A stretch of DNA of 64,000 nt, taken from contig NZ_JAEPJQ010000001.1 in NCBI RefSeq assembly GCF_016827605.1, positions 1,232,183 through 1,296,182 of the forward strand, in the 5' to 3' direction. The notes beneath the pieces are model-generated. The model worked only from the letters and a program-made list of their open reading frames with translations, was not told where the DNA came from and searched no databases. The translations under genes were made by a program, and so were the position numbers. The DNA comes from Hyunsoonleella ulvae (GTDB lineage: Bacteria; Bacteroidota; Bacteroidia; Flavobacteriales; Flavobacteriaceae). Below, piece by piece: positions 1-64,000 of the stretch (its first letter is position 1; every line of letters begins with the position of its first letter).

Positions 1-57
1 CGGGATTATATGTTTGAGTTGGAGGCCATAATTAAAACAATTAAAATTGAGAAGTAA
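1..57 (+). CDS. 3' end of an unidentified protein gene (partial)
   Basis: An open frame runs from the window edge to a TAA at 55-57 and encodes only 18 residues (ending in KTIKIEK). It is followed directly by a hairpin terminator, which fits the end of a real gene. Too little is present to assign a family. Confidence 0.5.
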   Translation, partial: RDYMFELEAIIKTIKIEK

Positions 58-89
58 AGTTATTTTAGGACGAGACAATTTGAAAACAA

Positions 90-119
90 AAAACCAACAC
101 CTGCTAGTGTTGGTTTTTT
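90..119. terminator. bidirectional intrinsic terminator
   Basis: A perfect 9-bp stem (AACCAACAC at 92-100 with GTGTTGGTT at 107-115) is flanked by an A-run on the left and a T-run on the right. It can therefore end transcription of the truncated plus-strand gene on the left and of the minus-strand tatA gene on the right. Confidence 0.85.
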
Positions 120-140
120 GTTTTGTATAGTTTTTAAAGC

Positions 141-332
141 TTACTCTGCTTTATCGTTTTTTGGTTCTTCCTCTTTACTGGCATCTTTAAATTCTTTTAT
201 ACCACTGCCTAAACCACGCATTAATTCTGGTATTTTTCTTCCACCAAATAAAAGTAATACCACAACAACTATTAAAATTATTTGTGGAGCGCCGATAGCT
301 AATGGTAATGTGTAAAAACTCATAACAAACAT
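141..332 (-). CDS. tatA: Sec-independent protein translocase subunit TatA/TatE
   Basis: This is a 63-residue small membrane protein of the TatA/E family, which forms the oligomeric pore of the twin-arginine pathway for folded proteins. It has a short N-terminal hydrophobic helix (about residues 14-30), the [14 protein letters not shown] hinge and amphipathic helix, and a charged C-terminal tail, all typical of TatA. Two starts are possible, ATG at 332 or ATG at 323. The gene is monocistronic, read away from the M23 peptidase gene, with a TAACTTTG promoter box at 344-351 and a terminator downstream. No tatC is present in the window. Confidence 0.9.
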
Positions 333-343
333 GTTTTAGGATA

Positions 344-351
344 CAAAGTTA
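344..351 (-). promoter_or_regulatory. -7 promoter box (TAnnTTTG) for tatA
   Basis: The minus strand reads TAACTTTG, an exact match to the flavobacterial -7 consensus TAnnTTTG, 11 bases before the upstream tatA ATG. A clear -33 TTG was not identified. Confidence 0.5.
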
Positions 352-435
352 ATAATTAAAGTTTAATAAAACCGTTTTTAACATTAATACTAGGGGTTTC
401 CTTAAGAGAAGGCTAAAACCTTGAAATTATTTAAT

Positions 436-443
436 TAATTTTG
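436..443 (+). promoter_or_regulatory. -7 promoter box (TAnnTTTG) before the M23 peptidase gene
   Basis: TAATTTTG ends only 8 bases before the ATG at 452. If it is used, the transcript would have almost no 5' leader. Confidence 0.45.
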
Positions 444-451
444 CTTGTAGC

Positions 452-1315
452 ATGGGGAATAAAAAACCAAAAAGAATAAAAAGGAAATTACTGGATAAGT
501 ACCGTTTAGTGATACTTAATGAGAATACTTTTGAAGAAAGACTATCATTAAAACTTACTAGATTAAACGTGTTTGTAATCGTTACGCTCTCTAGTATTTT
601 GCTAGTTGGTTTTACTATTTTGCTTATAGCCTATTCCCCTTTAAAAGAGTACATTCCTGGATATTCTTCAACAGCACTAAAGAAAAAAGCAACCAATTTG
701 AGTTTTAAAACTGATTCTCTTCATCAAGTTTTGGTAAAAAACGAACGTTATTTTGCTTCCATAAAAAAGGTGTTAAAAGGTGATGTGGGTTCAGAGGAGC
801 TTTATGGAGACTCCTTAGTTCAGGCTACGAAACTAGAGATAAGCGAGGTGGATTTAAACCCCACAAAAGAAGACTCCCTGCTGCGAGCCAAAGTTGAAAA
901 GGAGGATAAGTATAATTTATTCGAATCCGCCACATCCGTCACAAACTTTGTACTTTTCCCACCAGCAACCGGTACTATAAGTGAACCATACAACATAAAA
1001 AATAAGCATTACGCTGTGGATATTGTTGTACCAAAAGATACACCAATAAAAGCAACGGCTGATGGCATTGTTGTTTTTGCAGAATGGACTGCTGGTACAG
1101 GACATGTTATTATTTTAGAACATAGCTATGGGCTAATATCTGTTTATAAGCACAATGCTACCTTAACCAAAACCCAGGGAGATCTGGTAAAAGCAGGGGA
1201 GGTAATAGCTACCTCAGGTAACACGGGAGAATTGTCAACAGGCCCACATTTACATTTTGAACTTTGGAGTGATGGCTATCCCATAAATCCAACTAACTTT
1301 ATTGATTTCGAATAA
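452..1315 (+). CDS. M23 family metallopeptidase (LytM/EnvC-type), membrane anchored
   Basis: The protein has 287 residues: a basic cytoplasmic N-terminus, one membrane helix (about 38-61), a helical linker and a C-terminal LytM domain (about 165-285). The zinc ligands are visible as H186/D190 (HYAVD) and the HxH motif at 266-268 (PHLHF). A complete site predicts cleavage of peptidoglycan crosslinks in the periplasm. The stop codon abuts the ATG of the GH3 gene with no gap, so the two are probably translated together. The substrate bond is inferred from the family. Confidence 0.88.
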   Translation: MGNKKPKRIKRKLLDKYRLVILNENTFEERLSLKLTRLNVFVIVTLSSILLVGFTILLIAYSPLKEYIPGYSSTALKKKATNLSFKTDSLHQVLVKNERYFASIKKVLKGDVGSEELYGDSLVQATKLEISEVDLNPTKEDSLLRAKVEKEDKYNLFESATSVTNFVLFPPATGTISEPYNIKNKHYAVDIVVPKDTPIKATADGIVVFAEWTAGTGHVIILEHSYGLISVYKHNATLTKTQGDLVKAGEVIATSGNTGELSTGPHLHFELWSDGYPINPTNFIDFE

Positions 1316-2815
1316 ATGGGCTCAATTAAAGCAACTTTAGCAAAACCTTTTGCAAAATATATTCATAAAAAAATTAGTAAATGGGCTAATAATCCCATTG
1401 AAACTCAAGAAAAAGTTTTTAACAAACTAATTTCTGATGCTTCTGATACCGTATTTGGTAAAGACCATAATTTTTCAGAAATATCTTCATATGATGATTT
1501 CGTAAAACGTGTTCCTGTAAGGGATTATGAAGCACTCAAGCCTTATGTAGAGCAAGTGGTAGCAGGTAATTCAGATATTCTTTGGAAAGGAAAACCTATT
1601 TATTTTGCAAAAACATCAGGAACAACCTCTGGATCCAAATACATACCAATAACGAAAGAGAGTATGCCCAGCCATGTTGAGGCAGCTAGAAATGCTATTT
1701 TACTATACATTAAAGAGACGGGTAAGACCAAATTTGTTGATGGTAAAATGATTTTTCTTCAAGGAAGCCCTATTTTAAAAGAGCAAAATGGCATTCAGTT
1801 GGGGAGGCTTTCAGGTATTGTAGCGCATTATGTACCAAACTATTTGCAAAAAAATCGAATGCCCTCTTGGGAAACAAATTGTATTGAAGATTGGGAAACC
1901 AAAGTAGAAACCATCGTTGAGGAAACTTTAGAAGAAGATATGACGGTTATTTCTGGAATACCATCTTGGGTTCAAATGTATTTTGAGAAATTACAGCAAA
2001 AAACAGGAAAAAAAGTAGGCGATGTTTTTAAGAATTTCAACTTATTCATTTTTGGAGGCGTTAATTACGAACCATACAAGGCTAAATTTGAAAGTTTAAT
2101 AGGTCGTAAAGTAGATAGTATTGAGCTATATCCAGCCAGTGAAGGGTTTTTTGCATTTCAAGACAAGCAGAATGAAAAAGGAATGCTATTACAATTAAAC
2201 TCAGGTATTTTTTATGAGTTTATAAAAGCAGATGATTTTTTTAATGAAAACCCAAATCGCATCACTATAAAAGATGTAGAAGTTGGTGTAAATTATGTGA
2301 TGATCATTTCTACAAATGCGGGATTATGGGCATACAATATTGGGGATACGGTAGAATTTACATCAACCAAACCTTACCGAGTTATAGTTTCGGGTAGAAT
2401 AAAGCATTTTATCTCAGCATTTGGCGAACATGTAATAGGTAAAGAAGTAGAACAAGCCATTCAAGAAGCTATTGAAGGGAAGGATATCCAAATTTCAGAG
2501 TTTACAGTTGCACCGCAAATTAATCCACAACAAGGATTACCATATCATGAATGGTTTATTGAGTTTGAGAAAGCACCAAATAGCACGGATGCTTTAGCTG
2601 CGAGAATAGATAGATCTTTACAAAATCAGAATACATATTATTTTGATTTGATTGAAGGTAAGGTGCTACAGCCATTAAAAATTTCTAAAGTAAAGAAGAA
2701 TGGTTTTAAGGAGCACATGAAATCCTTAGGAAAACTAGGAGGCCAAAATAAAATACCAAGGCTATCGAATGATAGAAATATTGCAGATTCACTTTCTGGT
2801 TTCATAGAAAAATAA
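1316..2815 (+). CDS. GH3 auxin-responsive promoter family protein (acyl-adenylate-forming)
   Basis: This 499-residue protein has the GH3 family features: an ATP-binding loop near residue 100 (KTSGTTSGSKYIP), a YPASEGFFAFQ motif in the middle, and a C-terminal lid. Plant relatives conjugate amino acids to acyl acids. The substrate of the bacterial proteins is unknown, so only acyl-adenylate chemistry is inferred. It starts immediately after the stop of the M23 gene, forming a tight two-gene unit. Length is normal and no key segment looks damaged. Confidence 0.85.
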   Translation: MGSIKATLAKPFAKYIHKKISKWANNPIETQEKVFNKLISDASDTVFGKDHNFSEISSYDDFVKRVPVRDYEALKPYVEQVVAGNSDILWKGKPIYFAKTSGTTSGSKYIPITKESMPSHVEAARNAILLYIKETGKTKFVDGKMIFLQGSPILKEQNGIQLGRLSGIVAHYVPNYLQKNRMPSWETNCIEDWETKVETIVEETLEEDMTVISGIPSWVQMYFEKLQQKTGKKVGDVFKNFNLFIFGGVNYEPYKAKFESLIGRKVDSIELYPASEGFFAFQDKQNEKGMLLQLNSGIFYEFIKADDFFNENPNRITIKDVEVGVNYVMIISTNAGLWAYNIGDTVEFTSTKPYRVIVSGRIKHFISAFGEHVIGKEVEQAIQEAIEGKDIQISEFTVAPQINPQQGLPYHEWFIEFEKAPNSTDALAARIDRSLQNQNTYYFDLIEGKVLQPLKISKVKKNGFKEHMKSLGKLGGQNKIPRLSNDRNIADSLSGFIEK

Positions 2816-2818
2816 TAG

Positions 2819-2826
2819 TACATTTG
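2819..2826 (+). promoter_or_regulatory. -7 promoter box (TAnnTTTG), possible promoter of the polysaccharide operon
   Basis: TACATTTG lies 19 bases before the ATG at 2846. Genes from 2846 through the polysaccharide cluster are closely spaced, so this is the best candidate I can see for the start of that transcript. Confidence 0.45.
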
Positions 2827-2845
2827 TAGCGTTTTTATAGCAAAA

Positions 2846-4540
2846 ATGAAACGAACCAGACGCCTCGAACGAACAAGAGCTCAAGAGAGTTCTAATGCCA
2901 TTGAACGCATGTATATTACCATGCGTCACTTGTTTAATCGTGGGTTTTACAAGCCTATGGGGGTTTCTGGGGAAACTTTAAGGCAATCCCTACTGCTATT
3001 ACGCCCAGAAATTTATGGTTCTATAGCAGAAGAAAAAGTAGAACTAAATGGCTTGTTATATGTAATAGATCGCCTTCCTCAAGGTATTGAAGAATGTTCT
3101 GTAATAAACCTTACTAGTGATGAGGGCTACTCTAATTCCCATTTTAAGCCTATAATTCCTGAAAAACGTCGTCGAAATTGTTACAGGATAGATGAAGAAC
3201 AAATGAACATTGAAATAACCAGAGGGCGTTCTGAGATATACGATATTTTAACGCATCTTACGTTTTTATTCATTGAGTCGCATAAAATAAGTAGCAAAGC
3301 ACTAATTGATGATAGCGATAAAACCACCAGAGATTGGATTAAGCTAGAAAATGTTGTAAAGCGTACAAAAAAGCTAACCCAAAAAGAGAGAGAAGTAGCT
3401 ATAACCCACGCTGCTAATATTTTAGGTAGAACTTTTAGTGAAATAATTAAAATTTACGATGCATTTGCAACTCCATCACAACCAGAACGTTTGTTACATA
3501 TAGTATATTGGTTGGGGAAGTTGGCCATTAAAGAGCAAATACACAATGAAAAACGTGAGGTAAAATTTAGCCCAGTATTACGTGAAGAAATAGGACATCA
3601 TATTCATGGTGAGATCTGGGCAAATTCAGTAAAAAGTGTATTGCACAAAAATAAATTGCTTAGCAGACCAATGCATATTATAAGTGCAAATATGCATAGT
3701 GTCATGAATACACTTTTTGTACCAAAGGCGTTAAAGCCGCTTACAGCTAAACAAGATGTGTTTGATATCTACAAAATGTTAAGTGATAGTACTAATAAAG
3801 AACTTAGGAGTAAAGTAGAACAAACAGCCCTAAAAGAAGGCATGTTATACATTGATGATACTTCGGGAGCAAATATTGATGTACAAATATTCGATACAGA
3901 TAAAATAGATCTTTCTAAGTTAGACGTTAAAGTAGATGAAATGTATCTAAAGTCGAAAAAACCCGTTATATTAGTGATGGATTATGCTTTTGGGGAGCAA
4001 GCATACGAAACTATAGATGAATTACTGAAGCCTTTTGAGTATAAAAATGAAAAAATTCATTTAAATGTAGAATCTATCTCCATTATGGGCAAGGCAGGTA
4101 TTTTGGAAGGAGGAAAAGGCGATATTATGATACCTTCAGCGCATATTTTTGAAGGTACAGCAGACAACTACCCGTTTACTAATGAGCTAAAAAAAGAAGA
4201 TTTTGAGTCTAAAGGAGTAGATGTTTGTCGAGGGTCTATGATAACGGTTTTAGGGACATCGCTCCAAAACAAAGATATTTTGAAGTTCTTTTTTGAATCA
4301 ACTTGGAGCGTAATAGGATTAGAGATGGAAGGTGCACATTACCAAAAAGCGATACAAGCAGCATCAAAGGTAAGAGGAAGTATAAGAGAGGATGTAAAAG
4401 TAAGGTATGCGTATTATGCGAGTGATAATCCTCTCAAAACAGGAAGTACGCTTGCATCTGGGGGATTAGGAACCTCAGGTGTAAGACCAACATATGTAAT
4501 AACAATAACTATTTTAGAACAAATACTAAATAAACAGTAA
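2846..4540 (+). CDS. conserved protein of unknown function (resembles the Bacteroidota DUF6909 family)
   Basis: A 564-residue soluble protein without signal peptide or membrane helix. The N-terminus is very basic (MKRTRRLERTRAQ). The C-terminal third contains glycine-rich segments (ILEGGKGDIMIP, SGGLGTSGVRPTYV) and a LEMEGAHYQKA stretch, reminiscent of nucleoside-phosphorylase-type or nucleotide-binding folds, but this is weak. I believe relatives are annotated DUF6909 from memory only. It ends one base before the Wzz-like gene. No function can be assigned. Confidence 0.7.
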   Translation: MKRTRRLERTRAQESSNAIERMYITMRHLFNRGFYKPMGVSGETLRQSLLLLRPEIYGSIAEEKVELNGLLYVIDRLPQGIEECSVINLTSDEGYSNSHFKPIIPEKRRRNCYRIDEEQMNIEITRGRSEIYDILTHLTFLFIESHKISSKALIDDSDKTTRDWIKLENVVKRTKKLTQKEREVAITHAANILGRTFSEIIKIYDAFATPSQPERLLHIVYWLGKLAIKEQIHNEKREVKFSPVLREEIGHHIHGEIWANSVKSVLHKNKLLSRPMHIISANMHSVMNTLFVPKALKPLTAKQDVFDIYKMLSDSTNKELRSKVEQTALKEGMLYIDDTSGANIDVQIFDTDKIDLSKLDVKVDEMYLKSKKPVILVMDYAFGEQAYETIDELLKPFEYKNEKIHLNVESISIMGKAGILEGGKGDIMIPSAHIFEGTADNYPFTNELKKEDFESKGVDVCRGSMITVLGTSLQNKDILKFFFESTWSVIGLEMEGAHYQKAIQAASKVRGSIREDVKVRYAYYASDNPLKTGSTLASGGLGTSGVRPTYVITITILEQILNKQ

Positions 4541-4541
4541 A

Positions 4542-5609
4542 ATGAGTAAGGATTTGCCACAGCAACCACAACAATCTGAAGAAGTAGATTTAGGCCAATT
4601 GTTTAAAGTCATTGGGAACCTATTTGATAAACTATATAAATTTATAGTTAATATATTTATAGGAGGGTTTAATTTTTTAATATTATTATTAGTTCATTTT
4701 CACAAAAGAAAACTCTGGTACATTGGAGCTGTTTTAATAGGTTTAGTCGCAGGGTATTTTATTGATAAAAAATCAGACAAGCTTTATGGAGCAAACTTGT
4801 TCATTGAAACTAACTTTAATTCTACACGTCAAGTTTACGAAAATATTCATCAGTTCAATCAGTTAACAATTGATAAGGATAGTGTAGAACTGGCAAATAG
4901 GTTAAATATAACCATAAAAGAAGCTTCAAAACTAAAGGGTTTTTATGTGAAACCAGATTTGGACGAAAATACAATGGCTAAAATGTACTCAGATTTTTAT
5001 CTACAATTAGATTCCATATCTCGTTTAGAGATGTCATACAAGAGATACAAAGAATCGTTGACGCCATTTAATTTTAAAATACACCAGATAGGAGTTGCAG
5101 CAACAGATAGGGTAGTTTATAAAAAGATTGAAAAAAACTTTATTGAACAAATCTCTAGAAACACATACCTAAATAGGCTTCTTGAGTCAAATAAAGCTAT
5201 TTTGGATAAAAAAGATAAGATGTTAGAGAAGCAAATTCAAATGACAGACTCACTTGTAGAACAATATTTGAATATTAGAATAAAGGAATCTGAAAAAGCA
5301 GGATTACCAGCTTCTGGAACAAACTTATACATGGGTAATGCAGAGTCTACTAACCTTATTGTAGATGAGTCTAAAATTATAAAACAAAGATTGAGTTATG
5401 AGAGTGCGAGAAGAAAAATAGATAGCATTTTAGTTACCAAAAACTCAATAATTAATGTTATTGCAGATTTTCCTGAGTCTGGATACGACATAAGAGAATG
5501 GCATGATAAAATGAAATATTTGCTCCCAGTTATACTTTTTTCTGTTTTATTATTAATTTTTAGCTTCCTAGGGCTTGGGTCTTATTTAGAGCAACACAGT
5601 AGAAAATAA
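4542..5609 (+). CDS. Wzz-like polysaccharide chain-length regulator
   Basis: The 355-residue protein has hydrophobic segments near residues 33-52 and 57-74, a long helical extracytoplasmic region (about 80-325) and a final membrane helix (about 328-347). This is the topology of polysaccharide co-polymerases of the Wzz/LPS type, which set chain length for Wzy-dependent glycans. There is no fused kinase domain. Its position just ahead of rmlB and the polysaccharide genes supports the role. Sequence motifs are weak, so the assignment rests on topology and context. Confidence 0.65.
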   Translation: MSKDLPQQPQQSEEVDLGQLFKVIGNLFDKLYKFIVNIFIGGFNFLILLLVHFHKRKLWYIGAVLIGLVAGYFIDKKSDKLYGANLFIETNFNSTRQVYENIHQFNQLTIDKDSVELANRLNITIKEASKLKGFYVKPDLDENTMAKMYSDFYLQLDSISRLEMSYKRYKESLTPFNFKIHQIGVAATDRVVYKKIEKNFIEQISRNTYLNRLLESNKAILDKKDKMLEKQIQMTDSLVEQYLNIRIKESEKAGLPASGTNLYMGNAESTNLIVDESKIIKQRLSYESARRKIDSILVTKNSIINVIADFPESGYDIREWHDKMKYLLPVILFSVLLLIFSFLGLGSYLEQHSRK

Positions 5610-5617
5610 ATATTCTA

Positions 5618-6625
5618 ATGACTATTCTGATTACTGGTGGGGCAGGTTTTATTGGATCCAATTTCATTAAATATTATTTGGATAAATATCCTGCTGTTCA
5701 AGTATTAAATATAGACAAGTTAACTTATGCAGGCAATTTGAATAATTTAAATGAGGTTGCAAAAAACCCCAGATATCAATTTGTTCATGGAGATATTTGT
5801 AATAAAGATTTAATCAATCAGTTATTCGAGGAATACGATTTTAAGGGAGTTATAAATTTTGCTGCTGAATCTCATGTCGATAATTCAATAAACAATCCTA
5901 GTGACTTCATTCACACAAATATAACAGGAACTTTTAATTTATTAAATACAGCTAGGAATTATTGGATGCATAGTGTCAGTAAAACAAAAAAGCAGCATAA
6001 AAACTCAAGATTTCATCACATATCTACAGATGAGGTTTATGGTTCCTTAGGAAAAAAAGGATTATTTACCGAAGAAACACCATATGCTCCAAGCAGTCCA
6101 TATAGTGCCTCAAAAGCATCGTCTGATTTTCTAGTAAGAAGTTATTTTAAAACTTACAATATGAATGTGGTCACTACCAATTGCTCTAATAATTATGGGC
6201 CAAGACAACATGACGAGAAGTTAATACCTACAGTAATAAAAAAGGCTTTAAATGGGGAGAAAATCCCTATTTATGGAGATGGAGAAAACGTTAGGGATTG
6301 GTTATATGTAGAAGATCATTGCTCAGGGATTGATTTGGTTTTTAATAAAGGTATTTCTGGAGAGACCTACAATATAGGTGGTAGTAATGAGTACAGTAAC
6401 ATATATATAGCAAGTATGATTTGTGAAATATTAGATAAAATTGTTCCTGAAAGAACTTCTTATAAAGATCAAATTTCCTTTGTAAAAGATAGATTAGGTC
6501 ATGATTTTAGATATGCAATTGATGAATCTAAAATAAAAAATCAATTAGGATGGGAACCTAAAGAGAACTTTCAAACAGGATTAGAGAAAACTATAAATTG
6601 GTATATAAAAAAATATAAAAGCTAA
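5618..6625 (+). CDS. rmlB: dTDP-glucose 4,6-dehydratase
   Basis: A 335-residue extended SDR enzyme that converts dTDP-glucose to dTDP-4-keto-6-deoxyglucose, step two of dTDP-L-rhamnose synthesis. It shows the NAD-binding GGAGFIGSN motif near the N-terminus, the STDEVYGSLG segment with the dehydratase TDE triad, YSASK with the catalytic Tyr/Lys, and NYGPRQ. It is the first gene of an rmlBACD set and abuts rmlA without a gap. Confidence 0.95.
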   Translation: MTILITGGAGFIGSNFIKYYLDKYPAVQVLNIDKLTYAGNLNNLNEVAKNPRYQFVHGDICNKDLINQLFEEYDFKGVINFAAESHVDNSINNPSDFIHTNITGTFNLLNTARNYWMHSVSKTKKQHKNSRFHHISTDEVYGSLGKKGLFTEETPYAPSSPYSASKASSDFLVRSYFKTYNMNVVTTNCSNNYGPRQHDEKLIPTVIKKALNGEKIPIYGDGENVRDWLYVEDHCSGIDLVFNKGISGETYNIGGSNEYSNIYIASMICEILDKIVPERTSYKDQISFVKDRLGHDFRYAIDESKIKNQLGWEPKENFQTGLEKTINWYIKKYKS

Positions 6626-7483
6626 ATGAAGGGTATTATTTTGGCAGGAGGTTCAGGAACACGTTTGTATCCCTTAACAAAAGTTATAAGTAAGCAACTT
6701 ATGCCTATTTATGATAAGCCAATGATATATTACCCTTTATCAACACTTTTATCGGCTGGAATAAATGAGGTTTTAATTATTACAACAGGAAAGGATGTAA
6801 ATAAATTTAAAGACTTATTGGGAAATGGAAGTGATTACGGTTGTAATTTTGAGTATGCCATACAAGAACAGCCTAACGGTTTAGCTGAAGCTTTTTTAAT
6901 TGGAGAAGATTTTATTGGAAAGGATAGTGTAGCATTGATTTTAGGGGATAATATATTCTATGGTTCAGGGTTAAGTAGAACATTAAAGTCGTGTCTTAAC
7001 CCAAATGGAGGAATTATTTTTGCTTATCATGTACAAAACCCTAAACGATATGGAGTCGTTGATTTTGACAAAGACAACAAAGTAATTTCTATTGAAGAAA
7101 AGCCTGTGAATCCAAAGTCTAATTACGCTGTCCCTGGTATATATTTTTATGATAACACAGTTGTTGAAATAGCGAAGAACATTAGGCCTAGTCATAGAGG
7201 CGAGCTAGAAATTACAGATATTAATAAATCTTATTTACTAAAAGAAAAGTTAAATGTTCAAATCTTAGATAAGGGTACAGCATGGTTAGATACAGGAACA
7301 TTTGAGTCTTTAATGCAAGCATCTCAGTTCGTACAAGTAATAGAGGAACGACAAGGGCAAAAAATAGGTTGTTTAGAAGAAGAAGCATACAAAATGGGTT
7401 TTATTGATAAAAATCAACTGAATACATTAGCTAAATCATTACTTAAAAGTGGTTATGGAGAATATCTTCAACAATTAATATAG
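6626..7483 (+). CDS. rmlA: glucose-1-phosphate thymidylyltransferase
   Basis: The 285-residue enzyme makes dTDP-glucose from glucose-1-phosphate and dTTP, the first step to dTDP-rhamnose. The nucleotide loop [11 protein letters not shown] (residues 8-18), the EKP motif ([11 protein letters not shown]) and [10 protein letters not shown] are all present. Its length equals that of the short RmlA class. It starts right at the end of rmlB and is 4 bases from rmlC. Confidence 0.95.
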
Positions 7484-7487
7484 TAGT

Positions 7488-8036
7488 ATGGAGGTAAAAG
7501 AAACTTATTTAAAAGGGTGTTATATTATTACTCCAAATATTTTTGAAGACGAAAGAGGTTGCTTTTACGAAAGTTTTAATACTAGAATATTTAAAGAATT
7601 AACAGGAGTGCAAGTTAGTTTTGTTCAAGATAATGTTTCAAAATCCTTTAAAGGTGTTCTAAGAGGTCTTCATTTTCAGACTGGCAATAATGCTCAAGCA
7701 AAATTAGTACAAGTTTTAAAAGGAAAGGTTATGGATGTTTGTGTTGATCTTAGAGAAGGATCTCAAACATTTGGTAAATATTTTTCTATAATCTTGGATG
7801 AAGTAAATCGTACTCAGCTCTTTATACCTAGAGGTTTTGCTCATGGTTTTTTTGTACTTGAGGACAATACAGTTTTTACGTACAAATGTGATAATTTTTA
7901 TAGCAAAGATTCTGAAGCAGGAATATTATATAACGATGAATATTTGAATATAGATTGGAGAATTGGTAATCAGAAAACTATAATATCTAAAAAGGATCAA
8001 GATTTACCAAAGTTTAAGGATTTTTTCAAGTTGTGA
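7488..8036 (+). CDS. rmlC: dTDP-4-dehydrorhamnose 3,5-epimerase
   Basis: A 182-residue cupin enzyme for the third step to dTDP-L-rhamnose. It carries the RGLHFQ segment with the active-site histidine, the D-R residues of DVCVDLREGS, and PRGFAHGFFVL. The stop overlaps the start region of rmlD, as expected for co-translated rml genes. Confidence 0.94.
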   Translation: MEVKETYLKGCYIITPNIFEDERGCFYESFNTRIFKELTGVQVSFVQDNVSKSFKGVLRGLHFQTGNNAQAKLVQVLKGKVMDVCVDLREGSQTFGKYFSIILDEVNRTQLFIPRGFAHGFFVLEDNTVFTYKCDNFYSKDSEAGILYNDEYLNIDWRIGNQKTIISKKDQDLPKFKDFFKL

Positions 8037-8908
8037 TGAAAAAAAAGGTTTTGGTAACAGGAGCAAATGGACAACTAGGAAAAACCATCCAAGAGCTGAA
8101 TGCTAATAATACTAAAGGGTTATATTTTATGTTTGTTTCAAAATCCGAACTAGATATTACCAATCTAGATGACTTAAAAATATTATTCAATAAAAATAGT
8201 TTTGATTACGTTATCAACTGTGCTGCATATACTGATGTTGAACAAGCGGAAAAGACGCCTAAAATTTCATATAAGGTAAATGCTGAAGGGGTTAAAAATA
8301 TAGCTAAAGTATGTTTAGAGCACGATACAGTTTTGATTCATATTTCCACAGATTATGTCTTTGATGGTAATACTAACTCGTTTTATTCTGAAGGAGATCA
8401 AACTTGCCCTATAAGTGTTTATGGAGCATCTAAGTTACAGGGCGAGTTAAACATTAAAAATATAACAGAAAACTATTTTATAATTCGAACCTCTTGGTTG
8501 TATTCAGAATACGGTAATAATTTTTTAAAAACAATGCTGAGATTAGCAAGTGAAAGAGATAAATTAAGTGTTGTTAGCGACCAAATAGGAACTCCTACTT
8601 ATGCTAAAGATTTGGCAAAAGTTATACTACGCTTTATTGCTGAGAAAACTAAAATTTTTGGAACCTATCATTATAGCAATGATGGGGCTGTGAGTTGGTT
8701 TGATTTTGCAAATGCAATATTCAAATATTCTAATTTGGAAGTTAATTTAAAATCAATTTCATCAGAAGAACTTCCTCAAGAAGCAAAAAGACCTAAATTT
8801 AGTGTTCTTGATAAGAAAAAGATTCAAAAAAACTTAAAAATTGAAATACCATCTTGGGAGGATAGTTTAAAAAAATGTCTAGTAAACATACAAAAAAGCT
8901 GTAATTGA
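8033..8908 (+). CDS. rmlD: dTDP-4-dehydrorhamnose reductase
   Basis: A 291-residue SDR enzyme for the last step to dTDP-L-rhamnose. Visible are the NAD(P)-binding TGANGQLGK motif, the STDYVFDG segment, YGASKLQGE with the catalytic Tyr/Lys, and RTSWLYS. The true ATG may be 8036, overlapping the rmlC stop. Its own stop codon overlaps the first recognisable codons of a decayed epimerase gene, so a deletion junction lies exactly here. Confidence 0.94.
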   Translation: MMKKKVLVTGANGQLGKTIQELNANNTKGLYFMFVSKSELDITNLDDLKILFNKNSFDYVINCAAYTDVEQAEKTPKISYKVNAEGVKNIAKVCLEHDTVLIHISTDYVFDGNTNSFYSEGDQTCPISVYGASKLQGELNIKNITENYFIIRTSWLYSEYGNNFLKTMLRLASERDKLSVVSDQIGTPTYAKDLAKVILRFIAEKTKIFGTYHYSNDGAVSWFDFANAIFKYSNLEVNLKSISSEELPQEAKRPKFSVLDKKKIQKNLKIEIPSWEDSLKKCLVNIQKSCN

Positions 8909-9499
8909 TGTAGATTATGTGTTACTTCAAGCTGCGCTTGGATCCGCACCTCACTCTATTAGAAATCCCATACACAAATGCGGTTAATATTTCAGGTTTT
9001 CTAAACATGTTTTGGTTACTAAAAATAGCATACTATTGAAAGATTTATATGCGGCTTCATATAGTACTTATGTTAGTCATCCAGGGTTACCCATGTTAGA
9101 AATAAAATAGGTAAACTACTATCGGTCTATGCCGTTACAAAGTATGTAAACGAATTGTATACCGTTATTTTTTTGACGGTGTATTAAATAATAAGGTTGG
9201 TAAACTTAATGGTAATGTAGAACAAACGATAGACTTTACGTTTTTTGAAAATGTAGTGCAAGCCAATGTCAGGGTATTATTTTCTGTATTGACCCAAGAG
9301 CTTTATAATATTGCAAGTGGAGACCGCATTAGTATAAATAAGTTTCGTAATTAATTAAAGATTTAACGAATATGGATAATAACCAATTTACGGTTCAAAT
9401 AGGGTATGAGATATCAAACATTCCTCAGTAAGTAAAGATAAGGTAAATAGAGATTTAGATTATAAACTAATTTATAAGTTAAAGAAGAACTGGAAATAA
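8907..9499 (+). pseudogene. decayed UDP-N-acetylglucosamine 4-epimerase (WbpP/TviC/WbgU-type SDR), frameshifted and 5'-truncated
   Basis: The 750-base gap after rmlD holds remnants of one protein in changing frames, in correct order. They are DYVLLQAALGSAPHSI (from 8913), VNISGFLNM (about 8980), SVYAVTKYVNELY (about 9127-9165), DFTFFENVVQANV with LYNIASGDRISIN (about 9231-9340), and DIKHSSVSKDKVNRDL at 9410-9457, continuing to a TAA at 9497. These match the conserved core of UDP-GlcNAc(A) 4-epimerases, including the Tyr-Lys segment and C-terminus. The N-terminal NAD-binding part is missing and several frameshifts and stops occur, so no active enzyme is made. Identification is by recognised family motifs, not a search. 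Confidence 0.82.
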
Positions 9500-9660
9500 T
9501 CTTATATAAGAAAAGTACTTAAACTGTTTACAAAATTTATTATTGTAATTATTACTTTATGTTTTTTCTAAAGAATTTTCAAAGCAATAAAAATTTCGTA
9601 CAAAAATGAGATAATTTTTAAAAAAAAGCATAGCTTGCAGGCGATAATAAAGGTATTTAA
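9500..9660. other. AT-rich spacer before the nonulosonate genes
   Basis: About 160 bases between the pseudogene and the next ATG, with no open frame or hairpin that I can support. It may hold a promoter for the following genes, but no exact TAnnTTTG box was seen. Confidence 0.4.
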
Positions 9661-11322
9661 ATGAAAGAAGTAAATAAAAAAAACCTTTTAAAAGTATTAG
9701 TAATAGTGCCAGCAAGAGGAGGTTCTAAAGGGATTCCTCGGAAAAACTTAAGAGCACTTAATAGAAAACCATTAATTTTTTATAGCATAAATAATGCTTT
9801 ATCTATAAAGAACTGTAGTGTTGATTGTTATGTTTCTACTGATGATGACGAAATAAATTTAATTGCTCTAAAATTTGGAGCTAAGACAATATCAAGAGAT
9901 AGTGAAATTTCTGATGATAATACAACATTAGATCCTGTAATATTTGACGCATTTACTAAAATATCAAGTAAGGAGAATAAACAATATGATTATGTAATAA
10001 CCTTACAGGCAACATCACCACTTTTACGCAAAGAAACTTTGGATCTAGCAATTAGTGAGATGGAAAAAAACAATATAGATACCTTAATATCTGGTGTTTA
10101 TGACAGTCATTTGACATGGTTAAAAACAGGAGATAATTATGTTGCTAATTATGAAAAGAGGGTTAATAGACAGTTTTTGCCAAAAATTTATAAAGAAACA
10201 GGAGGGTTTGTTATAACAAAATCTAAGTTTGTCACTAAAAAAAGCCGATTTGGTAAAAATATCCAGATTTTTCCATTAACAAAAAGAGAATCTATAGATA
10301 TAGATGATTATGAAGATTGGAATTTATGTGAATTTTATTTAAGCAGAAAAGTATTGTTGTTTGTTGTAACAGGTAATTCATCTGTAGGTATGGGTCACGT
10401 TTATAACACATTAAGTATTGCTAATGAAATTCTAAAGCATCGAATTGTTTTTTTAGTTGACAGTTCTAGTAAATTAGCTTACAAAAAGATAAGCGAGTAC
10501 AATTATGAAGTACATATACAAAAGGAAGAAGATATTTTACAAGATATTTTAAACTTAAAAGCAGATATAATAATAAACGATAAATTAGATACCGAAAGGG
10601 GCTATGTAAAAAAATTAAAAGATGAAGGATTATTAGTAATAAATTTTGAAGATTTAGGGTCTGGTTCTAAAGAAGCAGATTTAGTAATTAATGCAATGTA
10701 TCCTGAAGAAAGAATAATTCCGAATCACTATTATGGCGCAAAATATTTTATTTTAAGAGACGAATTTTTGTTAACCAAAAAGAAGGAAATAATAAAAAGC
10801 GTAAAACAAGTTCTTATATCATTTGGCGGAGTAGATCCAAATAATTTTACTGATAGGGTATTGGGTATTATTTCAAATTATTGTAATGCTAACAATATAA
10901 ATATAACAGTTATTCTTGGTATGGGCTATGAGTTTGAGGATAAGCTAAAAGAAGATTATAATAACATAACCATTAAACATAATGTGAATAATATATCGGA
11001 TGAAATATTAAATTCAGATTTAGTTTTCACTTCAGCAGGAAGAACTACATTTGAAGTTGCTTCGATAGGAGTCCCATCTATTGTTTTATGTCAAAACAAT
11101 AGAGAAACAACTCATTTTTTTGCCTCTCAAAAAAACGGATTTTATAATTTAGGATTAGGGTCTGAGGTAAATGATAGTACAATTTTTGAAGTTTTTCAAT
11201 CTACCCTATCCTTTGATATTAGATTGTTAATGCATCAAAGGATGCAGCAGAATGGAATAAATAAAGGAAAAGAACGAGTAATAAAACTAATAAATCAAAC
11301 AATATCTAATAAATTTAACTAA
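9661..11322 (+). CDS. bifunctional CMP-nonulosonate cytidylyltransferase / PseG-like UDP-sugar hydrolase fusion
   Basis: The 553-residue protein joins two domains. Residues about 10-230 are a NeuA/PseF/SpsF-type cytidylyltransferase: PARGGSKGIPRKN at 17-29, QATSPLL at 116-122 and the metal-binding DIDDYEDW near 213-220. Residues about 231-553 are a GT-B-like domain of the PseG/SpsG family: GMGH at 243-246 carrying the presumed catalytic His, then ISFGGVDPNN, then SAGRTTFE. It would activate a nonulosonic acid with CMP and release UDP from a 2,4-diamino sugar precursor. It overlaps the NeuB-type gene by one base. Whether the sugar is pseudaminic, legionaminic or another acid cannot be told. 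Confidence 0.85.
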   Translation: MKEVNKKNLLKVLVIVPARGGSKGIPRKNLRALNRKPLIFYSINNALSIKNCSVDCYVSTDDDEINLIALKFGAKTISRDSEISDDNTTLDPVIFDAFTKISSKENKQYDYVITLQATSPLLRKETLDLAISEMEKNNIDTLISGVYDSHLTWLKTGDNYVANYEKRVNRQFLPKIYKETGGFVITKSKFVTKKSRFGKNIQIFPLTKRESIDIDDYEDWNLCEFYLSRKVLLFVVTGNSSVGMGHVYNTLSIANEILKHRIVFLVDSSSKLAYKKISEYNYEVHIQKEEDILQDILNLKADIIINDKLDTERGYVKKLKDEGLLVINFEDLGSGSKEADLVINAMYPEERIIPNHYYGAKYFILRDEFLLTKKKEIIKSVKQVLISFGGVDPNNFTDRVLGIISNYCNANNINITVILGMGYEFEDKLKEDYNNITIKHNVNNISDEILNSDLVFTSAGRTTFEVASIGVPSIVLCQNNRETTHFFASQKNGFYNLGLGSEVNDSTIFEVFQSTLSFDIRLLMHQRMQQNGINKGKERVIKLINQTISNKFN

Positions 11323-12377
11323 TGAAAATTCTTGAAATATTTAAAAATCATAAAGAATCAAAACCCATATACCCTCCATACATAATTGCTGAAGCAGGAG
11401 TAAACCATGAAGGTTCTTTTGACTTGGCTAAAAGACTTATAGATGAAGCCAAAGAAGGAGGTGCGCACGCTATAAAGTTTCAAACATATAAGGCTGAAAA
11501 AATAGCATCTAAGAATAGCCCTTCATATTGGGATACTTCTAAAGAACCCACAAAAAGTCAATTTGAGCTTTTTAAAAAATATGACAACTTTTGGAAGTCG
11601 GAATATGAGAAATTAAAGTTGTATTGCGATGAAGTAAATATAGAATTTATGTCTACACCTTTTGATGTAGAGTCTGCAAAGTTTTTAAACGATCTCATGG
11701 ACGTTTTTAAAATATCTTCGTCAGATATAACAAATCTTCCGTTTATAGAGTATATGTGTTCGTTTAATAAACCTATTATTTTATCTACTGGAGCATCATA
11801 TAAATGGGAAGTACAACAAGCATTAGAGTCAATAAACAAATTCGAAATTCCTGTATGTTTAATGCATTGTATTTTAAATTACCCAACTATTGATGAAAAT
11901 GCTAATTTGGGAATGATTACAGATTTGATAAAGAGTTTCCCAGAAACTATTCCTGGTTATTCTGATCACACATTACCAAAAAACATGCAAGTTCTAAAAA
12001 CAGCAAATTTATTAGGTGCTGTAGTTTTAGAAAAGCATTTTACACACGATAAAACATTACCAGGTAATGATCATTACCATGCTATGGATAAAGAAGACTT
12101 GAAATTATTCTCAAAAGAAATTAAAGAATTATATAGTATATTAGGTAGTTTTAATAAAAAGCCTCTTCAGACCGAGGGTATATCACGAGATAATGCCAGA
12201 AGAAGTTTAGTGGCATCAAAAGATATCAAAAAAGGTGAAATTATAACCAGTAGTCACTTAACTTGGAAAAGACCAGCTAGTGGAATATCGCCAAGAGAGA
12301 TTCAAAAGGTTTTAGGGAAAAAGGCTATAGAGAGAATAGAAGAGGATACTGTTATGCAGTGGAATATGCTTAGTTAA
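11322..12377 (+). CDS. nonulosonic acid synthase (NeuB/PseI/LegI family)
   Basis: A 351-residue enzyme that condenses phosphoenolpyruvate with an N-acylated hexosamine to form a nine-carbon acid. The TIM-barrel domain has AEAGVNHEGSFDLAK, KFQTYKAEKIA, FMSTPFD, LSTGAS, YSDHT and EKHFT segments. The C-terminal SAF (antifreeze-like) domain covers about 285-351 (RRSLVASKDIKKGE). It overlaps the cytidylyltransferase fusion gene by one base, so the two are surely co-expressed. Sequence alone does not separate neuraminic, pseudaminic and legionaminic types. Confidence 0.9.
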   Translation: MKILEIFKNHKESKPIYPPYIIAEAGVNHEGSFDLAKRLIDEAKEGGAHAIKFQTYKAEKIASKNSPSYWDTSKEPTKSQFELFKKYDNFWKSEYEKLKLYCDEVNIEFMSTPFDVESAKFLNDLMDVFKISSSDITNLPFIEYMCSFNKPIILSTGASYKWEVQQALESINKFEIPVCLMHCILNYPTIDENANLGMITDLIKSFPETIPGYSDHTLPKNMQVLKTANLLGAVVLEKHFTHDKTLPGNDHYHAMDKEDLKLFSKEIKELYSILGSFNKKPLQTEGISRDNARRSLVASKDIKKGEIITSSHLTWKRPASGISPREIQKVLGKKAIERIEEDTVMQWNMLS

Positions 12378-12389
12378 AAAATTAATTAT

Positions 12390-13433
12390 ATGATTGTATT
12401 ATTATCAGGGCAAATTAAAAATATTGGAGACTTTTTAATAACTGATAGAGCTAAAAAGTTGTTTGAATATTTTGTGGATTCTGACATTGTTATTCTAGAC
12501 CGAACAAAAAAATTAAATAACCAACTAGACATAATTAATAAATCCAGATTTGTGGTTTTATGTGGAGGTCCCGCATATGCTTCAAATATATATAAAGGTA
12601 TATATCCTTTAGTTGATGATTTGTCATTAATTAAAGTGCCAATAATTCCTTTTGGCTTGGGTTGGAGTGGTTTTCCTATTGGAAAACCTATGGATTTTAA
12701 ATTTAATAAAGAATCTTTAGATTTTTTAAATTCTGTTCATAGTAGTATAGATTATTCTAGTTGTCGTGATGAAATAACAGAGAGTGTTGTTAAAAATAAT
12801 GGCTTTAATAATGTTAAGATGACTGGTTGCCCTGTGTGGTACGATTTGCGATATATAGATGATTCTTTTACAGATTTTACCGCAAAAAATATTGTTATTA
12901 CTACACCAGCAGCTCCTAGGTTGTTTTGGCAAACAATTAAATTAGTTGCATTAATGAAAAAAGAGTTTCCTTCAGCTGAAAACTTTTACATGACATTTCA
13001 TAGAGGTATTATGCCAGATAAATACACAAAGTTTGTAACAAGCATAGGGTATATATTAATGTGTATAGGGTCTAAGGTTTTAATACCCAAAATGAAGATT
13101 AGAGATGTCTCTTATAAAATGGAAAAAATTGATTTTTACCAAGAAATGGATTTCCATATTGGATATAGAGTACATGCTCATTTGTATTTTTTAAGCCAAA
13201 GAAAACCATCTGTTTTAATAAATGAAGATGGTCGTGGCGTTGGAATGGTAAAAACTCTAGGGCTACCGATTTTGAATATTGACGATAAAGAATTATTTAA
13301 TAAAATACGAAATACGTTAAGAACCTACAAGAATAATGATATTGGAGATTTTAAGCGAGTGAAAAAAGTTTTTGATGAAAAATTTAGTGTTATGAAATCT
13401 TTTCTAGCTAACCTAAAAACGAAATATAATTAA
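12390..13433 (+). CDS. polysaccharide pyruvyl transferase family protein
   Basis: The 347-residue protein matches the CsaB/WcaK-like family that adds pyruvate ketals to glycans using phosphoenolpyruvate. Supporting segments are GGPAYASNIYKG near residue 52, PFGLGWSG, and the C-terminal IGYRVHAHLYFLSQ plus NEDGRG signature. It lies 12 bases after the NeuB-type gene in the same direction. The acceptor sugar is unknown. Confidence 0.82.
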   Translation: MIVLLSGQIKNIGDFLITDRAKKLFEYFVDSDIVILDRTKKLNNQLDIINKSRFVVLCGGPAYASNIYKGIYPLVDDLSLIKVPIIPFGLGWSGFPIGKPMDFKFNKESLDFLNSVHSSIDYSSCRDEITESVVKNNGFNNVKMTGCPVWYDLRYIDDSFTDFTAKNIVITTPAAPRLFWQTIKLVALMKKEFPSAENFYMTFHRGIMPDKYTKFVTSIGYILMCIGSKVLIPKMKIRDVSYKMEKIDFYQEMDFHIGYRVHAHLYFLSQRKPSVLINEDGRGVGMVKTLGLPILNIDDKELFNKIRNTLRTYKNNDIGDFKRVKKVFDEKFSVMKSFLANLKTKYN

Positions 13434-13444
13434 ACAAAAGAAAC

Positions 13445-14719
13445 TTGAAAGGTAGTTTACAAAAACTGTATTATTTAATCGGAGAGGGATTTGCTAAAGG
13501 AACCGTTTTTTTAATCTTTCCTTTTTTTACTAACAGTTTTTCTAAAAAAGAATTTGGTATCTTATCATTATTTTGGGCAGCAATACCAGTGGCCTCTTTA
13601 GCCTTTGACCTTTCTCAAAGAAGCTATGTTAAAATATATTATTTAGATAATAAATCAAAGATTTTTGAATTATTAAAAAATCTTTATTTCTTTTCTTTTC
13701 TTATGTTTGGTGTCTTTAGCATCGTTCTATTTACTTTATCTGAAAATGAAATTTACTTAATTAATAAAAATTTTGACTGGTATTTACTAATATCAGCTTT
13801 TTTATTTGTTTTGATAGAGCAATACTTGTCTTATTTACAAATAAAGGGAAGTGCTTTAGAGTATAGTATTTTTTATATCAGTAGATCAAGCTTGGCCTAT
13901 ATATTAACTGTTTTTTTTATATGGTTTAATAATGTATCTATAAATACATATCCTATCTCTTACATATTTATATTGTGCTGTGTCTTTGTGTTTATAATAG
14001 TAAGGTTAACGGCAAACGATAACAATTTGTCAATACTAAAGTTTAAAAAAAAAGAGTTTGATAAATTTCTGTCTAAATCTTTAAGTTTTAGTTTGCCATT
14101 AATTTTTGGAACTTTATCTGCTATGGGACTCAACATGGCAGATAGGTATATAATAAATTATTATTATTCTGAAATAGAGGTTGCAAACTATACTGTAGGG
14201 TACACTATTGCATCAATTTTGATGGCCTTTTTTCTAGCAAGTAATAAATGGTGGCAGAAATTTATGCTTAGCGCTTTGTCCGAAAATAATATTTCAATAA
14301 TTAAGAAAAAATTTAAATCCTACCTGTTACTCATATTAATTGTAAGTTTTGGAATTTATTTTTTTAGAAAGTATTTATTGTTATTTCTATCTAATAATAC
14401 TTATTTAGTTGCTTTAGATATTGTTCCTGTTTTATTATTGGGAATGTTTTTTTATTTCTTGTATTCAGTTTTAATAAATGTACCTTTTTATTACAAAAAA
14501 ACAAAAATTCAAATATTGCCCGCCCTTGTAGCTTTTTTGATAAACCTTATTCTTAATTTTTGGTTGTTGCCTAAGTATGGTTATAAGATAGCTGCATATA
14601 CTACTTGTGTTTCATATTTTTTAGAATTTTTATTCATGTATTTAATTTGTATATATAAGTTTAAAATAGAATTCATTTTTAGCGCGTTACTAATTAATCC
14701 ATTAAAATTTAAAAAATGA
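13445..14719 (+). CDS. wzx: Wzx-like polysaccharide flippase
   Basis: A 424-residue protein with about a dozen hydrophobic helices and an N-terminus (FLIFPFFTNSFSKKEFGILS) typical of the polysaccharide transporter family. It would flip lipid-linked repeat units across the inner membrane. The reading frame has no suitable ATG, so TTG at 13445 is taken as the start, 11 bases after the preceding stop. It overlaps the next gene by 4 bases. Confidence 0.85.
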   Translation: MKGSLQKLYYLIGEGFAKGTVFLIFPFFTNSFSKKEFGILSLFWAAIPVASLAFDLSQRSYVKIYYLDNKSKIFELLKNLYFFSFLMFGVFSIVLFTLSENEIYLINKNFDWYLLISAFLFVLIEQYLSYLQIKGSALEYSIFYISRSSLAYILTVFFIWFNNVSINTYPISYIFILCCVFVFIIVRLTANDNNLSILKFKKKEFDKFLSKSLSFSLPLIFGTLSAMGLNMADRYIINYYYSEIEVANYTVGYTIASILMAFFLASNKWWQKFMLSALSENNISIIKKKFKSYLLLILIVSFGIYFFRKYLLLFLSNNTYLVALDIVPVLLLGMFFYFLYSVLINVPFYYKKTKIQILPALVAFLINLILNFWLLPKYGYKIAAYTTCVSYFLEFLFMYLICIYKFKIEFIFSALLINPLKFKK

Positions 14720-15744
14720 GAAAGGATGATTTAAATATATTTGTTTCAATAGCTCCTTCTCATATTGGAAATTTTGAAAAAATAATAAAAAGCACTAAGG
14801 CATCTAAACGTAAAAATATATTAATTAATGCTGGAGATTTTAAATATGATAAAAAGCTATGGGATAATGTAATAACAGGAAAAAAAGATTTAAGGTTGCC
14901 TAGTGGCAGTTTAAAGGAAAAGGTAATGTTCCAGAAGGAAAAAATAAAGTTTTACAAGGTGTTTATTGAAAGGATAAAAGAGACATTACCCCCCTCAGAC
15001 AATATTGATTTATATTATTGTAATCTAGAAGATATTTTAAACAATTACTTTTTCTTTGGTTTTAAACAAAAAGCATTAAAAAATAAAATACTAGTTGAAG
15101 ATGGTATTCTCAATTATTATGATTACCGGATTTCAAAAGAAAGGTACCTTGCTTTTTTAATCAAATTTATATGGTGTAAACTACTTGGTGTCAAATACAA
15201 ATTAATTTTTAGACAATTATCTGGCATTGATAGAAAAGATGTATTAAAACAGTATGTTAGGTATCCAGAATACGCAATTTTTCCAGAGAAAGCAGTACTC
15301 TTACAAGGTGAAAAGATTAATTATTTACCAATTGATAATGTTGTTCTTCTAATAGGTCAAGATATTTTAGAAGACGTTATAGGTATTTCTAAATATAATA
15401 ATGTATTAGATAAATTGCTTGAAAAAATTAAACAAGTATTGCCCAAAGATTCAACAATAATATACAAACCGCACAGAAATGGCGATTATAAAATAGCGTA
15501 TAATAAGATTAATAAACTTATTGATGCCCCTGTGAATTTGATAATTGATGACACACCAGTGGAAGAATTAATAGTAAATATAAAACCATCAATAATAATT
15601 TCTTTTTTTTCAACATCATTATTAAATCTCAAACTTAATGTGATAAATCCAGTAGATATTTATTTTATGCCCTTAAGTGTAACTAACTATAAAATTGTTA
15701 ATTTATTTCAGAAATTAGGAATAAAAAACTTAAGCAACGTATAG
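14716..15744 (+). CDS. sialyltransferase-like glycosyltransferase (GT52/polysialyltransferase-like, GT-B fold)
   Basis: A 342-residue protein without signal peptide. Three features resemble bacterial CMP-sialic-acid-dependent transferases: an EDG motif at 128-130 (LVEDG), a KPHRNGD segment at 251-257 at the position of the HP motif, and SFFSTS at 296-301 like the S/T motif. In the HP motif the proline after His is replaced by Arg, which is a departure. Placement right after nonulosonate genes fits transfer of the CMP-activated acid to the glycan. The family assignment is motif based and tentative. Confidence 0.6.
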   Translation: MRKDDLNIFVSIAPSHIGNFEKIIKSTKASKRKNILINAGDFKYDKKLWDNVITGKKDLRLPSGSLKEKVMFQKEKIKFYKVFIERIKETLPPSDNIDLYYCNLEDILNNYFFFGFKQKALKNKILVEDGILNYYDYRISKERYLAFLIKFIWCKLLGVKYKLIFRQLSGIDRKDVLKQYVRYPEYAIFPEKAVLLQGEKINYLPIDNVVLLIGQDILEDVIGISKYNNVLDKLLEKIKQVLPKDSTIIYKPHRNGDYKIAYNKINKLIDAPVNLIIDDTPVEELIVNIKPSIIISFFSTSLLNLKLNVINPVDIYFMPLSVTNYKIVNLFQKLGIKNLSNV

Positions 15745-15745
15745 A

Positions 15746-17011
15746 ATGACTTTATTTCTAAATATTTGTATAGTACTATTTATTATATTTTTTTCAATAA
15801 ATAAGTTAAAGAATAATTACAAGTTATTCTATTTGATGTTGTATATATATTATCAGGCTGTCGTTACTTCAGCTTCTGTAACTTATATCGAAGCAGGGAA
15901 TTATATAAGTGAACAAGGTAGGAGTGGATATTTTGTTGGAGCAAACTTTTACTTCTTATTGTTTTTTTTACTGTCAATTAATATAATTGAATACGGGCTA
16001 GTAAAGTTTAAAGGGTTTTCAATTAAGATCCCAACATTAAAGTATAAATCAAATAAGTATGATTACTTTCTTTCAGTTGTTGTTGGAGTATCATTGTTTT
16101 CTCTATTAGTTTTAAACCTCTTATTATCTTCAAGTCCACTTTTTAGTGAATCTGTTACTCGTTTTACATATTGGGAGAATTCAACCTTAAGCTTTTTACA
16201 AAGTGTTATTGGTAATACTGCTGTTTTCATTCCTTTTATTTTTGGATGGATATATACGAAACATAGATTAAGGGGTATTAGTCTTTTAATAATTTATATT
16301 GCATATATTGTGCTTATTGGTCAAAAATTTTCGCCTATAGTAAGGGCTTTATATTCCTTTTTTATGCCAGTTGTTTTAAGTTCAAATTTTACAGGTAAAA
16401 TCCGGATTTTAAAATATGTAAACTTTAAAAACTTTTTGTTGTTTTTATTGATGTTTAGTGTTGTTTATTTTAAGTATTCAGAGAAAAATCCTTTCAAAAA
16501 CGTTGGGGCAGAAACACCTATGGAGGCTATAATTTACAGGATTTTTGGTTTACAAGCTCATTTATATTGGGGCAGTGTTGAGAAATTTGTGTATTTGGGC
16601 GAGCCAAAATCTTATGACATTACCGAGTTATATAAAGGAATGCATACACTAATGCGTTATTTTTGGTTTGGAGATTTAGAGCATATAGAAGGAGCAATGA
16701 AAAGGGGGTTTAGTTTTACAAATGCATATCCAGGAATATTATTAAAAATATACCCATTATTTTATGCATATATATGCCATATAGTTTTAATAATTCTTTT
16801 TTATATCCCTTCAGCTAGATTATTAAAAAATGCTATAGAAAAGAAAAAGTACTTTATGTCATTCATATTTTTTCAATGTTTTAATTGGGTTGGTATAGCA
16901 TTTATAATGGCATATTTCAATAAAGTAATACCATTTTTGATTTTATTTTTCTTAATGATTTTCTTCTCTTACGCAGTAATTAAGAGTAAATCGACAAAAG
17001 TAATTGACTAA
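15746..17011 (+). CDS. wzy: Wzy-like oligosaccharide repeat-unit polymerase
   Basis: A 421-residue polytopic membrane protein with about ten helices and one large extracytoplasmic loop near residues 250-335. This is the layout of O-antigen/capsule polymerases, whose sequences are poorly conserved. It sits between the flippase/transferase pair and a ligase-like gene, with 8 bases of overlap to the latter. The polymerase role is inferred from topology and context. Confidence 0.65.
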   Translation: MTLFLNICIVLFIIFFSINKLKNNYKLFYLMLYIYYQAVVTSASVTYIEAGNYISEQGRSGYFVGANFYFLLFFLLSINIIEYGLVKFKGFSIKIPTLKYKSNKYDYFLSVVVGVSLFSLLVLNLLLSSSPLFSESVTRFTYWENSTLSFLQSVIGNTAVFIPFIFGWIYTKHRLRGISLLIIYIAYIVLIGQKFSPIVRALYSFFMPVVLSSNFTGKIRILKYVNFKNFLLFLLMFSVVYFKYSEKNPFKNVGAETPMEAIIYRIFGLQAHLYWGSVEKFVYLGEPKSYDITELYKGMHTLMRYFWFGDLEHIEGAMKRGFSFTNAYPGILLKIYPLFYAYICHIVLIILFYIPSARLLKNAIEKKKYFMSFIFFQCFNWVGIAFIMAYFNKVIPFLILFFLMIFFSYAVIKSKSTKVID

Positions 17012-18299
17012 AGAGTTGATAGAAAGAACAAGAGATATAATAAATGGTAAAATTAACTTAGCCTTGGTAGGTTTGGTTATTGTTGTGGCTTGCATGCCTT
17101 TTGAAATGATTTTATCATCAATAGGAACAGGACTATATGCCTTTTTTACTGTTTTTAATGTATTCAGAAGTATTGGCAGTCCTGATAGAGGATTGATTAA
17201 AGGTAAAATAGTGATTTTAGTGCCTTTAGTTTACTTTTTGGTGGTTGTAATTGGTTTAGTTTATTCCGGCTCCATAAACGAAGATTTTTCTATAATCTCT
17301 AAAAGACTAAGTTTATTTGTTCTTCCTATTTTAATTATGTTTTCAAAACTTAAATTAAGCGATATAAACTTGGTAAAAAAAGTTTTTATATACTCTTGTA
17401 TTGCTTTTTGTTGTTTTTCAATAGGCACGTTGTTTTTTAACCTATTCGTGCATTTTGATCATAAGCACCATTACAATTTTGTGCAGAGGTCTATGTATCA
17501 TTTTCATTTTCCATACGATTCTTTGTATATAAACTTCGCTTACGCTTTGTTAATATTTGGAAACTATAAAAAGCTTTTCAAGCGTATAGTCTCAGTTCTC
17601 TTTCTTATTGTAATTTTATTGTTTGGAGTAAGAATTGGCTTGTTTTCTTTTTTATTGATTTCACTAATCTATATTGGTGTTCATTTTAAGACAGTTTTTA
17701 AACTAAAGAATTTTGTGTTTTTAATTATTGTGCTAGTTGCGTGTTTTACATTGTTAAAAACTACTAAATATGGTAGAGATAAGTATTATGATACACTAAA
17801 TAAAATAGGTTTTAACACTAAAAATCAAGTCTCCAAAATTGGTTCTGAATATCACAAAATTGGAGAGCGACAAATAATTTGGAATGCCAGTATGGAATTA
17901 ATCGGAAAAAAACCTTTTTTTGGTTATGGCACGTCTATTCATCAAGATAAATTAAATGCACTCTATATGGAACGGAATTGCAAAACATGTATAAATAAAA
18001 ACTCTCATAATCAATATTTATCAACATTGCTTAACTATGGAGTATTTGGATTGTTTGTTTTAGTTTTTATTTTAGTATTTTGTATAATAAAGGGGTTTGA
18101 AATAAAGAGTGCAGATTTTTTGCTGTTCTTGCTTTTAATTTCTACTCTGTTTTTTACAGAGACTGTTCTGCACAGGCAAAAGGGCATTATGTTTTTTAGT
18201 GTCTTTGTGTCTTTGTTTCTAAACGAATATGTTATTAAAAAACAATTAAAAATTAAGAAGTTAAACAAAAACCTTTTATCAGATAAAGCGACTGATTAA
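17004..18299 (+). CDS. O-antigen ligase family protein (WaaL/Wzy_C type)
   Basis: A 431-residue protein with around eleven hydrophobic helices. A periplasmic loop contains RQIIWNASMELIGKKP, FGYGTS and NSHNQYLSTLLNYG, the signature of the Wzy_C/WaaL superfamily. It would attach polymerised glycan to an acceptor such as lipid A-core or protein, or act as a second polymerase. The start is a TTG inside the preceding gene. It is the last plus-strand gene before a degraded spacer. Confidence 0.8.
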   Translation: MTKELIERTRDIINGKINLALVGLVIVVACMPFEMILSSIGTGLYAFFTVFNVFRSIGSPDRGLIKGKIVILVPLVYFLVVVIGLVYSGSINEDFSIISKRLSLFVLPILIMFSKLKLSDINLVKKVFIYSCIAFCCFSIGTLFFNLFVHFDHKHHYNFVQRSMYHFHFPYDSLYINFAYALLIFGNYKKLFKRIVSVLFLIVILLFGVRIGLFSFLLISLIYIGVHFKTVFKLKNFVFLIIVLVACFTLLKTTKYGRDKYYDTLNKIGFNTKNQVSKIGSEYHKIGERQIIWNASMELIGKKPFFGYGTSIHQDKLNALYMERNCKTCINKNSHNQYLSTLLNYGVFGLFVLVFILVFCIIKGFEIKSADFLLFLLLISTLFFTETVLHRQKGIMFFSVFVSLFLNEYVIKKQLKIKKLNKNLLSDKATD

Positions 18300-18399
18300 T
18301 ACGCTTAGTGGTAGCTTATCCTATTATAGGAGTCCTCTTAATTCGATAAAATTTTATTTTAAGGTTAGATTGAAGATTAAATTTATTTCATCTCTAAAT

Positions 18400-18480
18400 C
18401 TAGGGAAACCCTACGGGGAATTTATTTCCTAAAGATTTATGCCGATTATTATTGTTATAATCTTGTTTCCATGACACCTA
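18400..18480 (-). pseudogene. C-terminal remnant of an IS3-family transposase (OrfB)
   Basis: The minus strand reads VSWKQDYNNNNRHKSLG followed by NKFPVGFP and a stop at 18400-18402. This is the well-known C-terminal end of IS3-family transposases (WxxDYNxxRPHxSLGxxxP). Upstream on the minus strand frames are broken, so the rest of the element has decayed. No terminal inverted repeats could be paired. Confidence 0.65.
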
Positions 18481-18616
18481 TACTATACTTCCTATACGAA
18501 AATAGATGGTAATCTTATCAATACTTAATTTCCGGACTAATTCAGGCTTCTACCTTGTTAGAACTCCTTTAAAGTATTAACAATCTGTGTCTAGGTAAAT
18601 TTGCTTTTTCTTACCT

Positions 18617-18661
18617 GACAGTTTAAAATTTAAAATTAGTAAATTCAAATTTTATGCTGTC
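18617..18661. repeat. imperfect inverted repeat
   Basis: Arms of 15 bases (GACAG..TAAAATTT and AAATTTTA..CTGTC) match at 13 positions around a 15-base spacer. It could be a hairpin terminator-like structure or an old element end next to the transposase remnant. Confidence 0.45.
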
Positions 18662-18826
18662 CTATTTTTAGTGAAGGCTACAATTTTGTTTGACATAGGA
18701 TTTAAGATAAACATGTATTACATATGGTTCCTTATTAATATGTCAATAAATTGATAATTCTTTGCCCTTTTTAAAGAAAGATACCATTAAAAGTCTTGTA
18801 ATTCATGAAAAACAAGAAGCTTTACT

Positions 18827-19954
18827 TTACTCATATTTTTTATTATTGAAAAAATAAAGATTGGCTTGTTCATTGTTCATATGTGTTAAAGGCTTAATTT
18901 CTTTTTGATTCAATCTTGAGTCGGTAACTATATATAAAACTTCTTTTTCAGATATATTTAAAAACTTAGGATATCCATAAAACCAATGTTTATTGGGCAA
19001 GGGGCGCTCAGCCCTAATCTTAAGCTGATATGCTTTAGGATTATTAAAAACCGAATCTGCGTTTTGGTAATAGAAACGTAATTCATTGTTAATGTTTTTA
19101 GTTGTATGACTGAAAATTCTTGAAGTAGAACAAACTTCCAGCATATTACTTTTTTTATCGTATCTCATGGAGACGGGGCTCCTTACAGATGTTTTTTCAT
19201 CATCGAAAATATTTGTTTCTCCTTTGTAATAATAATTTTGTCCATCAGAATTATATTGGTAAAATGAACTCTGTCCTAACTTTCCATAACCATTTCTACA
19301 AAGTATTATTTGTTTACCTTTAGCGATCTCTACCAAAAACGGTTCTTGAATAATTTTTGTAGAGTCGTTTATAATTGTCGCCTCAATTGGTAAGGATTTG
19401 AAATTATCTATTGATGTATACTTTTTAACAATTCCTTTTTTGAAACAGATTAAAAAGCTACTTTCTTTTTTAGTATTTACTATTGCACCGAATGGCTGGT
19501 TTTTATTGTTTTCTGTTCCGTGTATTTTAGTGTAGTTGTTCCATGTTATACCTCCGTCAGAACTAATAATATACCCCGAATCAACAGCTAGATTTGTTTC
19601 AGCATTATACCTTCTAAAAACTATAATTATATTACCATTAGGTAAATTGCCAACTATTAAATTCCTATCATCGTATGCACTGTTATATACTTTCTTTTCT
19701 TCTCCCCAATGCTTTCCATTATCATTACTAATTTTGGCAACTATTTCAGAATTATTGCTTACATGAGCAAAAGAAGGATCTTTTCTGTAAACAACGATTA
19801 TTTTATTGTTGCTAATTCTGGCAAGTCCACCCTCAGAAGCGTGGGAATTTGTATCTATTGTTTGATATTTTATAGAAGTCAACTCCGTATTTTGATTGTA
19901 CACGGAATTACACGAGAATAATACTAGAAATGATAACAATAATAATTTATTCAT
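18827..19954 (-). CDS. sialidase-like (BNR/Asp-box) lipoprotein
   Basis: The 375-residue protein has a lipoprotein signal ending in FSC (Cys15). Two Asp-box motifs are visible, SNDNGKHW and SSDGGITW, as in the six-bladed sialidase fold. Conserved Arg-containing strands (VVYRKDP, IVFRRYN) could belong to the arginine cluster that binds a carboxylate. It overlaps the glycosyltransferase gene upstream by 8 bases. It may trim or bind the acidic surface glycan made by this locus. Catalytic activity is not certain, as the nucleophile Tyr could not be assigned. Confidence 0.7.
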   Translation of the reverse strand: MNKLLLLSFLVLFSCNSVYNQNTELTSIKYQTIDTNSHASEGGLARISNNKIIVVYRKDPSFAHVSNNSEIVAKISNDNGKHWGEEKKVYNSAYDDRNLIVGNLPNGNIIIVFRRYNAETNLAVDSGYIISSDGGITWNNYTKIHGTENNKNQPFGAIVNTKKESSFLICFKKGIVKKYTSIDNFKSLPIEATIINDSTKIIQEPFLVEIAKGKQIILCRNGYGKLGQSSFYQYNSDGQNYYYKGETNIFDDEKTSVRSPVSMRYDKKSNMLEVCSTSRIFSHTTKNINNELRFYYQNADSVFNNPKAYQLKIRAERPLPNKHWFYGYPKFLNISEKEVLYIVTDSRLNQKEIKPLTHMNNEQANLYFFNNKKYE

Positions 19955-21032
19955 TTAAATATATATCAAGCAGCCCTAAAAAGTTTTTATCTCTGTCAAA
20001 GAGTTCTTTAGCTCTTATATTTGAACTAATTCCCATTTTTTCAAGAAGAGCTTTGTCTTTTTGTAGAGTTTTGATTGAATTTACAAATTCTTCAGTAGAA
20101 CTACATAAAAACCCATTATAATTGTGTTTAACGGCATCTTTATTTCCAATCACATTGTTAGCTATAATAGCCTTTTCAAGTATCATTGCTTCTATAATTG
20201 TAAAGGGAAGCCCTTCCCATAATGATGTTTGAATATATATGTCAAATTTATTTACTTCTTTTAAAGCTTCTTCTCTGGGCATCCAACCAACTATTTTAAT
20301 ATTTTTAGCTGTTATTGAATTTGATAACTCTCCATCTCCAATCCAAACAAAATTAATTTCTGGGATTTTGAGTGCAATTTGATTAAATAAACTCGGATTT
20401 TTTTGAGGACTGAGCCTTCCCATTGTTCCCACAATAAATTGTCCTTCTTTTTTTAAAATGCTATGTTCTTTCAACGTATAAACAGAATCAATTTCAACAC
20501 CGTTTCTAACCAAGAGCGCTTTACCAAGCTTTTGGGCATATTCAAATTCAGTATCTCCGCAAGCAATTGTAATACCTCCAAAAATTTTGTTAGTCCACTT
20601 TTCAATTATTCTAAATATTTTCTTTTTTCCAGTAGAAACATCTTCTCTCAAAAAAGAATAACCATTTGGTGTATAAAACACTCTACTCTTAGTATGCGCT
20701 TTGGAAGCTATCCTGCCTAGAACACCAGCCTTAGAAGAGTGAAGATGTATAACATCTGGCTTAATATTTCGAATATGCTTAAAGAGTGATATGGTGCTTT
20801 TTAAATCTTTTAATGGAGATATCTCCCTACCCATACTAACTTCTATCAGTTTGGTAGATTCAGGAAAATCAGTTTTAAATTTATTTCTATCAGTGTCGTT
20901 TCTATTACCACTGTAAATAACATAGGAATCAATGTATTCTATGTTATTAAAAAACTGATTTATATCCTTTATATAAGTGTAAACTCCAGCAGCAAATGTC
21001 TCTGAAATATGGAGTACTTTAATTTTTTTCAT
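19947..21032 (-). CDS. glycosyltransferase family 4
   Basis: A 361-residue GT-B enzyme. The N-terminal domain has HISETFAAGVYTYI and HLHSSKAGVLGR. The C-terminal nucleotide-sugar domain has GTMGRLSPQKN and the E-x7-E motif in WEGLPFTIIEAM. It is transcribed opposite to the surrounding polysaccharide genes together with the sialidase-like lipoprotein. A CAAAATTA promoter box (TAATTTTG on the minus strand) lies 5 bases before its ATG. Donor and acceptor sugars are unknown. Confidence 0.88.
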   Translation of the reverse strand: MKKIKVLHISETFAAGVYTYIKDINQFFNNIEYIDSYVIYSGNRNDTDRNKFKTDFPESTKLIEVSMGREISPLKDLKSTISLFKHIRNIKPDVIHLHSSKAGVLGRIASKAHTKSRVFYTPNGYSFLREDVSTGKKKIFRIIEKWTNKIFGGITIACGDTEFEYAQKLGKALLVRNGVEIDSVYTLKEHSILKKEGQFIVGTMGRLSPQKNPSLFNQIALKIPEINFVWIGDGELSNSITAKNIKIVGWMPREEALKEVNKFDIYIQTSLWEGLPFTIIEAMILEKAIIANNVIGNKDAVKHNYNGFLCSSTEEFVNSIKTLQKDKALLEKMGISSNIRAKELFDRDKNFLGLLDIYLNE

Positions 21033-21037
21033 AAGAG

Positions 21038-21045
21038 CAAAATTA
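21038..21045 (-). promoter_or_regulatory. -7 promoter box (TAnnTTTG) for the GT4/sialidase-like pair
   Basis: The minus strand reads TAATTTTG, 5 bases before the ATG at 21032. A near-leaderless transcript is predicted. Confidence 0.45.
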
Positions 21046-21078
21046 AAACTATTTTAGCAGCCACGAATTTAAATTTTG

Positions 21079-22074
21079 ATGAAAGTAGCATTTTTATTTG
21101 GAGGTTCAGGTTACATTGGTAAGTTTTTATTAAGAAAGCTAATCGAAATTGAAAAATTTGATAAATATTATGTGTTCGATATCAGGCAAATAGAAGGTTT
21201 TAATGAAGAGCTAGAAAAAGGACTTGTTGTTTTTAATCTTGTGGATGTTAGGCAACCAATAAAACTTGTAGATGAAAGTATAGATGGTGGAAATTCGTGG
21301 ATATTTAATTTCGCAGCAATCCATAGGGAACCGGGACACGAATACTGTGAGTATTTCGACACCAACATACCAGGAGCTAACAACATCAATGAATTTGCTG
21401 AGAAAGCAAAAATTAAAAATATCTTATTTACAAGTAGTATTGCTCCATATGGGCGTTCCAAAGAGCAAAGAACAGAGAGCTCCCCTTTGTATCCTGAAAC
21501 TGCATATGGTATTTCAAAAGCTCTGGCCGAACAAATACATCAAAATTGGTTAAATACAGATAAAACCAGAAGGCTAATAGTAGTTAGGCCAAGTGTAATA
21601 TTCGGGCCTGGAGATCCTGGTAATGTTTATCGTATGATTAAAGCTTTAAAGAAGGGAACTTTTGTGTTACCAAATCATGGTAAAATAATTAAAGCTTATG
21701 GTTATGTCTTTGGTCTTGTAGAAAGTATGCTATTTACTATGGAAAAGGATGGCAAATTAATAGTATATAATTATGCAGAAAATCCAATAGTATCTCTTTC
21801 AGAAATGGTTTCCATTGTAAAAAATGAATTAAATTATAAAAAACCAACGTTGAAAATCAGTGTAAAACTATTAGCCTTTATTGCTTTTTTTATTGATAAA
21901 GGATTTAGACTTTTAGGGAGAAAATCTGATTTTCACCCTGTGAGAGTGAAAAAAGCAGGATTCCCTACAAATATAAAACCTGAATACTTGATAAAACAAA
22001 ACTTTGATTTTAAATATAATTTCAAAGATGCCTTAAAACACTGGAAAAATGAGGCCCCAAATGATTTTGATTAA
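21079..22074 (+). CDS. NAD-dependent epimerase/dehydratase (extended SDR)
   Basis: A 331-residue nucleotide-sugar SDR protein counted from ATG at 21079; a TTG three bases earlier is less likely. It has the cofactor motif GGSGYIGK, the TSSIAPYG segment, and YGISKALAEQ with the catalytic Tyr and Lys. The exact reaction (epimerisation, dehydration or reduction) cannot be read from the sequence. It begins a plus-strand run with ugd and UDP-xylose synthase, divergent from the GT4 gene. Confidence 0.82.
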   Translation: MKVAFLFGGSGYIGKFLLRKLIEIEKFDKYYVFDIRQIEGFNEELEKGLVVFNLVDVRQPIKLVDESIDGGNSWIFNFAAIHREPGHEYCEYFDTNIPGANNINEFAEKAKIKNILFTSSIAPYGRSKEQRTESSPLYPETAYGISKALAEQIHQNWLNTDKTRRLIVVRPSVIFGPGDPGNVYRMIKALKKGTFVLPNHGKIIKAYGYVFGLVESMLFTMEKDGKLIVYNYAENPIVSLSEMVSIVKNELNYKKPTLKISVKLLAFIAFFIDKGFRLLGRKSDFHPVRVKKAGFPTNIKPEYLIKQNFDFKYNFKDALKHWKNEAPNDFD

Positions 22075-22085
22075 AAAAATACAAT

Positions 22086-23381
22086 ATGAAAATAACAGTA
22101 GTAGGAACTGGATACGTAGGATTAGTAACAGGAACATGCTTTGCAGAAACTGGAAATGATGTACTATGTATTGATATAGACAAAGAAAAAGTTGATAAAA
22201 TGAAATCTGGGTCTGTACCCATTTATGAACCACATTTAGATGTTATATTCCAAAGAAATATAAAAGCAAAACGGTTAAAATTTTCAACGTCTTTAGAAAA
22301 AGGTTTAAATCACGCAGATGTAATTTTTTTGGCTTTACCAACACCCGAGGACGAAGATGGTTCTGCTGATTTGAAATATATATTAGGTGTTGCATATGAT
22401 ATTGGAAAACTAATAACTTCCTATAAGGTTATTGTAGATAAAAGTACAGTACCTGTAGGCACATCTGAAAAAGTTAAAAATACTATTCAAAAAAACGCAA
22501 AAGTGGATTTTGATGTAGTATCTAATCCAGAGTTTTTACGTGAAGGATTTGCTGTAGATGATTTTTTAAAACCTGAGCGCATCGTTATAGGGTCGGAGTC
22601 AGAAAAGGCAATAGCAATAATTAAAAAACTATACCAACCTTTTGTTCGTTCTGGAAACCCAATAATTGTAATGGATGAAAAATCTGCTGAGCTTACAAAA
22701 TATGCAGCAAACTCATTTTTAGCAACTAAAATTACCTTTATGAATGAGATTGCAAATTTTTGCGAAAAAGTAGGAGCCGATGTTGACAAAGTTAGAATAG
22801 GTATGGGTACAGACTCAAGAATAGGAAAACGTTTCCTTTTTCCCGGAATTGGTTATGGAGGATCTTGCTTTCCAAAAGATGTAAAAGCACTTTACAAGTC
22901 TGGGAAAGATGAAGGATATAATTTCAAGATTTTAGATGCGGTTATAGACGTAAACAAAAAACAGAAAACAGTTCTTTTACCTAAAATCACAAATCATTTT
23001 GAAAATCTTTCAAGTAAAAAAATTGCTGTTTGGGGATTGGCTTTTAAACCAGAAACTGATGATATTCGCGAAGCACCAGCATTATATTTGATAGACGAAT
23101 TACTCGAAATGGGGACTAAGATTAGTGTTTTTGATCCTGAAGCCATGTTCAATGTAGAAAAAAAGTATGGCGATAAATTAGTGTATGCTAAAAATATGTA
23201 CGATGCTTTAAAAAATGCAGATGCATTAGTTATTTGTACTGAATGGAGTATATTTAGAACACCAAGTTTTGAAAAGATTAAAAAATTATTGAATGTTCCT
23301 GTTATTTTTGATGGGAGAAATCTTTATGACAAAGAGGAATTATTAAAAGAAGAAATAAAGTATTTCTCAATAGGTAGATAA
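22086..23381 (+). CDS. ugd: UDP-glucose/UDP-sugar 6-dehydrogenase
   Basis: A 431-residue enzyme that oxidises the C6 hydroxyl of a UDP-hexose to a uronic acid with two NAD. It shows [10 protein letters not shown] at 7-16, [16 protein letters not shown] near 148-154, the catalytic Cys261 in [12 protein letters not shown], and the C-terminal [16 protein letters not shown]. The neighbouring UDP-glucuronate decarboxylase gene 7 bases downstream argues for UDP-glucose as substrate. Confidence 0.92.
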
Positions 23382-23388
23382 TAAATTT

Positions 23389-24375
23389 ATGAAAAGAGTT
23401 TTAATAACAGGAGCAGCAGGTTTTTTAGGTTCACATCTATGTGATAAATTTATAAAAGAAGGTTATCATGTTATAGGCATGGATAACTTTATAACTGGAG
23501 ACAAAAAAAACATCCAACATTTAGAGAATTCGGATAATTTTGAATTTGTAGAACATGATGTCACAGAACATATAAAAATAGATGGCGATCTGCATTATAT
23601 ATTACATTTTGCCTCTCCAGCAAGTCCGATAGATTATTTAAAAATACCAATACAAACCTTAAAAGTAGGTTCCTTGGGAACTCACAACTTATTAGGTTTA
23701 GCTAAGGCGAAAAAATCGCGTATTTTAGTAGCTTCGACTTCTGAAATATATGGAGACCCATTAGTACATCCTCAAACTGAGGACTATTATGGTAATGTGA
23801 ATACAATTGGACCAAGAGGGGTGTATGATGAAGCCAAACGTTTTCAAGAAGCAATTACTATGGCATATCACAGATTTCATGGTGTTGAAACAAGAATTGT
23901 TCGAATCTTTAATACCTATGGTCCTCGTATGCGATTAAACGATGGCAGGGTTATTCCCGCATTTATGGGACAGGCATTAAGAGGAGAGGATTTAACTGTT
24001 TTTGGAGATGGATCGCAAACACGTTCTTTTTGTTATGTGGATGATCAAGTTGAGGGCATATATAGGCTTTTATTAAGTGATTACCAGTATCCAGTAAATA
24101 TTGGTAATCCTGATGAAATCACTATTAAAGAGTTTGCTGAAGAAATTATTAAACTTACTGGTACAAGTCAAAAAATTATTTATGAACCTTTACCTGTGAA
24201 TGATCCTCTTCAACGACAGCCAAATACTGCATTAGCAAAAAAAATATTAAATTGGGAAGCTAAGACTAATAGAGCTGAAGGGATGAGAATAACTTTTAAT
24301 TATTTCAAAAACCTTTCTCATGAAGATTTACACAAAAGAGAGCATAAGAACTTTGAAGATCACATAAAGCGATAA
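23389..24375 (+). CDS. UDP-glucuronate decarboxylase (UDP-xylose synthase)
   Basis: A 328-residue SDR with [10 protein letters not shown] at 7-16, the diagnostic [11 protein letters not shown] segment near 73-83, STSEIYGDP, and Y146/K150 in YDEAK. These define the UXS family, which converts UDP-glucuronate to UDP-xylose. With the adjacent dehydrogenase it forms a two-step route from UDP-glucose to UDP-xylose. Confidence 0.92.
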
Positions 24376-24376
24376 A

Positions 24377-25732
24377 TTGAAAACTTTTAAACAGGGTAGA
24401 TATTCTGGATTTATAAAACCCATATCTTTTTTAGTTGATTTAATTATCATTAACGGCTCTGTATATTTTTTTGAAATTAATCTAAAAAATGAATTAATAT
24501 TTTTAGGGTATATTTCTTTTTTCTGGCTAATTATTTCTCTATACAATAAATTTTATGAGGTACAACGGAATACAAGAATTATCCATGTTCTCACATTATT
24601 ATTAAAACAGATAGCTCTATTTTCAATAGTCCTTTATGGTTTTGTAGGCTTTTTTAATCAGCCCTATATTAATAGAACTAATTTAGGGAATTATCTTTTT
24701 ACAGTTTTTGGTTTATTTTCATTTTTCAAACTTTTAATTTTTATTCTTCTTAACAAGTACAGAAGTGTACTTGGTGGAAATATTAGGAGAGTTATAGTTA
24801 TTGGTAAGAATCAAAAAACAAATCAACTTATTACAACTTTCAATTACCGCTTAGATTTTGGATATAAGTTCATTAAACAATTTAGCGTTAAAGACAATGA
24901 TTTTTCTTTAGAAAAATGCTATAACTTTATTATAGATAATAAGATTGATGAAATTTATTTTTCTGTTTCAGAGTTGTCCAATAAACAAATAAATGAACTC
25001 ATAGATTTCGCAGACAACAATTTAAGGGAGTTAAAGTTTATTCCAGATAATAAGGAGATTTTTTCTAAAAAGTTAAAGTATGAATATTATGATTATGTTC
25101 CGATTTTATCTTTAAGGAATATTCCTCTACAAGAGTCTTTTAATAAAGTTGTGAAAAGAAGTTTTGATATATTATTTTCTTTAGGCATTATTATATTTAT
25201 GTTATCTTGGTTAACTCCTTTATTGGCTATTCTTATAAAACTAGAATCTAAGGGACCGGTATTTTTTAAACAATCAAGAAATGGGTTTAACTATGAAGAG
25301 TTCGACTGCTATAAGTTCAGATCTATGAAGCCAAATAAAAATGCCCATTTACATCAAGCTACCAAAGGAGATCATAGAGTAACAAAAGTTGGAGCATTTT
25401 TAAGAAAAACAAGTATTGATGAACTGCCTCAATTTTTCAACGTTTTATTTGGAGACATGTCGGTTGTTGGCCCCCGTCCACATATGGTAAGCCATACTAA
25501 TATGTATGCTAGAAAAGTTGATAAGTTTATGGTTAGGCACTTTGTAAAGCCAGGTATTACGGGTTTAGCCCAAGTAAGTGGTTTTAGAGGAGAAATAGAA
25601 ACCGATAAGGATATTATTAATCGTGTTAAGTATGATATATTTTATGTTGAAAACTGGTCAATACTATTAGACATTAAAATAGTCATACAAACTTTTATTA
25701 ATGCTGTTAGGGGAGAGAAAAAAGCATATTAA
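24377..25732 (+). CDS. polyprenyl-phosphate glycosyl-1-phosphate transferase (WcaJ-type)
   Basis: A 451-residue integral membrane enzyme that starts repeat-unit assembly by moving a sugar-1-phosphate to undecaprenyl phosphate. Four to five N-terminal helices and a CoA-binding-like domain precede the catalytic domain: KRSFDILFSLG, a membrane segment, KFRSMKPN, RKTSIDELPQFFN and VGPRPHM. The frame starts with TTG at 24377, one base after the preceding stop. It overlaps the next gene by one base. Confidence 0.9.
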   Translation: MKTFKQGRYSGFIKPISFLVDLIIINGSVYFFEINLKNELIFLGYISFFWLIISLYNKFYEVQRNTRIIHVLTLLLKQIALFSIVLYGFVGFFNQPYINRTNLGNYLFTVFGLFSFFKLLIFILLNKYRSVLGGNIRRVIVIGKNQKTNQLITTFNYRLDFGYKFIKQFSVKDNDFSLEKCYNFIIDNKIDEIYFSVSELSNKQINELIDFADNNLRELKFIPDNKEIFSKKLKYEYYDYVPILSLRNIPLQESFNKVVKRSFDILFSLGIIIFMLSWLTPLLAILIKLESKGPVFFKQSRNGFNYEEFDCYKFRSMKPNKNAHLHQATKGDHRVTKVGAFLRKTSIDELPQFFNVLFGDMSVVGPRPHMVSHTNMYARKVDKFMVRHFVKPGITGLAQVSGFRGEIETDKDIINRVKYDIFYVENWSILLDIKIVIQTFINAVRGEKKAY

Positions 25733-26511
25733 TGAGCCTTAAGGTTTCCATAATAACTCCTACATATAACTCCAATCGTTTCATAGAAAGCACAATTAAA
25801 AGCGTTTTAAACCAAACATACACAAATTGGGAACTCATTCTTGTTGATGATGCATCTACAGATGATACGTTGTCTATCATCAATACTTTTTTATCAAAGT
25901 ATCCCAACATTAAAGTATTCACAAATGAAACCAATCAAGGAGCAGCCATAACCAGAAATCATGGTATAGAATATGCTACAGGAGACCTTATAGCATTTTT
26001 AGATGCAGATGACCTTTGGAAACCATCTAAGCTAGAAAAACAGGTTAATTTTATGCTAAACCATAATGTAGATATATGTTTTACCAGTTACGATTTAATG
26101 AATGAAGCTGGAGCGTTAATTCATAAAACAGTAAAAGCGTTACCTAAACTAACATATAAGAAGTTCTTAAAATGTAATTATATTGGTAATTTAACTGGAA
26201 TATATAATGCAAAAGTTTTAGGGAAAGTATATGCTCCTAATCTCCGAAAACGTCAAGATTGGCTTTTATGGTTAAAGGCAATTGCCTTGAGTGGTAAACC
26301 TGCTTTAGGAATTGAAGAATCATTAGCGGTATATAGAATTAGAAAAAACTCGATTTCTTCCAACAAAATAAATATGCTGAAATATAATTATTTAGTGTAT
26401 CGTAAAGGGTTAGGGTTTTCTATACTAAAATCTACTTACAGTTTAATGGTGTTTTTGTACGAGTATTTTTTTGTAAAATCTAAGCAAACCATTACTTCAC
26501 AAAAGAAGTAA
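25732..26511 (+). CDS. glycosyltransferase family 2
   Basis: A 259-residue GT-A enzyme with TPTYNSNRFI at the N-terminus, DDASTDDTL, the metal-binding DADDLWKPSK (DxD-type) and a QDWLLWLKA acceptor-side segment. It overlaps the phosphoglycosyltransferase gene by one base and is the last plus-strand gene of the locus. Its 3' end overlaps the convergent CapK-like gene by 20 bases. Confidence 0.9.
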   Translation: MSLKVSIITPTYNSNRFIESTIKSVLNQTYTNWELILVDDASTDDTLSIINTFLSKYPNIKVFTNETNQGAAITRNHGIEYATGDLIAFLDADDLWKPSKLEKQVNFMLNHNVDICFTSYDLMNEAGALIHKTVKALPKLTYKKFLKCNYIGNLTGIYNAKVLGKVYAPNLRKRQDWLLWLKAIALSGKPALGIEESLAVYRIRKNSISSNKINMLKYNYLVYRKGLGFSILKSTYSLMVFLYEYFFVKSKQTITSQKK

Positions 26512-27802
26512 ACTGTTTTAATTTTCCGCCTTTTGTACGTTTCAATTCTTGCTTTCTCTCAAAAATTATACTTAAACCAGGTTCCAAATATGTGTCTATA
26601 GCTGTTGTTATAGCGTTTATTTTTTCTTTAGAAAGTTCTAGCTTACTACTGTAGATTATTTTAAAAGTATCAAGTTTATGTTGTTCAATAATAAACTCTT
26701 TAACATTCATATTGTCGTCTATTACTGTTTTGGTAATGTAATAAAACGTTAGGCCAGCTGCTTTTTTCCCACTAGGTAATATAGTAATATCACTTGTTCT
26801 TCCTGTTACCTGTTTTAAAATGGGCTTTTTTGGGGTACTACTTTCGCTCAATATTCCAATATCACCTAAATCATACCTAATAAAAGGATGAGCTAAGTTA
26901 TAAAGAGAAGATACTACAATGCGACCTTCCTGTCCATAAGGGAGAGGTTTATTATTTTCATCCAAAATCTCAACATATAAATCTTCGGTATTAACCAGCC
27001 ACTCATTATCAAGATTATTAAAAGCGATTAAACTCAATTCAGCAGACCCATATTCATTAGCAATAGGGATTCCCAGTTGTTTTTCTAATAATACTTTATC
27101 ATCATCAAAAAGCATTTCAGCAGTTACAATACAAACTTTTAGAGATGGGCAAATGTTTTTTAAAACAACACTCTTTTTCTTTAAAAATTTTGCAAATTGT
27201 ACTATGGCACTAGTGTAACCATTTATATATTCAAATGGAGTAGATTTGAACTTTTTTATATTATGTTCCAACTGTGTGTCGCTTAAATCAAAGACAGAGA
27301 AACGAAACCTATTACCAAGAAAATCTTTGAAGCGTTCTTTATAATAACCCATTCCATTGAGAGGAGCCCCATAAAAACGTGCTTGTTTTGAAGCAGCGGC
27401 ATCAATACCATACCAAGAGTATCTGTCCATGAAATTTGCCCAAGACATGGCATGTGTATATTTGTCTTTGGCAAAAATTAAGGGTGTACCAGAAGAACCA
27501 GAGGTTTTATGTATGTGGCAGTTTTTAGGTGTAAAACCATCAGATAATCTATTAATAAGAGGGATTTGTAAATCACTTTTCTTGATTACAGGTAGTGCGT
27601 TCCAACTATTAGTATCAATACCTTTTGTAAAAGCTTTATAAAATGTATTATGCTGTAAATGAAAGCTTAAAATATCCTGTTTTCTGGAATTAAGATAGGA
27701 TTTGTGCTCTATTTCGGTTTTAGATTGAATAGCAATTAAATCCCTTTTAGCTTTTTCAATAGGAAAGCCTTTTAATTTTAGAGTAAGGTTAAATAAATTC
27801 AC
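26492..27802 (-). CDS. CapK-like / phenylacetate-CoA ligase family adenylate-forming protein
   Basis: A 436-residue protein with the ATP-binding TSGSSGTP loop near residue 98, NEYGSAELS in the middle, RYDLGD, and VTGRTSD at the C-terminal hinge. These place it among phenylacetate-CoA-ligase relatives such as CapK, frequently seen in capsule loci. The true substrate is unknown; acyl or amino-acyl decoration of the glycan is an inference. It starts with GTG at 27802. The gene is convergent with the GT2 gene. Confidence 0.78.
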   Translation of the reverse strand: MNLFNLTLKLKGFPIEKAKRDLIAIQSKTEIEHKSYLNSRKQDILSFHLQHNTFYKAFTKGIDTNSWNALPVIKKSDLQIPLINRLSDGFTPKNCHIHKTSGSSGTPLIFAKDKYTHAMSWANFMDRYSWYGIDAAASKQARFYGAPLNGMGYYKERFKDFLGNRFRFSVFDLSDTQLEHNIKKFKSTPFEYINGYTSAIVQFAKFLKKKSVVLKNICPSLKVCIVTAEMLFDDDKVLLEKQLGIPIANEYGSAELSLIAFNNLDNEWLVNTEDLYVEILDENNKPLPYGQEGRIVVSSLYNLAHPFIRYDLGDIGILSESSTPKKPILKQVTGRTSDITILPSGKKAAGLTFYYITKTVIDDNMNVKEFIIEQHKLDTFKIIYSSKLELSKEKINAITTAIDTYLEPGLSIIFERKQELKRTKGGKLKQFTSFVK

Positions 27803-27863
27803 TTAAATACAATATTCTGTGTAAAGTAAATAAAAAATATTCGTGTAATACGACCATTAATTT

Positions 27864-27871
27864 TATTTTTG
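27864..27871 (+). promoter_or_regulatory. -7 promoter box (TAnnTTTG) for purD
   Basis: TATTTTTG fits the flavobacterial -7 consensus and lies 87 bases before the purD ATG, so the leader would carry the REP-like palindrome at 27922-27946. Confidence 0.45.
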
Positions 27872-27921
27872 CGCAAACTATAAAAGACATCTTTAATACG
27901 CTGTATTAAAACCAATAAATT

Positions 27922-27946
27922 GTCATTTCCGCAAGGGCGGGAATCT
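27922..27946 (+). repeat. REP-like palindrome upstream of purD
   Basis: ATTTCCGC (27925-27932), loop AAGG and GCGGGAAT (27937-27944) form a stem with one mismatch. The surrounding GTCATT...AATCT matches the palindromes around the GIY-YIG gene at 48545-48960. It lies 13 bases before the purD ATG. Confidence 0.7.
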
Positions 27947-27958
27947 AAAACTCAAACT

Positions 27959-29230
27959 ATGAATATTCTAATACTTGGTTCTGGAGGAAGAGAGCATACA
28001 TTTGCATGGAAAATAGCACAAAGTAGTAAATGCAACAACTTATATGTAGCACCAGGAAATTCAGGAACTGCTGAGGTAGCCACAAATGTAAATATTGCTG
28101 TTACCGATTTTGATGCTATTAAAAACCTAGTATTAGACAAAAATATTGATATGGTAGTTGTAGGGCCAGAAGATCCTTTAGTTAATGGTGTTCATGATTA
28201 TTTTTTAGATGATGACGCCATTAAACATGTCGCTATTATTGGGCCACAAAAAGTTGCTGCTGAATTAGAAGGTAGTAAAGAATTCGCTAAAGAATTTTTG
28301 TATCGCCATAATATTCCAACTGCAGCTTACGAAAGTTTTACAAAAGACAGTGTTGAAAAAGGATATGCATTTCTTGAGACTTTAAAACCACCTTATGTAT
28401 TGAAAGCAGATGGACTTGCAGCGGGAAAGGGAGTGGTAATTTTAAATGATTTAGATGAGGCCAAGACAGAACTTAAGAGTATGTTGGTTGACGCTAAATT
28501 TGGAGATGCAAGTACAAAAGTTGTAATAGAAGAATTTCTAGACGGTATTGAGCTTAGCTGTTTTGTATTAACTGATGGTACAAATTATAAAGTATTACCA
28601 ACAGCTAAAGACTATAAGCGTATTGGAGAAGGCGATACAGGTTTAAATACTGGCGGTATGGGTGCAGTATCTCCTGTACCATTTGCAACAGAAGCGTTTT
28701 TAAATAAGATAGAGGAACGTATTGTAAAACCTACAGTAGAGGGCTTAAAAAAGGATAACTTGCCTTATGTAGGCTTTATTTTTATTGGGTTAATTAAAGT
28801 AGGGGATGATCCTAAAGTGATTGAATATAATGTTCGTATGGGGGACCCTGAAACCGAGGTTGTATTTCCTAGGCTTAAGAATGATTTGGTTGAAATTTTA
28901 CAGGCCATGGCTAGCGGCACTCTTGGTACAATAAATATAGACATTGATGAACGCGCAGCTACAACTATTATGTGTGTATCTGGAGGATATCCAGAAGCTT
29001 ATGAAAAAGGCAAAGAAATTACGGGTATAGAAAATATTAAAGATTCTATTCCATTTCACGCAGGCGCTCAAATCATGGATGGCAAAATAGTAACTACAGG
29101 TGGAAGAGTTATAGCTATTACATCTTACGGTAAAACGTATCAAGAAGCCATAAAAAAATCTTACCAAAGTATAGATAAACTACATTTTGATAAGATGTAT
29201 TATCGTAAGGATATTGGATTCGATTTATAA
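27959..29230 (+). CDS. purD: phosphoribosylamine--glycine ligase
   Basis: A 423-residue ATP-grasp enzyme (GAR synthetase, de novo purine pathway). The N-terminus MNILILGSGGREHTFAW is the family start, so ATG at 27959 is chosen over a TTG 39 bases upstream whose codons would read through the REP palindrome. GPEDPLVNG, KADGLAAGKGV, DYKRIGEGDTGLNTGGMG and YNVRMGDPETE are conserved. Its 3' end overlaps the convergent DUF6341-like gene by 6 bases. Confidence 0.94.
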   Translation: MNILILGSGGREHTFAWKIAQSSKCNNLYVAPGNSGTAEVATNVNIAVTDFDAIKNLVLDKNIDMVVVGPEDPLVNGVHDYFLDDDAIKHVAIIGPQKVAAELEGSKEFAKEFLYRHNIPTAAYESFTKDSVEKGYAFLETLKPPYVLKADGLAAGKGVVILNDLDEAKTELKSMLVDAKFGDASTKVVIEEFLDGIELSCFVLTDGTNYKVLPTAKDYKRIGEGDTGLNTGGMGAVSPVPFATEAFLNKIEERIVKPTVEGLKKDNLPYVGFIFIGLIKVGDDPKVIEYNVRMGDPETEVVFPRLKNDLVEILQAMASGTLGTINIDIDERAATTIMCVSGGYPEAYEKGKEITGIENIKDSIPFHAGAQIMDGKIVTTGGRVIAITSYGKTYQEAIKKSYQSIDKLHFDKMYYRKDIGFDL

Positions 29231-29452
29231 AAACGAGTGAGAAGAAACACTCTTATCTTCCTCGTTATTGTCATCAAAAATTTTAAGTTGCTTTATCCAA
29301 TAAACAATGGCAACCATACAAATAAGGGTAAAAATCCAAGAGATAGTGTTAGCTAACCACCAGTTGTCCAATTCCAATGCCCTTAACGCATCATAAGGTG
29401 CAAAAAGCACATTAACAAATAAATCTTGTATAGCGTAAAAGAAGTCTTTCAT
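29225..29452 (-). CDS. small membrane protein (DUF6341-like), unknown function
   Basis: A 75-residue protein with one hydrophobic helix near residues 34-53 and an acidic, serine-rich tail. I recall similar small proteins beside purD and upp in flavobacteria annotated as DUF6341, but this is memory, not a search. Conserved placement suggests a real gene; function is unknown. Confidence 0.65.
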   Translation of the reverse strand: MKDFFYAIQDLFVNVLFAPYDALRALELDNWWLANTISWIFTLICMVAIVYWIKQLKIFDDNNEEDKSVSSHSFL

Positions 29453-29576
29453 CTGTTAAATATTTTGATTTTAGTAGTATCCATTATAATTCATAATAGA
29501 TTCAGTATCTTATGTAAATAATAATCATTAGTTACATGATTAGTATATTTACGCAACAAAAATACAAAAACCGCCA

Positions 29577-30500
29577 ATGATAACAAGCTTTTTTAGTAAA
29601 TCTAAACCAATAAATTTCATAGTAGGATTTTTTATTATTGGTATTGCTTGTCTATTCTCTTTTTTTAAACTTCAAAACCATCCAATAGGTATTAATTCAA
29701 TACTTAAATTTATGGTTTTTTTTATTGGCAGTTATTTTTCAATGTTGATTGTAAATTTTGTTTCTACTAAAAACGGACTTACACAAACTACAAATTTTGA
29801 AATTGTACTTTATGGGTTGTTTTTACTTATGGTACCACAAGCGACTGATAATTTAGCGGTAATTTTGGCAAATATATTTTTACTTTTTAGTGCAAGGCGT
29901 TTAATTAGTTTGCGGTCTCAAAAAAATGTAAAAAAGAAACTTTTTGATGCTGCATTTTGGATTACTGTGGCTATGTTGTGTTATCCTTGGTCTGCTTTAT
30001 TCATTCTATTAGTGCCAGTATCCATCTTTTTATATACTGAGAATAAATTAAGACATTGGCTCATACCAATAACAGCAATTATTTCAGTACTACTTATCTC
30101 GTATAGCATAAGTTTTTTTATGGATTTTGATTTGCTAATCCATCTTTTTAAAAAGAGCAGGATAAGTTTCGATTTTAGTGCTTACAATACCATTCAGTTT
30201 TTAATAGCATTAACGGTATTGTTATCTTTTGGGTTGTGGTCTTTTTTATTTTACATAAAAAATATCAAATCAAAGAAAAAAGCGCTGCGTCCAGCTTTTT
30301 ATATTATAATTTGGGCATCAATTTTATCCTTTCTTATATTGATATTGGCACCCCAAAAAACTGGAGCTGAGTTTCTATTTATGTTCGCCCCATTAGCCAT
30401 TATTATCTCTAATTATCTTGAAATTGTAAAAGAGAAATGGTTTAAAGAAGTGTTCTTTTCAGTACTCTTAATAGTGCCATTTGTACTTTTATTTTTGTAG
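29577..30500 (+). CDS. polytopic membrane protein (DUF6427-like), unknown function
   Basis: A 307-residue protein with about nine hydrophobic segments and short basic loops. No catalytic motif is visible. It lies between purD and upp, overlapping the convergent upp gene by 12 bases. I believe relatives are called DUF6427. Function unknown. Confidence 0.7.
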   Translation: MITSFFSKSKPINFIVGFFIIGIACLFSFFKLQNHPIGINSILKFMVFFIGSYFSMLIVNFVSTKNGLTQTTNFEIVLYGLFLLMVPQATDNLAVILANIFLLFSARRLISLRSQKNVKKKLFDAAFWITVAMLCYPWSALFILLVPVSIFLYTENKLRHWLIPITAIISVLLISYSISFFMDFDLLIHLFKKSRISFDFSAYNTIQFLIALTVLLSFGLWSFLFYIKNIKSKKKALRPAFYIIIWASILSFLILILAPQKTGAEFLFMFAPLAIIISNYLEIVKEKWFKEVFFSVLLIVPFVLLFL

Positions 30501-31148
30501 TTTCTCTCCAAACGATAAGTCGCCTGCATCCCCCAGTCCAGGGACTATATATCCTTGATGGTTTAGGGTTTTATCAATAGCCCCAATCCAAAGATGTGTG
30601 TGTTTTGGAAATTTTGAATTTACAAAGTCAACGCCCACTTGAGACCCTATAACACTAACAATGTGGATATTTTTAGGCATACCAAACTTTTGTAAAGCTT
30701 CGTAAGTTGTAACCATAGATTGGCCAGTAGCTAGCATGGGGTCTGCTAAAATTAAGGTTTTATCATTTAAATCAGGACATGCTAAATACTCAACAATAAT
30801 TTCAAAACTTTCAGGGTTGTCTTTATGGTGCCTGTAGGCTGAAATAAAGGCATTTTCAGCAGTATCAAAATAGTTCAGCAATCCGTTGTGTAAAGGTATA
30901 CCCGCTCTTAGAATTGTGCATAACACAACATTATCATCATAAATATTTATATCACAGTGTCCTAAGCTTGTTTGGATGGTTTTTGTATTGTAGTTTAGTG
31001 TTTTGCTCAGTTCATAACCTAAAACCTCTCCAATGCGTTCTATGTTTTTTCTAAAACGCATACTGTCTTTTTGTTTGGAAACATCACGTATTTCAGAAAT
31101 GAATGTATTAAGTATCGAGTTGTCTTCAGATAGGTTATGGATATGCAT
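30489..31148 (-). CDS. upp: uracil phosphoribosyltransferase
   Basis: A 219-residue type I PRTase salvage enzyme making UMP from uracil and PRPP. The PRPP loop is LILADPMLATGQSM and the uracil-binding C-terminus is GLGDAGDLSFGEK. AGIPLHNG, the usual LRAG-type segment, is also present. Divergent from the DUF4254 gene. Confidence 0.92.
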   Translation of the reverse strand: MHIHNLSEDNSILNTFISEIRDVSKQKDSMRFRKNIERIGEVLGYELSKTLNYNTKTIQTSLGHCDINIYDDNVVLCTILRAGIPLHNGLLNYFDTAENAFISAYRHHKDNPESFEIIVEYLACPDLNDKTLILADPMLATGQSMVTTYEALQKFGMPKNIHIVSVIGSQVGVDFVNSKFPKHTHLWIGAIDKTLNHQGYIVPGLGDAGDLSFGEKLQK

Positions 31149-31191
31149 ATTTAAGAGGTGCTTTTAGAATGCTAAAGTTAACTAATATAAG

Positions 31192-31199
31192 TATATTTG
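31192..31199 (+). promoter_or_regulatory. -7 promoter box (TAnnTTTG) for the DUF4254 gene
   Basis: TATATTTG lies 19 bases before the ATG at 31219. On the other strand a near-consensus TAACTTTA (31173-31180) faces upp, so the two genes may share a divergent promoter region. Confidence 0.5.
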
Positions 31200-31218
31200 C
31201 GGTTTAATATTTAAATCT

Positions 31219-31824
31219 ATGTTTACCGATAAAGCCAATAAAATATTTCAAGATGTTATTGAAACATACCATGTTATAAACACTGTAGATCAACCTTTTG
31301 AAAACCCTTATTCAAAAAATGATTTGATTGAACATTTGTTATATAGAAAATGTTGGATAGACACAGTACAATGGCATTATGAAGACATTATTCGCGATCC
31401 AAATATTGATCCAGTTGATGCATTAAAATTAAAACGTCAAATCGATGCTTCAAATCAGGATAGAACTGATATGGTTGAGTATATAGATAGTTACCTTTTG
31501 GAGAAGTACAAAGATGTTACTCCAAACCAAGATGCTACTATCAATACAGAAAGTCCGGCTTGGGGTATTGATAGACTTTCAATTTTAGCATTAAAAATTT
31601 ATCATATGCATGAAGAAGCTACTAGAGCAGATGCTTCAGATGCCCACAGAGCTGCTTGTAAATCCAAATTGGATGTTTTATTGGAACAGCGCGTAGATTT
31701 GTCTACCGCTATAGATACACTTTTAAGTGATATTGAAAAAGGAAGTAAGTATATGAAAGTATACAAGCAAATGAAGATGTATAATGACGATGAGCTTAAC
31801 CCTGTGTTGCGTTCTCAAAAATAG
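31219..31824 (+). CDS. DUF4254 domain-containing protein
   Basis: A 201-residue, helical soluble protein with a conserved histidine/tryptophan-rich N-terminal part (HLLYRKCWIDTVQWHYEDIIRDP). This matches the DUF4254 family, often encoded beside a heptosyltransferase-like GT9 gene as here (51 bases downstream). A role in LPS core assembly is a guess from context. Confidence 0.8.
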   Translation: MFTDKANKIFQDVIETYHVINTVDQPFENPYSKNDLIEHLLYRKCWIDTVQWHYEDIIRDPNIDPVDALKLKRQIDASNQDRTDMVEYIDSYLLEKYKDVTPNQDATINTESPAWGIDRLSILALKIYHMHEEATRADASDAHRAACKSKLDVLLEQRVDLSTAIDTLLSDIEKGSKYMKVYKQMKMYNDDELNPVLRSQK

Positions 31825-31875
31825 AATTTTATCGTTGCTGATACCTTCGAGCCTAAAACCTCAATTTAAATTGGG

Positions 31876-32901
31876 ATGTCTACACCCAAAAAAAATATTC
31901 TAGTAATACGTCTTTCAGCCATGGGGGATGTAGCCATGACTATTCCAGTTTTACAAGCATTAACAAAACAGTATAGCGATCTAAAAATTACGGTATTAAC
32001 CAAACCTTTTTTTAAACCTCTTTTTAGAAATATACATAATATATCTGTAATTTCTGTTGATGTTCAACATACTCATAAAGGTGTTTTCGGGTTGTATAAA
32101 CTTGCAAGGGTATTAAATAAATCACATAGGTTTTATGCAATTGCCGATTTACACAATGTTATAAGAAGTAAGTTATTAAAGCTATTTATAACTAGCAAAG
32201 TTGTAGCTACCATTAATAAAGGACGAAAAGAAAAACAGCAGCTAACCTCAGGAAAACTTTTCAAGCCATTAAAGAGCACGCATCAACGATATGCAGATGT
32301 GTTTGGTGCTTTAGGGTATCCAGTAGATTTGTCAAACCCCTCGTTTCCCCAACCTGTTACACTTAAAGATGATTTAAAAGGTCTTGTTGGAGATCGTTTA
32401 TCAGGATTTATTGGTATAGCACCATTTGCTGCCCACGAAGGTAAAGTGTATCCATTAACCCTTATGGAAGAAGTGATAAAAACACTCTCCACTAATTACA
32501 AAATTATATTGTTTGGAGGTGGTAAGGATGAAGCTGACTTATTAGTGCGCTGGGAGACATCTCATAGTAATACTGTTGCTCTTGCAGGCAAATTATCTTT
32601 AGAAAGGGAGTTGGATATTATTTCGAACCTTGACGTTATGTTGTCAATGGATTCAGGTAACGCACATCTAGCAGCAATGATGGGTGTTAAAGTAGTTACC
32701 ATTTGGGGAGTAACACATCCATATGCTGGTTTTATGCCTTTTAACCAGCCTGAAGATTACGCCTTACTTTCAGATAAAAAAGCCTTCCCTTTAATACCAA
32801 CCTCAGTTTATGGTAACATAGTGCCCAAGGGCTATGAGAAAGCAGCAGCTTCTGTTTTACCTGATACGGTTGTAGATAAAATAAAGGCAGTTGTTACATA
32901 A
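31876..32901 (+). CDS. glycosyltransferase family 9 (heptosyltransferase-like)
   Basis: A 341-residue GT-B protein with the N-terminal ILVIRLSAMGDVAMT motif, GIAPFAAHEGKVYP, FGGGKDEADLL and the C-terminal SMDSGNAHLAAMMGVKVV. These define the ADP-heptose:LPS heptosyltransferase family. It probably adds a sugar to the LPS inner core. A perfect 12-bp palindrome (CAATTTAAATTG, 31862-31873) sits just before the ATG. Confidence 0.87.
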   Translation: MSTPKKNILVIRLSAMGDVAMTIPVLQALTKQYSDLKITVLTKPFFKPLFRNIHNISVISVDVQHTHKGVFGLYKLARVLNKSHRFYAIADLHNVIRSKLLKLFITSKVVATINKGRKEKQQLTSGKLFKPLKSTHQRYADVFGALGYPVDLSNPSFPQPVTLKDDLKGLVGDRLSGFIGIAPFAAHEGKVYPLTLMEEVIKTLSTNYKIILFGGGKDEADLLVRWETSHSNTVALAGKLSLERELDIISNLDVMLSMDSGNAHLAAMMGVKVVTIWGVTHPYAGFMPFNQPEDYALLSDKKAFPLIPTSVYGNIVPKGYEKAAASVLPDTVVDKIKAVVT

Positions 32902-32908
32902 ACGCTTA

Positions 32909-33973
32909 TTAAACATCATCATAATCTACCACAATAGATGCTGTAGTTGGGTGTGCCTGACATGTAAGAACCAATCCGCTAGCAACCTCACTTTCGGTTA
33001 AAATATTGTTTTGTACCATAGTTGCAGCACCTTCTTTAATTTGCGCTAAGCAACTACTACAAATACCTCCTTGGCAAGAGTAAGGGGCATCTAAATCTTT
33101 ATCAAGAGCAGCTTCAAGAATAGTTTGCTTGGCAGACATCTCAAAAGAGGTTTCTTCATCGTCAACAATTACGGTAATTTGTGCATTGCCAGATTTAGAT
33201 ACTGTGTCCTTCTGTTCCTTGGATGCTTCAGCTTTTGCAGCTTTAAACAACTCAAAATGCACACGATTTTCATCAATATTATGTTCAGCCAATACATTTT
33301 TTACGGTATGAATCATACCTTCAGGGCCACAAATATAAAACGCATCAACATCAATATGCTTGTATTTGTTTTTCATTACATAGTTTACCGTGCTTTTTTC
33401 AATACGTCCAAAAATAGCATTGTCTTCATCGGTTTGACTAAATACAAATTCTATAGAAAAACGTTCTCTATACCTATGTTGCAGCTCAAGAAGTTCGTTC
33501 AAGAACATGGTGTCTTTTGTAGACTTATTACCATACACCAATATCACTTTACTTTTTACCTCTTCCTCCAGAGCACATCTTAGTATACTCATAATTGGTG
33601 TAATACCACTTCCAGCAGCAAATAGCGCTATGTTTTTTGTTTTGTTGTCGTTTGGTTCAAAAACAAAACGACCTTTCGGAGAACCCACTTCAATATCATC
33701 CCCAACTTTTAAGGTATGGTTTGCGTAAACCGAAAAAGTACCGTTCTCTACTTCTTTTACAGCTACTTTTAAATTTCCACTATGTGGAGACACGCAAAGA
33801 GAGTAGTCTCGCCTTATATCATTGCCATCAATTTGGGTTTTAAGCGTGATATATTGGCCTGCTTTAAATTGAAATTGACCCTTAAGATTTTCAGGTACAT
33901 TAAAACCAATACTAACAGCTTTATCTGTAACTCTAGTTATATTTTTTATTGAAAGTTTGTGAAATCCAGACAT
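32909..33973 (-). CDS. ferredoxin--NADP reductase / PaaE-like oxidoreductase with C-terminal 2Fe-2S domain
   Basis: A 354-residue protein with an FAD domain (RDYSLC near residue 56), an NAD(P)-binding domain (ALFAAGSGITPIMSI, YICGPEGMI) and a C-terminal plant-type ferredoxin domain. The four cluster cysteines are visible in PYSCQGGICSSC and the later LTCQAHP. It passes electrons from NADPH to a partner oxygenase or desaturase; the partner is not encoded nearby. The promoter box CAAAAATA at 33988-33995 is on its upstream side. Confidence 0.88.
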   Translation of the reverse strand: MSGFHKLSIKNITRVTDKAVSIGFNVPENLKGQFQFKAGQYITLKTQIDGNDIRRDYSLCVSPHSGNLKVAVKEVENGTFSVYANHTLKVGDDIEVGSPKGRFVFEPNDNKTKNIALFAAGSGITPIMSILRCALEEEVKSKVILVYGNKSTKDTMFLNELLELQHRYRERFSIEFVFSQTDEDNAIFGRIEKSTVNYVMKNKYKHIDVDAFYICGPEGMIHTVKNVLAEHNIDENRVHFELFKAAKAEASKEQKDTVSKSGNAQITVIVDDEETSFEMSAKQTILEAALDKDLDAPYSCQGGICSSCLAQIKEGAATMVQNNILTESEVASGLVLTCQAHPTTASIVVDYDDV

Positions 33974-33987
33974 GATAAAAATTTTAG

Positions 33988-33995
33988 CAAAAATA
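33988..33995 (-). promoter_or_regulatory. -7 promoter box (TAnnTTTG) for the ferredoxin reductase gene
   Basis: The minus strand reads TATTTTTG, 14 bases before the ATG at 33973. Confidence 0.45.
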
Positions 33996-34038
33996 GTGAA
34001 GCATTAACGTTTTATCGATGTTTTTAGCTGAAAAATTA

Positions 34039-34079
34039 ATACATAAAATAATTATGCATAAGAATTTTATGTATATTTG
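34039..34079 (+). promoter_or_regulatory. PadR operator and promoter
   Basis: A perfect 11-bp inverted repeat, ATACATAAAAT (34039-34049) and ATTTTATGTAT (34064-34074), surrounds a second perfect palindrome TTATGCATAA (34052-34061). The right arm overlaps a -7 box TATATTTG (34072-34079) that lies 6 bases before the padR ATG. PadR-type repressors bind ATGT/ACAT dyads, so this is probably the autoregulatory operator. Confidence 0.75.
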
Positions 34080-34085
34080 AAACCT

Positions 34086-34427
34086 ATGAAAAGCAGCAAT
34101 TTATATAAGGGAAGCTTAACCACCATTATTTTAAAGCTCTTGAACGAGAATGACAAAATGTATGGGTATGAGATTACAAAGAAGGTTAAGGAAATAACCA
34201 AGGGAGAGCTTAATATTACAGAAGGCGCTTTATATCCATCATTACATAAACTAGAAGCAGAAGGGCTGTTGGATGTTGAGTTTGCTAGAGTAAATAACCG
34301 TATGAGAAAATACTATAAGTTAACAGAGCTGGGGACTCAAGAAACTGTAAACAAGTTAGCTGAACTCGAAGAATATATTCGCACTATGCGAGCCTTAGTC
34401 AATCCTAAATATAGAATAGAGTATTGA
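34086..34427 (+). CDS. PadR family transcriptional regulator
   Basis: A 113-residue winged-helix repressor from ATG at 34086 (a TTG nine bases earlier lies inside the promoter box). It has YGYEITKKV, the recognition-helix region ITEGALYPSLHKLEAEGLL and the wing plus C-terminal helix (YYKLTELG). It precedes genes for a secreted DUF2059 protein and a two-part ABC exporter, which are its likely targets. The effector is unknown. Confidence 0.9.
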   Translation: MKSSNLYKGSLTTIILKLLNENDKMYGYEITKKVKEITKGELNITEGALYPSLHKLEAEGLLDVEFARVNNRMRKYYKLTELGTQETVNKLAELEEYIRTMRALVNPKYRIEY

Positions 34428-34551
34428 TTTTAGGACTAGTGCCTGTTAAAAAACAGAATTTAAATTTTTACAGAAACGAGAAAAACTGTAACAATTCTAA
34501 CTATTTTTATACTGATTATAAAAATTCACAAAAACCATAAAAAATTCACAC

Positions 34552-34953
34552 ATGAAACATCTATTACTAGTATTCGTTTTAGTGCTTACCATTTCTACAC
34601 ATGCACAAGATGATGCCGATTTTAAAGCCGAAACAGTAGAGTTTATAAAGTTAACGGGAGCCACAAAAGCGTTTGATGATGCTATAGACCAATTGGGTAG
34701 TATGGTATCTCAAGAAAATAAAGAAGCTTATAAGAAAGAAGCAGAGGGGACTTTAGATGCACTTTACAATCAGATGGCTACCTTGTATATGGCAGAATTT
34801 ACTAGAGAAGAAATCCAAGAATTAGTAAAATTCTACAAAACTCATATTGGAAAGAAACTGGCCAACAAACAAGTGTCATTAGCACAAAAGGGTATGATGA
34901 TGGGACAGTCTTGGGGAATGAAAGTACAGGGCATCGCCCAAAAGTATAATTAA
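34552..34953 (+). CDS. secreted DUF2059 domain-containing protein
   Basis: A 133-residue protein with a cleavable signal peptide (MKHLLLVFVLVLTISTHAQ) and a helical DUF2059 domain (YMAEFTREEIQELVKFYKTHIGKK). It is 12 bases ahead of the ABC permease gene. The function of the family is unknown. Confidence 0.82.
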   Translation: MKHLLLVFVLVLTISTHAQDDADFKAETVEFIKLTGATKAFDDAIDQLGSMVSQENKEAYKKEAEGTLDALYNQMATLYMAEFTREEIQELVKFYKTHIGKKLANKQVSLAQKGMMMGQSWGMKVQGIAQKYN

Positions 34954-34965
34954 ACGCATTTCTAC

Positions 34966-36444
34966 ATGATTAAGCATTTCTTAAATTTAGAATGGAAGGC
35001 GTTTTTTAGGTCTGCAAGCTTTGGTAAAAGCCTAGGGATAAAGATTTTTATGGGTTTTATGGGATTGTGGATGGTTTTGATGTTTTTAGGAACAGGCTTA
35101 GGCTTGTATCCATCACTTAAAGACTTATATCCTGAAAAAGACCCATTAAAAATTGTAAATAGTTTTTTGTTTTTCTGGATTCTAGGCGATTTACTGTTTC
35201 GGTTTTTCTTTCAAAAGTTACCCGTAATGAGTGTAAAGCCATTATTAACACTGCCTATCGGTAGAAATCAAATAGTTAATTTTGTGCTTGGCAAATCTGC
35301 TTTGTCCTTTTTTAATTTTTTACCGCTATTTACCATAATACCTTTTGGCATTATGTTATTGATTAATGATTATCCAGTGGGCTCAGTAGTTAGTTGGCTG
35401 TTTGGTTTAATCTTAACAACCCTGATAATTAACTTTCTCAATTTTATTATCGAAAGTTTATCGGCCGAAACTGAGCTTTCGTTTGTGCCTATTATCCTTT
35501 TTACCGGAGGGCTTTTCGCCCTAGATTATTTTGATGTTGTATCATTTAAAAGTTTAATAGGCAGTTTCTATAACGCAATTTATAATTCGCCTTATTTATT
35601 AGTTACACTTCTGGCAATACTGGGTGTTAGCTATGCTATCAACTTTAATCTATTACACAAAAAACTCTTTTTAGATAGTGGTTTAAAAACTGAGATAAAG
35701 GAAGTAAATGCATCAAATTTAGATTGGACCAAAAATTTTGGAGACATAGCACCATTCATGCAATTAGATTTACGATTAATTTGGCGTAACAAACGTACGA
35801 AATCTTCGGTTTGGATGTTGGCACTTGGGCTATTATACGGTCTGTTTTTCTATCCTCAGCCTACCTATCAAAATCAAACCTTTTTCTTCATTTTTATAGG
35901 CATCTTTTCTACTGGAATCTTTTTAATAAACTTTGGTCAGTTTGTGCCAGCCTGGGATAGTAGTTATTATAAATTATTGATGAGCCAAAATATTAAGTAC
36001 GAGCAATATTTAAAATCAAAGTTTACACTAATGGCGCTTAGTGTGTTGGTGTTATTTGTTTTAGGTATTCCATACGTGTATTTCGGTTGGAAGATATTGT
36101 TTGCTCATTTTGCGGCAGCGATTTATAACATAGGCGTGAATACCCATGTTATTTTATGGGGAGGTTCCTTTAACCGAAAAAGAATTGATTTAAGTCAAAA
36201 AGCAGCATTCAATTACCAAGGTACAGGAGCAGTGCAATGGCTAATAGGTATTCCTTTACTACTATTTCCAATGCTACTTTTTGCGATTCTTAACTGGTTG
36301 GTAAGTTTTGAAATTGCATGTATAGTGCTAATTGTAATAGGAGTTTTGGGCATTGTATTTCATCAAAAGATAATGCGTTTTATTACAGAGAAATATTTAG
36401 AATCAAAATATAAAATGATTGATGCGTTCGATCAAGACAATTAA
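34966..36444 (+). CDS. DUF5687 family ABC transporter permease
   Basis: A 492-residue membrane protein with about twelve hydrophobic helices and a cytoplasmic region with LDLRLIWRNKRTKSSVWML. It matches the DUF5687 type of ABC-2-like permease found in Bacteroidota. The ATPase gene starts 9 bases after it. The exported substrate is unknown; PadR-linked exporters often handle toxic compounds. Confidence 0.8.
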   Translation: MIKHFLNLEWKAFFRSASFGKSLGIKIFMGFMGLWMVLMFLGTGLGLYPSLKDLYPEKDPLKIVNSFLFFWILGDLLFRFFFQKLPVMSVKPLLTLPIGRNQIVNFVLGKSALSFFNFLPLFTIIPFGIMLLINDYPVGSVVSWLFGLILTTLIINFLNFIIESLSAETELSFVPIILFTGGLFALDYFDVVSFKSLIGSFYNAIYNSPYLLVTLLAILGVSYAINFNLLHKKLFLDSGLKTEIKEVNASNLDWTKNFGDIAPFMQLDLRLIWRNKRTKSSVWMLALGLLYGLFFYPQPTYQNQTFFFIFIGIFSTGIFLINFGQFVPAWDSSYYKLLMSQNIKYEQYLKSKFTLMALSVLVLFVLGIPYVYFGWKILFAHFAAAIYNIGVNTHVILWGGSFNRKRIDLSQKAAFNYQGTGAVQWLIGIPLLLFPMLLFAILNWLVSFEIACIVLIVIGVLGIVFHQKIMRFITEKYLESKYKMIDAFDQDN

Positions 36445-36453
36445 AAAACAGTT

Positions 36454-37149
36454 ATGATTACAACATCTAATTTATCAAAAACATATAGTGGGAATCAAGT
36501 ATTGCATATCGATAACTTGGAAATCCCCAAAGGACAAAGTTTTGGTTTGGTAGGCAACAATGGGGCTGGCAAAACCACATATTTTAGTTTATTATTGGAT
36601 TTAATTCAGCCTACAACTGGGCATATCGTTTCCAATAACATCCAAGTAAATAAAAGTGAAGATTGGAAACCTTTTACATCAGCTTTTATAGATGAAAGCT
36701 TTTTAATTGGTTACTTAACTCCAGAAGAGTATTTTTATTTTGTTGGGGAATTACGTGGACAAAATAAGGCTACTGTTGATGCTTTTGTAGCACAGTTTGA
36801 GGATTTTTTCCATGGAGAGATTCTAGGAAAGAAGAAGTATTTACGTGATTTAAGTAAGGGTAACCAGAAAAAAGCAGGTATTGTAGCGGCTTTAATTGGT
36901 AATCCTGAGGTGGTGATTTTAGACGAACCTTTTGCAAATCTAGACCCGACCACACAAATTAGATTAAAGGGTATTGTAAAAGATTTAGCTGAGACAAAAG
37001 GAGTTACTGTTTTAATTTCTAGTCATGATTTATTGCATGTTACAGATGTTTGCGAGCGTATTGTGGTATTGGAAAAAGGAGAAGTTGTAAAGGATTTGGT
37101 TACCAATACAGAAACATTAAAAGAGCTGGAAGCACATTTTGCAAATTAG
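36454..37149 (+). CDS. ABC transporter ATP-binding protein
   Basis: A 231-residue ATPase with Walker A GNNGAGKTT (near 35-43), a signature region LSKGNQKKAG, Walker B VVILDEPFANLDP and the switch His in ISSHDLLH. It pairs with the adjacent DUF5687 permease as an exporter. Confidence 0.93.
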   Translation: MITTSNLSKTYSGNQVLHIDNLEIPKGQSFGLVGNNGAGKTTYFSLLLDLIQPTTGHIVSNNIQVNKSEDWKPFTSAFIDESFLIGYLTPEEYFYFVGELRGQNKATVDAFVAQFEDFFHGEILGKKKYLRDLSKGNQKKAGIVAALIGNPEVVILDEPFANLDPTTQIRLKGIVKDLAETKGVTVLISSHDLLHVTDVCERIVVLEKGEVVKDLVTNTETLKELEAHFAN

Positions 37150-37488
37150 CATTTTTAATTTTTGAAGTATTTAAGAAAAAATGTAGGTAATCGTATAGTA
37201 TGGGTTTGCCTTTTTTTGCGGATAAGTTACGTCAAGGATTGAGGTCAAGCTATGACGTAATTGAAGCCCCCCCGACCTAGGAGGGAGCGACTCCCGAAAT
37301 AGTTGTATTCACGAATTCATTAATTTTAAGTAAAATCAATGAGTAAACCCCGACCCTTTAGGGTAACGTCCAAAACACCTTCAAAATCCCTTCATTTTTT
37401 AGCTTAATCAAAAAAGATGCTTATTTTTACCGACTTGCATACTATATGTAAGAGTTTGTAGTTATGTATTACACCAAACCAAACGGTA
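37150..37488. repeat. intergenic region with dispersed palindromic repeat
   Basis: This 339-base spacer has no gene. It contains an inverted repeat TTACGTCA (37227-37234) / TGACGTAA (37253-37260), a hairpin GGGAG-CGA-CTCCC (37283-37295) and a palindrome ACCCT-TT-AGGGT (37353-37364). The segment around 37220-37275 resembles 63831-63885, pointing to a dispersed repeat family. No promoter box of exact consensus was found for the next gene. Confidence 0.6.
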
Positions 37489-40050
37489 TTGAAAACACTT
37501 TTTAAACCCACGGTACTTTTAATAATAGGCATTATTGCCATAACGGGGTGTTCTCGTAAAAAAAACAAGTTTATAAGTAGAAACTTTCATGCAGTAACTG
37601 CAGAGTATAATGCATTGTATAATGGTTACAATGCTTTAGAACAAGGGAAAACATCTTTAAACGATAGTTACGAGGACGATTACTGGGATATTTTGCCCAT
37701 AGAACGTATGCAAATTGATGAGGATGTTATACTACCAGGGCAATCTAAAAACGATAATTTTACTAGAGCTGAGGAAAAAGCTGTTAAAGCCATACAAAAG
37801 CACAGTATAAATATTGATGGCAAAGAGTACAATCCGCAAATGGATGAGGCTTATTTACTTTTAGGTAAAGCAAGATATTTTGATCAGCGTTTTGTTCCAG
37901 CACTTGAAGCTTTTAACTACATTTTATACAAATACCCTGCGAGTGATAAAATAAATCAGGCAAAGGTATGGCGGGAAAAAACGAATATTAGGTTAGAGAA
38001 CGATGAACTAGCCATTAAAAACCTAAAACGCCTATTAAAGCAAGAGGATTTAGAAGGTCAGGATTTAGCGGATGCCACATCAATGTTAGCACAAGCTTAT
38101 ATAAATACCAAATCTATAGATAGCGCGCTAACACAACTTAATATAGCAGGATATGCCACAAAAAGTAACGATGAGCGTGGACGTTATCGGTTTATACAAG
38201 GGCAACTCTACAATAGTCTAGGTTATAAGGATAGTGCAAATATTGTGTTTGATGAGGTAATAGCTCTAAATAGAAAAACGCCTCGTATTTACATGATAAG
38301 TGCCCATCTAGAGAAAATTAAAAACTTTGATTATGACAGTGGCGATAAACTGGCTCTAGCCGAATTACTGGAAGATCTAGAAACCAATAGGGAAAACCGT
38401 CCGTTTTTAGATAAAATATACCATGTTATAGGTACTCATCATTTAAAAAATAACGCCAATGGATTAGCGTCTCGTTACTTCAACAAATCTTTAAGAACCA
38501 ATACGAGAGATCAAAAATTAAAGGCCAGAAACTATGAGATTTTAGGGGATATGACTTTTGATGAGAGGCTATATGCAGATGCAGGAGCTTATTATGACAG
38601 TACTTTGGCTAATCTTAAATTAAATTCTAAACCCTATCGTACTATAAAACGAAAGCGCGATAACCTTGAGGATGTTATTTACTATGAAGGTGTTGCGAAA
38701 GTCGACGATAGTATTTTACACTTGGTAAATATGCCCGATGTAGAAAGGCTAGCCTATTTTGAAACCTATGTAACAGAGCTAAAGGAAAAGGCAGAAGAGG
38801 AAGCCAAAAAAGAAGAAGCTTTAAAGCGCAATACCGGTTTAGCCACTGTTAATACCCAAATAGGTGGTAATAGTGCTGGGGGAACATCTAGAGGAGTGCC
38901 GGGCCAAGGCAATGTGTTTTATTTTTACAACCCTACCACAGTAGCTTTTGGTAAAAATGAGTTTTTAAAGATTTGGGGAGATAGGCCTTTAGAAGATAAT
39001 TGGCGATGGTCTAACAAAGCATTATCATCTGGGGGGAATTCAGGGGGAGCAGTGAGTGTCTCGGCAAGTGCCTCTGATGAGGAACGTTTTGATCCAGAAT
39101 TTTATATTTCAAAAATACCTTCAGAAGAAAAAATTGTTGATAGCATTTCGAAAGAGCGTAACTATGCCTATTATCAATTAGGTTTGATTTACAAAGAAAA
39201 ATTTAAAGAATTTAACTTAGCTAAAGACAAATTTCAGGAACTGTTAGAAAGTAATCCAGAAGAACGTTTAATATTACCATCAAAATACAATTTATATAAG
39301 ATTTATGAATTGTTGGGGGAAAACGACGAGGCTACCATTGCTAAAAATGAGATTGTCTCCAATTATCCAGAAAGTAGATACGCTGCCATTTTAACCAATC
39401 CAGAATCGGTAGCATTAAAAGATGAAAATAGCCCAGTAGTACTTTATGAAAAGCTATATGATACACATGTGGCACAAGATTACGAATTGGTTATTGAAAA
39501 AAGTGAGCAATATATTAAAGCTTTTGATGGCGAGCCTATTGTGCCGAAATTTGAGTTATTAAAAGCTACAGCATCAGGTAGATTACTGGGCTTTGATGCA
39601 TACAAAAAAGCCATCAATTATATAGCGGTTACCTATGCCAATACACCAGAGGGGCAACAAGCACAGCGTATGGTAAATGAAATGTTACCTAACTTAGAGT
39701 TTAAAGATTTTGTTAATGATAGTATTTCAAGTAACTTTAAGGTAGTTTTTAAATTCGACAGAACAAAGGCAGATAAAATAAAAGATTTTAAAACCACTTT
39801 AGATGAGGTTTTAGAAAACGTAAGGTACTATAAATTAAAGAGTTCTGTGGATGTTTATGATACAAACACTACCTTTGTAGTAGTACATGGTTTAAAAAAC
39901 GGGCAAGTAGCCCAAACTTTTAACCAAATACTGTTAGATAAAGACGTTAAAAAAATAAAAGAACCCTACTTTGCAGTATCGTCTGCAAATTATCAAATAC
40001 TCCAAATACATAAAAATTTGGAAACCTACTTAAACTTGAATAACCAATAA
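37489..40050 (+). CDS. sprE: TPR lipoprotein resembling SprE/PorW (gliding motility, type IX secretion)
   Basis: An 853-residue protein with a lipoprotein signal (Cys21 in ITGCSRKK), many TPR-type helical repeats, a low-complexity central linker (about 465-525) and a C-terminal domain. Length, lipobox and repeat architecture match SprE of Flavobacterium and PorW of Porphyromonas, needed for type IX secretion. The start must be TTG at 37489 because no ATG fits the signal peptide. It is followed after 12 bases by a bactofilin gene. The symbol is assigned by resemblance. Confidence 0.7.
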   Translation: MKTLFKPTVLLIIGIIAITGCSRKKNKFISRNFHAVTAEYNALYNGYNALEQGKTSLNDSYEDDYWDILPIERMQIDEDVILPGQSKNDNFTRAEEKAVKAIQKHSINIDGKEYNPQMDEAYLLLGKARYFDQRFVPALEAFNYILYKYPASDKINQAKVWREKTNIRLENDELAIKNLKRLLKQEDLEGQDLADATSMLAQAYINTKSIDSALTQLNIAGYATKSNDERGRYRFIQGQLYNSLGYKDSANIVFDEVIALNRKTPRIYMISAHLEKIKNFDYDSGDKLALAELLEDLETNRENRPFLDKIYHVIGTHHLKNNANGLASRYFNKSLRTNTRDQKLKARNYEILGDMTFDERLYADAGAYYDSTLANLKLNSKPYRTIKRKRDNLEDVIYYEGVAKVDDSILHLVNMPDVERLAYFETYVTELKEKAEEEAKKEEALKRNTGLATVNTQIGGNSAGGTSRGVPGQGNVFYFYNPTTVAFGKNEFLKIWGDRPLEDNWRWSNKALSSGGNSGGAVSVSASASDEERFDPEFYISKIPSEEKIVDSISKERNYAYYQLGLIYKEKFKEFNLAKDKFQELLESNPEERLILPSKYNLYKIYELLGENDEATIAKNEIVSNYPESRYAAILTNPESVALKDENSPVVLYEKLYDTHVAQDYELVIEKSEQYIKAFDGEPIVPKFELLKATASGRLLGFDAYKKAINYIAVTYANTPEGQQAQRMVNEMLPNLEFKDFVNDSISSNFKVVFKFDRTKADKIKDFKTTLDEVLENVRYYKLKSSVDVYDTNTTFVVVHGLKNGQVAQTFNQILLDKDVKKIKEPYFAVSSANYQILQIHKNLETYLNLNNQ

Positions 40051-40062
40051 AACCAAGATGTT

Positions 40063-40485
40063 ATGTTTTCAGAAAACAAAAAGGATAAACAAACCATGGG
40101 AAACCAATCGAGCCAAAATATTATAGCCCAAGGCACTAAAATTGTTGGAGACTTTAATAGTGAAGGTGATTTTAGAATTGATGGCACTGTAGAAGGAAGT
40201 ATTAAAACTTCAGGAAAGTTGGTTGTTGGTAAAGATGGTTACATTAAAGGAACCATACAAGGCACTGATGCTTACTTTGAAGGGAAATTTTCTGGAAAAC
40301 TATCTTTATCAGGGACGTTAACACTAAAGTCATCCGCATTTATTGAAGGCGAAGTTGTGGTTGGTAAATTAGCAGTAGAACCAGGAGCAACGTTTAATGT
40401 AACATGTGCAATGAAAGGCACTGTAAAACCTATGACAAACGGTGAGCCAACAAGACAAAAATCAGAAACCGAAAAAACAGCTTAA
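40063..40485 (+). CDS. bactofilin (polymer-forming cytoskeletal protein)
   Basis: A 140-residue protein whose core (about 20-120) is the right-handed beta-helical bactofilin domain: GTKIVGDFNSEGDFRIDG, VEGSIKTSGKLVVG and IKGTIQGTDAYFEG repeats. Bactofilins polymerise without nucleotides and localise envelope enzymes. Its last 44 bases overlap the start of the AtpZ gene in another frame. It links the secretion/gliding gene to the atp operon. Confidence 0.88.
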   Translation: MFSENKKDKQTMGNQSSQNIIAQGTKIVGDFNSEGDFRIDGTVEGSIKTSGKLVVGKDGYIKGTIQGTDAYFEGKFSGKLSLSGTLTLKSSAFIEGEVVVGKLAVEPGATFNVTCAMKGTVKPMTNGEPTRQKSETEKTA

Positions 40486-40675
40486 AGAGATTGCTGCATT
40501 AACAGGAATAGCTATTCAAATGGGATTAACTATATACCTATTTGTAATTTTTGGTAAATGGTTAGATAACAAAGTAGATAAGTCAGAAAAAACATTTTTA
40601 GTAATTTTTACTTTAACTGGTGTTGCATTTTCGCTATACGCTGTTCTACAACAAATAAAGAAACTTAATTCTTGA
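40442..40675 (+). CDS. atpZ: AtpZ/AtpI family protein
   Basis: A 77-residue protein with two membrane helices (GIAIQMGLTIYLFVIFGKWLDNK and a second C-terminal helix), matching the AtpZ/AtpI family associated with F-type ATP synthase assembly and ion uptake. The start is GTG at 40442, inside the end of the bactofilin gene. Its stop overlaps the next ATG (TGATG). Confidence 0.82.
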   Translation: MSQQDKNQKPKKQLKEIAALTGIAIQMGLTIYLFVIFGKWLDNKVDKSEKTFLVIFTLTGVAFSLYAVLQQIKKLNS

Positions 40676-41070
40676 TGCTAAAAAAAATTGTAAGCAATAT
40701 TGTCATTATTGCTTTGTTTGCTTCTATAGCCTTTATTCTTCAATATTACATCTACACATTTTTAGAATTAGCAATTAGTTTTCAAGAATTACTTTTTTCT
40801 TATACTGCTAATTTATTTATGGCTTGTAGCGTAATTATCATATTATTTTTGTGTTCAAAGAAATTTAATGACCAATTAGGTTTTGTTTTTATGGCTTCAA
40901 GCTTATTAAAGTTTGTTGCTTTTTTTATCTTTTTTTATCCCAAATACAATATGGATGGTAAGTTAACTAAAATAGAGTTTTTTACATTCTTTATTCCTTA
41001 TGCGATTTGCCTAATTGTAGAAAGCGTTATTATATCTAAGTTTTTAAGCCAGATAGACTCAAAAAACTAG
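40675..41070 (+). CDS. small membrane protein of the atp region (DUF6168-like)
   Basis: A 131-residue protein with four predicted membrane helices and few charged residues, starting at the ATG that overlaps the atpZ stop. Position matches an AtpI-like or unknown accessory protein upstream of atpB in flavobacteria. I recall DUF6168 as its label. Role unknown. Confidence 0.7.
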   Translation: MLKKIVSNIVIIALFASIAFILQYYIYTFLELAISFQELLFSYTANLFMACSVIIILFLCSKKFNDQLGFVFMASSLLKFVAFFIFFYPKYNMDGKLTKIEFFTFFIPYAICLIVESVIISKFLSQIDSKN

Positions 41071-41109
41071 TATATTTTAAGGTGTATAAATAATATCAAA
41101 TTTTGTTTT

Positions 41110-41137
41110 TTGCTTTTCATATAAAAGTATACCTTTG
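41110..41137 (+). promoter_or_regulatory. promoter of the atpB operon
   Basis: TTG (41110-41112), a 17-base spacer and TACCTTTG (41130-41137) give both elements of the flavobacterial promoter. It lies 35 bases before the atpB ATG. Confidence 0.65.
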
Positions 41138-41172
41138 CAGCGATTTTTTTAGCCACTATTTATATAAGTGAT

Positions 41173-42249
41173 ATGCAAAATATTATGTCTTTAAAAACGA
41201 TTTGTTTACTGTTCTTTTTTGTTACGGCATACTCTTTTGGGAAAGAAGCTCCTGAAAATGAACATGAAGGAGATATTAAAACAGAAATAAAAGAATATAT
41301 TAATCATCACTTGTTAGACTCTCATGATTTTAGTTTAACATCTTATACAAATGATAGTGGAGAGCATAAATACATAGGTTTTCCGCTTCCAGTCATTCTA
41401 TGGGACGATGGCCTAAAAGTGTTTTCTTCATCTAAATTACATCATGGAGAGACTGTTGCTGAAGTAGATGGAAATTATTATAAATCTTTCCACGGTAAAA
41501 TTTACAAAACAGACGCTTCTGGTAAGATAAATATGGATGATCATCATCATCCAACAAACGAAAAGCCATTGGACTTTTCAATCACTAAGAATGTATTTAC
41601 AATATTTCTAGTTGCACTACTCATGTTCTTTATGTTTAGTAGAATGGCAAAGAAGTACAAATCAAGTGCGCTTCCTAGAGGAATGGGAAGGTTTCTTGAG
41701 CCCATTATATTGTACATTAGAAACGATATTGCTATTCCTAATATTGGAGAAAAGAAATATAAAAGATACATGCCGTATTTGTTAACTGTGTTTTTCTTTA
41801 TTTGGATTATCAATCTTTTAGGGTTAACACCTCTTGGAGTTAATGTTACTAATAACATTGCTGTAACGTTGGCATTAGCCTTGATAACTTATTTTTTAAC
41901 AACATTTACTGCTAATAAAAATTATTGGGGACATATTTTCTGGATGCCTGGGGTGCCATGGCCAATGAAAATAATATTAGCCCCTATTGAACTATTAGGA
42001 ACAATTATTAAACCATTTTCGTTAATGATTCGTCTTTACGCAAATATTACTGCCGGACATATTGTGCTAATGAGTATAATTGGTTTAATGTTCATATTTA
42101 AAAACTGGATAGGAAGTTCTTTATCTTTTGGATTGGCATTTGCTTTGTCTTTGTTAGAGTTGTTAGTGGCAGCTTTACAAGCCTATATATTTACAATGCT
42201 ATCTGCTCTGTATTTTGGAGCAGCTGTTGAAGAACATCATGACCATTAA
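41173..42249 (+). CDS. atpB: F1Fo ATP synthase subunit a
   Basis: The proton-channel subunit, 358 residues. A signal-like N-terminal helix and a periplasmic extension of about 110 residues, ending in a His cluster (DDHHHP), precede the membrane domain. The essential arginine is in PFSLMIRLYANITAGH. E. coli subunit a lacks the extension; longer forms are usual in Bacteroidota. It is the first gene of the atpB-E-F-H-A-G operon. Confidence 0.93.
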   Translation: MQNIMSLKTICLLFFFVTAYSFGKEAPENEHEGDIKTEIKEYINHHLLDSHDFSLTSYTNDSGEHKYIGFPLPVILWDDGLKVFSSSKLHHGETVAEVDGNYYKSFHGKIYKTDASGKINMDDHHHPTNEKPLDFSITKNVFTIFLVALLMFFMFSRMAKKYKSSALPRGMGRFLEPIILYIRNDIAIPNIGEKKYKRYMPYLLTVFFFIWIINLLGLTPLGVNVTNNIAVTLALALITYFLTTFTANKNYWGHIFWMPGVPWPMKIILAPIELLGTIIKPFSLMIRLYANITAGHIVLMSIIGLMFIFKNWIGSSLSFGLAFALSLLELLVAALQAYIFTMLSALYFGAAVEEHHDH

Positions 42250-42282
42250 AAACAAGAATGTTTAATTTTTAATACATATATT

Positions 42283-42474
42283 ATGACTATTCCAAACATT
42301 GTAGGAGCTGGTTTAATTGTTATTGGTGCTGGTTTAGGTATCGGTAAAATCGGTGGACAGGCTATGGATGCCATTGCTCGTCAACCAGAAGCTTCTGGGA
42401 AAATCCAAACTGCTATGCTTATTGCAGCAGCACTTATTGAAGGTATTGGATTTGCTGCATTATTTGCGGCTTAA
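42283..42474 (+). CDS. atpE: F1Fo ATP synthase subunit c
   Basis: A 63-residue hairpin of two membrane helices. Helix one has the glycine pattern GAGLGIGKIG, the loop is RQPEA, and helix two carries the proton-binding Glu in LIEGIGF. No extra sodium-ligand pattern is obvious, so proton use is presumed. A hairpin terminator or attenuator follows at 42481-42516. Confidence 0.93.
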   Translation: MTIPNIVGAGLIVIGAGLGIGKIGGQAMDAIARQPEASGKIQTAMLIAAALIEGIGFAALFAA

Positions 42475-42480
42475 AAATTA

Positions 42481-42516
42481 AAAACAGCTTTAACGGTTGG
42501 TTAAAGCTGTTTTTTT
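42481..42516 (+). terminator. intrinsic terminator / attenuator inside the atp operon
   Basis: A perfect 12-bp stem, AACAGCTTTAAC (42483-42494) and GTTAAAGCTGTT (42500-42511), with a 5-base loop and a T-run. It lies between atpE and atpF, and partial termination here would raise subunit c mRNA over downstream subunits. It may also protect the 3' end of the atpBE message. Confidence 0.85.
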
Positions 42517-42549
42517 AAAAATTAATATTTATTAAAAGTACAGATATAA

Positions 42550-43050
42550 ATGGATAAGTTAATTAATGAGTTTTCAATAGGATTATTCTTTTGGCAATTA
42601 GTTTTGTTTATTGGGTTAGTTTTACTTTTAAGAAAGTTTGCTTGGAAACCTATTCTTGATGCAGTAGAAAAGAGAGAAAGTGGAATAGAAGATGCTTTAA
42701 AGGCTGCCGAAAATGCAAAAGCAGAGATGGCTAATCTTCAAGCAGATAACGAAAAGCTTTTAAAAGAAGCAAGAGCTGAGCGTGAAGCCATGTTGAAGGA
42801 AGCACGTGAGATGAAGACTAAAATGATTGAAGATGCTAAAACTGAAGCTCAAGAAGAGGCTGGAAAACTAGTAGCACAAGCGCAAGCATCTATCGAGGCA
42901 GAAAGAAAAGCAGCTATTGCAGATTTAAAATCTCAAGTAGCTAACTTATCAATAGATATCGCTGAAAAAGTAGTAAAAGACGAACTTTCAAATAAAGGAA
43001 AGCAAGAAAAGCTTGTAGAGTCACTATTGGGCAATGCAACTTTAAACTAA
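42550..43050 (+). CDS. atpF: F1Fo ATP synthase subunit b
   Basis: A 166-residue peripheral stalk subunit: one N-terminal membrane helix (about 9-27) then a long charged coiled coil rich in Ala, Glu and Lys. Ends with the conserved AEKVVKDEL region that meets the delta subunit. Located after the attenuator, before atpH. Confidence 0.93.
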   Translation: MDKLINEFSIGLFFWQLVLFIGLVLLLRKFAWKPILDAVEKRESGIEDALKAAENAKAEMANLQADNEKLLKEARAEREAMLKEAREMKTKMIEDAKTEAQEEAGKLVAQAQASIEAERKAAIADLKSQVANLSIDIAEKVVKDELSNKGKQEKLVESLLGNATLN

Positions 43051-43098
43051 CAATAAACTAAAGAAGTCCTCCTCTTAGAAAGGATTTAGAATAGGATT
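43051..43098 (+). repeat. short inverted-repeat spacer between atpF and atpH
   Basis: The spacer contains AGTCCTCCTCT and AGGATTTAGAATAGGAT, a TCCT/AGGA-type imperfect inverted repeat that looks like an intergenic repeat more than a regulatory site. The atpH reading frame opens inside it at 43099 (ATG or upstream ATG at 43099). Confidence 0.3.
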
Positions 43099-43635
43099 AT
43101 GGCAGGAACAAGAGCAGCAATTCGTTACGCAAAAGCGTTATTAAGTTTGGCACTTTCTGAAAAGAAAGCTGATAAAGTTAACGATGATATGAAAGCTATT
43201 GCGAATACTATTTCTGAAAATGAAGAGTTAGCCAATGTGCTAAGCAATTCTGTTATAAAAACAGATGTTAAAAAGGCAGCACTTTTGGCGATATTCCCAA
43301 AGTTAAGTAACCTTACCAGTGGTTTATTCGATCTATTAATAATAAATAAAAGAATCGATATTTTACCAGCTGTTGCGGAAAAATATAGTGTATTATTTGA
43401 CGAACACCAAGGTAAAGAAATAGCGCAGGTAACTACTGCTGTTCCTTTAACAAAAGACTTAGAAGAAAAGGTTTTAGCAAAGGTAAAAACACTTACTAGT
43501 AAAACAGTAAAGTTAGAAAGTATAGTAGATGAGAGTATTCTTGGTGGTTTCATCTTAAGGGTTGGAGATAAGCAATTTGATGCAAGTATCTCCAACAAAT
43601 TAAACAAGTTAAAAAGAGAATTAATATTAAATTAA
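43099..43635 (+). CDS. atpH: F1Fo ATP synthase subunit delta
   Basis: A 178-residue protein linking F1 to the peripheral stalk. The N-terminal helical domain starts AIRYAKALLSLA, and the C-terminal part has the conserved ESIVDESILGGFILRVGDKQFDASI. Length normal. The following spacer to atpA carries heptamer repeats. Confidence 0.93.
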   Translation: MAGTRAAIRYAKALLSLALSEKKADKVNDDMKAIANTISENEELANVLSNSVIKTDVKKAALLAIFPKLSNLTSGLFDLLIINKRIDILPAVAEKYSVLFDEHQGKEIAQVTTAVPLTKDLEEKVLAKVKTLTSKTVKLESIVDESILGGFILRVGDKQFDASISNKLNKLKRELILN

Positions 43636-43648
43636 TAAATGGTTAGAG

Positions 43649-43687
43649 TAGGTGTGTAACACCTAACGTCTAACGTCTAATATCTAA
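43649..43687 (+). repeat. hairpin plus heptamer tandem repeat between atpH and atpA
   Basis: TAGGTGT (43649-43655), loop GTA and ACACCTA (43659-43665) form a perfect hairpin. It runs into the tandem CTAACGT (43663-43669), CTAACGT (43670-43676), CTAATAT and CTAA. Resembles the array beside the four-helix-bundle gene in layout, though not in sequence. Confidence 0.7.
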
Positions 43688-43692
43688 AAAAG

Positions 43693-45267
43693 ATGGCAGA
43701 AGTAAAACCAGCTGAAGTATCAGCAATCTTAAAAAAGCAATTAGAAGGTTTTGAAGCCTCAGCTTCGTTAAATGAAGTAGGAACAGTACTTACTGTAGGA
43801 GACGGTATTGTTCGTGCCTATGGATTATCTAACGCACAATACGGAGAATTAGTAGAATTTGATGGTGGATTAGAAGGTATTGTACTTAACCTTGAGGAAG
43901 ACAATGTTGGTATTGTATTACTAGGAGGTTCTTCAGGCGTTAGAGAAGGTTCTACTGTGAAGCGTACAGGTAAAATTGCTTCTATTAATGTTGGTGAAGG
44001 TATTGTTGGTCGTGTGGTAGACACTTTAGGTAATCCAATAGATGGTAAAGGAGCTATAGCAGGAGATACCTATCAAATGCCGTTAGAGCGTAAGGCGCCT
44101 GGGGTTATTTACAGAGAGCCAGTAACTGAGCCATTACAAACAGGTATTAAGTCTATCGATGCTATGATTCCTGTAGGGAGAGGTCAGCGTGAATTGGTTA
44201 TTGGAGACCGTCAGACTGGTAAAACTACCGTGTGTATTGATACCATCTTAAATCAAAAAGAATTTTATGATGCAGGAGAGCCTGTATACTGTATATATGT
44301 TGCTGTAGGGCAAAAAGCATCTACCGTAGCAAACATTGCTAAAACTTTAGAAGATAAAGGAGCTTTAGCTTATACTACTATCGTTGCGGCAAACGCATCA
44401 GATCCTGCGCCAATGCAGGTATATGCACCAATGGCAGGAGCTGCGATTGGAGAGTACTTTAGAGATACTGGTCGTCCAGCGTTAATTATTTATGATGATT
44501 TATCTAAGCAAGCAGTAGCATACCGTGAGGTATCTTTATTATTACGTCGTCCACCAGGACGTGAGGCGTATCCTGGAGATGTTTTCTATCTACACTCAAG
44601 GTTATTAGAGCGTTCTGCAAAAGTGATTAATGATGATAGTATTGCTAAAGAAATGAATGATCTTCCAGATAGCTTAAAGCCAATTGTAAAAGGTGGAGGT
44701 TCATTAACCGCGTTACCAATTATTGAAACACAAGCAGGAGACGTATCTGCATATATCCCAACAAACGTAATTTCGATTACCGACGGACAGATTTTCTTGG
44801 AGTCGGATTTATTTAACTCTGGTGTACGTCCAGCAATTAACGTAGGTATCTCGGTATCTCGTGTAGGTGGTAACGCTCAGATTAAATCCATGAAAAAAGT
44901 AGCAGGAACTTTAAAGCTAGACCAAGCACAGTTCCGTGAATTAGAAGCGTTTGCTAAGTTTGGATCAGACCTTGATGCAGCTACATTAAATGTAATTGAA
45001 AAAGGGAAGCGTAATGTGGAGATTTTAAAGCAAGCACAAAACGATCCGTTTACTGTTGAAGATCAAATTGCAATCATTTACGCAGGGTCTAAAAACTTAT
45101 TAAGAGACGTTCCTGTAGAAAAAGTAAAAGAATTTGAAAGAGATTTTATCGAGTTCTTAAATGCTAAACATAGAGATACATTAGATACATTAAAGTCTGG
45201 TAAATTAACTGATGAGGTTATTGATACTTTGACTGCTGTAGCGAAAGATTTATCGAGTAAGTACTAA
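43693..45267 (+). CDS. atpA: F1 ATP synthase subunit alpha
   Basis: The 524-residue non-catalytic nucleotide-binding subunit. The P-loop is GDRQTGKTT, the arginine finger region is [13 protein letters not shown], and [14 protein letters not shown] is the family signature. The stop codon is part of a perfect palindrome (45265-45284). atpD and atpC are not in this operon, as is common in Bacteroidota. Confidence 0.96.
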
Positions 45268-45284
45268 TCCTGAATTCAGGATTA
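45265..45284. repeat. perfect 20-base palindrome at the atpA stop
   Basis: TAATCCTGAA and its exact reverse complement TTCAGGATTA are joined without spacer; the first TAA is the atpA stop codon. It marks the left side of the inserted four-helix-bundle module. Confidence 0.85.
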
Positions 45285-45290
45285 AGAATT

Positions 45291-45635
45291 ATGAGTTATC
45301 AGAAAAGTGGCAATGCCATAGTAGATAAAAGTTTTTATTTTGCTTGTGATATTGTTAATTATGCTGAAGAACTCAAAGAAAAACGTTTTTTTGAAATAGC
45401 AAATCAGTTACTAAAGTCAGGTACCAGTATTGGTGCTAATGTGAGAGAATCTCAACGTGGTGTTAGTACAAAAGATTTTAAAAATAAATTAGGAATAGCT
45501 CTTAAGGAAGCTGACGAAACATCTTTTTGGTTAGACGTTATAGAAGAAACTAGTATTTATGAAGTTCCTTCAAAATTAAGAGAAGATTGTGAGGTTTTGA
45601 TTCGACTGTTAGTGTCAATTATCAAAAATTCATAA
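45291..45635 (+). CDS. four-helix-bundle protein (S23 / 23S rRNA intervening-sequence family) inserted in the atp operon
   Basis: A 114-residue all-helical protein with SKSFYFA-like helix one, the conserved KSGTSIGANVRESQRG turn, ALKEADETSFWLDVI and EVLIRLLVSIIK. This is the family found in rRNA intervening sequences and related to Avd of diversity-generating retroelements. It separates atpA from atpG, which are normally adjacent. It is bordered by a palindrome on the left and an octamer array on the right, and its start region GAATTATGA is the inverse of that array. Function unknown. Confidence 0.85.
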   Translation: MSYQKSGNAIVDKSFYFACDIVNYAEELKEKRFFEIANQLLKSGTSIGANVRESQRGVSTKDFKNKLGIALKEADETSFWLDVIEETSIYEVPSKLREDCEVLIRLLVSIIKNS

Positions 45636-45658
45636 TTCATAATTCATAATTCATAATT
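45627..45658 (+). repeat. TTCATAAT-type tandem array after the four-helix-bundle gene
   Basis: Four tandem copies of the octamer ATTCATAA run from the end of the gene towards atpG. The first copy supplies the TAA stop codon. The reverse complement (GAATTATGA) occurs at 45286-45294, spanning the ATG, so the gene is enclosed by an inverted repeat. Confidence 0.8.
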
Positions 45659-45664
45659 TGAAAT

Positions 45665-46525
45665 ATGGCAAATCTAAAAGAAATACGTAACAGAATATCA
45701 TCGGTATCTTCAACGATGCAGATTACCAGTGCAATGAAAATGGTATCTGCAGCTAAATTGAAGAAGGCACAGGATGCTATTACTGCAATGCGACCTTATG
45801 CAGATAAATTAACAGAATTATTGCAGAGCCTAAGTGCTACCCTAGATGCCGATTCTGGAAGTCAGTTTTCTGAACAGCGAGATGTAAATAAGGTACTTAT
45901 TGTTGCAATTACTTCAAATAGAGGTTTAGCAGGAGCATTTAACTCTAATATTATAAAAGAAGTTAGTAGGTTAACATCTGAAACTTATGCTAACCAAGAG
46001 GTATCTTATGTAGCGATTGGAAAAAAGGCCAATGATGCATTTAAAAAGACAAATAAAGTTATCGAAAACCATAGTGAAGTATTCGATGACTTGACTTTTG
46101 AAAACGTTGCAGCCATTGCTCAGGATTTAATGGATAGATTTGTTGCTGGAGAGTTTGATAAGATTGAGATTGTGTACAACAAGTTTAAAAATGCTGCCAC
46201 ACAAATCGTAATGGCAGAGCAGTTTTTACCAATTGTGCCTGTTGAAGGTAATGCTAATACCAATGCTGATTATATCTTCGAACCTTCAAAAGAAGAAATC
46301 GTTGAAGAATTAATCCCAAAGTCATTAAAAACACAGTTGTTTAAAGGTATAAGGGATTCTTTTGCCTCAGAGCACGGTGCACGTATGACAGCGATGCACA
46401 AAGCGACAGATAATGCAACAGAGTTAAGAGATCAATTAAAATTAACGTACAACAAAGCACGTCAGGCAGCTATTACCAACGAAATCTTAGAAATTGTAGG
46501 TGGAGCAGAAGCTTTGAATAACTAG
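45665..46525 (+). CDS. atpG: F1 ATP synthase subunit gamma
   Basis: A 286-residue central stalk subunit with the N-terminal helix (KEIRNRISSVSSTMQITSAMKMVSAAKL), SNRGLAGAFNSN in the middle, and the C-terminal helix ARQAAITNEILEIVGGAEAL. Last gene of the operon; a repeat element and terminator follow. Confidence 0.95.
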   Translation: MANLKEIRNRISSVSSTMQITSAMKMVSAAKLKKAQDAITAMRPYADKLTELLQSLSATLDADSGSQFSEQRDVNKVLIVAITSNRGLAGAFNSNIIKEVSRLTSETYANQEVSYVAIGKKANDAFKKTNKVIENHSEVFDDLTFENVAAIAQDLMDRFVAGEFDKIEIVYNKFKNAATQIVMAEQFLPIVPVEGNANTNADYIFEPSKEEIVEELIPKSLKTQLFKGIRDSFASEHGARMTAMHKATDNATELRDQLKLTYNKARQAAITNEILEIVGGAEALNN

Positions 46526-46537
46526 AAACTGAATTTT

Positions 46538-46566
46538 GTCATCCTGAACTTGTTTCAGTATCTCAT
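46538..46566 (+). repeat. REP-like element of the GTCATCCTGAACTTG type
   Basis: A CTGAA...TTCAG dyad lies in GTCATCCTGAACTTGTTTC followed by AGTATCTCAT. Its flanks (GTCAT... and ...ATCTC) resemble those of the palindromes near the GIY-YIG gene, suggesting a second sub-type of the same class. Confidence 0.5.
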
Positions 46567-46578
46567 TACAGTATAATG

Positions 46579-46609
46579 AAAACCTAACTTTAACGAGTTG
46601 GGTTTTTTT
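46579..46609 (+). terminator. intrinsic terminator of the atp operon
   Basis: AACCTAACT (46581-46589) pairs with AGTTGGGTT (46596-46604) with one G-T pair, followed by seven T. It ends transcription after atpG. Confidence 0.8.
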
Positions 46610-46651
46610 GTTTTAAAAACCCTATTTTTAGGCATATCAAAAACTATATTT

Positions 46652-48106
46652 TTGAGCGCATTCAAATCTCTTTTTAAGCAAACTTTTATTTATGGTTTAG
46701 CAACAGTGCTACCCAGAATGCTTACTTTTTTACTTACGCCACTTTATACACAAGTAATGGCTGTTGGAGTTTATGGAAAGGTTTCAGTTATTTTTTCATG
46801 GTTTGCCATTTTTAATGTAGTTCTGGCTTATGGAATGGAGACTGCTTTTTTCCGCTTTTTTAATAAAGAAGATAATCAAGACAAGGTAGTTGGAACAGCC
46901 ACGCTATCCATAATTTTAACATCTCTGACGATATTTATCTTGGCATTACTGTTTAAACATCAAATAGCTAATGCAATAGATGTAGAAGCCCATCATATTA
47001 GTTTCGTCATCTGGATTTTATTTCTTGATGCATTGGTAATCATTCCTTTTGCATGGCTAAGAGCTAAGGCAAAACCATTGAAGTATGCAGTTATAAAAAT
47101 TACTAATGTTGCTGTTAATATTGGTTTCAACCTATTTTTCTTTCTTATGCTAGCAGATCTAGCAGAACAAAATGGCATATTTGGTGCAATTTATAAAACA
47201 AATTTTGAAATAAGCTATGTACTTATAGCCAACCTAATTGCTAGTGGACTTACACTTATCTTAATGTTATCTTTCTACGTGAAAGTCAAATATATATTTG
47301 ACTCAAGACTGTGGAAAAGTATGTTGCGTTATGCATTCCCAGTTCTAATAGCAGGATTAGCATATACTACAATAGAAACTTTTAATCGTATTTTGTTAGA
47401 AAGCAGTTTGTCTACAGCAGCAAGCCCAGAAAATGAAGTTGGAATGTTTTCGGCATGTTATAAATTGGCTTTATTCATGACTTTGTTTGCTACTGCATTT
47501 CGTTTAGGTATAGAACCTTATTTTTTTAGTCATGCAAAAGCGAAAAATCCACAAAAGAACTATGCCCGAATTTTAGAATACTTTGTGATTTTTGGCTCAG
47601 TAATTTTGTTAACTGTCGTAGTGTTTTCTGATATTTTAAAAGTTATTATCATCAGGGATGAAGATTTTTGGGAGGCGATGTGGATTGTGCCAATTATTCT
47701 TATTGCCAGTTTTTGTTTAGGCATTTATCACAACCTTTCAGTATGGTACAAAATCACTGACCGCACAAAATTTGGAGCCTATATTTCTGTAGTTGGCGCC
47801 ATAATTACTTTAGCATTAAACATATGGTTAATTCCAATTATTAGCTATAAAGGATCTGCAATTGCAACTTTGGCTGCTTATGGCACAATGGTTTTATTAT
47901 CGTATTATTTTGGTAGAAAATATTACCCTATTCCCTATAATATCAAGAAAATAGGATTATATTTAGTAGTTTCAGTAGTGTCATCAGTGGTTTATTTCTA
48001 CCAATTTAGATCCAATTATGTTGTTGGAATTTCTATGTTAGTTGTATTTTTGGGAATCGTTTATTTTTCAGAGAAGAACGAACTAAAACAATTACTTAAA
48101 AAATAA
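46652..48106 (+). CDS. oligosaccharide flippase / polysaccharide biosynthesis membrane protein
   Basis: A 484-residue protein with about 14 membrane helices and the N-terminal [17 protein letters not shown] of MATE/PST-type flippases. An open frame extends to 46598, but that part lies inside the atp terminator, so TTG at 46652 ([10 protein letters not shown]) is preferred. This TTG is also the end of a TATTTTTG promoter-like box (46647-46654), leaving the promoter uncertain. It is unlinked to the main polysaccharide locus. Followed by dut after one base. Confidence 0.82.
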
Positions 48107-48107
48107 T

Positions 48108-48542
48108 ATGAAAATAAAAATCATTAATACATCCAATCACGATTTACCACATTATGAAACTATAGCATCAGCAGGAATGGATTTACGAGCTAATATATCA
48201 GAACCTAGAGTTTTAAAGCCTTTAGAACGCAGTATAGTGGGTACAGGCCTATTTATAGAGCTTCCAGTAGGTTTAGAGGCACAAGTACGTCCAAGAAGTG
48301 GTTTAGCGGCTAAAAAGGGAATTACAGTGTTAAATGCCCCCGGAACCATAGATGCGGATTACAGAGGAGAGATAGGCGTAATTCTTGTAAATCTATCCAA
48401 TGAAGATTTTACCATTAATAATGGGGAGCGTATTGCACAATTAGTTGTAGCTAAGCATGAGCGTGCTGAATGGGAAGAAGTAGAAGAATTATCTTCAACA
48501 GAAAGAGGTGCAGGTGGCTTTGGGAGTACTGGAACAAAATAA
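48108..48542 (+). CDS. dut: dUTP diphosphatase
   Basis: A 144-residue trimeric dUTPase that hydrolyses dUTP to dUMP. All five family motifs are visible: [41 protein letters not shown] and the C-terminal [14 protein letters not shown] palindrome begins two bases after its stop. Confidence 0.95.
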
Positions 48543-48544
48543 AT

Positions 48545-48564
48545 ATTCCTGCGAAAGCAGGAAT
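48545..48564 (+). repeat. REP-like palindrome, left of the GIY-YIG gene
   Basis: ATTCCTGC and GCAGGAAT form a perfect 8-bp stem with a GAAA tetraloop. The GAAA loop on the plus strand gives it the opposite orientation to the two copies downstream. Confidence 0.85.
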
Positions 48565-48580
48565 CTCTGAATCGATAGAA

Positions 48581-48895
48581 ATGAAGTTATGGTATGTTTA
48601 TGTAATGGCAAATAAGTCGAACGGAACTATTTACATAGGTATAACGAATGAAATTGAAGAAAGAGTCAAGGAACATAAATTAAAGGTATTTCCTAAATCG
48701 TTTACGGCAAAATATAATTGCGATAAATTAATTTATTTTGAAGAGTTTGAAAATGGAGAAGAGGCTGTAAAAAGAGAAAGGCAGTTCAAAAAGTGGAAAA
48801 GAGATTGGAAGATTGATTTGATAGAAGATATGAATCCAAATTGGATAGATTTAAGTGTTAATTGGAATTTTAATTACAATACATTACGAAAATAA
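48581..48895 (+). CDS. GIY-YIG nuclease family protein
   Basis: A 104-residue single-domain protein from ATG at 48581. The GIY-YIG core is WYVYVMANKSNGTIYIGIT (residues about 3-21), then the helix with the catalytic Arg region (EERVKEH) and the FEEFENGEEAVKRERQFKKW segment holding the metal-binding Glu. This matches the small UPF0213/YhbQ-like type. It sits between dut and a nucleotidyltransferase and is enclosed by REP-like palindromes in inverted orientation, 17 bases before the ATG and 9 to 65 bases after the stop. A role in moving or processing those repeats is inference. Confidence 0.88.
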   Translation: MKLWYVYVMANKSNGTIYIGITNEIEERVKEHKLKVFPKSFTAKYNCDKLIYFEEFENGEEAVKRERQFKKWKRDWKIDLIEDMNPNWIDLSVNWNFNYNTLRK

Positions 48896-48902
48896 ATAAT
48901 GA

Positions 48903-48923
48903 TAATCCTGCTTTCGCGGGAAT
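48903..48923 (-). repeat. REP-like palindrome, right of the GIY-YIG gene (copy 1)
   Basis: AATCCTGC-TTTC-GCGGGAAT forms a stem with two mismatches. Read on the minus strand it is ATTCCCGC-GAAA-GCAGGATT, matching the left copy. Confidence 0.75.
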
Positions 48924-48943
48924 AATGTTTAACCTAAAAAAAG

Positions 48944-48962
48944 ATACCCGCTTTCGCGGGCA
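48944..48962 (-). repeat. REP-like palindrome, right of the GIY-YIG gene (copy 2)
   Basis: CCCGC (48947-48951), TTTC and GCGGG (48956-48960) form a perfect 5-bp stem with the same loop. It ends directly before the start region of the nucleotidyltransferase gene. Confidence 0.75.
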
Positions 48963-48967
48963 TGTGT

Positions 48968-49987
48968 ATGAAAATAATAGTCCCAATGGCAGGTCGAGGT
49001 TCTCGATTACGTCCGCATAGTTTAACCGTACCAAAACCATTAATACCAGTTGCTGGCCAACCTATAGTACACCGTTTGGTAAAAGATATAGCTAAGGTAT
49101 TAAAACAACCTATAGACGAAATCGCCTTTGTACTTGGAGATCCTGCATGGTTTGGCGATGATGTAGTGTCAAGTTTAGAAGATTTAGCTAAAAGTTTAGG
49201 TGCAAAAGCGTCTATTTACCGTCAAGATAAACCTTTAGGTACAGGGCATGCCATTATGTGTGCCAAGCCATCATTATCAGGGCCAGCTGTAATTGCATAT
49301 GCAGACACGTTAATTAGAGCAGAGTTTGATTTAGACCCAGAGGCAGATAGTGTGATTTGGACAAAACAGGTAGAGAACCCAGAAGCTTATGGCGTTGTGA
49401 AGCTAAATACAAACAATGAAATTGTAGAGTTAGTTGAAAAGCCAGAAGTATTTGTAAGCGATCAGGCCGTTATAGGGATCTACTATTTTAAAGATGTCGC
49501 GGTTTTAAAAGGGAAACTACAAGAAATACTAGATGAGAACGTTATGAATGGTGGCGAGTACCAAATTAATGATGGTATTAAGCGTATGATGGCAGATGGT
49601 AAGATTTTTAAAACAGGAACGGTTGATGAATGGATGGACTGCGGAAATAAAACCATTACTATAGAGACTAACCAACGTATGCTGGGCTTTTTAGAAGCTG
49701 ATGGCGAAGAGCAGTTAGTGGCTGCTTCGGCGAAGTTAGAAAATTCGAACATCATCAAACCTTGTTTTGTAGGCGAGGATGTTGTTCTCAAAAACACAAC
49801 CATTGGACCATTTGTTTCTGTAGGGAATGGTACGGTTATTGAAAACTCAACGATTGAAAACAGTTTAATTCAAACCAATACAGCAATAAAAAATGCCAAG
49901 TTAAACAATGCCATGATTGGAAATAACGTAAAATACAATGGCGAGTTTACAAGTATTAGTATTGGCGATTATTCGGTTTTAGAATAG
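48968..49987 (+). CDS. sugar nucleotidyltransferase with C-terminal left-handed beta-helix
   Basis: A 339-residue protein with the pyrophosphorylase loop MAGRGSRLRPHSLTVPKPLIP at the N-terminus, ending in hexapeptide-like repeats (NSTIENSLIQTNTAIKNAKL). It would join a sugar-1-phosphate to a nucleotide; the exact pair is unknown. ATG at 48968 is chosen because the family begins MKIIVPMAG; an ATG six bases earlier abuts the REP palindrome. Confidence 0.82.
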   Translation: MKIIVPMAGRGSRLRPHSLTVPKPLIPVAGQPIVHRLVKDIAKVLKQPIDEIAFVLGDPAWFGDDVVSSLEDLAKSLGAKASIYRQDKPLGTGHAIMCAKPSLSGPAVIAYADTLIRAEFDLDPEADSVIWTKQVENPEAYGVVKLNTNNEIVELVEKPEVFVSDQAVIGIYYFKDVAVLKGKLQEILDENVMNGGEYQINDGIKRMMADGKIFKTGTVDEWMDCGNKTITIETNQRMLGFLEADGEEQLVAASAKLENSNIIKPCFVGEDVVLKNTTIGPFVSVGNGTVIENSTIENSLIQTNTAIKNAKLNNAMIGNNVKYNGEFTSISIGDYSVLE

Positions 49988-49999
49988 AACTTTACTATT

Positions 50000-50302
50000 A
50001 TGTACGTTGTTCTTTATTTGTTTGTAGTGAAACCAAATCAAGTCGATACATTCATTAAAGGATGGAAAGGTTTAACAAATTTAATTTACCAATATGAAGG
50101 TAGTTTAGGATCACGACTTCATAAAAGAACACATTTAGAGTACATCGCATATGCACAATGGCCTAGTAAGGAGATGTTTGATAATTCAGGAGGTAATTTA
50201 CCAAAAGAAGGAGATGAATATCGAGATTTAATGAGATCATCTTGCAGCAAAATAGAAATTATAACTAAAGCTGAAGTTGTTGAAAACTTGCTAAGAGATT
50301 AA
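50000..50302 (+). CDS. antibiotic biosynthesis monooxygenase (ABM)-like small protein
   Basis: A 100-residue protein with the ferredoxin-like ABM pattern: FVVKPNQVDTFIKGWKGLTN, YEGSLGSRLHKR and AYAQWPSKEMF. Some family members are heme-degrading or quinone-forming enzymes, many have unknown roles. It lies 12 bases after the nucleotidyltransferase gene and 4 bases before the TPR gene. Confidence 0.72.
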   Translation: MYVVLYLFVVKPNQVDTFIKGWKGLTNLIYQYEGSLGSRLHKRTHLEYIAYAQWPSKEMFDNSGGNLPKEGDEYRDLMRSSCSKIEIITKAEVVENLLRD

Positions 50303-50306
50303 TTAT

Positions 50307-51662
50307 ATGATTAAAAAGTCGCTCTACATACTTTTTTTCTTTGGAATGTTATGTGTTCCACAAGTAAACTGTGCCCAAGTAGATTTTAATAAAACACCTG
50401 ATGACGATTTAGGAATAGTAGAAGACCAGTTTCAAGAACTCTTTTTTGAAGCTTTAAAACAAAAGGGCGTAGAAAACTATGATAGAGCAGTGGAGGCATT
50501 ACAAAAATGTATTGACATTGATAAATCGCCCGCTGTACTGTATTTTGAGCTAGGTAAAAACTACATAAAACTTAAAAACTTTGGTGCTGCAGAAGAAGCG
50601 TTAACAACGGCTGTGGAAAAAGCTCCTGATAACGAGTGGTATTTAGATGAGCTCTATGGGTATTACGTAAGCCAGAACGATTTAAAAAAAGCCCTTAAAA
50701 CCGTACAGCAATTAGTGCAATACCATCCTGACTATAAGCAGGATTTAGCTACACTTTACGTAAAAATGGAAAAGTACGACGATGCTCTGGAAATTCTGGA
50801 TGATTTAGATGCTTCATTTGGTATTTCTGTGTCTAGAGATGTACTCAGGAATAGAATTTACAAGGCTACAGGACGGGCCAAGGAACAGATAAAAAATCTG
50901 AAATCAAGAGTTGATAAAAACCCAAAAAATGAAGCTAATTATTTGGCATTAATTTATCGCTACAGTGAACAAGGACTTAAGGAAAAAGCTTTTGAAACTG
51001 CACAAGAATTACTTAAAATACAACCAAATTCCCAAGTAGTACATTTGGCACTCTATAAGTTTTATTTGGATAGGAACAATACAGAAGAAGCTATTAAATC
51101 TATGAAAATTGTTGTGCAAAGCAACGATATAAAACCTGAAGCGAAAATGAAAGTGCTTTCAGATTTTGTAAATTTTGTAAAGCGCAATCCACAGTATGAA
51201 ACAGATTTGATAGAGGCCACTACCATTCTTGATGGTACCGCAGATGCTAAAACCTTGGCTGATTTAGGACTGTATTACCTCAATAAGGGCGATAAGGAAA
51301 ATGCATTAAAAAATTACCAAGAAGCCTTAAAATTGGATGATAACAATTTTGGTATATTAAAAAATGTACTTATGCTTCATATAGATTTAAAACAATTTGA
51401 AGTTGCCAAAACCAAAAGTGATGCGGCCATTTTAAAATACCCAGCGCAGCCTTTACCCTATTTAATTAACGGTATAGCTTTAAACGCATTGCAAAAGTCA
51501 AAAGAAGCGATAGATGTTTTAGAATCTGGATTGGATTGGATTGTAGATGATAATAATATAGAGGCCGATTTTTATACCGAAATGGCTAAAGCGCACACGC
51601 AATTAAACAATACAGCAAAAGCTAAATCGTTTATGGATAAGGCAAATGCCCTAAAATCTTAA
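50307..51662 (+). CDS. secreted tetratricopeptide repeat protein
   Basis: A 451-residue protein with a signal peptide (MIKKSLYILFFFGMLCVPQVNCAQ is too long to be cytoplasmic; cleavage near residue 22-23) and about ten TPR units, clear at 75-110 and 320-365 (LADLGLYYLNKGDKENALKN). Probably a periplasmic scaffold. Tightly linked to DUF4292 and EnvC-like genes, suggesting envelope assembly. Confidence 0.82.
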   Translation: MIKKSLYILFFFGMLCVPQVNCAQVDFNKTPDDDLGIVEDQFQELFFEALKQKGVENYDRAVEALQKCIDIDKSPAVLYFELGKNYIKLKNFGAAEEALTTAVEKAPDNEWYLDELYGYYVSQNDLKKALKTVQQLVQYHPDYKQDLATLYVKMEKYDDALEILDDLDASFGISVSRDVLRNRIYKATGRAKEQIKNLKSRVDKNPKNEANYLALIYRYSEQGLKEKAFETAQELLKIQPNSQVVHLALYKFYLDRNNTEEAIKSMKIVVQSNDIKPEAKMKVLSDFVNFVKRNPQYETDLIEATTILDGTADAKTLADLGLYYLNKGDKENALKNYQEALKLDDNNFGILKNVLMLHIDLKQFEVAKTKSDAAILKYPAQPLPYLINGIALNALQKSKEAIDVLESGLDWIVDDNNIEADFYTEMAKAHTQLNNTAKAKSFMDKANALKS

Positions 51663-51677
51663 ATAAAACCTCAAATT

Positions 51678-52451
51678 TTGAAATATAAACATACCCTACC
51701 TTTAGTTTTAGTTATATTTTTTGTGGGGTTTACAAATTGTAAATCAGCAAAAACTGTTACAGGAACTGAGAGCAATCTAAAGCTTTCTGCAAGGCAGCTT
51801 ATAAAAGAAAATAAAAAGCAAACTCCAGATTTTAGAACCTTGCAATCGAAATTAAAGATTACTTATTCTGAAGGCGATAAAAAACAATCACATACAGTAA
51901 TTTACCGTATGGAAAAAGATAAAGTGTTATGGATGAGTGCTCCTTTTGGAATTATAAGAGCTAAAATTACACCACAAAACGTAGCATTCTATAATAAATT
52001 AGATAACACGTATTTTGAGGGCGATTTTCAATATTTTAGTCAATTACTAGGAACAACATTAGATTTTGAGAAGGTGCAAAATATTATTTTAGGAGAAGCC
52101 TTGTTCAATTTAAACAATGATAAATATACATTATCTGTACAAGACAAAAACTATGTGTTGCAACCTAAAGAACAACGTAAGTTATTTGAAATATTCTTTC
52201 TTTTAGACCCATCACTTTTTAAGGTGACCTCACAGCAACTATCGCAAATGTCTGTACATCGGCATTTGCAAATCGATTATTTGGCACACCAGAAGGTAGA
52301 CAATCAAATACTACCAGAACATGTTAAGGTAATAGCTGTAGAAGGTAATGAGGAACTCATTGCAGAATTAGAGTTTAAATCAGTAGCATTGAACGAGGAT
52401 TTAAGGTTTCCGTTTAAAATCCCTTCAGGATTCAAAAAAATAGAGCTATAA
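51678..52451 (+). CDS. DUF4292 domain-containing lipoprotein
   Basis: A 257-residue protein with a lipobox (TNCKSAK, Cys21) and a beta-rich LolB/LppX-like DUF4292 domain. The start is TTG at 51678. It overlaps the EnvC-like gene by one base. A role in moving lipids or lipoproteins is only suggested by the fold class. Confidence 0.8.
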   Translation: MKYKHTLPLVLVIFFVGFTNCKSAKTVTGTESNLKLSARQLIKENKKQTPDFRTLQSKLKITYSEGDKKQSHTVIYRMEKDKVLWMSAPFGIIRAKITPQNVAFYNKLDNTYFEGDFQYFSQLLGTTLDFEKVQNIILGEALFNLNNDKYTLSVQDKNYVLQPKEQRKLFEIFFLLDPSLFKVTSQQLSQMSVHRHLQIDYLAHQKVDNQILPEHVKVIAVEGNEELIAELEFKSVALNEDLRFPFKIPSGFKKIEL

Positions 52452-53677
52452 TGTATTTTAAAACCCACATACTTAGAAGTTGTTTTGTGCTTCTTGTTTT
52501 TGTTGGGTCTACCCAAGTTTTTGCCCAAAGCCCTAAACAAAAACAACTAGAAACGCGTAGGCAGGAACTGCGGCGGGAAATACAAAATATTAATGCTCTA
52601 CGAGCAGAAAACAGATCGAAAGAGAAGTCTCAACTCTCTCTAATAGAAGATTTTAATTATAAAATTAGTGTTTTAAAGAATCTTATTAAAGTTACCAATC
52701 AGCAAGCCAATTTGTTAACGCGGGAAATCAATAATAATCTAAAACAAATTGATAACCTGCGAGATGAATTAAAATTGCTAAAAGAAGACTATGCGGCTAT
52801 GATTGTAAAATCATATAAGAGCCGAAATCAGCAAAGCCGTATAATGTTCCTATTGTCTTCAAACGATTTTAAGCAAGCCTACAAAAGGTTGCAGTATATG
52901 AAACAATATACAAGTCATCAAAAAGAACAAGGCGAAACTATTAAGGCGAAAACAGCTCAATTACAGCAGATAAATAAAGATTTACAAGTTCAAAAAGAAG
53001 AAAAACAAAAACTAATAGCCGAAAATAAAAAGACGCAAAGCATATTAGAAAAAGAACGTGCGCAACATCGCTCTATCATGGCTTCTATACAAAAAGATTT
53101 AAGCAAATATACCTCACAAATAAAAGTCAAGCAACGGGAAGCTGCAAGAATAGATAGGGAAATACAGCGTATTGTTAGAGCAGAAATAGCTAAATCCAAT
53201 AAAAACAAAACGACATCAAATAACAGCAGTAGTTTTGCCTTAACAGCCGAAGAAAAAGTGCTAGCCAGTAATTTTGTATCTAATAAAGGCAAACTACCAT
53301 GGCCCGTAGAAAAAGGTTTTGTAAAGGCGCGCTATGGCAAGCAACCTTCTTTGATAGACAGGTCGCTAACCGTGCAACGTAATGGTGTGTTAATTAATAC
53401 CGAGAAAAATGCAAAAGCCCGTGTGGTTTTTAACGGTACCGTAATTAGGGTTACGGCCATAAGAAACTCTAACCCTATGGTAATGATTAAGCATGGTAAC
53501 TATATTACGGTTTACAAAAACTTATCTAAGGTATATGTTAAGGAAGGCGATAAACTTAAAACCAAGGACATTATTGGCGAAGTATCAACTAATTCAGAGG
53601 GCGATACCGTTTTAAGCTTTTCTATATTTAAGGATGCACAAACGCAGAACCCAGCCAGTTGGATTTACAGAATGTAA
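52451..53677 (+). CDS. EnvC-like murein hydrolase activator (M23 domain)
   Basis: A 408-residue protein: signal peptide (to about residue 26), long coiled coils (about 27-250) and a C-terminal degenerate LytM domain (about 280-408: LPWPVEKGFVKARYGKQ, MIKHGNYITVYKNLSKVYVKEGDK). The catalytic HxxxD and HxH zinc motifs are absent (SFSIFK replaces HLHF), as in EnvC. It therefore activates amidases instead of cutting peptidoglycan. Confidence 0.87.
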   Translation: MYFKTHILRSCFVLLVFVGSTQVFAQSPKQKQLETRRQELRREIQNINALRAENRSKEKSQLSLIEDFNYKISVLKNLIKVTNQQANLLTREINNNLKQIDNLRDELKLLKEDYAAMIVKSYKSRNQQSRIMFLLSSNDFKQAYKRLQYMKQYTSHQKEQGETIKAKTAQLQQINKDLQVQKEEKQKLIAENKKTQSILEKERAQHRSIMASIQKDLSKYTSQIKVKQREAARIDREIQRIVRAEIAKSNKNKTTSNNSSSFALTAEEKVLASNFVSNKGKLPWPVEKGFVKARYGKQPSLIDRSLTVQRNGVLINTEKNAKARVVFNGTVIRVTAIRNSNPMVMIKHGNYITVYKNLSKVYVKEGDKLKTKDIIGEVSTNSEGDTVLSFSIFKDAQTQNPASWIYRM

Positions 53678-53932
53678 TTTGACTTCCAAGGCTTTAGATT
53701 TTTTAACGTAGTTCGCATAAAATTTATAGAAAAATAGCTAATAGTTCAATAAAACAGTAGCTTGTTACCTTGTGCAGTGGAAAGGCATCTAAATAATGCT
53801 ATTTCAACTAGGTTTCGACTTTGCTCAAACTGACATAACTTACTTATCTTCAATTCAATAAAAATAATTTATGTCGAACTGACAGTAACCTACAAGGTAC
53901 TTTAGACCTTGCAGGATAAAGAAAATGTTGTT
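53678..53932. repeat. intergenic region with several dispersed repeats
   Basis: No gene. It holds GTTTCGACTTTGCTCAAAC (53812-53830), an inverted pair GACATAA (53832-53838) / TTATGTC (53869-53875), and a hairpin CCTACAAGGT (53889-53898) / ACCTTGCAGG (53906-53915) with one mismatch. The hairpin lacks a T-run, so it is a repeat more than a terminator. Confidence 0.6.
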
Positions 53933-54145
53933 TTATACTCTGGTTACCACATAACCACGTCTTGTTTTTCGGTAATGATTACCATTCCAAAAATAATAGC
54001 GTTTCCCTTTTACGGTTACAATTTTATAATGTCTTGGAGGTGTTTTTACAATGGTTACAGATGCAGGTCTTGTTACCACTCTTGTGGCACAAGACGATAA
54101 ACTCATCATACAAATAGTAGATAATAAAATAACAAAAGTTCTCAT
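53933..54145 (-). CDS. small lipoprotein, unknown function
   Basis: A 70-residue protein with a lipobox (LSSCA, Cys19) and a basic, tyrosine-rich tail (RYYFWNGNHYRKTRRGYVV). Similar tails occur in small envelope proteins of the DUF6515 type, from memory. Function unknown. Confidence 0.6.
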   Translation of the reverse strand: MRTFVILLSTICMMSLSSCATRVVTRPASVTIVKTPPRHYKIVTVKGKRYYFWNGNHYRKTRRGYVVTRV

Positions 54146-54202
54146 AGCATTAAGATTTTGGGTTTCTTTAATACTTATAAGACTTTAGTGGTCTAAAAAG
54201 GT

Positions 54203-54712
54203 TTAATCAAATAAAGCCTTTAACTCAGTAGCATCACTAGGTTTTATTTTACCAGCAAGTAATAAGCTCAATTGCTTTCTACGTAAAGCCGCTTTAAAGC
54301 GCTCTTTTTCTAAGTCGGTTTCTGGAGTAACTTCTGGTACTGCCACAGGACGTCCAGTTTCATCAACTGCTACAAAGGTATAAATAGCTTCATTTGCTTT
54401 GGATCTAGCACCAGATTCTCTATCTTCCATCCAAACATCAATATAAATTTCCATAGAAGTATTAAAAGCTCTAGAAACTTTAGCTTCAACAGTAACTACA
54501 CTACCAAGAGGCACAGCCCTATTAAAAGCCACGTGGTTAACAGAAGCGGTAACTACAATACGTCTGCTATGGCGCCTTGCAGCAATACTTGCAGCGCGAT
54601 CCATGCGTGCTAGAAGTTCGCCACCAAATAAATTATTTAACGGATTGGTTTCACTAGGTAAAACCATATCAGTCATTGTAGTTTTAGATTGTTCAGGAGT
54701 CTTTGCTTGCAT
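54203..54712 (-). CDS. acyl-CoA thioesterase (hotdog fold)
   Basis: A 169-residue protein with the hotdog signature NPLNNLFGGELLARMDRAA, the ASVNHVAFNRAVPLGSVV segment and VDETGRPV. It hydrolyses acyl-CoA, chain length unknown. The frame opens to a TTG at 54733, but that TTG is part of the promoter box, so ATG at 54712 is taken as start. Confidence 0.87.
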   Translation of the reverse strand: MQAKTPEQSKTTMTDMVLPSETNPLNNLFGGELLARMDRAASIAARRHSRRIVVTASVNHVAFNRAVPLGSVVTVEAKVSRAFNTSMEIYIDVWMEDRESGARSKANEAIYTFVAVDETGRPVAVPEVTPETDLEKERFKAALRRKQLSLLLAGKIKPSDATELKALFD

Positions 54713-54730
54713 CTTTTTTGTTTGATGCTG

Positions 54731-54738
54731 CAAAGTTA
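54731..54738 (-). promoter_or_regulatory. -7 promoter box (TAnnTTTG) for the thioesterase gene
   Basis: The minus strand reads TAACTTTG, 18 bases before the ATG at 54712. It overlaps the spurious upstream TTG start. Confidence 0.55.
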
Positions 54739-54778
54739 CGTATTAAAGCGATAATGTAAATTGTAATTTTCTGTTAAA

Positions 54779-55720
54779 CTAGTCTAGCTTATCCACTAAC
54801 AACCACGCATCTTTATTATGCGTTTTTTTAATCTTTGAAAGTGCTTTTAAAGCTTCAAGCCTGCTTTCATAGCTAGCATACACTACTTGATGAAGTCCGT
54901 AGCGGTTAACACCAATTTTTCTGGCACCAAAACCTTCTGCTTTTAATTGTGCTACTTTTTTATTGCAGTTGTCTTCTATTCTAAAAGCACCAGCTACAAT
55001 ATGGTAATTACCAGTTTGTTTGGTTACGTTTAAAGTAATTGCAGGAAGCGGATTTAAACTAAAGGTAGCCTTTTGTATGGTACTGTCAAGCTTTTGTTTA
55101 GCCTGTGCTTCTGCCAACATATTATGTTCCTCAATTTGATCCACGTAATATTTCGAAGCAATAGAACCCCCAAGGGTTAAGGCAATAAGTGCTACAGCAG
55201 CATATTTTAGATAGCCTCTATTATTGGTTGTACGTGTTTCAGGAGTAATTGTAATAGGTGTAGTCTCTTCAATCGCTACAGCAGTTTCTTTGTAAACCTC
55301 TCGGGTAACGGCTTCAGATTCAAATTGAGATAAACCAAAGGCATCTGTGAGATAATTTAGGTTATACGAAGGTTCAAAAACTATCTTGCCTTCAGTATTA
55401 AAAATAATCTCTCCAATATTATTAAACGTGATGGTTTCGCCTTGCGTTAGGTAAGACTTTAAGATTTTTACACGTTTTTTTATCTTTTTTACAGCAACTT
55501 CAAAAGGTATTTTTTCAACGTCAGCAATGTAACGTGCTAACAATCCATCATTGTTTTGAATTTGTTCGTTAAAAGCAATTATTTTTCTAGGAGGGTAGAA
55601 CGAATGTGTATCCTCATTTATAGTAGCAGATTGACGCTCAGTTAAAAACGCCCCAAAGTCAGGTACAATCACACATTCATATCTATATAATAAATCGCTA
55701 ATAAAGGTTTCTAGTTGCAT
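54779..55720 (-). CDS. HU domain and SPOR domain membrane protein
   Basis: A 313-residue protein with two N-terminal HU/CCDC81-like domains (about 1-65 and 70-130; VPDFGAFLTERQSA, TFNNIGEIIFNTEGK), one membrane helix (about 172-188) and a C-terminal SPOR domain (about 235-310; YHIVAGAFRIEDNCNKKVAQL). SPOR binds denuded glycan strands at the division septum, while HU-like domains suggest a cytoplasmic DNA or protein contact. This fusion links both sides of the inner membrane. The promoter box ends 4 bases before the ATG. Confidence 0.82.
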   Translation of the reverse strand: MQLETFISDLLYRYECVIVPDFGAFLTERQSATINEDTHSFYPPRKIIAFNEQIQNNDGLLARYIADVEKIPFEVAVKKIKKRVKILKSYLTQGETITFNNIGEIIFNTEGKIVFEPSYNLNYLTDAFGLSQFESEAVTREVYKETAVAIEETTPITITPETRTTNNRGYLKYAAVALIALTLGGSIASKYYVDQIEEHNMLAEAQAKQKLDSTIQKATFSLNPLPAITLNVTKQTGNYHIVAGAFRIEDNCNKKVAQLKAEGFGARKIGVNRYGLHQVVYASYESRLEALKALSKIKKTHNKDAWLLVDKLD

Positions 55721-55724
55721 AAAG

Positions 55725-55732
55725 CAAATTTA
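55725..55732 (-). promoter_or_regulatory. -7 promoter box (TAnnTTTG) for the HU-SPOR gene
   Basis: The minus strand reads TAAATTTG followed by CTTT and then the ATG, the tightest spacing in the window. Confidence 0.5.
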
Positions 55733-55822
55733 AAAAAATATGGTTTTTGTAAAATTTTTGACTTAACTATTTATTAACAATACAAAAATGCGTTTCTTGC
55801 ATTTGCAATTTATACGTATTAA

Positions 55823-56926
55823 ATGACTGAAAATGATTTGCTTTACACTTTAGCGCTACAGCACGTACCAAATGTTGGAGACATTACTGCAAAACGACTT
55901 ATTGGCCATTGTGGTTCTGCTGAGGCAGTTTTAAAAGAGAAAAAGCAAAACTTACTTAAAATTGATGGTATTGGCGAATATGTACTAAGCGAATTGTTTG
56001 GGACTAACCATTTATCTGAGGCCGAAAAGGAACTTGAATTTATAAGAGAGAACGATATTAAGGTTTCCTATTTCAACAGTAGAGATTATCCAGAAAAGTT
56101 AAAACATTGTATAGATGGTCCTATTTTACTGTTTCAAATAGGACATATCGATTTAGAACAGCAACATATCATCAGTATTGTTGGTACTCGAAAAATCACA
56201 ACGCAGGGTATTGGGTTTTGCGAAAAATTGGTGGAAACCTTAGAACCTTATAACCCAGTAATAATCTCTGGTTTTGCTTATGGTACAGATATTACTGCAC
56301 ATAAACTGGCTGTAAAACATAATTTGCAAACCATTGGGTGTTTGGCACACGGGCTCAATCAAATTTATCCTAAGGCTCACAAGAAATACATGGCCGATAT
56401 GGAGAAAAACGGAGGGTTTTTCTCTGATTTTTGGAGCACTTCTGAGTTTGATAGAAAAAATTTTTTAAAGCGAAACCGTATTATCGCAGGGGTTAGTGAG
56501 GCAACTATTGTGATAGAGTCTGCCGAAAGAGGCGGGAGTTTGGTAACTGCTGATATTGCTCATTCCTATAATCGTGATGTGTTTGCAGTGCCCGGAAGGA
56601 CCACAGACCAATTTAGTATTGGCTGCAACAACTTGATTAAACACCAAAAGGCACACATGATGACAACACCACTAGATGTACCTTATATTTTGGGTTGGGA
56701 ACTTGAGAATGCAGAAACACCAGTGGTTCAAAAAAAACTATTTGTAGAGTTAGATGCTACAGAAAAAGTAATTTATAACTACCTAAAGGAAAACGAAAAA
56801 CAACAATTAGATCTTATCGCATTAAACTGTGATATGCCTATTTTTAAAGTGTCGAGTACTTTATTGAATATGGAGTTAAAGGGTGTTATAAGACCTTTAC
56901 CTGGTAAGTTGTTTGAAGTTATCTAG
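55823..56926 (+). CDS. dprA: DNA-processing protein DprA
   Basis: A 367-residue protein that loads RecA on incoming single-stranded DNA. An N-terminal helix-hairpin-helix/SAM-like region (about 1-70) precedes the Rossmann-like DprA domain with SIVGTRKITTQG, SGFAYGTDITAHK, RNRIIAGVSEATIVIES and AVPGR. A C-terminal winged-helix-like part (about 305-367) follows. Confidence 0.93.
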   Translation: MTENDLLYTLALQHVPNVGDITAKRLIGHCGSAEAVLKEKKQNLLKIDGIGEYVLSELFGTNHLSEAEKELEFIRENDIKVSYFNSRDYPEKLKHCIDGPILLFQIGHIDLEQQHIISIVGTRKITTQGIGFCEKLVETLEPYNPVIISGFAYGTDITAHKLAVKHNLQTIGCLAHGLNQIYPKAHKKYMADMEKNGGFFSDFWSTSEFDRKNFLKRNRIIAGVSEATIVIESAERGGSLVTADIAHSYNRDVFAVPGRTTDQFSIGCNNLIKHQKAHMMTTPLDVPYILGWELENAETPVVQKKLFVELDATEKVIYNYLKENEKQQLDLIALNCDMPIFKVSSTLLNMELKGVIRPLPGKLFEVI

Positions 56927-56985
56927 TGCAGATACTCCTTTTTTGATAGAGAAAATTAATGATAATAAAGAAGTTTACTAAGCAT

Positions 56986-57669
56986 ATGAAAAATATATTC
57001 GCATTAATAATTGTATTGGTTTCGACAATAAGTTTTGGACAAGATATTGAAGAAAAAAAGTTATGGAGAACAAAAGGAGTTTATGATTCTTTAGGCAATT
57101 TAATAGAGCGTGCAAAAATTCAAAGTTTTCTATTTAGTTCAAAATCAAACCAGTTTTATAGATTAAGGACACAAAGTAAAGTGAATATGGAAACAGGAGA
57201 AACTAAAATTTTTATTTATAAAGACACTTTGAATCTCCAAGTTTCGGATACTAAAACCTACAGACTTAATGAAAAAGAAGTTTTAACTATATATTCTAAT
57301 GACTCTTTGACAATACACTTTAATGGGTATATATTACCTTATGTTAAATTAGATGTAGAATCGAATAAAATTGATTTGAAAAAATTTACTTCTGCATTGC
57401 AAAAAGAATCTTTAATTGAATCAGTTGAGAATGTTAAAGAATACAGATTCACATATCAAAAAAACGGGCTTGTTAAAGTTAAATCCCTAGAAAGAGAATC
57501 AGAGTGGGAATCCGAGTATAAGATAATTAACTTTAATGGTTTTATAATACTTCAAGGAATTGTATCAGCTCCAAAGTTGATAACTAAACTTAAAAAAGGA
57601 AAAATAAGCTTCATGGAAATTGATTACAGATTTGAAAATAAAAAAGGAGAATTAACTAAAGTACGTTAA
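56986..57669 (+). CDS. secreted protein of unknown function
   Basis: From ATG at 56986 it has 227 residues with a clear signal peptide (MKNIFALIIVLVSTISFGQ). An upstream ATG at 56959 would add nine basic residues and hide the signal. The rest is beta-rich without recognised motif. Codon and base use resemble the surroundings. Confidence 0.6.
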   Translation: MKNIFALIIVLVSTISFGQDIEEKKLWRTKGVYDSLGNLIERAKIQSFLFSSKSNQFYRLRTQSKVNMETGETKIFIYKDTLNLQVSDTKTYRLNEKEVLTIYSNDSLTIHFNGYILPYVKLDVESNKIDLKKFTSALQKESLIESVENVKEYRFTYQKNGLVKVKSLERESEWESEYKIINFNGFIILQGIVSAPKLITKLKKGKISFMEIDYRFENKKGELTKVR

Positions 57670-57731
57670 CTCTTATTCAGTAAATACTTTAATCAATATT
57701 TAGTTTTATCTCAGTTGCAATAAAAGATATT

Positions 57732-58703
57732 TTAATACCCAACCTTTTCACGAACCCTATCCAAAACTGCATCAGCTACTTTTCTTGCCTTTTCGGCACC
57801 AATAGCTAAAGCTTTGTCTATGTCGCCAAGGTTACTCATGTAGTGGTTGTAACGCTCACGTGGTTCAGCAAATTTGTCAATAATCAACTCATATAAGGCT
57901 TGTTTTGCATGCCCGTATCCGTAGCCTCCTTTTTCATAATTGGCTTTCATTTCTGCTATTTGTGACGCATTAGCTAGTAAGCTATAAATGGCAAAACAGT
58001 TACAGGTGTTCCAATCTTTAGGATCTTCAAGAGGCGTACTGTCAGTTTTTATAGACATGATTTGCTTGCGTAACTTCTTGTCTGCCAAAAAGATATTGAT
58101 GGTATTGTTTCTACTTTTACTCATTTTTTCGCCATCAGTACCAGGAACTAGCATAGTATGTTCTTGAATTTTGGCCTCAGGCATTACAAAAGTTTCGCCA
58201 CCAGTTTGCTCATGAAAATAGGTAGCCACTTTTCTGGTCATTTCAATATGTTGCTCCTGATCTTTCCCCACAGGAATAATCTCAGAATCATACAATAATA
58301 TATCAGCAGCCATTAGCATTGGGTATGTAAAAAGTCCGGCATTCACATCTTCTAGTCTATCAGCTTTATCTTTAAAACTATGGGCTAGTTTTAATCTGTT
58401 ATATGGAAAAAAACAATTTAAGTACCAGGTTAACTCTGTTACTTGAGGAATATCGCTTTGTCTATAAAACACTGTTTTTTCAATATCCAACCCAAACGCC
58501 AACCAAGTTGCAGCTGTAGAATAGGTGTTTTCTCTTAAGGTTGCAGCGTCTTTAATTTGCGTTAGTGTATGCAAATTTGCTATAAACAGATACGAATCGT
58601 TTTTAGGATCTTCGGCCATTTTAATTGCAGGCATAATAGCCCCTAAAATATTACCTAAATGTGGTGTTCCTGTACTTTGTATGCCTGTAAGTATGCGTGC
58701 CAT
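57732..58703 (-). CDS. trpS: tryptophan--tRNA ligase
   Basis: A 323-residue class I aminoacyl-tRNA synthetase with the HIGH-type motif TGTPHLGNILG near residues 10-20 and the KMSKS loop (GEKMSKSRN near 193-201). MLMAADILLYDSEIIPVGKDQEQHIE is the tryptophan pocket region. Length is normal for bacterial TrpS. Confidence 0.95.
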   Translation of the reverse strand: MARILTGIQSTGTPHLGNILGAIMPAIKMAEDPKNDSYLFIANLHTLTQIKDAATLRENTYSTAATWLAFGLDIEKTVFYRQSDIPQVTELTWYLNCFFPYNRLKLAHSFKDKADRLEDVNAGLFTYPMLMAADILLYDSEIIPVGKDQEQHIEMTRKVATYFHEQTGGETFVMPEAKIQEHTMLVPGTDGEKMSKSRNNTINIFLADKKLRKQIMSIKTDSTPLEDPKDWNTCNCFAIYSLLANASQIAEMKANYEKGGYGYGHAKQALYELIIDKFAEPRERYNHYMSNLGDIDKALAIGAEKARKVADAVLDRVREKVGY

Positions 58704-58761
58704 AATAACTACCTGCGATAGCAGATATCTTTTTTATTAGAAATAAAATTTTAACCGATGG

Positions 58762-58769
58762 CAAAGGTA
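58762..58769 (-). promoter_or_regulatory. -7 promoter box (TAnnTTTG) for trpS
   Basis: The minus strand reads TACCTTTG, 58 bases before the trpS ATG, leaving a normal 5' leader. Confidence 0.5.
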
Positions 58770-58801
58770 ATCCATTTCATAAAAACCTCAATACAATTGC
58801 T

Positions 58802-58809
58802 TATTTTTG
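58802..58809 (+). promoter_or_regulatory. -7 promoter box (TAnnTTTG) for the acyltransferase gene
   Basis: TATTTTTG followed by GCTTTA and the ATG at 58816. A TTG inside the box opens the frame but is unlikely to be the start. Confidence 0.5.
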
Positions 58810-58815
58810 GCTTTA

Positions 58816-59553
58816 ATGAAGGTTTTTAAATATATATTCTGGACGCTTTATCGTATTTGGTTTTACATTTTGGTGGCACTACCAATTTTGATATTATTTC
58901 CAATATTATTGCTTTCTATTTTAAAAGAATCATGGTATCCTTTTTTCTTTAAGCTAGCTAGGGTATGGGCTAAGTTTATTTTAATAGGTATGGGATTTAA
59001 GTATAGCATAGTACGCGAGCAAATACCAGAAAAAGGTAAAAGCTATATGTTTATTGCCAACCATACCTCTATGACAGATATCATGTTGATGCTTACAGCA
59101 GTTAAAAATCCGTTTGTATTTGTAGGTAAGAAAGAGCTTGCTAAAATTCCACTATTTGGCTTCTTTTATAAGCGTACATGTATTTTGGTAGATAGAAGCT
59201 CCGCTAAAAGCAGGCAAGCTGTGTTTTTAAGGGCGCAAAGGCGTTTAAAACAAGGATTGAGCATTTGTATATTCCCCGAAGGAGGTGTGCCCGATGAGGA
59301 CATTGTTCTAGATGAATTTAAAGATGGGGCGTTTAGGCTAGCCATAAATCATAAGATTCCAATAGTGCCACTTACGTTTGCAGATAATAAAAAGCGATTT
59401 TCATATACGTTTTTTAGTGGAAGCCCAGGAAAAATGCGAGCCAAAATTCATGAGTTTATTTCAACAGATAATCTAACTATTGAGTCTACGAGAAATTTAA
59501 ACACATCTTCAAGAGCTATTATTTTGAATCAGTTACATGAGTTTAATAAGTAA
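58816..59553 (+). CDS. plsC: 1-acyl-sn-glycerol-3-phosphate acyltransferase
   Basis: A 245-residue membrane-associated enzyme that makes phosphatidic acid. It has an N-terminal membrane segment (about 5-35), the catalytic NHTSMTD (NHx4D), FVGKKELAKIP, and the FPEGG motif. It is followed immediately by a terminator. Confidence 0.9.
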   Translation: MKVFKYIFWTLYRIWFYILVALPILILFPILLLSILKESWYPFFFKLARVWAKFILIGMGFKYSIVREQIPEKGKSYMFIANHTSMTDIMLMLTAVKNPFVFVGKKELAKIPLFGFFYKRTCILVDRSSAKSRQAVFLRAQRRLKQGLSICIFPEGGVPDEDIVLDEFKDGAFRLAINHKIPIVPLTFADNKKRFSYTFFSGSPGKMRAKIHEFISTDNLTIESTRNLNTSSRAIILNQLHEFNK

Positions 59554-59586
59554 AAAACTGCCCTTGGGGAAAGAGCAGTTTTTTTA
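59554..59586 (+). terminator. intrinsic terminator after plsC
   Basis: AAAACTGC (59554-59561) pairs with GCAGTTTT (59575-59582), with extra CTT/AAG pairing inside and a T-run. Confidence 0.85.
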
Positions 59587-59635
59587 GATACCGGTTCCGA
59601 GCTTAAGGAAATCCGATATCAATCTAACCAAAAAC

Positions 59636-61225
59636 CTAAAATTTAATGCCGAATCCAGTGTACACCCCAATAAAAAAGGGTTGAAAGTCTCCGGACGTAT
59701 TTCTAAATGTATTAATTTGATATTTGAACATGGGTTCAAGGTTCAAATTAATCTTTTCTGATATTTTATAATTTACACCTAAACCAAAGTTGGCACTATA
59801 ACTGGTGTTGTTAATATTAGTGTCGTTTTCTTGTAATAGCGTACGTTGTCCTTCTATTACAGAAGCCGATTCGTAATTGTTTAGAAACAAAGAGCTAAAT
59901 CCTCCAATAACATTTAAACCTAAGCGCTTATTGGAGATGGTATATTGTAACTCCAAGGGCACCTCAATAAAACCAAACGACTGATTGATGCTAGTATTAG
60001 TAGCCTCAAAAGGCGTAATGTTATTCGATTTAAATGTATTAGCACTCATTATAGCAACATTATCTCCCGCACTAATAGCTGATGTTCCTGCTGTATTGTT
60101 GGTAACAGTACCACTTATTGTGCGTAATGTTTGGGTACTGGCACTAGCATTTACAGTACTAAAAACTACAACGTCATTAGTATTATAACCTAAGTTTACA
60201 CGGTTAATACCAGAGCGTACAGTAAGCCGTTTATTTATAGCATAGCTAGCGTTGAGACCGTAACTCATATTTACTTCGCCACTTTTAGAGTTTTCATTGA
60301 ACTGGGCACCTATAGATGATCCTTTTCCTAAACTACTAAAATATACGGGTGCTACATTTGGAGCTATACTCCACTTATTTAATGCAACTTCGGTGTTCTT
60401 TTCTTCTTCTAGAAGCGATTGGTTTTGTTGAATAGCATCTTCAATGGATTGCTTTTTGTCTTTGGTATTATCTTCAGCAACCTTAGCAACTTCATTTTCT
60501 TTTTTAGAAGCTGTAGTTTTATCATTTTTAAGGGTATTGTCTAAAGCGACAGTATTGTTTTGTTGAGTAATTGGGCTATCTTTTATAATATTTTTGTTTG
60601 GGTCTACTATATTTTCTTTTCTTGATGTTTCTGCTTTAGTATCGTTTTGACGTGCAATCTCGGTTTTAGTGATATGATCTTTATAAGTAATGATAGCTGG
60701 GTTAGCGTCATTTGAAGATATCTCACTAGGTTTTTTAATGACTTTGTTGGCTGTATTAGTATTGGCAACCGACGATGATGCTTGTTTTTTAGGAATTACC
60801 ATATTGTATGCCTCCTTTGCACGATTAACCACAGGTTGTGTATTATTTTCATTTGTGGTTTTTAAGGTATTATCTATTTCAGCATTAGTTTTATCTACTG
60901 CGACAGTATTATTTTCATTTTCAACAGAGATGTTACTCTTATCTTTAGCAATCGTATTTTCTACATCTGTTTGTTTTGTATCAACTATTTGTGATGGTGC
61001 TTCTCCTGTTTCGTTAGCATTAAATAAAGATACGCCTACAGTAAGTGTTAAAGCTAAAAGTGCAGCGATACCAGCGTAACGCCACCAAATAGGAATAACT
61101 CTTTGCTTTTTCTTTTTTTCGTTAAGCTTGGCTTCTATATTGTCCCAAACAGCAGCATCAGGTTGCACTTCAAAATCTTTAAAGCGCTCCTGGTATAACC
61201 TGTCTATATGTTTTTTATCTCCCAT
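59636..61225 (-). CDS. membrane-anchored outer membrane beta-barrel protein, probable anti-sigma partner
   Basis: A 529-residue protein with three parts. Residues 1-50 are a charged cytoplasmic region (HIDRLYQERFKDFEVQPDAAVW); about 50-70 a membrane helix; about 75-285 a low-complexity Asn/Thr/Lys/Glu linker; and 290-529 beta strands typical of an 8-stranded outer membrane barrel, ending in Phe. It overlaps the ECF sigma gene by one base. An N-terminus that binds the sigma factor and a barrel that senses the outer membrane is inference from architecture and linkage. Confidence 0.75.
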   Translation of the reverse strand: MGDKKHIDRLYQERFKDFEVQPDAAVWDNIEAKLNEKKKKQRVIPIWWRYAGIAALLALTLTVGVSLFNANETGEAPSQIVDTKQTDVENTIAKDKSNISVENENNTVAVDKTNAEIDNTLKTTNENNTQPVVNRAKEAYNMVIPKKQASSSVANTNTANKVIKKPSEISSNDANPAIITYKDHITKTEIARQNDTKAETSRKENIVDPNKNIIKDSPITQQNNTVALDNTLKNDKTTASKKENEVAKVAEDNTKDKKQSIEDAIQQNQSLLEEEKNTEVALNKWSIAPNVAPVYFSSLGKGSSIGAQFNENSKSGEVNMSYGLNASYAINKRLTVRSGINRVNLGYNTNDVVVFSTVNASASTQTLRTISGTVTNNTAGTSAISAGDNVAIMSANTFKSNNITPFEATNTSINQSFGFIEVPLELQYTISNKRLGLNVIGGFSSLFLNNYESASVIEGQRTLLQENDTNINNTSYSANFGLGVNYKISEKINLNLEPMFKYQINTFRNTSGDFQPFFIGVYTGFGIKF

Positions 61226-61776
61226 TATAAGGATTGTAGGTTTTGCTTTTTGTTATGTTGTTCTATAGTTTGCTTCAAAATTTGCCTTGCTCTCGCTAGG
61301 TTAGATTTTGAGGTCCCTACAGTAATCTCTAGCATTTCTGCTATATCTTTATGAGAATACCCATCAAGTGCATAAAGGTTGAACACCAATCTGTACCTGT
61401 CGGGTAAATCTTGTATAATTTGTAGAAGATAATCAACAGAGATCTCATCCTCGTCAACTTCAACTTCTACGTCTTCGGTTATATTTTCATTTATAATATC
61501 AAAAACTTTTTCGCTACGATAGCGTTGCAATACAGTATTTACTGTAACTCGCTTTAACCAACCTTCAAAAGAGCCTTTGTGTTTATATTGTTCTATTTTA
61601 TTAAAAATGGTTAAAAATGCATCTTGTAAATTGTCTTGTGCTTCTGCGTAATTACGCGAATACTTTAGGCATGTAGAAAATAACTTGCCCGAAAAGAGCT
61701 TATATAGTTCCCCTTGCGCTTTAGTATCATTGTTTTTACATTTTTCTATGAGTTGGTTTAAACTCAAATGACACAA
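61225..61776 (-). CDS. ECF RNA polymerase sigma factor
   Basis: A 183-residue sigma-70 family protein with region 2 (YAEAQDNLQDAFLTIFNKIEQY, FEGWLKRVTVN) and region 4 (LPDRYRLVFNLYALDGYSHKDIAEML). An acidic insert (EDVEVEVDEDE) joins them. The start is a TTG at 61776 or another TTG at 61767. Translational overlap with the barrel protein suggests a sigma/anti-sigma pair. Confidence 0.9.
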   Translation of the reverse strand: MCHLSLNQLIEKCKNNDTKAQGELYKLFSGKLFSTCLKYSRNYAEAQDNLQDAFLTIFNKIEQYKHKGSFEGWLKRVTVNTVLQRYRSEKVFDIINENITEDVEVEVDEDEISVDYLLQIIQDLPDRYRLVFNLYALDGYSHKDIAEMLEITVGTSKSNLARARQILKQTIEQHNKKQNLQSL

Positions 61777-61795
61777 AAATTAGTTTACACTTAGT

Positions 61796-62212
61796 TTAAT
61801 TGGTTACTGGGACTTCTATTTCTAGAAATATATCCTCATCATTATCGTCTTTACCCTGCCAAAATTTAAAAATATAAGAACCATTACTGGTAACTTGAAA
61901 ATTAAAAGTAGCTGTAAGAGTTTCATCTGTTAAATCTTCACAGGTATTCTGCTCGAATACTGTATTCACTACCGCAACTGTTCTTTCGTTGTTATGCCTT
62001 GCATAATAAAACTCCCTAAAAGCATGGCAATTTGATGGTCTTTCGTAGGTTACTGTTATAGGGTATACTTCTCCTAATGTAAATTCATCTGGAATATCTA
62101 CACTTTCAATAGGAAGTATTTCTACACTAAAATTTGTGCTGTCATCATCTAAACTACACGAAAATAACAGTGTTACCAGACAGCTTAAAATTAAAAACTT
62201 TTTCATCTGCAA
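61796..62212 (-). CDS. lipoprotein of unknown function
   Basis: A 138-residue protein (or 136 from the ATG at 62206) with a lipobox (LFSCSLDDD) and an Ig-like beta pattern. Two cysteines (SNC, NTC) could form a disulfide. It lies 20 bases upstream of the sigma gene on the same strand and may belong to that operon. Confidence 0.65.
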   Translation of the reverse strand: MQMKKFLILSCLVTLLFSCSLDDDSTNFSVEILPIESVDIPDEFTLGEVYPITVTYERPSNCHAFREFYYARHNNERTVAVVNTVFEQNTCEDLTDETLTATFNFQVTSNGSYIFKFWQGKDDNDEDIFLEIEVPVTN

Positions 62213-62345
62213 ATTGTTTATTCTACTAATCGTCAGATGTAATTCGTCTTGATTATCAAGGCGTATTTCACAACAATTTCAATTTGGGTTATACTTAAAT
62301 TTTATTTTAAGATGCAAAATACAATAAATGGTTGCGTGTAAAAGT

Positions 62346-62374
62346 AAAAAATCCCGCATTGGCGGGATTTTTTA
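62346..62374. terminator. bidirectional terminator after recA
   Basis: ATCCCGC (62351-62357) pairs with GCGGGAT (62362-62368) around a 4-base loop, flanked by A and T runs. It ends recA on the minus strand. Confidence 0.85.
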
Positions 62375-62392
62375 ATTATTATATAAGGAATC

Positions 62393-63394
62393 TTATTCGC
62401 CTTTGATAACTTCTTTAATTTTATCTTCCAGTTCTTCAAATAGCTCTGGATTATCTTTTATAATAGCTTTTACAGCATCTCTTCCTTGACCTAGTTTGGT
62501 TTCGCCATAGCTAAACCACGAACCACTTTTCTTAATAATGTTATGCTCTACAGCAACATCTAATATTTCGCCAACTTTAGATACCCCTTCGCCATACATG
62601 ATATCAAACTCACACATTCTAAATGGCGGAGCAACTTTATTTTTTACAACTTTAACTCGGGTTTTATTTCCTAAAACGTCTCCATTGCTGTCTTTAATTT
62701 GAGTGGATCTGCGAATATCTATTCGTACAGAAGCGTAAAATTTTAAAGCATTACCACCTGTTGTAGTTTCAGGATTACCAAACATAACTCCAATCTTTTC
62801 ACGCAACTGGTTAATGAAAATTACAGTACAGTTTGTTTTGCTAATTGAAGCGGTTAGTTTTCTTAAAGCTTGAGACATTAAACGTGCATGTAAGCCCATT
62901 TTAGAATCTCCCATCTCTCCCTCAATTTCACTTTTAGGAGTTAAAGCTGCCACAGAGTCTACCACAACAATATCAATGGCACCAGAGCGAATTAAATTGT
63001 CGGCAATTTCTAGAGCCTGTTCTCCATTATCTGGTTGGGAAATGATGAGGTTATCAATATCCACACCTAATTTTTCAGCATAAAACCTATCAAAGGCATG
63101 TTCTGCATCTATAAACGCTGCTATTCCTCCTGCTTTTTGTGCTTCTGCAATGGCATGAAGTGTCAATGTAGTTTTACCAGAGGATTCTGGGCCATAAATT
63201 TCTATAACTCGGCCACGGGGGTAACCTCCTACACCTAGGGCAATATCTAACCCTAAAGATCCTGATGGGATAGCATCTACATCTACCACTGCGGCATCGC
63301 TCATTTTCATTACGGTGCCCTTGCCGTAAGCTTTATCTAGTTTGTCTAATGTTAATTTTAATGCTTTTAATTTTGCTTCTTTTTCGCTGCTCAT
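62393..63394 (-). CDS. recA: recombinase RecA
   Basis: The homologous recombination and SOS protein, 333 residues from the ATG at 63394 ([12 protein letters not shown]); an upstream ATG at 63421 would add nine residues. Walker A is GPESSGKTT, the [20 protein letters not shown] loop L2 is intact, and [17 protein letters not shown] holds Walker B and loop L1. It has its own terminator. No SOS box was identified. Confidence 0.96.
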
Positions 63395-63421
63395 TATCTT
63401 CTGTGATGTAAAATTATTCAT

Positions 63422-63740
63422 GCTAAAATACTATAACTTTCTAGATGTTACAATAATAGTTTTCAACACAAATAGAGGAGCTTTAATGGTTGTTTTTTTT
63501 AAGTGAGAAAAGTTTTTTTCTGTTAGACACGCAACCTTTTTATTTTTTCTGCATCTTAACATTAAAGTGGGTAAAATTTTGCCGTGAAAAAGAAAATTTT
63601 TTAGATTCCAAATCCCATTTACATAAAGCATTAGGCGTTTCAATTGTTGTATATGTGAATTATAGAATAGTGTTAAGCCCGTTGCAGATAACTCTTATTA
63701 ATTTTATTTATGAAAAAGAAAAATTTTAATGATGAGTTAT
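63422..63740. other. non-coding region upstream of recA
   Basis: No protein gene of normal size is visible on either strand; open frames here are poor in coding character. It may hold the recA promoter and, further right, the start of a small transcript ending at the 63743-63779 hairpin. A 17-codon frame (63709-63762, MKKKNFNDELFKKALCS) ends inside that hairpin. Confidence 0.4.
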
Positions 63741-63742
63741 TC

Positions 63743-63779
63743 AAAAAAGCACTTTGTTCCTAATAAAAGTGCTTTTTTT
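63743..63779 (+). terminator. strong intrinsic terminator
   Basis: AAAAAGCACTTT (to 63755) pairs with AAAGTGCTTTTTT (from 63766) around a 10-base loop with a T-run. No protein gene precedes it on the plus strand within 300 bases, which suggests a small RNA or leader transcript. Confidence 0.8.
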
Positions 63780-63830
63780 ATGCCTTTATTTTTCCAAATG
63801 TTTTGATAGTATGAATTTGAGAATAACTCT

Positions 63831-64000
63831 GGCAGATAAATTACGTTAGGTATTGAGTAGTGAAAGCCTGCCTGTCGGCTCTTAGGTTTGTAAAATGATT
63901 TTATATTAATTTTCCAAAAGATAAGGATGGGTGAACTTTCCTGCCGGCTAGATTTAAAGATCCATTGCCTGTATTAGTCCCATCCTCTGCTTTTGGCGCG
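63831..64000. repeat. dispersed repeat related to 37220-37275
   Basis: AGATAAATTACGTTAGGTA with the following TTGAG...TGAAAGCC resembles GGATAAGTTACGTCAAGGA with TTGAG...TTGAAGCC at 37220-37266. GC-rich patches (CCTGCCTGTCGGC, CCTGCCGGC) follow. No gene was seen to the window end. Confidence 0.5.

Follow-up and report, generated by a model that had tools for sequence, protein, structure and literature searches.

The small GIY-YIG nuclease gene between dut and a nucleotidyltransferase gene in Hyunsoonleella ulvae, together with the palindromes around it, probably forms a REP-nuclease-REP element of the CGTC-tagged REP superfamily. We hold this reading with moderate confidence; in it, the nuclease would recognise and cut the stem of the repeat, and host repair would copy the element and its dimers. 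This subfamily of small GIY-YIG nucleases adjoins or sits inside tagged REPs in many phyla, and residue 67 of the nuclease covaries with base 6 of the REP stem at the locus and, with exceptions, genome-wide.

The nuclease gene and its neighbors in the window, the whole stretch of 64,000 nucleotides that was analyzed, are listed in Table 1. Compared with the palindrome core ATTCCYGCGAAAGCRGGAAT, the left copy is exact, the right inner copy has one mismatch, and the right outer copy has two, while 100 shuffles gave no match. The enclosure of the gene by inverted palindromes given in the preliminary description is therefore upheld, although its statement that all copies share one core applies strictly to the left copy, as the second to fourth copies deviate. 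The distant fourth copy is present with its tag and tail, but its core is likewise inexact. A genome-wide count, as had been proposed, gave 49 strand matches to the core at up to two mismatches, with a few sites matching on both strands, and the reversed-pattern control gave none.

Table 1. Features of the nuclease locus and the solo repeat (positions counted from the first letter of the window).
Feature	Position	Strand	Remarks
dut (dUTPase), left neighbor of the GIY-YIG ORF	48108..48542	+	Insertion follows the dut stop codon
Left REP	48545..48567	+	Stem-loop ATTCCTGC-GAAA-GCAGGAAT (48545-48564); gene-side TCT tail; GTC tag lost; 2 bp past the dut stop
GIY-YIG nuclease ORF, 104 aa	48581..48895	+	Presumed catalytic Glu66; putative stem-reading Lys71
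Right inner REP, inverted	48904..48923	-	Core with 1 base changed; likely the right end of the inserted unit
Right outer REP	48944..48963	-	Extends into the nucleotidyltransferase ORF's first in-frame ATG; solo REP of probably older date
Nucleotidyltransferase gene, right neighbor	48962..49987	+	ORF span
Solo REP	27922..27946	+	GTCATTTCCGCAAGGGCGGGAATCT; GTC tag and ATCT tail; imperfect stem, core not exact

The ORF matches PF01541 (E 2.6e-18) and has the superfamily motif with conserved Tyr, Arg, and Glu. Residues Y7, Y18, R28, E66, and N85 are invariant among 36 sequences, and we take their catalytic roles to be those of the corresponding residues in I-TevI and UvrC; Glu66 is presumably equivalent to the catalytic Glu of the family. 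On the right side, homology with relatives mostly sets in at residue 2-3 of the nucleotidyltransferase, which makes the second ATG (48968) the more likely start. All three palindromes at the gene are without the CGTC/TGTC tag, and an inner REP similar to the right inner copy occurs at the locus of a relative (L232). The window element is likely old and partly eroded.

The window palindromes are eroded CGTC-tagged REPs, a superfamily membership that had gone unrecognized in the preliminary description. Many copies in the same genome read GTCATTCCTGC..GCAGGAATC, several of them carry the GTC tag, and their tag, AT-starting stem, and tail match the superfamily as defined in the available part of Di Nocera et al. 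(2013; PMC3733652). According to that part, CGTC REPs have a CGTC or TGTC tag, a stem of 8-9 bp starting with AT, a loop of 4-5 nt, and a CCA tail, and form inverted dimers with spacers of 20-100 bp. The same part states that REPs are mostly intergenic, that CGTC REPs seem to be without a dedicated transposase, and that CGTC units do not flank the tyrosine transposase genes of CGTC-positive species. No GIY-YIG gene is named there, whereas in the present case such pairs enclose a nuclease gene. A logo of 181 near-nuclease copies, in which GTC and AT are imposed by the detector (the specificity of GTC being checked separately by the triplet swap below), has sharp ends at CGTC and CCAG, with C (86%) or T (12%) before GTC and a tail of C (98%), C (91%), and A (97%). 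Stem starts other than AT gave 0-12 copies near the nuclease gene versus 182 for AT.

The window genome has eight GIY-YIG matches. Tagged REPs with their tags outward lie on both sides of two of these genes (L032 and L036), hairpins were seen by eye at two loci where the strict detector failed (L030 and L034), and four loci are without a CGTC-type REP (L031, L033, L035, and L037). Two of the latter, L031 (G000:C1:819888-820103) and L033 (G000:C1:1021621-1021839), are small GIY-YIG genes that adjoin a complete tRNA gene (Leu-caa and Asn-gtt, respectively), with a partial, broken copy of seemingly the same tRNA on the other side, and may represent a tRNA-targeting sort. Elsewhere in the window (45291-45635), a 23S_rRNA_IVP (S23) ORF between atpA and atpG adjoins the palindrome AATCCTGAATTCAGGATT. 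S23-family genes were rejected as a second REP-linked gene, since a CGTC REP was near none of the 11 S23 loci of the window genome.

Beyond the window genome, a tblastn search with the window protein matched 33 records of a plasmid collection. Of the 15 records fetched, the strict detector found a tagged REP no more than 250 bp from the nuclease in 10 (in L061 only weakly), and the other five have hairpins with altered tags as judged by eye, on one side only in L059. Because the broad nuclease alignment was too divergent for a scan of the collection, a five-sequence proteobacterial alignment was used, with one genome per species. The seeds of this alignment were plasmid loci already known to bear REPs, and the resulting 80 loci, the best 80 of 587 as ranked by protein similarity alone, are therefore a subfamily chosen with that knowledge. 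Their titles include Proteobacteria, Planctomycetes, Anaerolineae, Nitrospirae, and Elusimicrobia. A GTC-tagged REP lies within 250 bp of the nuclease in 69 of the 80 loci, on both sides in 47, and is missing within that distance in 11. REP density is 4.35 per kb near the nuclease versus 0.076 per kb beyond 1 kb (57-fold), and replacement of the tag by 17 other triplets gave 0-3 near copies each, against 182 for GTC.

Of 757 other ORFs at these loci, 3 have REPs on both sides and 62 on any side, compared with 27 and 58 of 72 nuclease ORFs by the same count, which uses the longest ORFs (whose starts may overlap REPs) and omits eight of the 80 nuclease ORFs near contig ends. The palindromes are thus not equally frequent beside unrelated genes, equal frequency being the outcome that the preliminary description had named as speaking against a nuclease-REP module. 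A role of the REPs as downstream terminators only was rejected, given their presence on both sides at 47 loci. Longer arrays were also observed: the REPs right of a Rhizobium nuclease gene (L054, 3311-3878) recur with a period of ~271 bp, like a tandem amplification, and a long array of alternating REPs lies downstream of a Photobacterium nuclease gene (L063, 3465-5798).

REP number follows nuclease presence in two family surveys. The first covered 79 genomes of one family centered on a Lysobacteraceae bacterium, with 0-208 REPs per genome (0-1 in the reversed control). Of the 29 genomes with a strong nuclease match, 27 have at least 10 REPs, versus seven of the 50 others (p 1.6e-12, kinship ignored). 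Exceptions are G072 and G088, with 29 and 34 REPs and no nuclease match, and two genomes with a strong match and only 3 and 6 REPs. At the best 30 nuclease loci of this family, a near REP was found at 23, on both sides at no fewer than 18 (L185, where the match lay elsewhere than the script assumed, counting as one-sided only), and was missing at seven. In the window's own family, three or more REPs of one stem type occur in 25 of 53 versus 5 of 67 genomes (p 1e-6, kinship ignored). The strict REP test was passed there at nine of 30 nuclease loci (one match, L275, being misplaced in this test and correctly placed in the relaxed one), and several further loci have related hairpins with other stems (GTCATTTCGA.., GTCATTGCGAG.., and GTCATTACGAG..) by eye. 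A relaxed 5-bp test found GTC at 15 of 30 loci against 14 for the next triplet, GAG (47 versus 21 copies), and as this is marginal by loci, the case is weaker in the window's family. One relative has four GIY-YIG copies in ~6 kb (G198:C1:1187326-1193552).

The insertion site itself was surveyed at the best 30 nucleotidyltransferase loci from 120 genomes of the family, comprising the window genome and 29 relatives, and dut lies within 1 kb upstream in all 30. A GIY-YIG gene is present in the interval in the window genome and five relatives and absent in 24, two of which have another ORF there. The earlier statement that the module interrupts the dut-nucleotidyltransferase neighborhood is thus borne out, and the gene is not conserved in all relatives at this place without palindromes, the other outcome that the preliminary description had named as speaking against its module. 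Two relatives (L215 and L212) have a decayed nuclease copy at the site. Several gene-less relatives retain a lone REP before the nucleotidyltransferase gene (two by the detector, the rest by eye), for which reason the outermost right palindrome of the window is probably an older solo REP. In Azospirillum lipoferum, a block of REP dimer, nuclease gene, and REP dimer sits between sufB and sufC, and three close relatives have neither the gene nor a REP at this site, so that the whole block was gained or lost there.

In Sphingobium, seven records match the occupied-site query over at least 99% of its length, of which two were read. In the strains TomTYG64 and TomTYG74, the exact spot that REP-gene-REP occupies in relatives holds a single palindrome with a tag at each end, and TomTYG72 has no double-tagged palindrome at the nuclease site. 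The double-tagged palindrome is either a pre-insertion target or a deletion scar. Palindromes with GTC at both ends were noted at L240, L241, L105, and L201, either at the empty nuclease site (Sphingobium) or near a nuclease gene, and are rare (6 of 429 strand counts).

Adjacent REP pairs differ in spacing depending on whether they enclose the gene. Among the 67 gene-enclosing pairs, 43 have their tags outward, with REPs 300-400 bp apart in 35 of the 43, and among the 132 gene-less pairs, 58 have their tags outward, with a spacer below 100 bp in 56 of the 58. Within an element, the left and right 12-nt stretches inside CCAG are 41% identical, versus 26% for shuffled ends (n = 72; highest of 1000 shuffles, 31%). 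In genome G073, 13 dimers and the nuclease element have the REP and CCAGYGACCTTGC in common, and in G107, five dimers and the nuclease element have a similar CCAGYGACTTTG in common. The score of the element ends against the dimers of their own genome was matched by 0-24 of 20,000 random windows, and that against the dimers of the other genome by 2-996 of 20,000; since the cross-genome ends also score, the subterminal motif is partly common to both. In these two genomes, terminal inverted repeats are accordingly common to the gene-bearing element and gene-less copies, as in transposons, and the gene-less tag-out pairs look like MITE derivatives of the nuclease element. No excess of target-site duplication was found at any length above 3 among 43 elements and 58 dimers. 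Palindromic targets outside the nuclease element were rejected, as the excess over shuffled sequences is weak (mean of 2.71 versus 2.32 of 8 matches, sd 0.16, 72 elements).

The nuclease and the repeat also vary together. Among 148 nuclease loci with a tblastn row, 112 have near REPs, and 108 of these entered a Mantel test and 98 the residue-base tests, which retain two duplicate pairs (L060/L067, the same gene, and L087/L189, the same genome). Nuclease distance correlates with stem distance across the set (r 0.52, 0 of 2000 permutations, n = 108) and inside one family (r 0.39, 0 of 5000 permutations, n = 29). The nuclease tree of that family has two clades (95/88), with a purine at stem base 6 in nine of nine loci of one and a pyrimidine in 20 of 20 of the other, a split that was picked after viewing the tree. 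Four genomes hold both clades, and each copy is accompanied by its own REP type. Profiles of the two clades predicted the base class on 94 separately fetched loci (AUC 0.87, p 1e-7; 28 purine and 41 pyrimidine, after dropping 23 loci without a usable ATNCC stem and two ties). Most of the base-class signal is carried by residue 67, in the motif REKQLK-[K]-W, which corresponds to K71 in the window protein.

Residue 67 is Lys in all 58 of the 98 loci with C at stem base 6. With G (31 loci), it is Glu in 21, Gly in three, Asp and Asn in two each, and Ala, Thr, and Lys in one each; with A, it is Ala in four and Arg in one; and with T, Lys in two and Ala and Gly in one each. On a nuclease tree from which columns 67 and 69 were left out, there are 10 changes of base class, and the residue follows in 4.9 on average of five strictly independent contrasts, for which the best possible p is 0.0625, so that p < 0.05 is unreachable. 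Among dispersed REPs, the purine type makes up 31 of 542 in 10 Lys-only genomes, 185 of 508 in seven mixed genomes, and 237 of 465 in 13 Lys-free genomes, sums that include five genomes with fewer than 5 REPs or similarly small counts (the rank test used 10, 7, and 10 genomes). Purine-type REPs are few or missing, against the trend, in G046 and four Lys-free genomes; the Lys-free G058 and G103 fit the code as Ala/Gly with T-stems, and the Lys-free G086 and G095 have pyrimidine-type REPs, contrary to it. The window protein, with Lys71 and T/C stems, is compatible with the stem code. That the resident nuclease recognizes the REP stem is well supported. An AlphaFold2 model of the nuclease (mean pLDDT 94.4) places E66 and K71 on one helix.

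The nearest solved folds to this model are UPF0213 (1zg2 and 1ywl), which is the closest solved relative by both sequence and fold, and Slx1, by fold, each with weak E-values. Slx1 works with Slx4 and acts on branched DNA. To our knowledge, neither UPF0213 nor Slx1 has been linked to REPs. GIY-YIG enzymes are also known as homing nucleases, and these likewise have a patchily distributed GIY-YIG gene and read a sequence, as is suggested here. However, no intron or intein is involved in the present case, and the partner is a dispersed repeat family instead of one conserved gene. The REP-RAYT systems (REPtrons and REPINs) have in common with the present element a dedicated gene flanked by REPs, gene-less doublets, and coevolution of enzyme and repeat, but their enzyme is an HUH/Y1 transposase and their tag GTAG, as opposed to a GIY-YIG nuclease and CGTC. 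Because the enclosed enzyme is unrelated to RAYT, the element does not belong to the REPtrons, and REP-RAYT is the nearest working analogy. The analogy drawn in the preliminary description is supported, far past this one locus, by enrichment, orientation, dimers, co-occurrence, and residue-base covariation, whereas cutting and moving by the nuclease are its putative part.

In the mechanism that we propose, the small GIY-YIG nuclease would recognize the REP stem, residue 67 would contact the stem near the cut site, and the repeat would be cut as duplex or hairpin. Host repair may then place copies of the element, and of its gene-less two-repeat derivatives, at new sites; as neither a transposase domain nor a target duplication was found, we infer copying by repair over strand transfer. 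Selfish spread would be the reason for the persistence of the element, and mobilization would most simply account for the pairing, the existence of dimer derivatives, and the patchy distribution.

A different form of mobility, which we consider possible but rather unlikely, is that the nuclease cuts pre-existing REPs or double-tagged palindromes and the gene alone is copied by recombination between stems, the repeats spreading by other means. The homing habit of GIY-YIG enzymes, the lack of a seen target duplication, and the single double-tagged palindrome of TomTYG64 and TomTYG74 at the REP-gene-REP site are consistent with it, but that palindrome could be left over from a deletion, the block was gained or lost as a whole at the three Azospirillum sites, and REP number and REP type track the presence and type of the nuclease. 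It is improbable that the nuclease serves the host by trimming or regulating REP hairpins in DNA or RNA, with the near REPs used for self-regulation; its resemblance to UPF0213 and to Slx1, an enzyme of branched DNA, would suit such a function, but the patchy presence and decayed copies do not, nor does a putative base-reading residue that varies with REP type.

That the gene came to lie between REPs by chance, as a passenger in intergenic space that tolerates both, seems very improbable. Both the nuclease gene and, according to the available part of PMC3733652, most REPs are intergenic, but other ORFs are rarely flanked, the S23-family loci of the window genome have no REP, and the residue-base covariation, unexpected for a passenger, largely contradicts this reading unless it is a lineage artefact. 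Finally, there is hardly any likelihood that the REPs are moved by a RAYT-type Y1 transposase, with the nuclease as cargo. A Y1 family match is present in 24 of 33 genomes, but the other nine have none, and a CGTC REP lies within 300 bp of the Y1 gene in only two of 30 Y1 loci (at four of the 30, which hold no REP, the match lies elsewhere than the script assumed) and in none of three in the window genome. RAYT was accordingly rejected as the REP mover, and the lack of association with Y1 genes agrees with the description of the CGTC superfamily.

A literature search found no publication linking CGTC REPs with a GIY-YIG nuclease, preprints and most subscription papers being outside its scope. 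RayT and a GIY-YIG endonuclease are named in one gene table, unlinked, in the available part of PMC9465073, and no REP-GIY-YIG link was found in that of PMC6006769. More broadly, we see an even chance that CGTC REPs across Bacteria belong to one unrecognized mobile class, including the dRS3-like repeats at a Neisseria copy. Its elements, of 350-450 bp, would consist of two inverted REPs around one GIY-YIG gene with a stem code (Lys-C, Glu-G, and Ala/Gly-A or T), and would spread themselves and MITE-like dimers by cutting and host repair, without a transposase. The nuclease may supply the driver that a widespread repeat family has been missing: what moves CGTC REPs was left open by Di Nocera et al. 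(PMC3733652), and a dedicated GIY-YIG nuclease with a stem code would answer this. If the stem code is true, exchanging a single residue and a single base pair would put REP mobility to the test, many orphan ‘GIY-YIG nuclease family’ genes would be explained, and a sequence-reading nuclease of roughly 100 aa would be on offer.
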